In this document: piece after piece, positions 1 to 32,806 of the stretch
Layout: each line of letters starts with the position of its first letter
Numbering within the stretch: the stretch's first letter is position 1
Source: Armatimonadota bacterium
Lineage (GTDB): Bacteria; Armatimonadota; Fimbriimonadia; Fimbriimonadales; Fimbriimonadaceae
Direction of reading: 5' to 3'
NCBI GenBank assembly: GCA_018268255.1
Contig: JAFDWX010000002.1
Location: forward strand, 242,859-275,664
DNA length: 32,806 nt
Notes under the pieces: model-generated
Database searches by the model: none
Seen by the model: the letters and a program-made list of their open reading frames with translations, nothing else
Told to the model about the DNA's origin: nothing
Made by a program: the position numbers and the translations under genes

Positions 1-43
<43 letters not shown>

Positions 44-55
44 TCGCGAAGTTAT

Positions 56-84
56 ATTATGACACGTCCAATCTCAGCCTGCAA
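56..84 (-). promoter_or_regulatory. Promoter of the initiator tRNA gene
   Basis: On the minus strand a TTGCAG hexamer (79-84) and a CATAAT hexamer (56-61) are separated by 17 bp. Transcription would begin about 6 bases before the tRNA 5' end at 43. Spacing and position fit a sigma-70-type promoter; assignment is from sequence match only. Confidence 0.6.
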
Positions 85-185
85 GGACCCCTTCCCGGAA
101 GCAAGAAGGCCAAATGTACTGCCAACGCGCCCGATAAGGGCCGAAGAGCGGTTTCTCCGTACCTCGTTTGCATTGAGAATGGCTT

Positions 186-1490
186 CTAGTACGGGCCAAC
201 TACCCGAACGGCGTCGGCGATGGCTACACCGCCACCCGAACCATAGCCCTGCATCTTAACGGTGCCTTGGCCTTCGCGGATCATCACCCGACCGAGGTAG
301 TTCCATTTGCCACCATTGGTTCGCTGGTCAACCTTCACAAGCTTGGGCTCCCTTCGATCTGAAATCTCATATGTCACCGCGGAGTTTCTGTTGGTGCCTT
401 CGCTCCACCAGGCGTAAACGTCGTAAGCCCCGCCCGACGCCACATTGAGATTCCACTGAGCGTAATCCGCAGTCTTGGTGGCAACGGTCTTGAACCGGTA
501 GTCGGAGCCGTATTTGCCCACAGCAGCGTTGCCGGAGGACCATGTTCCGACCGTGCTAAAGCCTGCATCGGAATTGTCGACGATTTTCTCGGCTTGTCCA
601 ACCGTAAAGCTGATGGGCACAACTTGGCCAAAACGGAAAATGCTTCCTCGATAGAGCTGAAAGTTCTCCGTGTAGGTCCCAGGGGTGGTGGGCATCTTCA
701 TCGAAAAGGTAAACGCGCCAATCGCTCCCGGAGCAACCGTGCCGGTAACCCCTCCGATGAGAGTGGAGCTGAGCCAATTCCCGGAAATGTAGAACTGACT
801 CGGACTCAACGTGCTGATATAGCAGGGATCCGTTCCGGTCGCTGTCCAGTTGTCGGAGCCGCCATTGGTGAATTGAACGGTAAAGGTCACCGTGGAACCG
901 GGCGCAATCCCACTGGGTACCGAGGAGCCAAAAAACGTCGAGTCGTTCTGGACCATGGCCATGTATTTGGTCCAATCCCAAGGTCCCGGGCACGAGGTGG
1001 CTCGTCCGGTCTCTTTGTGTCCGATGATATGGGTTCGATCCTTGGCGATGTTATATTTGGCGCAAAGATATCGGGTGAGCCGTGCGCTGCTGGCATATTG
1101 AACATCGGTATACCAAAAACTGGGGTTGCTGCTGAAGCCCTCGTGTTCGATTCCAACGGCCTGATTGTTGTAAAACGTGACCCCGGCGTGCCACGCCCGG
1201 TCCTTTTCGAGCACCATCTGGGTGACTTCGCCATCGCTTGACCGGAGGCAGTAGTGCGCGCTCACCTGACTCAAGGGGTTTTGAAACCACGAAATCGAAC
1301 CTGCGTAATAGCCCTCCATTATGTGGATGACAACGTGGGTGATGGGGTAACTGCTGGGTCGGTTGCTGACGGAGTAGTTACCGGAATAGGCTGGATTCCA
1401 AAGAGCGCCTGGGTATTCGGCTTGGCCTGCTGAAAACGCAGCGCACGTCACCAAACCAGCGAGAACGAAGCCCTTTGTCCAACCGAGCAT
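186..1490 (-). CDS. Secreted N-acetylmuramoyl-L-alanine amidase with golvesin-like C-terminal domain
   Basis: This 434-residue protein starts with a Sec signal peptide (about 1-24, ending SAGQA). Residues about 48-178 form an Amidase_2 (T7-lysozyme-type) domain that cleaves the bond between muramic acid and the stem peptide. The expected zinc ligands are visible: His56 (VVIH), His158 (IIGH) and Cys167 (SCPGP). Residues about 190-298 look like an Ig-like/NBR1-type beta domain. Residues about 303-434 resemble the golvesin/xanthan-lyase-like C-terminal module (YDVYAWW, IADAVRV), probably carbohydrate or surface binding. The protein is likely exported and could act in wall recycling, daughter-cell separation or lysis of competitors. 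It is encoded alone, upstream of the initiator tRNA gene on the same strand. The family call is firm; the target is inferred. Confidence 0.9.
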   Translation of the reverse strand: MLGWTKGFVLAGLVTCAAFSAGQAEYPGALWNPAYSGNYSVSNRPSSYPITHVVIHIMEGYYAGSISWFQNPLSQVSAHYCLRSSDGEVTQMVLEKDRAWHAGVTFYNNQAVGIEHEGFSSNPSFWYTDVQYASSARLTRYLCAKYNIAKDRTHIIGHKETGRATSCPGPWDWTKYMAMVQNDSTFFGSSVPSGIAPGSTVTFTVQFTNGGSDNWTATGTDPCYISTLSPSQFYISGNWLSSTLIGGVTGTVAPGAIGAFTFSMKMPTTPGTYTENFQLYRGSIFRFGQVVPISFTVGQAEKIVDNSDAGFSTVGTWSSGNAAVGKYGSDYRFKTVATKTADYAQWNLNVASGGAYDVYAWWSEGTNRNSAVTYEISDRREPKLVKVDQRTNGGKWNYLGRVMIREGQGTVKMQGYGSGGGVAIADAVRVVGPY

Positions 1491-1562
1491 GCAGACATTG
1501 TACAGCGAAATTCTGTCAGTGGCTGCAAAAGACGGAAATCAAACTTGAGGGAGAAAGTAAAT

Positions 1563-1587
1563 GGGCGGAGTGAAAATCACACCGCCC
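1563..1587 (-). terminator. Intrinsic terminator overlapping the stop of the 64-residue ORF
   Basis: On the minus strand GGGCGG-TG/CA-CCGCCC forms a stem with a short ATTTT loop, followed by a pyrimidine-rich ATTTACTTTCTCCC. The hairpin includes the TGA stop of the small ORF, so the ORF and its terminator are fused. Confidence 0.55.
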
Positions 1588-1771
1588 GCCCAAGTTCACA
1601 AATTGCTGACTCGCTAGAACGATCTAATGATTGCGAACAATATGCAGCCAGCTTATGGAGTGCTGATTCCGAGAATACATCCAACTTCTGAGGACTGGTC
1701 ATTGCCAGATTCAGTAGTGCGAATGCTTCCTCGGGTGTGAACTCGAGTTGTGTAAGGTTCTTTCCCTTCAT
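1577..1771 (-). CDS. Small hypothetical protein (64 aa)
   Basis: I do not recognise this family. The 64-residue product is soluble and probably alpha-helical: FTPEEAFALLNLAM is followed by a Ser-rich linker and a second helix SALHKLAAYC. There is no signal peptide or membrane segment. Two things support it as real: an intrinsic terminator fused to its stop codon, and an AT-rich upstream region with a TATACT-like box at 1795-1800. The Shine-Dalgarno is weak (GAAGTG). It is transcribed divergently from the DUF1385 gene. It could be a small regulator or adaptor, but nothing in the sequence proves this. Confidence 0.5.
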   Translation of the reverse strand: MKGKNLTQLEFTPEEAFALLNLAMTSPQKLDVFSESALHKLAAYCSQSLDRSSESAICELGRAV

Positions 1772-1906
1772 AGTTCACTTCTCGAGACTACAGTAGTATA
1801 AGACGAAATAATTCCCATTTGGTTCGTGCCGAAGCCCAATTCCGCCAAAAGTGCTTGCAAACATGCAAAGTAGCGGGGAAGGAGCCACAGGTACTATTCT
1901 CGGTCG

Positions 1907-3172
1907 ATGCCGCAATCTGATTACCTTACTTTTGGCGGACAAGCGATTGTTGAAGGTGTGATGATGCGTTCGCCGCACTACTTCGCGGTGGCTTGTCGCG
2001 CTCCCAACGGAAAAATTGTCCTTCGGACCGAAGCGATCGAGAAGACATGGATCGGTCGCCAGAAGTGGCTGAAGCTGCCATTTTTGCGGGGAACATTCGC
2101 AATTCTGGACTCGCTGGCACTCGGAACTCGTGCCATGCGGTTTGCCACCCACATCCAAATGGATCCGGAGCATGGTGGCGAGGAGCTCGAATCCAAGCCG
2201 ACTCCGACTTCGCAACTGGTTCTCATCCTGATATTGGGGGTGCTTCTCGGAGCCTTCGGCATTTATCTTCTGGTGGCAAAGCCAGATTGGGCGGCAACGG
2301 GACTCCTGAGCAAGCAGGGAGTTCGCGTGCTCCTGGCCTTTCTGGGAGTGCTTGCGGCGGTGCTTAACGGCGCCAGTCTCTACGAACGCGTGAGTGGAAA
2401 AGACGGCACGGCTTCCGCGAAAAGGATCCAAAACATGGCGGTGGCGGTGTCGATGGTGGTTGGCATCGGAATGGGTGTTCTCCTCTTCAATGTTTTGCCC
2501 CAATTCATCGCTCAAATTCTGGGTAATAAGGCCGGAGATAGCAAAGGGACTTTCACGAACTACTTGGCAGAAGTGGTCAAGATTGCCGTATTTCTCGGAT
2601 ATCTCTGGCTGATCAGCCGGATGGAAGCCATCCGCGAGGTGTTTCGATACCATGGTGCCGAACACAAGGCCATCAACACCTGGGAAGCAGACCAGCCGTT
2701 GACGATGGAGAAATGCCAAATCGTCACCCGCCTCCATCCTCGCTGTGGAACCAGCTTTGCGGTGATCGTTTTCATTGTGAGTCTGTTCTTTCTACCTCTA
2801 GTGCCGCGGTACCCCATCACCGGCAAACCGGGAGCGCTGTTGGTGGATGTGCCGGTCCGCGTCTTGATGGAGATGTGCATCTTGCCCATCATCGCGGGGA
2901 TCAGCTATGAACTGTTGCGGTTGGCCGGGAAGCTCAGGAACCAAAAATGGGTTCAAATTGCATTTTCACCAGGTTTGGCGAGCCAAAGATATCTCACAAC
3001 CCTCGAACCCGATCCCAAACACATCGAGGTCGCGCTGGCGTCGCTCAAAGCCGTGGTTCACGCCGAGCAGACAGGTGAGGTGGTTGAATCGGATAACTAT
3101 GACGAAGACAAACTCGCGTCGCAAGTGATCGATCCGCACGGTTTCTCGCAGGCTGCTAAAAGCGCGTCTTAA
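1907..3172 (+). CDS. DUF1385 family multi-pass membrane protein (YqhQ-like)
   Basis: This 421-residue protein opens with the family's characteristic GGQAIVEGVMMRSP (about 10-23) and carries the signature YHGAEHKAINTWE near residue 250. About six hydrophobic segments lie at roughly 103-125, 138-157, 178-201, 222-240, 285-302 and 315-335. The N-terminal part and the HGAEHK segment are predicted to be non-membrane. The biochemical role of the family is unknown; it is widespread in Firmicutes, Chloroflexi, Actinobacteria and Armatimonadota. The gene leads a tight plus-strand group: the methyltransferase starts 5 bases after its stop and msrA follows 18 bases later. The Shine-Dalgarno is weak. Confidence 0.85.
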   Translation: MPQSDYLTFGGQAIVEGVMMRSPHYFAVACRAPNGKIVLRTEAIEKTWIGRQKWLKLPFLRGTFAILDSLALGTRAMRFATHIQMDPEHGGEELESKPTPTSQLVLILILGVLLGAFGIYLLVAKPDWAATGLLSKQGVRVLLAFLGVLAAVLNGASLYERVSGKDGTASAKRIQNMAVAVSMVVGIGMGVLLFNVLPQFIAQILGNKAGDSKGTFTNYLAEVVKIAVFLGYLWLISRMEAIREVFRYHGAEHKAINTWEADQPLTMEKCQIVTRLHPRCGTSFAVIVFIVSLFFLPLVPRYPITGKPGALLVDVPVRVLMEMCILPIIAGISYELLRLAGKLRNQKWVQIAFSPGLASQRYLTTLEPDPKHIEVALASLKAVVHAEQTGEVVESDNYDEDKLASQVIDPHGFSQAAKSAS

Positions 3173-3177
3173 GGGAT

Positions 3178-3951
3178 ATGTCCCAAGAAAACGCGCCTCT
3201 GCAGCAGTGGAACGCGCAAACCTATGACTCCAAGCATGGGTTTGTCACAGAATTTGGTAACGATGTCCTTACCCTGTTGAATCCACAACCGGGTGAAGTG
3301 ATTCTGGATATCGGTTGCGGAACGGGCCATCTCACAGCCAAGATCGCGGACGCAGGAGCCACTCCCATTGGACTGGATGCCGATGAGGCCATGATTCAGT
3401 CGGCACAGGAAAGCTATCCCGAATTGCAGTGGATTCTCGCCAATGCGGCGAGTTACCGGGCGGAGTCGCCGGTGAATGCAGCCTTTTCAAACGCCGCGCT
3501 GCACTGGATGCGGGATATCTCTGCCGTTTTCCGAACGACTTACGACAACCTCGTGCCCAAGGGGAGGTTCGTATTTGAAATGGGCGGGATCGGCAACGTG
3601 GGGACGATTACGGGCTCATTGCGAGAGGCAGTGAAGTCCATTACGGGCGAACTGCCTGAGTATCCTCTGACCTTCCTTTCGATCGGCCAAGCTTCTCAAA
3701 TGCTGGAATCCTGTGGATTCGAAGTCATTTCGGCGTGGCTTTTTGACCGACCAACTCCACTAGAAGGTGAGGACGGATACAAGAATTGGATCGCCCAGTT
3801 CGGAGGTGTGATGCTGACGGGGCTGACTCCCGATCAGCGAGAAGAGGCACTTGCCAAAGGTGAAGAAACCGCCCGCGCAGTTTTGTATCGTGAGGGCCAA
3901 TGGTGTGCTGATTATCGACGGTTGCGCGTCGTGGCGATAAAGCTGGCGTGA
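3178..3951 (+). CDS. Class I SAM-dependent methyltransferase
   Basis: A 257-residue soluble protein with a Rossmann-type methyltransferase fold. Motif I is VILDIGCGTGHL (about residues 40-51), the acidic end of strand 2 is GLDADEAMI, and FSNAALHWM near residue 103 matches the motif IV region of trans-aconitate methyltransferase and related Methyltransf_11/25 proteins. The substrate cannot be read from sequence; trans-aconitate 2-methyltransferase-like or ubiquinone/SAM-methylase-like are the closest general types. An AAGGG lies just before the ATG. It sits between the DUF1385 gene and msrA in a probable operon. Confidence 0.83.
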   Translation: MSQENAPLQQWNAQTYDSKHGFVTEFGNDVLTLLNPQPGEVILDIGCGTGHLTAKIADAGATPIGLDADEAMIQSAQESYPELQWILANAASYRAESPVNAAFSNAALHWMRDISAVFRTTYDNLVPKGRFVFEMGGIGNVGTITGSLREAVKSITGELPEYPLTFLSIGQASQMLESCGFEVISAWLFDRPTPLEGEDGYKNWIAQFGGVMLTGLTPDQREEALAKGEETARAVLYREGQWCADYRRLRVVAIKLA

Positions 3952-3969
3952 AGAACGTAAGAGGAATGC

Positions 3970-4548
3970 ATGAGCGAAGTTCTTGTTTTTGGAGCGGGCT
4001 GTTTTTGGTGTGTGGATGCAATGTTCCGGGACCTCCTCGGCGTGGAATCGGTTGAAAGCGGCTACGCAGGTGGGCATGTCCCCAACCCGACCTATGAACA
4101 GGTTTGCAGCAAAGACACGGGCCATGCGGAAGTGGTGAAAATCACTTTTGACCCGAGCCTGGTTTCTCGTGAGGATCTATTGCGAATCTTCTTTACGGTT
4201 CACGATCCGACGACGCTCAACCGGCAGGGCGGAGATATTGGCCCGCAGTATCGCAGCGTCATCTTTTACGACAACGAAGGGGAACTCGCCCTAGCTCGGC
4301 AAATCATGGAGGAAGTTGGGCAAGAGGGGGTTTGGCCCGATCCCATCGTTACTACTCTGGAGCCGCTGGGGGACACGTATTTTCCCGCCGAGACTTACCA
4401 CCAAGACTACTACAACACATTTGACAAAGCGAGCTTCGGACAAAAGATGACGATGAACATGGGCTATTGCCAAGCGGTCGTCGCGCCGAAAGTATTGAAG
4501 TTCCGGAAGCAGTTCTCGGACAGGTTGCGTAAGAGTGCCGAAGTCTAA
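3970..4548 (+). CDS. msrA: Peptide-methionine (S)-S-oxide reductase MsrA
   Basis: A 192-residue MsrA that repairs oxidised methionine (S-epimer) in proteins using thioredoxin. The catalytic motif GAGCFWC is at residues 8-14, with Cys11 as the nucleophile. Other family blocks are visible: SGYAGGHVPNPTYEQVC, GHAEVVKITFDP, GPQYRSVIFY and TYHQDYY. A Cys in the C-terminal NMGYCQAVV segment is a likely resolving residue. It is preceded by a good Shine-Dalgarno (AGAGGA, 4-5 bases from ATG). It is third in the DUF1385-methyltransferase-msrA group and convergent with the GNAT gene. Confidence 0.96.
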   Translation: MSEVLVFGAGCFWCVDAMFRDLLGVESVESGYAGGHVPNPTYEQVCSKDTGHAEVVKITFDPSLVSREDLLRIFFTVHDPTTLNRQGGDIGPQYRSVIFYDNEGELALARQIMEEVGQEGVWPDPIVTTLEPLGDTYFPAETYHQDYYNTFDKASFGQKMTMNMGYCQAVVAPKVLKFRKQFSDRLRKSAEV

Positions 4549-4571
4549 ACCTTTGTTTCCTTGAACGTAAA

Positions 4572-5345
4572 CTAACCTTGCCGCTTACGGTACTCCCGTC
4601 CGTACGAATCTCGAACCAAATAGCCATGGTCGACGAGTTCTCGACGCAGCATGGCGGGATCATGAAAGGCGTGGCGAGATTCCAGTAGTTGATTTACTTG
4701 AGATTCGGAATAGCTACGACCAGGTTCAAAGAGGTCTGACATGTACTCTCGAATTGCCTGGTGCATCCCAGCTTTGCCTTTCCCCAAAGGCCATGCGGTG
4801 AGGCGGCCTGCATAGTCGCAGAGATGATCGATAGGCTCTGGGGCGGTGGAGACGAGTGAGAGGGAGAAATATCGCACGTCTTCCATCGGATTATCGTAGT
4901 ACGGCTCGCATTCCTCAAACCCGAGAGTTTTGTACAGTGAAACGGCTGCCTCCAATTTGGGAAGCGTATCCAAAACGACCCGACGGTATCCGGCTCGCTT
5001 GGCCCGATTCAGACATGTTTCGGCAATGGTACGAGCCAGACCCTTACCTCTTGCGTTGGGTCGAGTGTAAAAGCGCTTAAGCTCGGCGGTCTCACCATCG
5101 AATCGGCGCAAAGCACCGACCGCGGCGGGTTCATTTTCCAAATATGCCAAAAGGAGATAGCCATCTGGCGGAATGTATTTGCCGGGCAGGGAGGCAACCT
5201 CGTCCTGGAAGCCCTGAAAATACAAATCGCGTCCCAATTCGCTGGCGTACTCGAGTATGAGGTCGCGAGTAGCCGGAACCCCAAGATCGTCGCCTGGGAG
5301 GACGGTTTGGAATACTGGGCGCATCATCGGTTTTGTCGGCATCAT
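4572..5345 (-). CDS. GNAT acetyltransferase fused to a DUF2087 domain
   Basis: This 257-residue protein has an N-terminal GNAT fold (about 10-165) with the acetyl-CoA pyrophosphate-binding loop RPNARGKGLA and the late strand/helix SLYKTLGFEE. A second region (about 180-257) carries DUF2087 features: FEPGRSYSESQVN, then MLRRELVDHGYLVRD and a terminal YGREYRK. DUF2087 looks like a winged-helix-type module and is often found alone or attached to regulators. The GNAT substrate (small molecule, antibiotic or protein) is unknown. The gene starts ATGATG; the second ATG (5342) is slightly better spaced from AGGA. It is transcribed divergently from etfB. Confidence 0.82.
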   Translation of the reverse strand: MMPTKPMMRPVFQTVLPGDDLGVPATRDLILEYASELGRDLYFQGFQDEVASLPGKYIPPDGYLLLAYLENEPAAVGALRRFDGETAELKRFYTRPNARGKGLARTIAETCLNRAKRAGYRRVVLDTLPKLEAAVSLYKTLGFEECEPYYDNPMEDVRYFSLSLVSTAPEPIDHLCDYAGRLTAWPLGKGKAGMHQAIREYMSDLFEPGRSYSESQVNQLLESRHAFHDPAMLRRELVDHGYLVRDSYGREYRKRQG

Positions 5346-5411
5346 GAGTCCTGGCTCAAGTATCCTTTACGGCTGATCCCTTTGCAATGATGCAGGGTCA
5401 CAAACTGCCTT

Positions 5412-6149
5412 ATGAAGATTATGGTGACGGTGAAACGGGTGATCGATCCCTACGCAAAGGTGCGGCCCCTGTCCGATGGCTCAGGTGTAGACACGACGGG
5501 TGTCAAGTTCGATGCGAACCCTTTTGACGAGATCGCGGTTGAGGAAGCGGTACGGCAAAAGGAAAAGAACCCGGTAATAGAGATTGTTGCCGTATCACTG
5601 GGCGGCACCGAGTGCGAAGAGCAGCTGCGAAAGGCACTTGCGATGGGAGCAGACAAGGCAGTTTTGATTGAGTCCTCCGAAAATTACGACACGCTTGCCG
5701 TGGCCGAAGAATTTGTTGCGCTGGTGAAGGCTGAAAGTCCGGATCTGGTGCTGATGGGCAAGCAATCGACCGATGGCGACAACAACCAGGTGGGCCAAAT
5801 GATGGCAGCACTCCTGGGCTGGCCCCAAGCAACTTTCGCCAGCAAGCTGGAGCTGGCCGACGGCACGGCAAGAGTCACCCGAGAAACGGATACCGGTGAG
5901 GAAACGCTTGAGATGAATCTTCCCGCCATAGTCACAACCGACCTGCGACTGAATGAGCCTCGATATATCGCCCTGCCGGGGATTATCAAGGCACGGTCGA
6001 AGCCGCTTGAAAAGCGCCCACCGTCGTCGACTGCAACGAGCCGAGTCAAGACCGTCAAAGTAGAAGCCGTTCCGGCTAGATCAGCGGGGAAGAAGGTGGG
6101 GTCTGTGGACGAATTGGTTGCCGAACTTTCAGCAAGGGGGCTGTTTTAA
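5412..6149 (+). CDS. etfB: Electron transfer flavoprotein beta subunit
   Basis: This 245-residue small subunit of ETF accepts electrons from acyl-CoA dehydrogenases. The N-terminus MKIMVTVKRVIDP, the NPFDEIAVEEA block and the C-terminal signature TTDLRLNEPRYIALPGI are typical of the beta subunit. LMGKQSTDGDNNQVGQMMA is the conserved AMP/nucleotide-binding region. The stop codon overlaps the etfA start (TAATG), so the two are translationally coupled. Together with the acyl-CoA dehydrogenase at 13464 and the HCDH-ECH fusion at 8745, it supplies much of a fatty-acid beta-oxidation pathway. Confidence 0.96.
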   Translation: MKIMVTVKRVIDPYAKVRPLSDGSGVDTTGVKFDANPFDEIAVEEAVRQKEKNPVIEIVAVSLGGTECEEQLRKALAMGADKAVLIESSENYDTLAVAEEFVALVKAESPDLVLMGKQSTDGDNNQVGQMMAALLGWPQATFASKLELADGTARVTRETDTGEETLEMNLPAIVTTDLRLNEPRYIALPGIIKARSKPLEKRPPSSTATSRVKTVKVEAVPARSAGKKVGSVDELVAELSARGLF

Positions 6150-7048
6150 TGGCACGGTTGATGTTGGTCGCGTTCGACCCAAGCGAAGTTGCGCTGGGTC
6201 ATGGATTTGCTTCTGCACTGGGGATCCCGTTTGACGTGTTGCTGCTCTCGGGGGCGGATCCTGCAGAAATCGGCGCAGAACGCACCCTCGCTGCCAACCT
6301 AGGCGACGTGCCTCCGGCTGACAGCATTGAGGACGGTGTCGTGGCTCAACTGGGTGGGTATTCGCATATTGCGAGCGTGTCGAGTATGCGAAGCAAGGAC
6401 CATCTGCCACGCTGGGCTGCCCATTTGGGTGCGGCGATGGTGACCGATGTCATCGTGGTCGAGGCAGAAAATAGGTTCAGACGTCCGATCGTGGCGGGTT
6501 CGATGATCGAGACCGTGGAAGTGAGCGGCTCTCCGATCGTTATGACCTTCCGACCCTCGGGCTTCGCAAAGTTCTCGCCAAATGGCACTGCGGCCGCAGA
6601 TAGTATCACCATCCCAATCACCGATAGGACTCGGCGTGTGGGTGCCAGTGCTCGCGGTGGCGCGAGGCCCGATTTGACAGCGGCTAAAGTGATTGTGAGC
6701 GGTGGAAGACCTTTGAAGGACGCAGAAACCTTCGAGCGCGTCATCGGCGGGTTCGCAGATTCCGTCCATGGCGCGGCTGGCGCAACACGCGCAGCTGTCG
6801 ATAGCCACATTGCGCCAAACGAACTCCAGGTCGGTCAAACAGGGAAGATCGTTGCTCCGGATCTTTACATCGCCGCGGGCGTGAGTGGTTCGACCCAGCA
6901 CATGGCGGGGATCAAGGACTCCAAGACGATTGTTGCCGTCAACATCGATCCCGACGCACCCATTTTCGAGAACGCGGACTTGGGGATGGTCGGAGATTTG
7001 TTTGTGGTCCTTCCTGAACTCCAGGCAAAGCTCGCCGGGAAATTCTAG
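6149..7048 (+). CDS. etfA: Electron transfer flavoprotein alpha subunit
   Basis: This 299-residue large ETF subunit binds the redox-active FAD in its C-terminal domain. Visible FAD-domain motifs include VSGGRPLKD, GAAGATRAAVDS, QVGQTGKIVAPDLYIAAG, GVSGSTQHMAGI and VAVNIDPDAPIF. The length is near the family norm (about 310-330). The start ATG lies in the TAATG overlap with etfB. ETF normally passes electrons to ETF-quinone oxidoreductase, which is not encoded in the window. Confidence 0.96.
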   Translation: MARLMLVAFDPSEVALGHGFASALGIPFDVLLLSGADPAEIGAERTLAANLGDVPPADSIEDGVVAQLGGYSHIASVSSMRSKDHLPRWAAHLGAAMVTDVIVVEAENRFRRPIVAGSMIETVEVSGSPIVMTFRPSGFAKFSPNGTAAADSITIPITDRTRRVGASARGGARPDLTAAKVIVSGGRPLKDAETFERVIGGFADSVHGAAGATRAAVDSHIAPNELQVGQTGKIVAPDLYIAAGVSGSTQHMAGIKDSKTIVAVNIDPDAPIFENADLGMVGDLFVVLPELQAKLAGKF

Positions 7049-7085
7049 GCTCGAATTCCCTGGAAGAGAGTCGCAAAATGGACAA

Positions 7086-7120
7086 TTCCCCTCATCCGGA
7101 GGGGGCCCCCGTAGGGGGAA
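7086..7120. repeat. GC-rich inverted repeat downstream of etfA
   Basis: TTCCCC (7086-7091) and GGGGGAA (7114-7120) bracket a TCCGGA palindrome and a GGGGGCCCCC palindrome. It lies 38 bases after the etfA stop and could form a stable hairpin in the transcript. There is no T-run, so it is not a classic intrinsic terminator. It might be a copy of a dispersed short palindromic element, but only one copy was noticed here. Confidence 0.4.
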
Positions 7121-7162
7121 GTGGATTTTCGCCAAGTGGCACTCACCACGAATCGGAGCATC

Positions 7163-7197
7163 AAAAAGGGCTCCCCTGAGAAGCCTCAAGGGAGCCC
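7163..7197 (-). terminator. Intrinsic terminator of the redoxin gene
   Basis: GGGCTCCC (7168-7175) and GGGAGCCC (7190-7197) form a perfect 8-bp stem extended by TGAG/CTCA. On the minus strand it is followed by TTTTT (7163-7167). It sits 16 bases past the redoxin stop. Confidence 0.85.
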
Positions 7198-7213
7198 ATA
7201 GTCTTGCAGTATC

Positions 7214-7855
7214 TTAGTACTTTACGTTACATCCGTAAGGCTGACTCACTTTCATCTTCAGGGGCTTGCCTGCCATTGCCAGATCCAGAGCTTCACGAAC
7301 ATAGTTCCGCGAATTTTTCACCTCGTTGGTGCCAGCATTGGGCTTATCGTCGATCGCGCCCATGTAGATCAGCATGCCATCCGGATTGATGACGAACATC
7401 TCCGGTGTCGTCTTGGCGTCGTACATTTTGCCAACTTTTCCTTCCGGATCCAAGAGGTATGCCGTACCCTTCCACTTGACATCTTCCGTCGAGGCCATGG
7501 CGCCGCTGGCATCAACGTAGCCCTGTTTGCCTGATGCAGAGGAGCAAATCGTGAGCCATACAACGCCCTTCTTAACCGCCCAGTCCTGCAGTTCTTGCAT
7601 GTTGCCGCTGTTATAGTGCCGCTGGACGATGGGGCAATCCTTGTTGTTCCATTCGAGCACCACCCACTTGCCTTTGTATTGGCCAAGGCTCTGATCGACG
7701 CCCTTCATGTCCTTCAATGTGAAGTCCGGTGCGTGGTGGTTAATCTGGGCCTTCATATCCGATGTGTCTGTCGGCATGTTGGGATCTTGGCTGGCCACCA
7801 CCGCAACACCCACCAACGTGGATGCGGCGATTGCCATTGTAGAAATCAGCGTCAT
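7214..7855 (-). CDS. Exported thioredoxin-fold redoxin (AhpC/TSA-like)
   Basis: The chosen start at 7855 gives 213 residues with a clean signal peptide (MTLISTMAIAASTLVGVAVVA) and a GGAGGT Shine-Dalgarno upstream. A longer in-frame start at 7912 would overlap the preceding gene and bury the signal. The mature part has APDFTLKDMKGVDQSL, then WVVLEWNNKDCPIVQRHY with one conserved Cys-Pro, and a late cis-Pro-like TTPEMFVINPDG. This matches the redoxin/peroxiredoxin-like thioredoxin superfamily with a single N-terminal Cys rather than CxxC. It probably acts in the periplasm as a thiol peroxidase or disulfide handler. It follows the DsbD-N gene by 37 bases, which supports a shared redox role. Confidence 0.85.
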   Translation of the reverse strand: MTLISTMAIAASTLVGVAVVASQDPNMPTDTSDMKAQINHHAPDFTLKDMKGVDQSLGQYKGKWVVLEWNNKDCPIVQRHYNSGNMQELQDWAVKKGVVWLTICSSASGKQGYVDASGAMASTEDVKWKGTAYLLDPEGKVGKMYDAKTTPEMFVINPDGMLIYMGAIDDKPNAGTNEVKNSRNYVREALDLAMAGKPLKMKVSQPYGCNVKY

Positions 7856-7892
7856 ATTTTTCTTTACCTCCGTTCGAATCTTCGGTTGTTGC

Positions 7893-8708
7893 TCACTTAA
7901 TGGGAGCGTCAATTAGGAAGCTGACATCCATGCGTTTGCCTTTGTCATCCAAAGGAACGAGCACGCCGGTAAGTCTTTTCGGCTTCGAATCTAAATACGA
8001 CGAGATGGCAAGATGTAGCCCCCATTGCGTGCCCGAGTGGGTCGTTTTCGTCACCGTTTTTTCATGGTTCAGCACTCCCGCGGCGCTCGGATAGAACTCG
8101 AATTGGGTTGCGGAACTGTTCTCATAGCTAAAGCTGAGGAGGGCCTCCTTGCCCCACTGAACGTTTATCGGAGTGGAGGACTTAAGGGGCTGGGGATAAT
8201 GCACGGCTTCTAGGGCTTTGACTTCTTCGCCATCGACTTGCGGTGATTCTGTGGCACTGATAGTAACAACAGCGCTCGTAGATGCCGGAAGGCACTGTTG
8301 CTGGCAAACCAGCGCACTGAGTTCCAACCCGATTTTCGCTTCCTCCAGAGGGTTGGTCGAAGTCATCAATTCAGCTTTTGCCAAGACTTCGTCTTCGTAC
8401 CCAAAGGAGACAATTCCGTCCGCCGTAATTCGATGAGGAGCGGGCCACACCACCGACTTCACCCTCCATCCGGTGGGTAACGTCCAGTTCAGCTTAGGGG
8501 GCATCCCGCTGTCTCCTGGATTGATCCAGTAAGTGTGCCAGCCTGATTTCAGGGTGATTTTGACCGCGAGGGTGAGCAGCTTTCCGGGTTCATATCCTCG
8601 AGTCAGGGGAGTGAGTTGCACACTCTTGAGCGGAGGATCATCGAAGGGCGAGCTCATCGGCTGCGATCCAGCGAGAAGAAGAGCGATTGGTACGATCATG
8701 CATCCCAA
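7893..8708 (-). CDS. Stand-alone DsbD N-terminal (alpha) domain protein, exported
   Basis: A 271-residue protein with a short hydrophobic N-terminus (IVPIALLLAG) acting as signal peptide. Residues about 25-140 match the DsbD/cytochrome c biogenesis N-terminal domain; the family hallmark is LKSGWHTYWINPGDSGMPPKLNW. Full DsbD has a membrane domain and a C-terminal thioredoxin domain; here both are absent, and the adjacent redoxin may provide the thioredoxin part. A Cys pair in LVCQQQCLP (about residue 134) resembles the DsbD-alpha active-site region. The start is TTG at 8708 with AGGTGG 10 bases upstream; an in-frame ATG at 8699 is the alternative. Confidence 0.8.
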   Translation of the reverse strand: MGCMIVPIALLLAGSQPMSSPFDDPPLKSVQLTPLTRGYEPGKLLTLAVKITLKSGWHTYWINPGDSGMPPKLNWTLPTGWRVKSVVWPAPHRITADGIVSFGYEDEVLAKAELMTSTNPLEEAKIGLELSALVCQQQCLPASTSAVVTISATESPQVDGEEVKALEAVHYPQPLKSSTPINVQWGKEALLSFSYENSSATQFEFYPSAAGVLNHEKTVTKTTHSGTQWGLHLAISSYLDSKPKRLTGVLVPLDDKGKRMDVSFLIDAPIK

Positions 8709-8744
8709 TTTACTCGTTCCACCTGGCCCCGGTTCCTGAAATCT

Positions 8745-10904
8745 CTAGTTGCGGAGGGGTTTCCCGTGTTCCAACATGTGCTTGATCCGCGCCTGGGTTG
8801 GCCCCTCGGCGAGAAGCGTGATAAATCGCTCTCGCTCCAAAGCCAATGCTTCGTCCCACGAAGTCGCCTTGCAGAATATGAACTTCATATGATCGGCGAT
8901 GGTGTTGTCGTACCGAGTGAAGTCTTTGATTTTGGACTGGCCGTCGTCAATCATCCCGGCCAGGGGTCCAGCCGGAACTTTCCACGCCGGAAGCACCACG
9001 GGAGTAGCTTCTGGAAGAAGCTTTGCGGCTTCATAAGTCAAGCTGTCAGGATTAATAGCGACCAAATCTGTGGGGCGAAGATAGCCAAATGTCTTGGCTT
9101 CGGCAGCACTCGTCCCGACCAGACCCTGACTCAGGCGAACCGCCATTTCCACGCAGCCTCGAGCCGTTTCCTGGCTCCTCAGAGCCATCAACGCCGTCCC
9201 TCCTCCGCCCGGGAGCAATCCAACCTTCGCTTCGGGCAACCCGATCTGTGTTTCTGGATGAGCCAGAATTTTTGAGCACGAGGCTGCAATTTCCAGCCCA
9301 GCTCCCAAGCAATATCCAAAGATTGCGCAAATGACTTGCTTAGTCCTCAGAAGGGCCGCGAGATTTTGGAGTTCGGCGAGACCAGCCGTCACTGCTTCCC
9401 AGTTGGATTGCTCTGACTGCGCAACAAAAAAGTTGAGATCATAACCGACCGAAAAAGCCTTGGCCTCGCTGGTCAGCACGAACGGGACCGAAGCCTTGGC
9501 AACCCATTCAGAAAACTCGCGGACGAACTCGGGAGTGATTGAGCCCATTTTCGTCGAAATCGATGCGGCGATGGCGCCGTCCCCCAAGTCACGGATATTG
9601 AACGTCCCATACGGCTCAATAATCGGAAATTCCTGAATGGATCGGTACTGAGGTTCCTCGGGGAGAGCTTCATAGGTACCGGAATGTGTACGCATCGAAC
9701 CGGAATCGTAAAATTTATTCGGTTTCAAACCGAGTACGTCCGGCCCAATGGCGTCGATCATGGCGAAAGGCCCGAGTTGCCAACCGAAACCCCACATCAT
9801 CACTCGATCAAAGTCTAGAACCGAGTGACTGATCTCCTCTTTAATCGAATCCGCATACCGAAGCGTTGGGATAAGGTATCGGCGCAGGAATTCGCCCAAG
9901 TCGTCACCGAGTTTGAGAGCTTCTCGAATACGTTCGCCGAATGGAAGTTTCGCCAGAGCACTTAGAGAAGGCACGTCGGGCTCGCTCGTGTCTCGGTAGA
10001 GCAGGGTTTCAAGGTCTAGCGCCGACTGACTTTTTCCTTCCCGCAGATAGTAACCTCGCCCGCTCTTCTGTCCCAGTGAACCTTGCTGAATCAGGTGGGC
10101 GACGCTGCGAGGAGTGTTAAGAGTGGGCGTGAACTCGTTGGACGGACACCGCGCCTTCAAGTTTTCTGCGATATCCACCATGATATCCATGCCAACAAGA
10201 TCGTTGAGACGGAAACTAGCCGAACGCGGACGCCCCAAAAATGGCCCAGTCATGGCATCCACGTCCTCCAGCCGCAGTCGAAGGTGCTCGGCGACATGAA
10301 CTGCCTGAAACATGGCCCACATTCCAAATCGGTTGGCGATAAATCCTGGGGTGTCTTTCGCAATGACAACGCGTCGCCCCACTCGGGTCTCCAGGAACTC
10401 CTTCACCCGTTCTACTTCACCTGGGTCCGTATCGTTGGTAGGGATGAGTTCAAGAAGTTTTAGGTAGCGAGGCGGGTTGAAAAAGTGTGTCCCAAGAAAG
10501 CGCCGTCGGAATGATTCTGAACGGCCTTCCGCCAGGAGCTGGATTTCAAGTCCGCTCGTGTTGGTGCTGATGATCGCTTCTTCGGGGAGAAGAGGCTCTA
10601 GCTTCTCATACAGAGCCTTCTTTGCGTCCGGCTTTTCGATAATCGCTTCACAAACCCAGGTCGCATTGGCCACAACCCCGAGATCCGTATCGATACCTCC
10701 CAAGGTGAGTCTTGCCAGCGAATCTGGTCCATAAAAATGAGCCGGTTTGACATTTTTGGCCCTTTCAACGGCCGCTTCGCATGATTCCCTCGTCAAATCC
10801 AATAATGTGACGGCGAAACCGAGGTTGCAAAGATGGGCAGCGATGCCGCTTCCCATTGTTCCCGCACCAATGACGACGACCGAAATACCCTCGTTGTTGA
10901 CCAT
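8745..10904 (-). CDS. 3-hydroxyacyl-CoA dehydrogenase / enoyl-CoA hydratase fusion (FadN-like)
   Basis: This 719-residue bifunctional beta-oxidation enzyme has the dehydrogenase first. VVVIGAGTMGSGIAAHL (about 9-25) is the NAD-binding GxGxxG, HFFNPPRYLKLLELIPT (about 141-157) is the HCDH signature, and a second HCDH C-terminal domain follows. The crotonase-type hydratase is C-terminal (about 430-640), with the oxyanion-hole FGYCLGAGLEIA and LPEAKVGLLPGGGGT, which carry the two expected catalytic Glu residues. This domain order (HCDH-ECH) is that of Bacillus FadN and the reverse of E. coli FadB. It catalyses hydration of enoyl-CoA and NAD-dependent oxidation of 3-hydroxyacyl-CoA. The start has AGGA 6 bases upstream. 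A thiolase is not in the window. Confidence 0.93.
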   Translation of the reverse strand: MVNNEGISVVVIGAGTMGSGIAAHLCNLGFAVTLLDLTRESCEAAVERAKNVKPAHFYGPDSLARLTLGGIDTDLGVVANATWVCEAIIEKPDAKKALYEKLEPLLPEEAIISTNTSGLEIQLLAEGRSESFRRRFLGTHFFNPPRYLKLLELIPTNDTDPGEVERVKEFLETRVGRRVVIAKDTPGFIANRFGMWAMFQAVHVAEHLRLRLEDVDAMTGPFLGRPRSASFRLNDLVGMDIMVDIAENLKARCPSNEFTPTLNTPRSVAHLIQQGSLGQKSGRGYYLREGKSQSALDLETLLYRDTSEPDVPSLSALAKLPFGERIREALKLGDDLGEFLRRYLIPTLRYADSIKEEISHSVLDFDRVMMWGFGWQLGPFAMIDAIGPDVLGLKPNKFYDSGSMRTHSGTYEALPEEPQYRSIQEFPIIEPYGTFNIRDLGDGAIAASISTKMGSITPEFVREFSEWVAKASVPFVLTSEAKAFSVGYDLNFFVAQSEQSNWEAVTAGLAELQNLAALLRTKQVICAIFGYCLGAGLEIAASCSKILAHPETQIGLPEAKVGLLPGGGGTALMALRSQETARGCVEMAVRLSQGLVGTSAAEAKTFGYLRPTDLVAINPDSLTYEAAKLLPEATPVVLPAWKVPAGPLAGMIDDGQSKIKDFTRYDNTIADHMKFIFCKATSWDEALALERERFITLLAEGPTQARIKHMLEHGKPLRN

Positions 10905-10975
10905 ATGAATCCTGCGTGAAGCGAGGCAAGGTTACCCGTCGTCCAAAACTTAAAGTGATTCGGTATGTTTGCCGA

Positions 10976-10981
10976 TATAAT
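10976..10981 (+). promoter_or_regulatory. -10 element of the infC-rpmI-rplT operon
   Basis: A perfect TATAAT lies upstream of infC; no clear TTGACA is present at 16-18 bp. Transcription would start near 10987-10989, exactly at the ATG of the 12-codon upstream ORF, so that ORF would be leaderless or nearly so. The start site is inferred. Confidence 0.55.
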
Positions 10982-10988
10982 AGGCGAG

Positions 10989-11027
10989 ATGAAAATGAAA
11001 AACAACTTTCGAGGTGAGCGAAGATAA
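10989..11027 (+). CDS. Putative 12-codon leader peptide upstream of infC
   Basis: An ATG at 10989 opens MKMKNNFRGERR and ends in TAA at 11025-11027. The stop overlaps the proposed infC AUA start as ATAA. The ORF begins about 7 bases after the TATAAT, so its mRNA would have almost no 5' leader. The infC Shine-Dalgarno GAGGTGA (11011-11017) lies inside its last codons. The geometry suggests translational coupling, where ribosomes finishing the leader are placed at the infC start. Too short for homology; the only evidence is its geometry. An undetected frameshift that would fuse it to infC is the main alternative. Confidence 0.45.
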   Translation: MKMKNNFRGERR

Positions 11028-11665
11028 GAGGCTTTCGACCGCGTCCCCAGCGTAATCCGGGTCCCGACATTAACGAGCGCATCCTGCGCTTTCGAGACGT
11101 CCGCGTGGTTGCCGCTGATGGCAGCCAGATGGGGATTCTGCAAACACGCCAGGCACTTGAGATGGCTCGCGACCAGGGAATGGATCTCGTCATGGTTGCT
11201 GAGAGTGCGCAGCCCCCTGTCGTCAAAATCGTCGATTTTGGGAAGTACAAGTACGAGAATGAGAAGCGCGAGAAGGAGAACAAGCGCAAATCCCTCGAGC
11301 TAAAGGGTATAAAGATGAGTCCGCGTATCGCTGAACACGATATGCAGACGCTCCTCAAGAACGCAAAGAAGTTCTTGGAGGAAGGGCACAAGGTTCGGGT
11401 GGTGTGCATGTTCCGACAACGAGAACTTGCGCACTCAGGAATCGGCTTGGAGAAAATGCTTCGGTTCGCCGATCAGCTCCAAGAGGTCGCAGTGACAGAA
11501 CGCGCACCAGCGCTGGAGGGTCGCCAGATGATCATGATTCTCAATCCAAAACCTGGGAAGCCCGCAGGAAAAAAAGATGCCAAAAATCAGGACAAACAAA
11601 ACGGCAGCGAAGAGGTTCAAGATCACGGGAACGGGGAAGATCACTCGACGGAAGTCGGGGAATAG
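11024..11665 (+). CDS. infC: Translation initiation factor IF-3, proposed AUA start
   Basis: IF-3 binds the 30S subunit, prevents premature 50S joining and rejects non-canonical start codons. The product is 213 residues from AUA at 11024. The conserved N-terminal block INERILRFRDVRVV begins at 11069, followed by GILQTRQALEMA, PPVVKIVDFGKYKYE and the C-domain KGIKMSPRIAEHDM...RVVCMFRQREL. The first standard start in frame (GTG 11105) would delete INERI..VRV, and an in-frame TGA at 11015 blocks any further extension. AUA is preceded by GAGGTGA with 6-base spacing. E. coli infC also uses a non-standard AUU start for autoregulation. The 3' end overlaps rpmI by 89 bases and encodes an extra acidic tail. 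Confidence 0.9.
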   Translation: MRGFRPRPQRNPGPDINERILRFRDVRVVAADGSQMGILQTRQALEMARDQGMDLVMVAESAQPPVVKIVDFGKYKYENEKREKENKRKSLELKGIKMSPRIAEHDMQTLLKNAKKFLEEGHKVRVVCMFRQRELAHSGIGLEKMLRFADQLQEVAVTERAPALEGRQMIMILNPKPGKPAGKKDAKNQDKQNGSEEVQDHGNGEDHSTEVGE

Positions 11666-11771
11666 CCACATGTTCCTCAACAAGAGCCACTCGCGACGCC
11701 GACGCCTTGAAGGCGAACCTGTTCTGTTCAAGGGCGAGCGAAAGCGCGTACGACGCATGCTCGTTCTTTAA
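11577..11771 (+). CDS. rpmI: 50S ribosomal protein L35
   Basis: This 64-residue basic protein has the L35 signature MPKIRTNKTAAKRFKITGTG, then RRKSGNSHMF and a C-terminal Arg-rich tail ending RRMLVL. The length is standard. The ATG lies inside the 3' end of infC in another frame, with AGGA 7 bases upstream (in AGGAAAAAAAG). L35 is an integral 50S protein. Its position between infC and rplT is the standard operon order; in E. coli L20 represses this cistron. Confidence 0.96.
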   Translation: MPKIRTNKTAAKRFKITGTGKITRRKSGNSHMFLNKSHSRRRRLEGEPVLFKGERKRVRRMLVL

Positions 11772-11881
11772 ACAGGGCCGGCCCGATTGCTCGACATCCC
11801 CGCCGGATCACCCACCGCTACCGCCAAACAGGCTGGAACCCGGTACCGGCAAGACAAACAAGATAGGTGAAATAGGAAAAT

Positions 11882-12235
11882 ATGGCACGTGTTAAGCGTG
11901 GTCTAATGCGCCATAAGCGCCATAAGAAGACCATCGAAAAAGCGTCTGGTTACTTTGGGCGCAAGAAAAATGTCTTTAGCCGAGCTCATGAGCAAGTCAT
12001 GAAGTCCGGGCAGTACGCTTTTCGGGATCGAAGAGCCAAGAAAAGAGATTTCCGCCAGCTCTGGATCGTCCGGCTCTCTGCGGCCTGCAAGGAATGTAAT
12101 GTGCGCTACAGTGAGTTCATCCATGCGCTGACCGAGAAGGGAATCGACGTGAACCGCAAAATGCTCAGCGAGTTGGCGATTAATGACATGCCTGCATTCA
12201 AGGCGTTGGTTGAGCAAGTCATGGCGAAGGCCTGA
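11882..12235 (+). CDS. rplT: 50S ribosomal protein L20
   Basis: This 117-residue L20 begins MARVKRGLMRHKRHKKTIEKA and has SGYFGRKKNVFSRAHEQVMKSG, DFRQLWIVRLSAACK and a C-terminal domain ending in VEQVMAKA. It binds 23S rRNA early in 50S assembly, and in several bacteria autoregulates the infC-rpmI-rplT mRNA. An AGGA/AGGTGA region lies just upstream. The 110-base gap after rpmI shows no obvious gene. The operon ends at the hairpin at 12257-12290. Confidence 0.97.
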   Translation: MARVKRGLMRHKRHKKTIEKASGYFGRKKNVFSRAHEQVMKSGQYAFRDRRAKKRDFRQLWIVRLSAACKECNVRYSEFIHALTEKGIDVNRKMLSELAINDMPAFKALVEQVMAKA

Positions 12236-12256
12236 TCTGGCCAGAAATCAATCAGC

Positions 12257-12290
12257 AACAGCTCTGGGTCAGTCGATCCAGGGCTGTTTT
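12257..12290. terminator. Terminator between rplT and the cobalamin-domain regulator
   Basis: AACAGCTCTGG (12257-12267) pairs with CCAGGGCTGTT (12278-12288) through 11 positions with one G-U, followed by TTTT on the plus strand. It ends the rplT operon and, because the next gene is convergent and stops at 12289, may work in both directions. Confidence 0.85.
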
Positions 12291-13260
12291 AGTTCGTAAT
12301 GAGATCGTGCCGGGCTCCGTTCCGCGTCGTGGGCTTGCTGAGCACATTTTTGATGCGCGGCATGATGTTCTCGGAGAATTCGATCAGAGATTTCGCCGTG
12401 AAATGTGCTCCTGCGGTGAGGAACGGCTTGGTGTTCTCGTTGACGGGCCGCCCGCCGACTCCAATCAGAAAACCCATGCTCGCGCTCAGCACCCTCAGTC
12501 GGGTTACCAACTCCAGCGTGAGCTCGGTCGATTCTCGGGTTGCGACGCTCACCATCACTAAAATGGGCTTGTGCTGTTCGACAGCACTGATGAACGCTTC
12601 GATCGGGACGCTGGCTCCCAGGTAGATGGTCTTGTATCCGCTAAGGCGCATGTAATCGCTCAGCATTCTCAATCCGATGCTGTGAAAATTCCCCGGGACG
12701 CAACCAAGCATGACTGTGGTGGCATTGGGGCTCAATGGGGATGCGTAGTGTACCACCTTACTCATCATTCGTTCCGTGATCGCGCTGGCCATATGCTCCT
12801 GTGCCACGGTTATAGCTTGCACCTCGTACCAAGTCCCGACGATGGTCATGGACTCGGCCAGGACGTGCTGGTACAACCCCAAAAGGTCGACCTTGTGTCT
12901 AAGCAGGCTATCGACGATTTCGCTGCAGGTTGATTCGTCACTCAGCACCGCAGCTTTCGCGTATCGAAGAGCAGCATCAGGAAAAGAAAGCTGCTCGACT
13001 TCAGGAAAATGAGCCTGCTGAAGGAGCGCTTCGAGAGCGTTGGCAATTTCTGCAGTTGCCAGCGAGTAATACACCTGGCGTCCAACCTTATTGGAACGAA
13101 CGATTGCTCTCGACCGAAGCTTGGACAGGTGATTGGAGACGTTGGGTTGCTTCATTCCCGTGTTCTCCACGATCTCGCTGACGTTCTTGGCTCCTGAGAG
13201 AAGTTGCGCAAGGATCGTCCTGCGAGAGGCTTCGGCTATTTCAACTAATAAGTCCTTCAT
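12289..13260 (-). CDS. ArsR-type HTH regulator with cobalamin-binding domains (CarH-like sensor half)
   Basis: This 323-residue protein has a winged-helix ArsR-type DNA-binding domain (about 1-70; SEIVENTGMKQPNVSNHLSKLR, then GRQVYYSLA). Residues about 90-175 form a helical B12-binding-2 cap and about 180-305 a B12-binding Rossmann domain. The lower-ligand motif is NFHSIG (His193), close to the usual DxHxxG. The cap carries W144 and E155-H156, near the CarH Wx9EH motif but with one extra residue between W and E. CarH/LitR proteins sense adenosylcobalamin and light but use MerR-type HTH; here the DNA-binding part is ArsR-type. The gene is divergent from the acyl-CoA dehydrogenase, its likeliest target. 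The sensing domain is firm; light response is not shown. Confidence 0.85.
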   Translation of the reverse strand: MKDLLVEIAEASRRTILAQLLSGAKNVSEIVENTGMKQPNVSNHLSKLRSRAIVRSNKVGRQVYYSLATAEIANALEALLQQAHFPEVEQLSFPDAALRYAKAAVLSDESTCSEIVDSLLRHKVDLLGLYQHVLAESMTIVGTWYEVQAITVAQEHMASAITERMMSKVVHYASPLSPNATTVMLGCVPGNFHSIGLRMLSDYMRLSGYKTIYLGASVPIEAFISAVEQHKPILVMVSVATRESTELTLELVTRLRVLSASMGFLIGVGGRPVNENTKPFLTAGAHFTAKSLIEFSENIMPRIKNVLSKPTTRNGARHDLITN

Positions 13261-13463
13261 TTGGAGTCACCGAACTGGTGGCAATTTAATTATATTATCG
13301 TACACCAAAAAAGATTACTATACAATGATAGACGTGCTTTGGACTGCTCAGAGGACCCAAGAGTAACAATCTTGGCCTTGCGGTGGTTTTAGGGCTCGGC
13401 GGGAATACACAGTTCAAGATTCCGCAAGTAGAATGGAGCCTACGCAACGAGGCGATTAAAACC
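13261..13463. promoter_or_regulatory. Divergent regulatory region between the B12-domain regulator and the acyl-CoA dehydrogenase
   Basis: The 203-bp gap has an AT-rich core (about 13284-13335) containing TAAT-TAT-ATTA, a minus-strand TATAAT and a plus-strand TACAAT. These could provide -10 elements for both directions and an operator for the regulator. No convincing -35 boxes were found. The assignment is positional. Confidence 0.4.
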
Positions 13464-14579
13464 ATGTTTGAACTTAGTCCAGAAGAAAAGGCCTTTCTAG
13501 ATCAGATACGACTATTTGTCGCAGCTGAGGTCCTACCCAAGACTCGCGAATGGGAACAGAACACCGCGTTTTCGAGTGATATTTGGGGGGAATTGGGCAA
13601 AGTCGGGCTCTTGTCGATGACATTGTGCAAGGAGAAGGGAGGTGGAGGTCGTTCGTGCATGGCCTATGTCGAGGCTTGCCGCGAGTTGGCCAAAGGCGAT
13701 CCCGCACTTTCCATGAACGTAGCGGCGATCAACGCGCTATGCGTAGGGCACGTGGATACTTTTGGAACGCCCGAGCAACAAGCGAAATACCTTGCAGGCA
13801 TGGTGAAAGGGGACATCAAGCTTGCCTGGGGCCTGACCGAACCCGATGCGGGGAGCGATGCTCGTCGGGTGAAAACCAGGGCAAACAAGATCGAAGGAAG
13901 GGATGGTTATTATCACCTTAACGGTGAAAAGATGTTCATTACCAATGGCGGTAATGCAGATCTGATCATCATGGTTGCACGCACGGGTGATACTGAACTC
14001 AGTGCGTTTTTGGTGGAAACGGATCAGCCAGGATTCAAAATCGAAGAACGAATTCATACGGTCGGCGTAAGCGCTAGTAACACGGTCCGTTTCAGCCTTA
14101 CGGACGTGGTCGGATGGCACACTCCGTGCTCCTTTGAACAAGCAATCGGGCTCCTTTACCGAGGGCGGCTGGGAATCGCCGGAATGGCGGTCGGAATCGC
14201 GGAGAAAGCCCATGAACTGGCGGTGGAATACTCCAAGCAACGCGAGCAGTTCAATCGCAGGCTCTGCGACATGCAAAGCGTGCAGAACATGATCGCCGAC
14301 AGCGACATGGAAATCGAGGCGTCACGACTTCTGTTGCACAAAGGCGCGTGGCTTTTTGACCAAGGGAAGGATGTGGTCAAAGCCTCCTCGTTTGCGAAAC
14401 TCTACGCAAGCGAAACCGCCAACCGCGTTACCAATCGTGCGATCCAAATTCATGGCGGTCGCGGCATGACGCGTGATTACTTGGTTGAAAAACTTTGGAG
14501 GGACGCTAAGCTCACTGAAATCGGCGAAGGCTGCAGCGAAATCCAAAGACTGGTTATCAGTAAGCAAGTTCTCAAGTAG
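13464..14579 (+). CDS. Acyl-CoA dehydrogenase
   Basis: This 371-residue FAD enzyme introduces the first double bond in acyl-CoA beta-oxidation and passes electrons to ETF. The start at 13464 (MFELSPEEKAFLDQ) matches the family N-terminus and has GAGG upstream; a longer frame from 13383 adds an unlikely 27 residues. Visible motifs are AWGLTEPDAGSDA, NGEKMFITNGGNAD, RLGIAGMAVGIAEKA, KQREQFNRRLCDMQ, QIHGGRGMTRDYLVEKLWRDAK and IGEGCSEIQ. In the last, the Glu at the usual catalytic-base position is kept, although the common YEGT/YEGTS is changed to GEGCS. Chain-length specificity cannot be read. It is divergent from the cobalamin-binding regulator. Confidence 0.93.
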   Translation: MFELSPEEKAFLDQIRLFVAAEVLPKTREWEQNTAFSSDIWGELGKVGLLSMTLCKEKGGGGRSCMAYVEACRELAKGDPALSMNVAAINALCVGHVDTFGTPEQQAKYLAGMVKGDIKLAWGLTEPDAGSDARRVKTRANKIEGRDGYYHLNGEKMFITNGGNADLIIMVARTGDTELSAFLVETDQPGFKIEERIHTVGVSASNTVRFSLTDVVGWHTPCSFEQAIGLLYRGRLGIAGMAVGIAEKAHELAVEYSKQREQFNRRLCDMQSVQNMIADSDMEIEASRLLLHKGAWLFDQGKDVVKASSFAKLYASETANRVTNRAIQIHGGRGMTRDYLVEKLWRDAKLTEIGEGCSEIQRLVISKQVLK

Positions 14580-14648
14580 TATCGTTTCAGAACTGAGAAG
14601 CCGGGCCAGACGTTAAGTAAAATGGCCCGCACAACCGGGAGACTCACA

Positions 14649-15626
14649 ATGCCAACCTGTATCGCACTATTTCTGGCAGCATCCTCGCTGGCGCACACGG
14701 CCGCAGAGCCCGTGGAACTCAGTCGCAAGTTCACCATGGGTGAAAAGGCGTCTTACAAGGTGACCAACGCCTTGCTTGTCGAGCATCGAAACTACATGCT
14801 TGACACGTTTATTCCCGAAAACCAAGGCTTTGAATACGTCTTTGGAACCACGGTTGAAAAGATCGGGGCTGATGGCGTCGCCACAATGCGCTACGCCCGA
14901 CCGACCATGACTTTCATTCAAGGCGAATCTGCGGAGTCGGATGAAAAGCGGAAAGTCGAGAAGGTGAACTTCGATCTCCGGTTGGATGTTTCATCGGTCA
15001 ACGATTTGCTCAACGTCGAGGATCTGTCGGAGGCCAAAAAGAAACCCGCCAAGAAGCCATCTTCAGGTCAGTGGCTTCGGTCTATGTCGGCATCGGCCGC
15101 TGCGCAAACCATGGTGCAGCAGTTTATTGGTCAGATTTTCCAGTTGGCGCAAATGGGTGGCGGACTGCAGGGCGCGATGGATTTCGCCCCGAGGCTACCT
15201 ATTCGGCCGGTGGTTCCGGGCGATAAGTGGAAGACCACGGTGGGATTCTCCCCCCAAAAGCTTAGTGGGGATGCCAAAGGCAAACAGGCTGTTCAACGCA
15301 TCGACTACACCATGACCTACAAGGGCTTGGGAGACCTTAACGGGAAGCAGGTCTATCTGGTTCAGGCCGACTTGAAGCTCGATACCAACTTGGTGGACTA
15401 CTTCAAGCAACTCGATCCCGACGTGGGTGAGGTGCTCTCAAAATTGCCGATTCAACTTGACGCAACGATCATGTACAGCCTGGATATGGGTACTCGTGCG
15501 ACGTTGAAAGGCGACATGAGCGCTACGGGCAAGTATGAGGTTTACGTAACCACTCTCGACGGCCAGGCTTACGAAGAAGCTCGCCTGACCAGCAAGACAA
15601 AAATGGTGCGGGTCGCAGCGAAATAG
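14649..15626 (+). CDS. Secreted protein of unknown function
   Basis: I do not recognise this family with confidence. From the ATG at 14649 (GGGAG 8-9 bases upstream) the product is 325 residues with a signal peptide MPTCIALFLAASSLAHTAA. The mature part alternates predicted beta strands with short turns; it contains a Lys/Pro-rich linker (KKKPAKKPSSG), a Gln-rich helix (AAQTMVQQFIGQIFQLAQM) and the phrase PIRPVVPGDKW, seen in several uncharacterised secreted beta-rich proteins. An earlier in-frame ATG at 14622 adds nine residues and has no good Shine-Dalgarno. It follows the acyl-CoA dehydrogenase by 69 bases but appears functionally separate. Confidence 0.75.
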   Translation: MPTCIALFLAASSLAHTAAEPVELSRKFTMGEKASYKVTNALLVEHRNYMLDTFIPENQGFEYVFGTTVEKIGADGVATMRYARPTMTFIQGESAESDEKRKVEKVNFDLRLDVSSVNDLLNVEDLSEAKKKPAKKPSSGQWLRSMSASAAAQTMVQQFIGQIFQLAQMGGGLQGAMDFAPRLPIRPVVPGDKWKTTVGFSPQKLSGDAKGKQAVQRIDYTMTYKGLGDLNGKQVYLVQADLKLDTNLVDYFKQLDPDVGEVLSKLPIQLDATIMYSLDMGTRATLKGDMSATGKYEVYVTTLDGQAYEEARLTSKTKMVRVAAK

Positions 15627-15654
15627 TCGATCCACCCTTATAGAGACAAGAGAA

Positions 15655-15687
15655 AAGGGTCCTCCCGCACTGGTCGGGAGGACCCTT
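15655..15687. terminator. Strong terminator between the convergent secreted-protein genes
   Basis: AAGGGTCCTCCCG (15655-15667) and CGGGAGGACCCTT (15675-15687) form a perfect 13-bp stem with a 7-base loop. On the minus strand it is followed by a T-rich TTCTCTTGTCTC, so it best serves the dockerin gene, but it lies between convergent stops and is probably bidirectional. Confidence 0.85.
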
Positions 15688-15704
15688 AGTCATTACAGGG
15701 CTGG

Positions 15705-18473
15705 CTACTGGTCGCCGAACTGATCAAAGTTCGTCGCCAAGATGAGATAGTCGAAGATGGATACGGAACCGTCTCCATCGAGATCCGCAGTCGGCATGTA
15801 GTTGCTCTCACCAGCATTGCTATCGAATGCTTGGGTGAGCAACAGATAATCGAAGACGGTGACAGCGTTGTCTCCATCGACGTCTCCGTTGATCAAGCTA
15901 AGGCTAACTTGGGCCCCTTGTTGCGTGATTGGAACGTTTTGAACCTTTTTCCGCAGCCAGCATTTGCCCTTGACAGCGATGTCGTAGTTTCCAGCTGGGA
16001 GTTGCGAGCCAAGATTCAACGTGAAGCGAGACTGTGCATCAAGAGAGGTCTCGTACGCTTGTACCACCGCACCAGTGTCATGGTTGCGAACTTCCACTTC
16101 CATGACTTTGCCTTCCGGTGAGCCGAGCCAGTCGCCAAGTTGGATGCTTGCAGATAAGGCGCCTGCATCGCCAGGGCAGGGAATCTCCACGTCGCCGATC
16201 GTGGTCTTGGCATAATCGCCAATGCCATTCACGTCCTCAATGACGCTGGTTGCGGCCGTACCACCTGTGATGTCCAGTCCCTGGATTCCGTAGGCAGCGG
16301 AGGTGAACCCTGGTCCTGGGGGAAGGAAGTCGCCCGTGAACCAAACTCGGCGCCCGGTTCCGGGGCCGCAGTTGAGTGTTGAATAGTCGTAATCCACGCC
16401 TCCTGCAGAGGAGGGTTGGGTCAGACCGATCATGCCAATCTGGAACTGGTTCGGGCCTCCCACGTTTTGCCACTTGCCGTCCTTGCAGTCGTATTCCAGA
16501 CCGCGTGCTTGGTGCGGCACAGTGCTCGTGTCTCCGCTCATTCCGTGCTCTGCCAGCATGATTTTGCCTTCGGGCGAGAAGCTGATATCAGATACAGGGT
16601 TAGAGAAGTTGGAGGTCCAAGGAGCGACCGTGATCTCCAAGTTGTCGGTTCCAGCGATGAAGTCTCCGCCTGCAGCCAAAAGTCCGACGGACCAGACCTC
16701 GTTCGACGCAGTCGCGCTTGGTCTTGTCGAATCCTCTGACCAACGACCGAAATAGACTCGACCGTGATGCCACTGGATGCCCCACAGCCGTTCGCCAAGA
16801 GGAGCAAAGCCATTGGCAGACTGACCACCCACTTGTGGGTCGGGATTAAACGGATCGTAGGTCGACAAGACGGTCCCAGGTGCCTGCGAGTGGCTACTAG
16901 ACATTCCCTCGAGTCGATAGATCTTGCCATCTTCGTGGTTTGTCACAAAGAATTGGTCGTGATCGCAGTCGTACGTGATATTGCCAAGGGCCGGGTACTT
17001 TTCCGTTGACGCACCTGTGATTGCGTTGTTCGGTAGTGTTGCGAAGACGCTCACCGCGCCTGAGCCATTCGCGATTCGGTAGACCGCTCCTGGGCCTCCA
17101 ATTCCAACTGCATCTCCGTTGAAACACGAAGTGTGGGTTACGTAGATGTTGCCAAACTTGTCGAACGTCAGGCCAAAAATGGTCCCAAGCGTCTTAAGGT
17201 TCCAGGAATCGTTCGGGCCGTGATAGCCGAGTGGCACGGGTGCCCAGTTTGTACCCAATGGCGGCGGCGTGCACTGATATGTATCGAGGTTCTGGAGCGC
17301 CAGAACGGGGTTCGAGTCGACGTTGGTCCAACAAGTCACACCTGCAACGGTGTTCGGGACAAACGGTTGCCAGTGCTGGTCATCGTAGAACGGCTTGAGC
17401 GCACAGCACTCGCCAGGCGTAAGATCGCACCCACAGGTGGGAAGATCCAAGCATATGTAGCGGGAGCAACACGCCTTCAGAAATTTGTCGCTTAAACCCA
17501 TCCAAAAGCATAGTTGCGAACCGGTGGTTGCACCTGAAATGGTGATGCACACTTGCTGGGTCTGGCCGTAGGCTAATCCGGTGGGCGGATTCAGCGGAAC
17601 CAAGACCTGACTGAACGTCACTCCTGGCGGTGGTGCGAGCGTTAGGTAGTTGACCGTCACGTTCTGCAACGACTGAATCGTGAAACACCATGTGATATTG
17701 CCAGCGGCATCACATTCAAGCGTTTGCTCAGTTATTTGAAAACAGTCGCACGGCGGGATGTCCAAACACTCCCGGCTCATGCAGCATTCCATGAGAGTTG
17801 CGTCGTGCTGCATCACCTCAAAGCAAAGTTGCTGGTTCGGAGCGGCACCACAGATTTTGATTGTGAAGTTTTGAGACGCCCCGGGAGCCAACGCAGGGCT
17901 GACCGGGATGTAGTTGGGAATTGCCGTTAGATTGGACTGGAAAACCACTCCCGTCGGCGGATTAAATATGATGTGAGATACCGGGAAGCTCGAATTATTG
18001 GTGTAGGTGAACTTCCACTCGTAGCATCCTGAGTGATCAGCGATGCACAACAAGCTGAGCGTCGTGATTTTGATACAACGCTTGCCGATCCCAGTGTCCT
18101 CAGCATTAACCCATCCTCCGTTATAAGAAACATGTTGAATGCTTCCCGCGGGGAAGGTAACTTCCGTTCCCGACGTAACAGGCGGAATCAGTTCGTAGGT
18201 TCCAACTGGGATGTCGGGGAAAGAATATCGACCACCCTGATCGGTCCTCGCGGTAAACGTTCCACCACTCCCCGTGAGCACCATTAAGGCGTCTGAAAAA
18301 CCAGGCTCACCTTCTTCGTGATGACCCGAGAAGTCTACGTCTTCGTAAACTACCCCTCTTACTCCGCCCGATTGGGCTGACGCGATGCTGAAAGTGCAGA
18401 ACAGCATCATTAGGACCAGGAGTTTGGTAATCGTAAGACTCCAGACTCCTGATCGTGTACTTGAACACTTCAT
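15705..18473 (-). CDS. Large secreted protein: SdrD-B-like domain, tandem Cys-rich domains, propeller-like region, C-terminal dockerin
   Basis: The start at 18473 has GGAGG 5-8 bases upstream and gives 922 residues with signal peptide LVLMMLFCTFSIASA. A Cna/SdrD-B-like domain follows (GVRGVVYEDVDFSGHHEEGE, GGRYSFPDIPVGTYEL). Next are two related domains of about 110 residues, each ending in a CC-x4-C-LD-x-P-x-C signature (ECCMSRECLDIPPCDC; ACCSRYICLDLPTCGC). The centre (FGLTFDKFGNIYVTHTSC, GNITYDCDHDQFFVTNHEDGKIYRL) resembles a beta-propeller. The end has a LGDWLGSPEGK domain and a dockerin-like pair of calcium loops (DVDGDNAVTVFDY, DLDGDGSVSIFDY). No cohesin is visible here. It is probably an exported surface or matrix protein. 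Confidence 0.82.
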   Translation of the reverse strand: MKCSSTRSGVWSLTITKLLVLMMLFCTFSIASAQSGGVRGVVYEDVDFSGHHEEGEPGFSDALMVLTGSGGTFTARTDQGGRYSFPDIPVGTYELIPPVTSGTEVTFPAGSIQHVSYNGGWVNAEDTGIGKRCIKITTLSLLCIADHSGCYEWKFTYTNNSSFPVSHIIFNPPTGVVFQSNLTAIPNYIPVSPALAPGASQNFTIKICGAAPNQQLCFEVMQHDATLMECCMSRECLDIPPCDCFQITEQTLECDAAGNITWCFTIQSLQNVTVNYLTLAPPPGVTFSQVLVPLNPPTGLAYGQTQQVCITISGATTGSQLCFWMGLSDKFLKACCSRYICLDLPTCGCDLTPGECCALKPFYDDQHWQPFVPNTVAGVTCWTNVDSNPVLALQNLDTYQCTPPPLGTNWAPVPLGYHGPNDSWNLKTLGTIFGLTFDKFGNIYVTHTSCFNGDAVGIGGPGAVYRIANGSGAVSVFATLPNNAITGASTEKYPALGNITYDCDHDQFFVTNHEDGKIYRLEGMSSSHSQAPGTVLSTYDPFNPDPQVGGQSANGFAPLGERLWGIQWHHGRVYFGRWSEDSTRPSATASNEVWSVGLLAAGGDFIAGTDNLEITVAPWTSNFSNPVSDISFSPEGKIMLAEHGMSGDTSTVPHQARGLEYDCKDGKWQNVGGPNQFQIGMIGLTQPSSAGGVDYDYSTLNCGPGTGRRVWFTGDFLPPGPGFTSAAYGIQGLDITGGTAATSVIEDVNGIGDYAKTTIGDVEIPCPGDAGALSASIQLGDWLGSPEGKVMEVEVRNHDTGAVVQAYETSLDAQSRFTLNLGSQLPAGNYDIAVKGKCWLRKKVQNVPITQQGAQVSLSLINGDVDGDNAVTVFDYLLLTQAFDSNAGESNYMPTADLDGDGSVSIFDYLILATNFDQFGDQ

Positions 18474-18495
18474 TGTCTCCTCCAAGCAAAAAGTT

Positions 18496-18544
18496 ACAAG
18501 TATTCGCGAATTGCTCCCCTCAGAGCACAAAAGCAAATACTTGT
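18496..18544 (-). promoter_or_regulatory. Structured upstream element of the dockerin-protein gene
   Basis: ACAAGTATT (18496-18504) and AATACTTGT (18536-18544) form a perfect 9-bp inverted repeat enclosing 31 bases. Inside are a smaller hairpin (TGCTC 18512-18516 with GAGCA 18523-18527) and the palindrome ATTCGCGAAT (18502-18511). It sits 23 bases upstream of the ATG on the minus strand. It could be a folded 5' leader or a protein-binding operator; no known riboswitch was recognised. Confidence 0.45.
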
Positions 18545-18568
18545 CGAGACATCCTATCACATAACAAC

Positions 18569-18597
18569 AAAAAAGCCCAGGAATTTTCCTGGACTTT
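18569..18597 (-). terminator. Intrinsic terminator of the PEP-CTERM gene
   Basis: On the minus strand AAGTCCAGGAA and TTCCTGGGCTT pair (one G-U) around a short loop, followed by TTTTT. It lies 24 bases after the PEP-CTERM gene stop and separates that gene from the dockerin gene. Confidence 0.85.
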
Positions 18598-18620
18598 CTA
18601 TTTGTGAGTTGCGATGGAAC

Positions 18621-19259
18621 CTATTTGGATCTTCGTCTAGAAATCAGACCAAGGGCGCCCAGACCCAATCCCATTAGTGAAAATGGTTCGGGAACCGCTG
18701 ACCAAGATACACGATCGAAATCTACTTGGCCGCCGTTCAGCTTGACGATCCGAACCGAAAGTTTCTCGCCGAGCATAGCATCGTTCGCGCCTGCTGTATA
18801 GGTTAGCGAGAAGTCTTTCCAGCTGCCCTTCACCAGACTGTCCTTGAGTACTTCGGAGGACGCGAGCATCGTTCCACCATTGACCGCCCCGGTTGCTACG
18901 GTTCCGCCAGCCCAGATCTCGAATCTCACGTCGCCTTCATAAGCGTCGTTTCGTCGACCGACTGAAAAGTATAGAGTGGTAAGACCTTCGGCCAGAACAT
19001 CGGAGGTTTGCTGAGCAGCCGATCCGGAGTTCAGAAAGCCAACTTGCACTCCATCCGGAGCTACTTCGCTAAAGTAGGTTGTTGATTCTGGGTTGTAGTG
19101 CCAAACTCCCCCCGTTCCTGATTTCGTCCAACTGGTGATTTCATTATTGAACGAGTTCAATCCGAGTGCGGGAAGTTCAAAACCGCCATTGATGATCGCC
19201 GCGTGGGCGCCAGTCACGATGCTGAAGGCACCGCAGAGCGCTGCAAGTTTTTGTCGCAT
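18621..19259 (-). CDS. PEP-CTERM anchored exported protein
   Basis: From ATG 19259 (Shine-Dalgarno GAGAGG, 5 bases) the product is 212 residues. It has a signal peptide (MRQKLAALCGAFSIVTGAHA) and a C-terminal PEP-CTERM sorting signal: VPEP, a hydrophobic Gly/Leu stretch, then RRR. The middle (about 22-185) is a beta-rich extracellular module beginning IINGGFELPALG, with SWTKSGTGGVWHY, PDGVQVGFLNSGSAAQQTSD and FSVGRR, resembling DUF642/CBM-like galactose-binding folds. PEP-CTERM proteins are processed by exosortase and linked to exopolysaccharide; no exosortase is in the window. A longer start at 19277 is possible but less well placed. Confidence 0.9.
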   Translation of the reverse strand: MRQKLAALCGAFSIVTGAHAAIINGGFELPALGLNSFNNEITSWTKSGTGGVWHYNPESTTYFSEVAPDGVQVGFLNSGSAAQQTSDVLAEGLTTLYFSVGRRNDAYEGDVRFEIWAGGTVATGAVNGGTMLASSEVLKDSLVKGSWKDFSLTYTAGANDAMLGEKLSVRIVKLNGGQVDFDRVSWSAVPEPFSLMGLGLGALGLISRRRSK

Positions 19260-19477
19260 ATTGTCCTCTCTAATCAAGCAAGCCTCCAGGAAATTCCCCG
19301 AGGGCTGGTCTATTGTACAACTAGTCCACGCATTCTATCGTATTTTCTGAGTCTATCTACCTAGGTCCTCGAACATTGGAGCGGAACATGGCACTCGATT
19401 TTGAACATGCGGTGGACGCTCTGGATCGCTTTCGATCGGCTGCAACTTTCAATGTAGCTTCCACCCACGGATGGGAG

Positions 19478-19507
19478 TTGTAGGGAAGTACCGAAAAGGC
19501 CTATAAT
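19478..19507 (+). promoter_or_regulatory. Promoter of tRNA-Thr
   Basis: TTGTAG (19478-19483) and a perfect TATAAT (19502-19507) are separated by 18 bp. Transcription would start near 19514, about 10 bases before the tRNA 5' end. Confidence 0.7.
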
Positions 19508-19523
19508 ATTCCTTGACTTCATC

Positions 19524-19598
19524 GCCGACGTAGCTCAGTGGTAGAGCAGCTGTTTCGTAAACAGCAGGTCACCGGTTCGAATCCGGTCGTCGGCTCCA
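19524..19598 (+). tRNA. tRNA-Thr (anticodon CGU)
   Basis: This is a complete cloverleaf: acceptor GCCGACG/CGTCGGC, D-arm GCTC/GAGC, anticodon arm GCTGT-TTCGTAA-ACAGC (anticodon CGT, reads ACG), T-arm ACCGG-TTCGAAT-CCGGT, discriminator T and a gene-encoded CCA. Length is 75 bases. Confidence 0.97.
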
Positions 19599-19712
19599 GG
19601 AATCCCGTGGGTTGACACAGGGGACGACGCTAAACAAGTTCTTTCGGAACTGGTGGTTATCCCTGGCGGAACGCAGGTTCGCTGAGTGGCTTTGACCGTG
19701 TAAGCTAGCAAC

Positions 19713-22517
19713 ATGTTGGTGCCTTTGCTCGGCGGGAAACCCGCGCTTCTCAGCGGACCATTTGCAGGCGCAGATTGGCTCACGATCCCCGTTAAGAGTT
19801 CGCCGATCGAGCAGGCAAGTTGGATCTGGGTGCAAAGGAAGGGCGAAAGCGCTCCCACCATTCAAAAGGCCTCAGTCGGCACCGTGCATCTCAGGCGCGA
19901 ATGGACTCTGGATGAGGAGCCGAAGGAGGGCACAGCATGGTTCACCGCCGATAATCGCAGCAAGATCAAGCTCAACGGTAAGGCGATCGGGCAATCCAAC
20001 GCGTGGGAATCGATCACCAAAGTCGACCTCCATGGACTGTTGCACAAAGGCGTAAATATCTTTGAGATCGAGGCTACCAACGATAAGGGGACGAGCGACC
20101 AAAACCCGGGAGGGTTCATCTTTGCTTCTCAAGCAACCCTGACGACCGGCAGGGTGGTCGAACTCGTTTCGGACCAAAACTGGAAGAGCCCCGACGGCAC
20201 GGTACTCGCCATCGGTGGTTACGGTACATCTCCTTGGAACAAGACCGCCGTAGATGTGCCGCCACCAGTTTTCCACAAGACCATCGAACTCGAAAAGAAG
20301 CCGACCGGTGCCGTCGCAAAAGTGGTCGGATTGGGCCAATTCGATCTCAAGGTGAACGAACGTATTCAAGGCGACACGTACATTAATGGACCGTGGTCGC
20401 AATACGACAAAACCCTGTACTGGCAAGAGATTCCGATTCAGGGACTCAAAAAGGGAAGCAATGCCTTCGATGCGTACTTGGGCAACAGCTTCTATCGTGT
20501 TGCGGAAACCCCGGACCGATACGCTAAGGGAGACGCGATGCCCGACTTCAGCGGCGACAAGCCCTATTTGTTTGCGCTCGTCCTAGAAGTCCGGTACGAC
20601 GACGGGACATCAGATCGATTCACGACTGACGAAAGTTGGAAATGGCGTTCGAGTCCTTACACCTATTCCCACGTGTACGGTGGGGAAGACTACGATGCTC
20701 GACTCGAAGCATTGTCGGGACCTTTGCACGACGTGGTGGTCGCCAATCCGCCTACCGCTGAGTTGCTTCCGGTCACTTTCCCGCTTTTCAAAGCCAAAGA
20801 GATGTGGAAACCGGTGCGCGTGTTCGAAACTGATCCTGGCGTGTGGACCTACGTCTATCCGCAAAACGCCATGGCGATCATGCGGCTCAAAGTCCATGGT
20901 CCAGCGGGAGGGAAGATCCAGCTCACGCCGTCTGAGGTGATGACAGAAGCTGGCAAAGTCGAGCAGATGAACTTGTGGGGCGGGCATTCCTACACCACGT
21001 ACACCTTGAAAGGTGGCGACTCCGAGAGCCACGATTGGCGATTCTTCTACCATGGCTTTCAATTCGTTCGAATGGAAGGCGGAGTGCCAGCTGGGCAGCC
21101 CAATCCAAAGAATCTGCCCGTTGTTGAATCGCTTGAGATGGTCCACATCCGAACGGATAATCCGCAAATCGGGGAATTTGCGACATCCAGCGACCTCTTC
21201 AACAAGACTCACAGCCTAGTCGATTGGGCGATGCGGTCGAATATGGGATACGTCCTTACCGATTGCCCCCATCGTGAAAAGCTGGGTTGGCTGGAATGCG
21301 ACCACCTTCTCTTTCGATCATTCGCCTACCGTTATGATGTCCGCGACTGGTACAAAAAAATCACGCGCGATCTGAGAGATATCCAGCTTCCCGATGGTCG
21401 CATTACAACCGTCGCGCCGGACTACCTGATGCTCCCGGTCGAAAGTCCGTACAAGTTCACCATCGAATGGGGTGCCGCAGGTGTGCTTGTGCCGTGGCAG
21501 GCTTACGAGTGGTACGGCGACAAGAAGTTTCTTACCGAGAACTTCGGGATGATGAAGCGCTACGTGGATTGGATCGCCTCACATGCGGTGGATGGCATCG
21601 CGCCTAAAGGATTAGGTGATTGGTACGACTATGGACATGGGCAGTCTCCTGGTCCAAGTCGGTTCACCCCAACAGATGAAACGGCCACGGTGATGTGGGC
21701 GATGTGCACTCGCGCACTTCTCGCCGCAGCCAAGGTGCTGGATTCGACCGATGATGTAACGAAATACAGTCGGATGATCGAGGAGATTCGAATCTCATTC
21801 CTGACGCACTTCTACGACCCAGCCGCCAAGGAGGTCAAAAACAACGGCAGTCCTCAGACAGCCAACGCGATGGCATTGTGCGCAGATTTGATCCCCGAAA
21901 GCGATCGCAAGGACGTGGTGGAGGGGATCGTTCGCGATCTCGAAAAGCGCGATTTCCAGCAAACTCCAGGTGACGTGGGCCACCTGTTCTTCATCCGTGC
22001 CTTGGCGGAAGCAGGTCGGTCCGACGTACTTCACAAGGTCTACAGTCGTACCGGCTTGGGCTCTTACGGCGGAATACTGGCAAAGGGCCTTACGACCATG
22101 CCCGAGACGTGGGATGCCATCACTGTTGGGAGCAACTCACTCAACCATTGCATGTTGGGGCACGTCATGGAGTGGTTCTACGGGTGGGTATTGGGAATCC
22201 GCCAAGCGCCGGGATCGGTAGGGTGGAACCGGATCCTGATTGCTCCGGAACCGGGATCGCTCCGAAATGCTAAGGGGAAGACGAAGACGCCCCACGGCGA
22301 GTGTTCCATCTCATGGAGCCAAACCGATACAGTTTTCGAAGCCAAGGTACTCGTTCCTTCGGGGGTCCAAGCAGCCTTTACTTCTCCATATAAATCGGGC
22401 GAGACGACCCTGGACGGAAGGGCAGTTTCGAGCAAGCTCGGCCCGCTTGGCCGCCAGGTGATCAACGTTGATGCTGGGGAGCATACGATCAGCGTGCGAC
22501 GCCATGGCGAGAATTGA
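19713..22517 (+). CDS. Alpha-L-rhamnosidase, glycoside hydrolase family 78
   Basis: This 934-residue enzyme would release terminal alpha-L-rhamnose from polysaccharides or glycosides. The N-terminal half has beta domains typical of GH78 (WFTADNRSKIKLNGKAIG; QGDTYINGPWSQYDKTLYWQE). The (alpha/alpha)6 catalytic domain carries the signature TDCPHREKLGWLECD near residue 517, in which Asp and Glu catalytic residues can be placed. The usual GW[TM]GD is here GWLECD, as in a subgroup with DCPHREKLGWLE. GLGDWYDYG and the C-terminal WNRILIAPEPG are also typical. No convincing signal peptide is visible in the first 35 residues, so it may be cytoplasmic or the true start may differ; the Shine-Dalgarno is weak. 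It overlaps the SRPBCC start by 14 bases. Confidence 0.9.
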   Translation: MLVPLLGGKPALLSGPFAGADWLTIPVKSSPIEQASWIWVQRKGESAPTIQKASVGTVHLRREWTLDEEPKEGTAWFTADNRSKIKLNGKAIGQSNAWESITKVDLHGLLHKGVNIFEIEATNDKGTSDQNPGGFIFASQATLTTGRVVELVSDQNWKSPDGTVLAIGGYGTSPWNKTAVDVPPPVFHKTIELEKKPTGAVAKVVGLGQFDLKVNERIQGDTYINGPWSQYDKTLYWQEIPIQGLKKGSNAFDAYLGNSFYRVAETPDRYAKGDAMPDFSGDKPYLFALVLEVRYDDGTSDRFTTDESWKWRSSPYTYSHVYGGEDYDARLEALSGPLHDVVVANPPTAELLPVTFPLFKAKEMWKPVRVFETDPGVWTYVYPQNAMAIMRLKVHGPAGGKIQLTPSEVMTEAGKVEQMNLWGGHSYTTYTLKGGDSESHDWRFFYHGFQFVRMEGGVPAGQPNPKNLPVVESLEMVHIRTDNPQIGEFATSSDLFNKTHSLVDWAMRSNMGYVLTDCPHREKLGWLECDHLLFRSFAYRYDVRDWYKKITRDLRDIQLPDGRITTVAPDYLMLPVESPYKFTIEWGAAGVLVPWQAYEWYGDKKFLTENFGMMKRYVDWIASHAVDGIAPKGLGDWYDYGHGQSPGPSRFTPTDETATVMWAMCTRALLAAAKVLDSTDDVTKYSRMIEEIRISFLTHFYDPAAKEVKNNGSPQTANAMALCADLIPESDRKDVVEGIVRDLEKRDFQQTPGDVGHLFFIRALAEAGRSDVLHKVYSRTGLGSYGGILAKGLTTMPETWDAITVGSNSLNHCMLGHVMEWFYGWVLGIRQAPGSVGWNRILIAPEPGSLRNAKGKTKTPHGECSISWSQTDTVFEAKVLVPSGVQAAFTSPYKSGETTLDGRAVSSKLGPLGRQVINVDAGEHTISVRRHGEN

Positions 22518-22992
22518 AATCGTCACGTGGATCGACGCACCGATTGAGATCTGCTTCGATCTTGCACGGAGCATTGACTTCCATATGAAATCGACTTCTC
22601 GGACGGGTGAGACTGCCGTTGCAGGGCGCACATCGGGTTTGATTGAATATGGCGAATCGGTCACGTGGCGGGCTCGGCACCTAGGTATATGGCAAACCCT
22701 CACCTCTAAGATCACGGAATTTGACGAACCCCGTTTCTTCGTGGATGAACAAATGACTGGGGCGTTCAAGAAGTTTCGGCACGAGCACAATTTCGAGGCG
22801 ATGGATGGGAAAACCAGAATGGTCGATACGTTTGATTTTGAGTCGCCACTTGGACCATTGGGAAAATTGGCAGAGTTCCTATTCCTAACTCGCTACATGG
22901 AGAGTTTCCTAAGGAACCGATGCAACTTGATCAAGCTTGAGGCGGAGTCATTGGCTCACTCAACTAGGGAACTTAAGCACCCGCGTGCCTAG
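22504..22992 (+). CDS. SRPBCC (START/polyketide-cyclase-like) family protein
   Basis: This 162-residue protein has the SRPBCC fold: [27 protein letters not shown] at the N-terminus, a central strand series ([58 protein letters not shown]) and a long C-terminal helix ending in [17 protein letters not shown]. Such folds bind hydrophobic ligands; the ligand is unknown. The ATG at 22504 lies within the end of the rhamnosidase gene, suggesting translational coupling. An earlier ATG at 22468 is in frame but adds residues absent from the family. Its 3' end overlaps the convergent copper ATPase gene by 20 bases. Confidence 0.82.
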
Positions 22993-25180
22993 ATGCGCCG
23001 AAACCGCGTAGGCGCAGGGAATTCAGCACGACAGATACGCTGCTGAAAGCCATTGCTCCTGCGGCCAGCATCGGATTGAGTTTGCCCAGCGCCGCCAGCG
23101 GGATCATCACGACGTTGTAACCAAATGCCCATGCCAAGTTCCACTTAATGGTGTTGAGCGTGGCCTGAGAGAGCCGGATCGCAAGAGGCACGCCTCGAAG
23201 GTCAGACCGCAGAAGTGTGATGTCAGCAGTTTCCATCGCGACGTCTGTTCCTCGGCCCATGGCGATCCCTAGGTCGGCTTGCGCCAGGGCTGGGGCATCG
23301 TTGATGCCATCTCCAACCATCGCTACGGACCCCGATTTCTGATGTTTCTCGACAATTTGAGCCTTTTGCACCGGGAGTACTCTTGCTTCAATCTCCTGGA
23401 TGCCTACCGCTTCGGCAACAGCCTTGGCTGCAGCAAGCTGGTCGCCCGTCACCATCACGGGGGTGACGCCAAGGTTCACCAAATCGATGATTGCTTCTTC
23501 AGCGTGCTCAGCCACTACATCCGAAACTGCAATCACGAGAACCTTGTCGCTGGTCGATGCCATGACGACGGTTTTTCCTTGGCTCTCAAGGGTTCGAACC
23601 TGCTCCGCGACTCCTTCATCGGGCACGACGAGTGCCTTTTGGACCCATTCTGGCCTACCAACCCAAACTGGAAAGCCATTGACCCTCCCGGAAACTCCCT
23701 GGCCCTGGTCCACTCTGAACTTCTCGACGGGATGGATGGGAAGATGGCGAGCCTTGGCCTCGCGAACAATTGCGCGTCCGATCGGGTGTTCGCTCAGCGA
23801 TTCCAAACTTGCCGTCGCAGACAGGGCTTCTGATTCTGACCACGCTCCAAAGATCAGCAAGTCAATGACTCTTGGCTTTCCTTCGGTCAAAGTGCCCGTC
23901 TTATCCATCAGGGCGGTGGATACGTGCGCCGCGCGTTCCAATGCAGATCCGTCCTTAATCAAAATTCCGAGTTCTGCTCCTCGACCGGTCCCGACCATCA
24001 GCGCGGTTGGTGTCGCCAATCCCAGCGCGCAAGGACACGCGATCACGAGCACCGCAACTGCAGCGAGCCATCCTTGCGATCCAAGAGACCCGCTCAATCC
24101 ATGAGCCACTGCAGTGAGCACGGCAAGCCCAATCACGACAGGGACAAAAATCGAGGAGACCTTATCTGCAAGGCTTTGCATGGGAGCCTTGGAGCCTTGC
24201 GCGCGCTGGACCATCGCAGCGATTTGGGCCAGCATGGTTTCGGAACCCACCTTCTTCGCAACAAACACGAATGATCCTTCTTCGTTGACGGTGCCGCCCG
24301 TCACTGTGTCCCCGGGCGCTTTGTGAACCGCCATGGGTTCGCCCGTTACCATCGATTCATCAACGTGGGAGTCGCCTTCCAGAATCTCTCCATCGACCGG
24401 GATTCGCTCACCAGGACGTACTCGGATTCGCATTCCGGCCCTAACTCGTCCTATCTGGGTGAGATTTTCTGTTCCGTCCTGAGCCAGGACGCTCGCTTCT
24501 TTGGGAGCAAGATCCATCAGAGCTCGAATGGCATCGGACATGCGACTTTTCGCACGGGCCTCCATGTAGCGACCCAACAAGATGAGGGTAACGATGACTC
24601 CGCCAGTCTCGAAGTAGATATTTTCGCTGAGGAGGTGAGGGTTTCCCCAAAAGCGGAAAAGCGCAACAACCGAGTAAGCCCAAGCGGCAAGGGTCCCCAT
24701 TGCCACAAGAGTGTCCATGGTTGTGGAGAAGTGTTTGAGAGCCTTTGTTGCGGAAACAAAGAAGCCACGTCCGCACCAGAAAATTACGAACGTCGCTAAG
24801 GCGAAGAGGACGACGTTGACCCAGTCGGAGCGCACGTGCCAGGCCATTGAGATCACGACAAGCGGAATTGTTGCCGCCGCGGCTGCGATCAGGTTCGAAC
24901 GAAGTGGACCGAGTTCACTCCTGTGAACATGGGGTTCATCATCCTCTCGTACCACCTCCGCGCCGTATCCGGCCGCAATAACGCTGGACTCTAGCGTTTC
25001 GGGAGTCGTTGCATCGTCGTGGACGACGGTAGCCTCATGGGTGGCGAAATTGACCGACGCAGAAGATACGCCGACTTGCTTCGCCAGCGCCTTTTCAACC
25101 CTGCGCACGCACGAAGCGCAGGTCATACCCTCAATTCGCAGAATGGTCTCGGATGCGGACTTCTGCGGCTCGGAGGTCAT
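22973..25180 (-). CDS. copA: Copper-translocating P1B-type ATPase
   Basis: This 735-residue membrane pump exports Cu(I). One N-terminal heavy-metal-associated domain has GMTCASC (Cys21, Cys24). Membrane segments follow, then the actuator loop with MVTGEPM, the ion-binding CPC in [21 protein letters not shown], the phosphorylation site DKTGTLTEG, the P1B-specific SEHPIG and the hinge [22 protein letters not shown]. The final membrane pair contains [10 protein letters not shown] and [15 protein letters not shown], typical of CopA. The start codon overlaps the stop of the upstream chaperone (ATGA), so the two are translationally coupled. Silver transport is also possible; zinc or cadmium is less likely because of CPC plus the YN and MxxSS motifs. 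Confidence 0.95.
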
Positions 25181-25383
25181 TTCAGTGACGCCTGATAACC
25201 TTCTTCTTCGATAGCCTGGATTGCTTTCGACGAATCCACCCCGGAAACCGTGGCGGAACCATTTTCCAGATCGACGCTGATTTGCGTTGCACCCGGAAGA
25301 GCTTCCAGAGCTTTCCGCACGTGTTCAACGCAGTGAGAGCAGGACATTCCAGCTACATTGAGTTCAACAGTAGATGAGGACAT
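25177..25383 (-). CDS. copZ: Copper chaperone, single heavy-metal-associated domain
   Basis: This 68-residue HMA domain has the metal-binding GMSCSHC (Cys15, Cys18) and the usual beta-alpha-beta-beta-alpha-beta pattern ending [10 protein letters not shown]. It delivers Cu(I) to the ATPase encoded directly downstream, whose start overlaps its stop by four bases. The 262-base region upstream (25384-25645), shared with the divergent cytochrome gene, is AT-rich; I could not identify a CsoR or CueR operator with confidence. Confidence 0.93.
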
Positions 25384-25645
25384 TGACTATTTATACGTGA
25401 TCAGACCGACCGGTCCTTTGCAAATAGCCCAATTCATCTTCCATTCCTAGCAAACTGTACGCGAATTTATTGATTTTGAAAGGGAATTGTCTCGACTTGG
25501 CGAATCGGACTGAAGTACCTGGATCGTCTCAAAAACTAGAATGTTGACTCAGGCGACGATTGTTTGACGAAAATCGTGCAAGCCTCGAGCGATTAAAGCG
25601 GCGCAACGGCAAAGGAGCCCCATGCGCTGGCAAGGAAACTGACCA

Positions 25646-27157
25646 ATGAAACGAAGATTGCCGGCAATTTTCTACAACCCGATCACTTTATTCGGAATGA
25701 CCTGGGCGCTGGTCATGTTCATCCTCACTCTGGTCCTCATTGCGATGGACCTTTTTGGAGGATTCTCCAATAACTACAGCGGAATCATCACGTACCTGAT
25801 TCTCCCTAGCCTGATGTTCTTCGGTGTCTTCATCGGCATCATCGGATTGATTCGAGCTCGCAAGAAGCAGAAAAAGGGCGAGATTCCGGAAGAACTCCCC
25901 ATCATCGATCTGAACAAACCCAAACACCGCGCGACGGTCACCTCCGTTGCGGTCGGGGGCTTGGTGCTGATGGCACTTTCCGGTTTTGGCAGCTACAAGG
26001 GTTACGAATACACCGAAACGGTCCAGTTCTGCGGAACAACCTGTCACAGCTTAATGGAGCCGGAGTACACGGCATACCAAGCATCTCCGCACGCACGCGT
26101 GACATGCGCGGGATGCCATATCGGTTCGGGCGTCGACTATTATGTAAAGTCGAAGCTATCGGGCTCCTATCAGGTTTATTCAACCATCTTCAACAAATAC
26201 GAGCGACCGATCAAAACTCCCATCGCGAATCTTCGCCCGGCTAAGGAAACCTGCGAACAGTGTCACTGGCCCAAAAAGTTCTTTGCCGAGAAGTTGCTGA
26301 CCCACAACTACTACCTATCGGATGAGCAGAACTCCGAAGTTTCGCTTTCCATGTTGATCAAAATCGGCGGTGGAGACGGCAACGAGGCCCAAGGCATCCA
26401 TGCCCACATGTATCTCAACTCGACGATGACCTACATCGCCTCAGACTACGAGCGACAGAACATCCCCTACGTCGAGATGAAGGACAAGAGTGGCAAGGTG
26501 ACCATCTATCGTGATCCGGAGGCAAAGTTCACGGATGCTGATATCGCCAAGGGCGAGCGACGAACCGTGGACTGCATCGACTGCCACAATCGTCCGACCC
26601 ATATCTTCAATCCGCCAGATCGATCGGTCAATAAAGCTCTCAGTTCGGGTGCCATCGACAAGACAATTCCAGAAATTAAGAGCAAGGCGGTCGAAGTTCT
26701 GAACGCTTCCTACAAGACTCCCGTTGAGGCGACGGACAAGATTGCCACGGAGCTTAAGAAGTACTACCAGGAGACCTATGCTGACTTCATGAAAGAAGGA
26801 GCAGGGAAGCTTGATGCTGCGATCAAAGCAGTGCAAGGCATCTATCGACAGAACTTCTTCCCGATCATGAAGACGGACTGGCGGTCGCACTACGACAACC
26901 TGGACCACATGCACAACAACGGATGCTTCCGGTGCCATAACGACCGTCTGAAAACCGACACGGGCAAGGTCATCAGCAAGAACTGCAACACCTGCCACAA
27001 GTTCGTGGAAATCAAAAAGGACGGTGTGGTGAAGTCCGATTACAAGGGATTGGCTTTTGACCACCCGATGGATGTCGGCGACGAGTGGAAAACCACGCCG
27101 TGCAAAGACTGCCACGGTCCAGAACAGCCTGAAGAGCCGGAACCGGCCGCGAAGTAG
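25646..27157 (+). CDS. Membrane-anchored seven-heme NapC/NirT-type cytochrome c
   Basis: This 503-residue protein has three N-terminal hydrophobic segments (about 14-36, 44-68, 96-114) with a charged loop (RARKKQKKGE) between the second and third, and a large exported domain. Seven heme-attachment motifs are visible: CGTTCH (129), CAGCH (154), CEQCH (203), CIDCH (310), CFRCH (427), CNTCH (447) and CKDCH (486). The first has three residues between the cysteines. The first heme region resembles NapC/NirT/NrfH quinol dehydrogenases, which pass electrons from membrane quinol to exported reductases. The redox partner is not in the window. AAGGA lies about 10 bases before the ATG. Its neighbours give no clear terminal acceptor. 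Confidence 0.85.
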   Translation: MKRRLPAIFYNPITLFGMTWALVMFILTLVLIAMDLFGGFSNNYSGIITYLILPSLMFFGVFIGIIGLIRARKKQKKGEIPEELPIIDLNKPKHRATVTSVAVGGLVLMALSGFGSYKGYEYTETVQFCGTTCHSLMEPEYTAYQASPHARVTCAGCHIGSGVDYYVKSKLSGSYQVYSTIFNKYERPIKTPIANLRPAKETCEQCHWPKKFFAEKLLTHNYYLSDEQNSEVSLSMLIKIGGGDGNEAQGIHAHMYLNSTMTYIASDYERQNIPYVEMKDKSGKVTIYRDPEAKFTDADIAKGERRTVDCIDCHNRPTHIFNPPDRSVNKALSSGAIDKTIPEIKSKAVEVLNASYKTPVEATDKIATELKKYYQETYADFMKEGAGKLDAAIKAVQGIYRQNFFPIMKTDWRSHYDNLDHMHNNGCFRCHNDRLKTDTGKVISKNCNTCHKFVEIKKDGVVKSDYKGLAFDHPMDVGDEWKTTPCKDCHGPEQPEEPEPAAK

Positions 27158-27170
27158 TTTGTCGCCCAGA

Positions 27171-27210
27171 GTAGTCCCTCTCAGTTGCATCGTGCACTGA
27201 GGGGGACTAC
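27171..27210. terminator. Long hairpin between the convergent cytochrome and Ro-protein genes
   Basis: GTAGTCCCTCTCAGT (27171-27185) pairs with ACTGAGGGGGACTAC (27196-27210) over 15 positions with one G-U. It sits between two convergent stops, 13 and 10 bases away. There is no T-run on either side, so it may end transcription inefficiently or protect mRNA 3' ends. Confidence 0.6.
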
Positions 27211-27220
27211 CCATGCCTCC

Positions 27221-28786
27221 CTATCCGACCGCGAACTCCCGAAGGGCCGTCGGGATCGACGCGTCGAAACCGACGAGGTCCAGCATCCCAGCATCAGCCG
27301 GATCGGCGATGGAAAACTCCGTCGCCGTCATTCCCACCACCGCCAACTTGGCGTCGATCCCCATCTTCTGCCGATACATCTCCAGTGCCTGTTTGGGATG
27401 CATCTTGCCGTACCAGGTTTCGTTATCCGTGTAGACCACGAATAGGTCCACTGCGATCCTCTGACGGGTCGCGTAGATCATCGGCAACGCGCAGTCGGTT
27501 CCTCCGAAGTTCATGCTTCGCGTTTCCTCGAGCGCTTCCTGCAAGGTTGAGCGTCCGGTTACGTTCAACGGGCGGAAGTCATGGGCGAACGCCATAGGGA
27601 TCGCCCCGTTCTCCGTCTTAAGTGCTGCCATCAGCATCGCCGCTGCGCCTTCAGCGCAAGTTATCCCGGTCGGCATCAACCAAGACATCGAACCCGAAAC
27701 GTCCAGGCCGAGCATAGTTCTCTTGCCGGTCGGCTCGATGTTCGCAAATGCCAAATAGAACGCTGCTTCCAGAGCCTCGACGACTTTTTGTACCGGTGCC
27801 CACGTGCCGTGTCCGCGCAGTCCTCGCCCGGATTGGTACGTCCGCAGCGCCATGAGCACCGATACAGGGTGAACGCGCGCCGAGCGGAGCCACTCCTGGT
27901 CCGCCAGGCGATCGCAAACGATCCGTGCGGCCTTCGAGTTGCACACCAAGAGCCCGACCTTGGACATATTTCCCAGGTTGCGAATCATTGCCGTCAGGGG
28001 CATATCCTCCAGCAACGCCTCCCAGACTTCCGGATCTCGCAGCAATTCGGTCGGAACTGCTTCGCGGGGAAGCCTGTGAGCTCGAATCAGACGAGCAGCC
28101 TCATCAGGATCATTCACCGTCTTCAGGAGAGTGGAAGCTTCGAGCTGGGGGTTGGGACCCGCCAGCTCCCCGTCCACCATCCACTTGAACAAGGCTCGGT
28201 GCTCAGCTGAGATCGGCTTGGGGTGCGCCAGACGCAGCAAGTCTCTGCCGGACCAACCATTGCGATTCTGATACTTGATCGCCTGGTAGGTCAGCTTGCC
28301 AACCGGCATGGTGCTGAACCAATCTCCGATTGCGCGACGCAGACCACGTCCCCAGCCCCGCAGGCTCTGTACCTGCTCGCAAAACTCATAGAGTTGCGAG
28401 GCGGTTCGGCAAACCTGGGGCACGGCTGCGAGGGCAGCCCGACGGGTTTCTAAATTCCCGATCGAGGCGGCCAACGCGAGCACGAACGATGCTGGTGCAG
28501 TCTTAGGGGCTCGCCCGGCGTCACTGATCTCGACCACACGCTGCACGACCGAAACACCGTCCGCCTCAATGAGCTTTGCGGCATTCTGGGCGTTGTCCAG
28601 CGCGAGTGGCGCTTCGCGGACATAGAAGGTTCCTCCTTCGGTGCCGAGAATCAGGAACCGGTCAAGCATCTTCCACTCATCCAGGCTGTAAACAAAGCCG
28701 CCCTCACTATTAGGCACTTGCTTTGCTCCCGGAATCGGGACTTGCTGAGGAGTCTGCTCTCCGCTATAAAGTTCTGCGTAGTTCAT
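27221..28786 (-). CDS. rsr: TROVE-domain Ro/Rsr protein with vWA domain
   Basis: This 521-residue protein is homologous to the Ro60 autoantigen and bacterial Rsr. A HEAT-repeat TROVE ring (about 25-340) contains GGFVYSLDEWKMLDRFLILGTEGGTFY, DGVSVVQRVVEISDAGRAPK and LPREAVPTELLRDPEVWEALL. The C-terminal von Willebrand A domain has a full MIDAS: DVSGS (362-366), Thr in NFGGTDCALPM and Asp in VVYTDNETW. Ro proteins bind Y RNAs on the outside of the ring and damaged or misfolded RNA ends inside; in Deinococcus, Rsr and Y RNA attach to PNPase. A strong Shine-Dalgarno (AAGGTGA) lies 9 bases before the ATG. The Y RNA candidate lies 296 bases upstream on the same strand. Confidence 0.95.
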   Translation of the reverse strand: MNYAELYSGEQTPQQVPIPGAKQVPNSEGGFVYSLDEWKMLDRFLILGTEGGTFYVREAPLALDNAQNAAKLIEADGVSVVQRVVEISDAGRAPKTAPASFVLALAASIGNLETRRAALAAVPQVCRTASQLYEFCEQVQSLRGWGRGLRRAIGDWFSTMPVGKLTYQAIKYQNRNGWSGRDLLRLAHPKPISAEHRALFKWMVDGELAGPNPQLEASTLLKTVNDPDEAARLIRAHRLPREAVPTELLRDPEVWEALLEDMPLTAMIRNLGNMSKVGLLVCNSKAARIVCDRLADQEWLRSARVHPVSVLMALRTYQSGRGLRGHGTWAPVQKVVEALEAAFYLAFANIEPTGKRTMLGLDVSGSMSWLMPTGITCAEGAAAMLMAALKTENGAIPMAFAHDFRPLNVTGRSTLQEALEETRSMNFGGTDCALPMIYATRQRIAVDLFVVYTDNETWYGKMHPKQALEMYRQKMGIDAKLAVVGMTATEFSIADPADAGMLDLVGFDASIPTALREFAVG

Positions 28787-29081
28787 CGATTCTCTTCACC
28801 TTCCTTGTTCGATTTGGTTTTGTTCTCAGGTCATCTCTTAATCGCTAACTTGCTCACCTTTAGTTAAGGCTTCGCCGCCCTTCTGATGCTTTAGCACCAA
28901 AAGGTTAATGATTTAAGAATCCATCTAGGCAAGAACTTGCGACGGCAGTGGTCAACCTGTGGGAGACCTATCGTTGTTTGGCTTGATAACCGTCCACAAA
29001 CGGCCCAGATGAAATTGCGTCCCTTGCCGCACGATGCGACTCAGGCTAAATTGTCTCAATCTTGGTGACCCGACAGATTTC
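28787..29081. other. Gene-free leader region between the Ro gene and the Y RNA candidate
   Basis: The 295 bases upstream of the Ro gene hold no convincing gene. Small hairpins are visible on the minus strand (GCAAG-TT-CTTGC near 28930-28941; CCGT-TTGTGG-ACGG near 28990-29003). These could be part of a joint transcript with the Y RNA or a Ro-gene leader. No promoter could be picked with confidence. Confidence 0.4.
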
Positions 29082-29205
29082 TTCTCGGATAAGGGCTGGA
29101 CTAGGTGTTTGCCTTCGACCACTCGGCCACTGCTCCAAGTTGCCTCAGAACAGGCGGGATTCGAACCCGCGAACGATAGATAACCTAAATCCGACGACCC
29201 GAGAA
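29082..29205 (-). ncRNA. Y RNA candidate with a circularly permuted tRNA-like module
   Basis: On the minus strand the order is as follows. Outer stem TTCTCGG (29205-29199) pairs perfectly with CCGAGAA (29088-29082). Inner stem GGATTTAGGT (29192-29183) pairs with ACCTAGTCC (29106-29098), with one bulged base. The T-arm is GCGGG-TTCGAAT-CCCGC (29170-29154). Acceptor strands CTGTTCT (29153-29147) and GGAGCAG (29136-29130) pair over 7 positions across a 10-base cap loop. The D-arm is GCC-loop-GGC (29127-29111) with a Ser/Leu-type AGTGGTCGAA. This is a tRNA with its acceptor ends joined and its anticodon stem opened into a long helix, which is the known architecture of bacterial Y RNAs. It lies next to the Ro gene, the expected partner. 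Exact ends are inferred. Confidence 0.8.
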
Positions 29206-29610
29206 TGATGGCTATGAACGTGGACGAGAGGTTCGGCTGCCTTGAGTCGAGTATGAGTCGATAACACAACCGATTCGGCCCACGAAAAGGCCATTGTTTG
29301 TCTTTGAGAGGAGAGGAACGCTCTCCTGGGTCTCTTTCAAGTTCACCCAGGGAGCTGTAGAAGCTTTACCTGGACTACGACGCCGAACTGATCGATGTTG
29401 GATTGGTGTAGCCTGCTTGGGCGTCAAATCCTACTTTCGTACTTCGTTCCATAGTTTTTTCAGAGGTTGTTCACCTCTTGGACCTTATTATCGCACAACA
29501 GTTCCATATTCTGTCAAGTGGATTGTGCAAAAAGTCCTAAACTACTTAATGGATAGTGATCCTGAGTTTCTGAGACTTCAGCCTGCGGCAGGTACAATCT
29601 GACTTCATTC
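29206..29610. other. Gene-free region with tandem hairpins upstream of mnmG
   Basis: No protein gene was supported in these 405 bases. GGCC-loop-GGCC (29277-29292), GGAGAG/CTCTCC (29310-29326) and CCTGGGT/ACCCAGG (29325-29351) form adjacent hairpins, and AGAGGT/ACCTCT (29463-29479) makes a fourth. The region may contain a structured RNA or part of a longer Y RNA precursor. Its role is unknown. Confidence 0.4.
29593..29598 (+). promoter_or_regulatory. Possible -10 element of mnmG
   Basis: TACAAT ends 12 bases before the mnmG ATG. If used, the mRNA leader would be only about 5-8 bases, which agrees with the lack of a Shine-Dalgarno. No good -35 hexamer was found. Confidence 0.35.
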
Positions 29611-31509
29611 ATGGGTTACGAAGTGATTGTCGTGGGAGCCGGGCACGCCGGTATTGAAGCCGCTCTTGCAGCCGCAAGAATGGGCCGAAAGACCCTCTGC
29701 ATCACCCTTCGGCTGGATCGCATCGGACACCTTCCTTGCAACTGCAGCATCGGTGGTCCGGCAAAGGGCCATATCGCGCGGGAGGTGGACGCCCTCGGTG
29801 GACAAATGGGTGTCGCTACGGACTACACCCTGACCCATTTGCGGCGAGTCGGGACCGGGTCTGGTCCAGCGGTCCAAACTCTGCGCGCGCACGTCTGCAA
29901 AACCGCCTATCCAGCCTATATGCAGAGGATTTTGGAGACCGAGCCCAATCTGGAATTGCTGGAAGGCAGGGTCGAGACCATTTTGCGCAAGTCGGAGCGG
30001 GTGACGGGCGTCGTCGCGCTGGCGACTGGATCGACGTCACCGATCACTTTTGAAGCCCGATCCGTTGTCCTCACAACGGGCACTTTCCTGAACGGACTCT
30101 GCCACCAGGGCCAAGAGAAAACAGTAGCAGCTCGCCATGGCGACGAAGCAGTATCGGGGGTTTCTACCTTCTTGAACGAAATCGGAGTCCGGCTCCGAAG
30201 GTTCAAGACCGGAACTACTCCGCGAATTGCGCTTTCTTCGGTTGCTCTCGATCGGACTGAAATCCAGCCATCCGAAGATGCTGGGCCGTTTAGCTACCTC
30301 CACGATCATCACTTTGCCACCCGAGAGCTTTTCCCATGCTGGCAAACAATGACCACCAACGACACTCACGATATTCTTCGCCAAAATTTGCACCAGAGCG
30401 CGATGTACAGCGGGCAAATCGAAGGTGTCGGACCACGGTACTGTCCCAGCGTCGAGGACAAAATTGTTCGGTTTGCGAGCAAAGACTCCCATCCGATTTT
30501 TCTGGAAAAGGAAGAGTGGGATGGTGAATCGGTCTATGTCCAGGGCTTTTCAACCAGCATGCCAGCGGATGTGCAACTGGAGGCGCTGCGGACGATCCCT
30601 GGCTTGGAAAATGTGGAGATGCTCCGTCCTGGCTATGCGGTCGAATACGACATGGCAGACCCACTCCAACTCACCTCAACGCTGATGAGCAAGCAACTGG
30701 AAGGGCTGTTCTTGGCCGGTCAGCTTAATGGGACCAGTGGGTACGAGGAAGCCGCAGGGCAGGGAATTGTGGCCGGAATCAACGCCGCCCAGTACTCGAT
30801 CTCGGCGGAAACCGTTCGGTTCCCACGTGATAACAGCTTTATCGGAGTGATGATCGACGACTTGGTTACCAAGGGTGTTGAAGATCCCTATCGGATGCTC
30901 ACCGCACGAGCCGAGCATCGCCTGCTGCTCCGAAACGATAACGCGGACCAGCGTCTCACCCCCATCGCTCGCCAGTTGGGTACTTGCGATGAGAAGCGTT
31001 GGGTGCGGTTCCAAGCAAAGATGGACGCGATTTCGAGGACTCAGGAGCATCTCGAATCCCTCGCCGTCAACAATACTCACACGGAGCATCTCGATTCTCT
31101 GGGAACGGCTGGGGTGAAGAATAGAACCAATTTGTTCGAACTCCTTCGGAGACCTGAAGTTGACTTCGATCAATTAACCTCATTGGGCTACCAAGAAAAC
31201 CTCGGAAGCCTGACGGAACGGCAGCGCTTCGAGGTGCACGAGCAACTCAAGCTAGCAGCGGTCTATGAGGGGTACATCCAGATCCAAGAACGCCAAGCGC
31301 TGCAACAGCGCAAGCTCGATAACGTCAAAATACCTAACGGATTTGACTACGCTTTGCTTCGAGGGCTGAGTTTTGAGAGCATTGACAAGCTTTCTCGGCA
31401 CCGACCTGAAAATGCGGGACAGGCATCGCGCATTCCCGGAATTCGACCCACCGACGTGGCGCTGCTTGCGGGATACCTTCAGCAGAGCCAGAGAAGCGAT
31501 TCCGCTTAG
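29611..31509 (+). CDS. mnmG: tRNA uridine-5-carboxymethylaminomethyl modification enzyme MnmG (GidA)
   Basis: This 632-residue FAD-binding partner of MnmE modifies the wobble uridine of several tRNAs. [21 protein letters not shown] (about 5-25) is the FAD-binding GxGxx[27 protein letters not shown] is the family block containing the first conserved Cys, and [12 protein letters not shown] contains the second. [21 protein letters not shown] and the C-terminal [26 protein letters not shown] and [17 protein letters not shown] are typical. No Shine-Dalgarno is visible. The stop shares bases with the stop of the convergent HerA-like gene. MnmE is not in the window. Confidence 0.96.
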
Positions 31510-32806
31510 CGGCGACGACCAGTAAGGCCACCTAACAATCCGCCAAGAACTCCACGGATTAAGTTGCGACCGAGTTGAGAGGAAGCCGCACGCGCAAAAC
31601 TCTTCACCGCGGATTCGACCACTGAATCACTGCGCCTGGCTGCTGGCTTGCGCTCAGGCTCTCGCTCCTGAATTTCTTCCTGCTGGGCGGCCGCTTGATC
31701 TGCTCTCGCTTTGAGAGTCTCGAAGGCCGATTCACGGTCCACCATCGTGTCGTACTTACCAGAAACTGGGCTGGAATTGATGGCAGCGCGTCTCTCTTCG
31801 GGCGTTGCGGGTCCGACCCGGCTTGCGGGAGGAGCGATCAAAGTCCGATCAACAACGGTTGGAGTTCCTTTGGCATCCAGAACTGAAACGAGAGCTTCTC
31901 CGACAGCCAACTGAGTAATTGCAGTTTCCGTGTCGAAATTGGGGTTGACTCGAAACGTCTCAGCGGCGGACTTGACTGCTTTCTGATCGCGAGGCGTGAA
32001 GGCTCTCAAGGCGTGTTGGACGCGATTGCCCAACTGTCCAAGAACGGTGTCGGGAATATCGATCGGGTTCTGTGTGATGAAGTAGACGCCAACACCTTTG
32101 GATCGAATCAACCGAACCACCTGCTCGATTTTTTCAACCAGCGCAGTAGGTGCATCGTTGAAGAGCAGGTGCGCCTCATCAAAGAAGAATGCAAGCTTGG
32201 GCTTTTCCAAATCACCAACCTCTGGGAGCAGTTCGAAGAGCTCACTGAGCAACCAAAGGAGGAAAGTCGCATACAGGCGAGGGCTTTGGAACAGCTTGTC
32301 GGAAGCCAGGATATTGACGTACCCAATCCCATCACTGGAAGTGCGCATTAGGTCCTGCAGGTCCATTGCAGGCTCGCCGAAGAAACTCTCGGCTCCTTGC
32401 TGCTCCAACACCAGCAGGTTGCGTTGGATCGTTCCGACAGTGGCGCTGGAGATATTCCCGTAGGTTTGGGTCAGCTCCTGTGCGTGCTCCGCCACAAAGG
32501 TCAACATAGAGCGGAGATCCTTGAGGTCCAGCAGCAATAGGCCGTTGTCGTCGGCCACCTTGAAAGCCACGTTGAGCACGCCTTCTTGGACATCGTTGAG
32601 GTCCATCAAGCGCGACAGCAGCAGAGGACCCATTTCACTGATCGTCGCCCGAACGGGATGGCCCTGGTCGCCAAAGACATCCCAGAAGATCACGGGCATG
32701 GCTCGGTGCCCGTAGTTGGTCAACCCGATCTCTTGCGCTCGGCGTTCAAAGACTTCTTTACCGCCCCCAGGCTGTGACATCCCGCTGAGGTCGCCCTTGA
32801 CGTCGG
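31506..32806 (-). CDS. HerA/FtsK-type ATPase, DUF853 family (YjgR-like), 5' end cut by window
   Basis: The reading frame continues to the window edge; the ATG at 32780 is internal because the upstream residues DVKGDLSG form the family motif [13 protein letters not shown]. The N-terminus with the Walker A loop lies outside the window. Visible are the Walker B strand [12 protein letters not shown], the sensor-type [35 protein letters not shown], the RMSxx-like SAAETFR, and a C-terminal low-complexity tail rich in Glu/Ala then Gly/Leu/Arg (GVLGGLLGG). DUF853 proteins are HerA-like helicases/NTPases of poorly known role. The stop overlaps the mnmG stop by three bases. Confidence 0.9.

Follow-up and report, generated by a model that had tools for sequence, protein, structure and literature searches.

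A conserved out-of-frame leader ORF overlaps the AUA start codon of infC in a lineage of Armatimonadota and may add a second layer to IF3 autoregulation

The autoregulation of infC, the gene of translation initiation factor 3 (IF3), is a textbook loop that rests on one odd start codon. In Escherichia coli, the IF3 gene combines the non-AUG AUN start codon AUU with a good Shine-Dalgarno (SD) sequence, shares its operon with rpmI and rplT, and excludes AUG from the start position. In Staphylococcus aureus, an AUA start of infC, preceded by an extended SD, has been mapped by retapamulin ribosome profiling (Ribo-Ret), and autoregulation has been proposed (PMC13009471); the accessible portion of that report does not mention an overlapping leaderless upstream ORF (uORF). 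The closest architecture that we found belongs to another gene, E. coli pcnB, whose non-AUG AUN start (AUU; Binns and Masters 2002, cited in PMC13009471) lies under a leaderless, out-of-frame uORF of 14 amino acids, which opens at a 5'-terminal uAUG and overlaps the gene by 17 nt (PMC4965119). Knockout of the pcnB uATG raised expression by only 10%, and the effects at other genes in the same study ranged from -93% to +52% (PMC4965119). Termination-reinitiation coupling has been described at ATGA junctions, in which stop and start overlap within 4 nt in the +1 frame (PMC6728339). As to the factor itself, an excess of IF3 in E. coli suppresses translation from non-AUG starts as well as leaderless initiation and reinitiation (PMC2268962; PMC9031893), but the data on the need for IF3 conflict, some reports finding that leaderless translation requires IF3 at normal tRNA levels (PMC9031893). 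An open-access literature search returned no paper on infC of the Armatimonadetes and, within the papers that name both infC and a uORF, none of relevance to an infC uORF.

The locus described here lies in a window of 32,806 nt, the whole stretch of DNA that was analysed, from a member of the Fimbriimonadales (Armatimonadota; contig JAFDWX010000002.1); three of its close relatives (L032, L033 and L088) are likewise Armatimonadota. Its features are collected in Table 1. infC is the first gene of infC-rpmI-rplT and encodes a complete IF3 with N- and C-terminal domains, for which the best PDB match is IF3 of Thermus thermophilus (E 2e-41). The gene shares with its E. coli counterpart every trait listed above except the identity of the start codon, which is AUA here. 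It departs from it further in that a promoter of its own stands before it, the leader is very short and a uORF overlaps the start; feedback is assigned to it by analogy. It has the AUA start and extended SD of S. aureus infC, a gene of another phylum. In contrast to pcnB, where the uORF stop does not fall inside the start codon and the uATG matters little, the stop and start codons here are interlocked, and in contrast to ATGA coupling, the junction is AUAA or AUAG, preceded by nothing more than a tiny ORF whose peptide is not conserved. A divergent ORF on the opposite strand, which from reading its translation we take to be 3-hydroxyacyl-CoA dehydrogenase-like, adjoins the operon. At its other end infC runs into rpmI, so that the C-terminal tail of IF3 is encoded within rpmI; such an out-of-frame overlap, of 23-176 nt and constant relative frame, recurs in nearly all readable loci of the order.

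Table 1. Coordinates of the infC leader and operon in the window.
Feature	Position	Strand	Basis
-10 promoter hexamer TATAAT	10976..10981	+	sequence; TATA(A/C)T-like box recurs in relatives
uORF MKMKNNFRGERR followed by stop, +1 frame relative to infC, leaderless-type spacing	10989..11027	+	out-of-frame ORF kept in 61/87 relatives
Shine-Dalgarno GAGGTGA of infC, within uORF	11011..11017	+	sequence; kept in relatives
TGA in infC frame, closing the frame on the upstream side	11015..11017	+	sequence
infC start codon AUA	11024..11026	+	position kept; relatives AUA/AUU/AUC, AUG never
uORF stop UAA, its UA being also the last two bases of the AUA start (AUAA)	11025..11027	+	same stop in 29/29 frame +1 uORF genomes
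infC, IF3, 213 aa	11024..11665	+	Pfam PF05198 (E 2.4e-27) and PF00707 (E 4.8e-31), both above cut-off; PDB IF3 matches
rpmI, ribosomal protein L35	11577..11771	+	Pfam PF01632 (E 9.5e-20); overlaps infC 3' end by 89 nt (11577-11665), out of frame
rplT, ribosomal protein L20	11882..12235	+	Pfam PF00453 (E 1.1e-42)

A preliminary description of this DNA had placed the start of infC at AUA 11024, and reading of the codons agrees. The IF3 frame opens at 11018, directly after the TGA, and continues GCG AAG ATA AGA GGC TTT CGA CCG CGT CCC CAG CGT AAT CCG GGT CCC GAC ATT AAC GAG; as had been stated, it holds no ATG, GTG, TTG or CTG between that TGA and the conserved INERI block. The only AUN codons in frame, up to and including INERI, are ATA 11024 and ATT 11069, and GAGGTGA indeed ends 6 nt 5' of the former. 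Reassignment of AUA to methionine was considered and ruled out, since the internal AUA at 11309 aligns with an isoleucine of T. thermophilus IF3.

We compared 104 infC 5' ends from the same order, a sample in which six starts of family f2 were selected manually from the candidates. At the position set by the SD, the start codon is ATA in 68, ATT in 24, ATC in 11, GTG in one and ATG in none, so that 103 of the 104 carry AUA, AUU or AUC at the same place. On a tree of IF3 the start codon has changed at least 17 times, never to AUG. What is conserved at this position is hence only that it is not AUG, which is the pattern expected if discrimination by IF3 is what is being kept, and the E. coli-like autoregulation proposed in the preliminary description gains support from this comparison of genomes. 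AUA had also been called one of the rarest bacterial start codons, yet among infC genes it is no exception: more members of the order start at AUA than at any other codon, it appears by automatic call in 31 of 80 named loci, mostly in Roseovarius and its relatives, and it is the mapped start in S. aureus. The AUA start is thus genuine but of a known kind, and AUA itself is not novel for this gene. The sole canonical best start among the 104, a GTG in family f4, has a weak SD match. In family f2, infC either comes after another gene or is without the short leader and its promoter; no uORF overlaps it, and its start is an AUU or AUC that lies closer to the conserved INxR block.

Absent from the preliminary description is the 12-codon, out-of-frame ATG ORF that opens in the leader and traverses the infC SD, its TAA sharing two bases with ATA (Table 1); a second ATG stands at 10995. 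Its first ATG begins 7 nt after the TATAAT hexamer, a spacing that matches leaderless genes in this genome: over 260 kb, -10-like hexamers peak 6-8 nt before in-frame start codons, and over 140 kb of a relative they peak at 6-9 nt, which suggests the presence of leaderless genes. A consensus scan of the window found no full sigma-70 promoter, the leader having a -10 and no consensus -35, and Rfam covariance models, those for the L20 leader and other families, gave no relevant match over 10500-12600 at E values up to 5. The peptide bears no sign of coding selection, substitutions among relatives falling 40/37/44 by codon position, and its RG(D/E) motif is the SD read in frame +1.

The leader was followed through the 87 genomes of families f1 and f5, nearly all of which have a TATA(A/C)T-like box about 40-58 nt 5' of the infC start. 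We counted as a uORF any out-of-frame ORF that opens at an ATG after the -10 box and passes the start codon, wherever it then stops. Sixty-one of the 87 genomes have one (29 in frame +1, 31 in frame +2 and one in both), as does at least one member of 26 of the 38 genera, and the distance from the -10 box to the uATG is 7-13 nt in most cases. Indeed ATG is the commonest of the 64 triplets in leader frames +1 and +2, where it occurs in 63 of 87 genomes and 27 genera; in frame 0 it occurs in three. The uORF is not essential, since 26 of the 87 relatives lack an ATG version, although some of these have a GTG or TTG one. Leaders without a uATG fold more stably (mean MFE -6.1 versus about -2.8, Mann-Whitney p 5e-6 with kinship ignored), and 22 of the 26 reach an MFE of -3 or below, which may mean that in these relatives a 5' hairpin takes the place of the uORF. 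Relatives that lack the uATG tend to carry a stem-loop immediately 5' of the SD within this short leader, with six loci among the examples, as though the two elements were alternatives. As a separate observation, many relatives have a CCGA-like motif immediately 5' of the infC TATA box (in the window the two span 10970-10981), which could be an activator site or an extended -10 element.

This frequency greatly exceeds that in shuffled leaders and in control genes. Across 500 shuffles of the leaders, 15 genomes had a uORF when mononucleotide content was kept and 31 (maximum 43) when dinucleotide content was kept, against 61 observed; among control genes of the same family with a -10 box, SD and ATG in a like layout, 10 of 49 had one (Fisher p 2e-8), and only three of those at leaderless spacing. 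Both the shuffles and the Fisher test treat the genomes as unrelated. These controls came from family-wide pattern searches, an initial set from 400 kb of two genomes having yielded only five usable leaders. In a fixed window from -45 to -12 of infC, an ATG ORF was found in 57 of 79 genomes of f1 and 6 of 8 of f5 (63/87 together) and in 0 of 15 of f2; at similar A+T, infC leaders from elsewhere had one in 2 of 25 cases (other Armatimonadota), 8 of 46 (Alphaproteobacteria-like) and 4 of 25 (Bacillota-like), such that an overlapping ATG ORF occurs in about 8-17% of other infC genes. As judged from these genome comparisons, the uORF is well supported as a feature conserved in the lineage.

The frame of the uORF and the place of its stop codon are also non-random. 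ATGs avoid frame 0 also among the 56 genomes that have it shut by a stop: they fall in frames 0, +1 and +2 in 3, 19 and 20 cases (p 1e-4), or 2, 13 and 8 when counted by genus (p 0.013). Every one of the 29 frame +1 uORFs stops at +1, as AUAA or AUAG, and in 23 of these genomes the first frame +2 stop is more than 15 nt away. All 31 uORFs in frame +2 end between +2 and +14, and in 18 of those the frame +1 stop is far; in either frame the stop thus comes 1-14 nt after the infC start codon's first base. The association of frame with stop persists when genomes are collapsed to genera (p 5e-5 and 9e-4). On an IF3 tree built with the trait region left out, a strict test of independent pairs had too few supported pairs (three, none contrary), and we therefore used a likelihood test of correlated evolution, which rejected independence of frame and stop (p 2.4e-4 and 1e-5). 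It appears, then, that selection keeps the end of the uORF at the infC start, whichever frame the uORF occupies. With a frame +1 uORF the infC start is always AUA followed by A or G, whereas AUU, AUC and AUAC starts occur only with a frame +2 uORF or where an ATG uORF is absent. AUA would be favored over AUU and AUC under a +1 uORF because it is the sole non-AUG AUN codon able to carry a UAA or UAG stop; the stop cannot be the only reason for AUA, given that AUA occurs without a frame +1 uORF in many genomes and phyla.

We suggest that these features are best explained by an autoregulated AUA start together with a leaderless uORF that is coupled to it by termination and reinitiation, a reading to which we give a probability of roughly 0.62 on the basis of comparative genomics. 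The infC mRNA would begin at or within a few nucleotides of the uATG. Ribosomes would load at this 5'-proximal codon as on a leaderless message, read 12 codons, crossing the infC SD as they go, and come to the UAA within AUAA, where termination would leave the SD and AUA positioned for reinitiation; reinitiation at AUA would then couple infC translation to leaderless initiation. The AUA would be translated with the aid of its strong SD, and its repression by IF3 as a non-AUG start would supply the negative feedback, by analogy with E. coli. We infer in this way that the uORF is translated, for which the selection on its frame and stop speaks indirectly, that it is coupled to infC, and that there is a response to IF3. 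The leader would hence stack three IF3-sensitive steps, non-AUG start, leaderless initiation and reinitiation, on the gene for IF3 itself, and as excess IF3 inhibits all three, all would push infC expression in one direction. More tentatively, and at rather less than even odds, we posit that the leader acts as a three-stage IF3 sensor, each stage inhibited by excess IF3, and that AUA is retained for its second role in the uORF's UAA or UAG stop. In the work on reinitiation, the effect of IF3 is linked by the authors to the absence of an SD, and since infC has a strong one, its reinitiation step may be less sensitive to IF3.

An alternative that we regard as unlikely is plain autoregulation of the E. 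coli type, in which AUA serves merely as a non-AUG codon and the uORF is incidental. The free interchange of AUA, AUU and AUC over those 17 changes, the even spread of substitutions across codon positions of the uORF, and the AUA infC genes of S. aureus and Roseovarius, which have no conserved uORF, are all as it would predict. It leaves unexplained why the uORF is far more frequent than in shuffles, control genes and other infC leaders, and why the stop is placed according to frame, with phylogenetic support. We hold it about equally improbable that the 5'-terminal AUG works without reinitiation, by binding 70S ribosomes, by protecting the 5' end against decay or by masking the SD, and that in other species the leader hairpin has this function. 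The 5'-uAUG of E. coli ptrB acts partly without translation of its uORF (PMC4965119), and the stabler hairpins of leaders without a uATG, as possible substitutes for the uORF, leave room for such a 5'-end role rather than coupling. A mere binding site should, however, be indifferent to frame and stop, and the leaders are not: they avoid frame 0, and in the frame that is used their stops are grouped at +1 to +14. It is very improbable that AUG 10989 is the true start and that ribosomes pass from the uORF into infC by a programmed frameshift: an SD-like sequence does stand shortly 5' of the uORF stop, as in prfB, but no slippery motif was seen, and we reject this alternative because both frames occur among the relatives and each would call for a shift of its own, while the SD and AUN remain fixed. 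Equally improbable is a start at AUU 11069, the isoleucine of INERI, or an assembly or sequencing frameshift that hides an upstream AUG; AUU is itself a known infC start and family f2 starts nearer to INERI, but no SD precedes 11069, AUA and its SD are kept in dozens of independent assemblies, and no relative has an upstream in-frame AUG as its best start.

The overlapping, frame-matched uORF is the new part of this system, and it suggests a second, previously undescribed layer of control. If termination-reinitiation coupling at a leaderless uORF is confirmed, the cell would gauge IF3 by three of its known activities at once, and the choice among AUA, AUU and AUC would gain a testable reason. 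AUAA and AUAG would be the counterpart of the common AUGA coupling junction, one that gene finders likely overlook, since ORFs of this length and AUA starts are both outside what they call.

Two observations beyond infC bear on how general these arrangements are. The peak of -10-like hexamers 6-8 nt before in-frame ATG or GTG codons, seen in stretches from two genomes (G000 and G012), suggests that leaderless genes are common in the lineage. Frame +1 dominates among the control genes too (11 against 5 and 1), and at least two SD-led genes, one of them at G000:C2:186564-186619, carry a short frame +1 ORF that ends in an ATGA overlap; overlapping leader ORFs may hence be a wider habit of this lineage.
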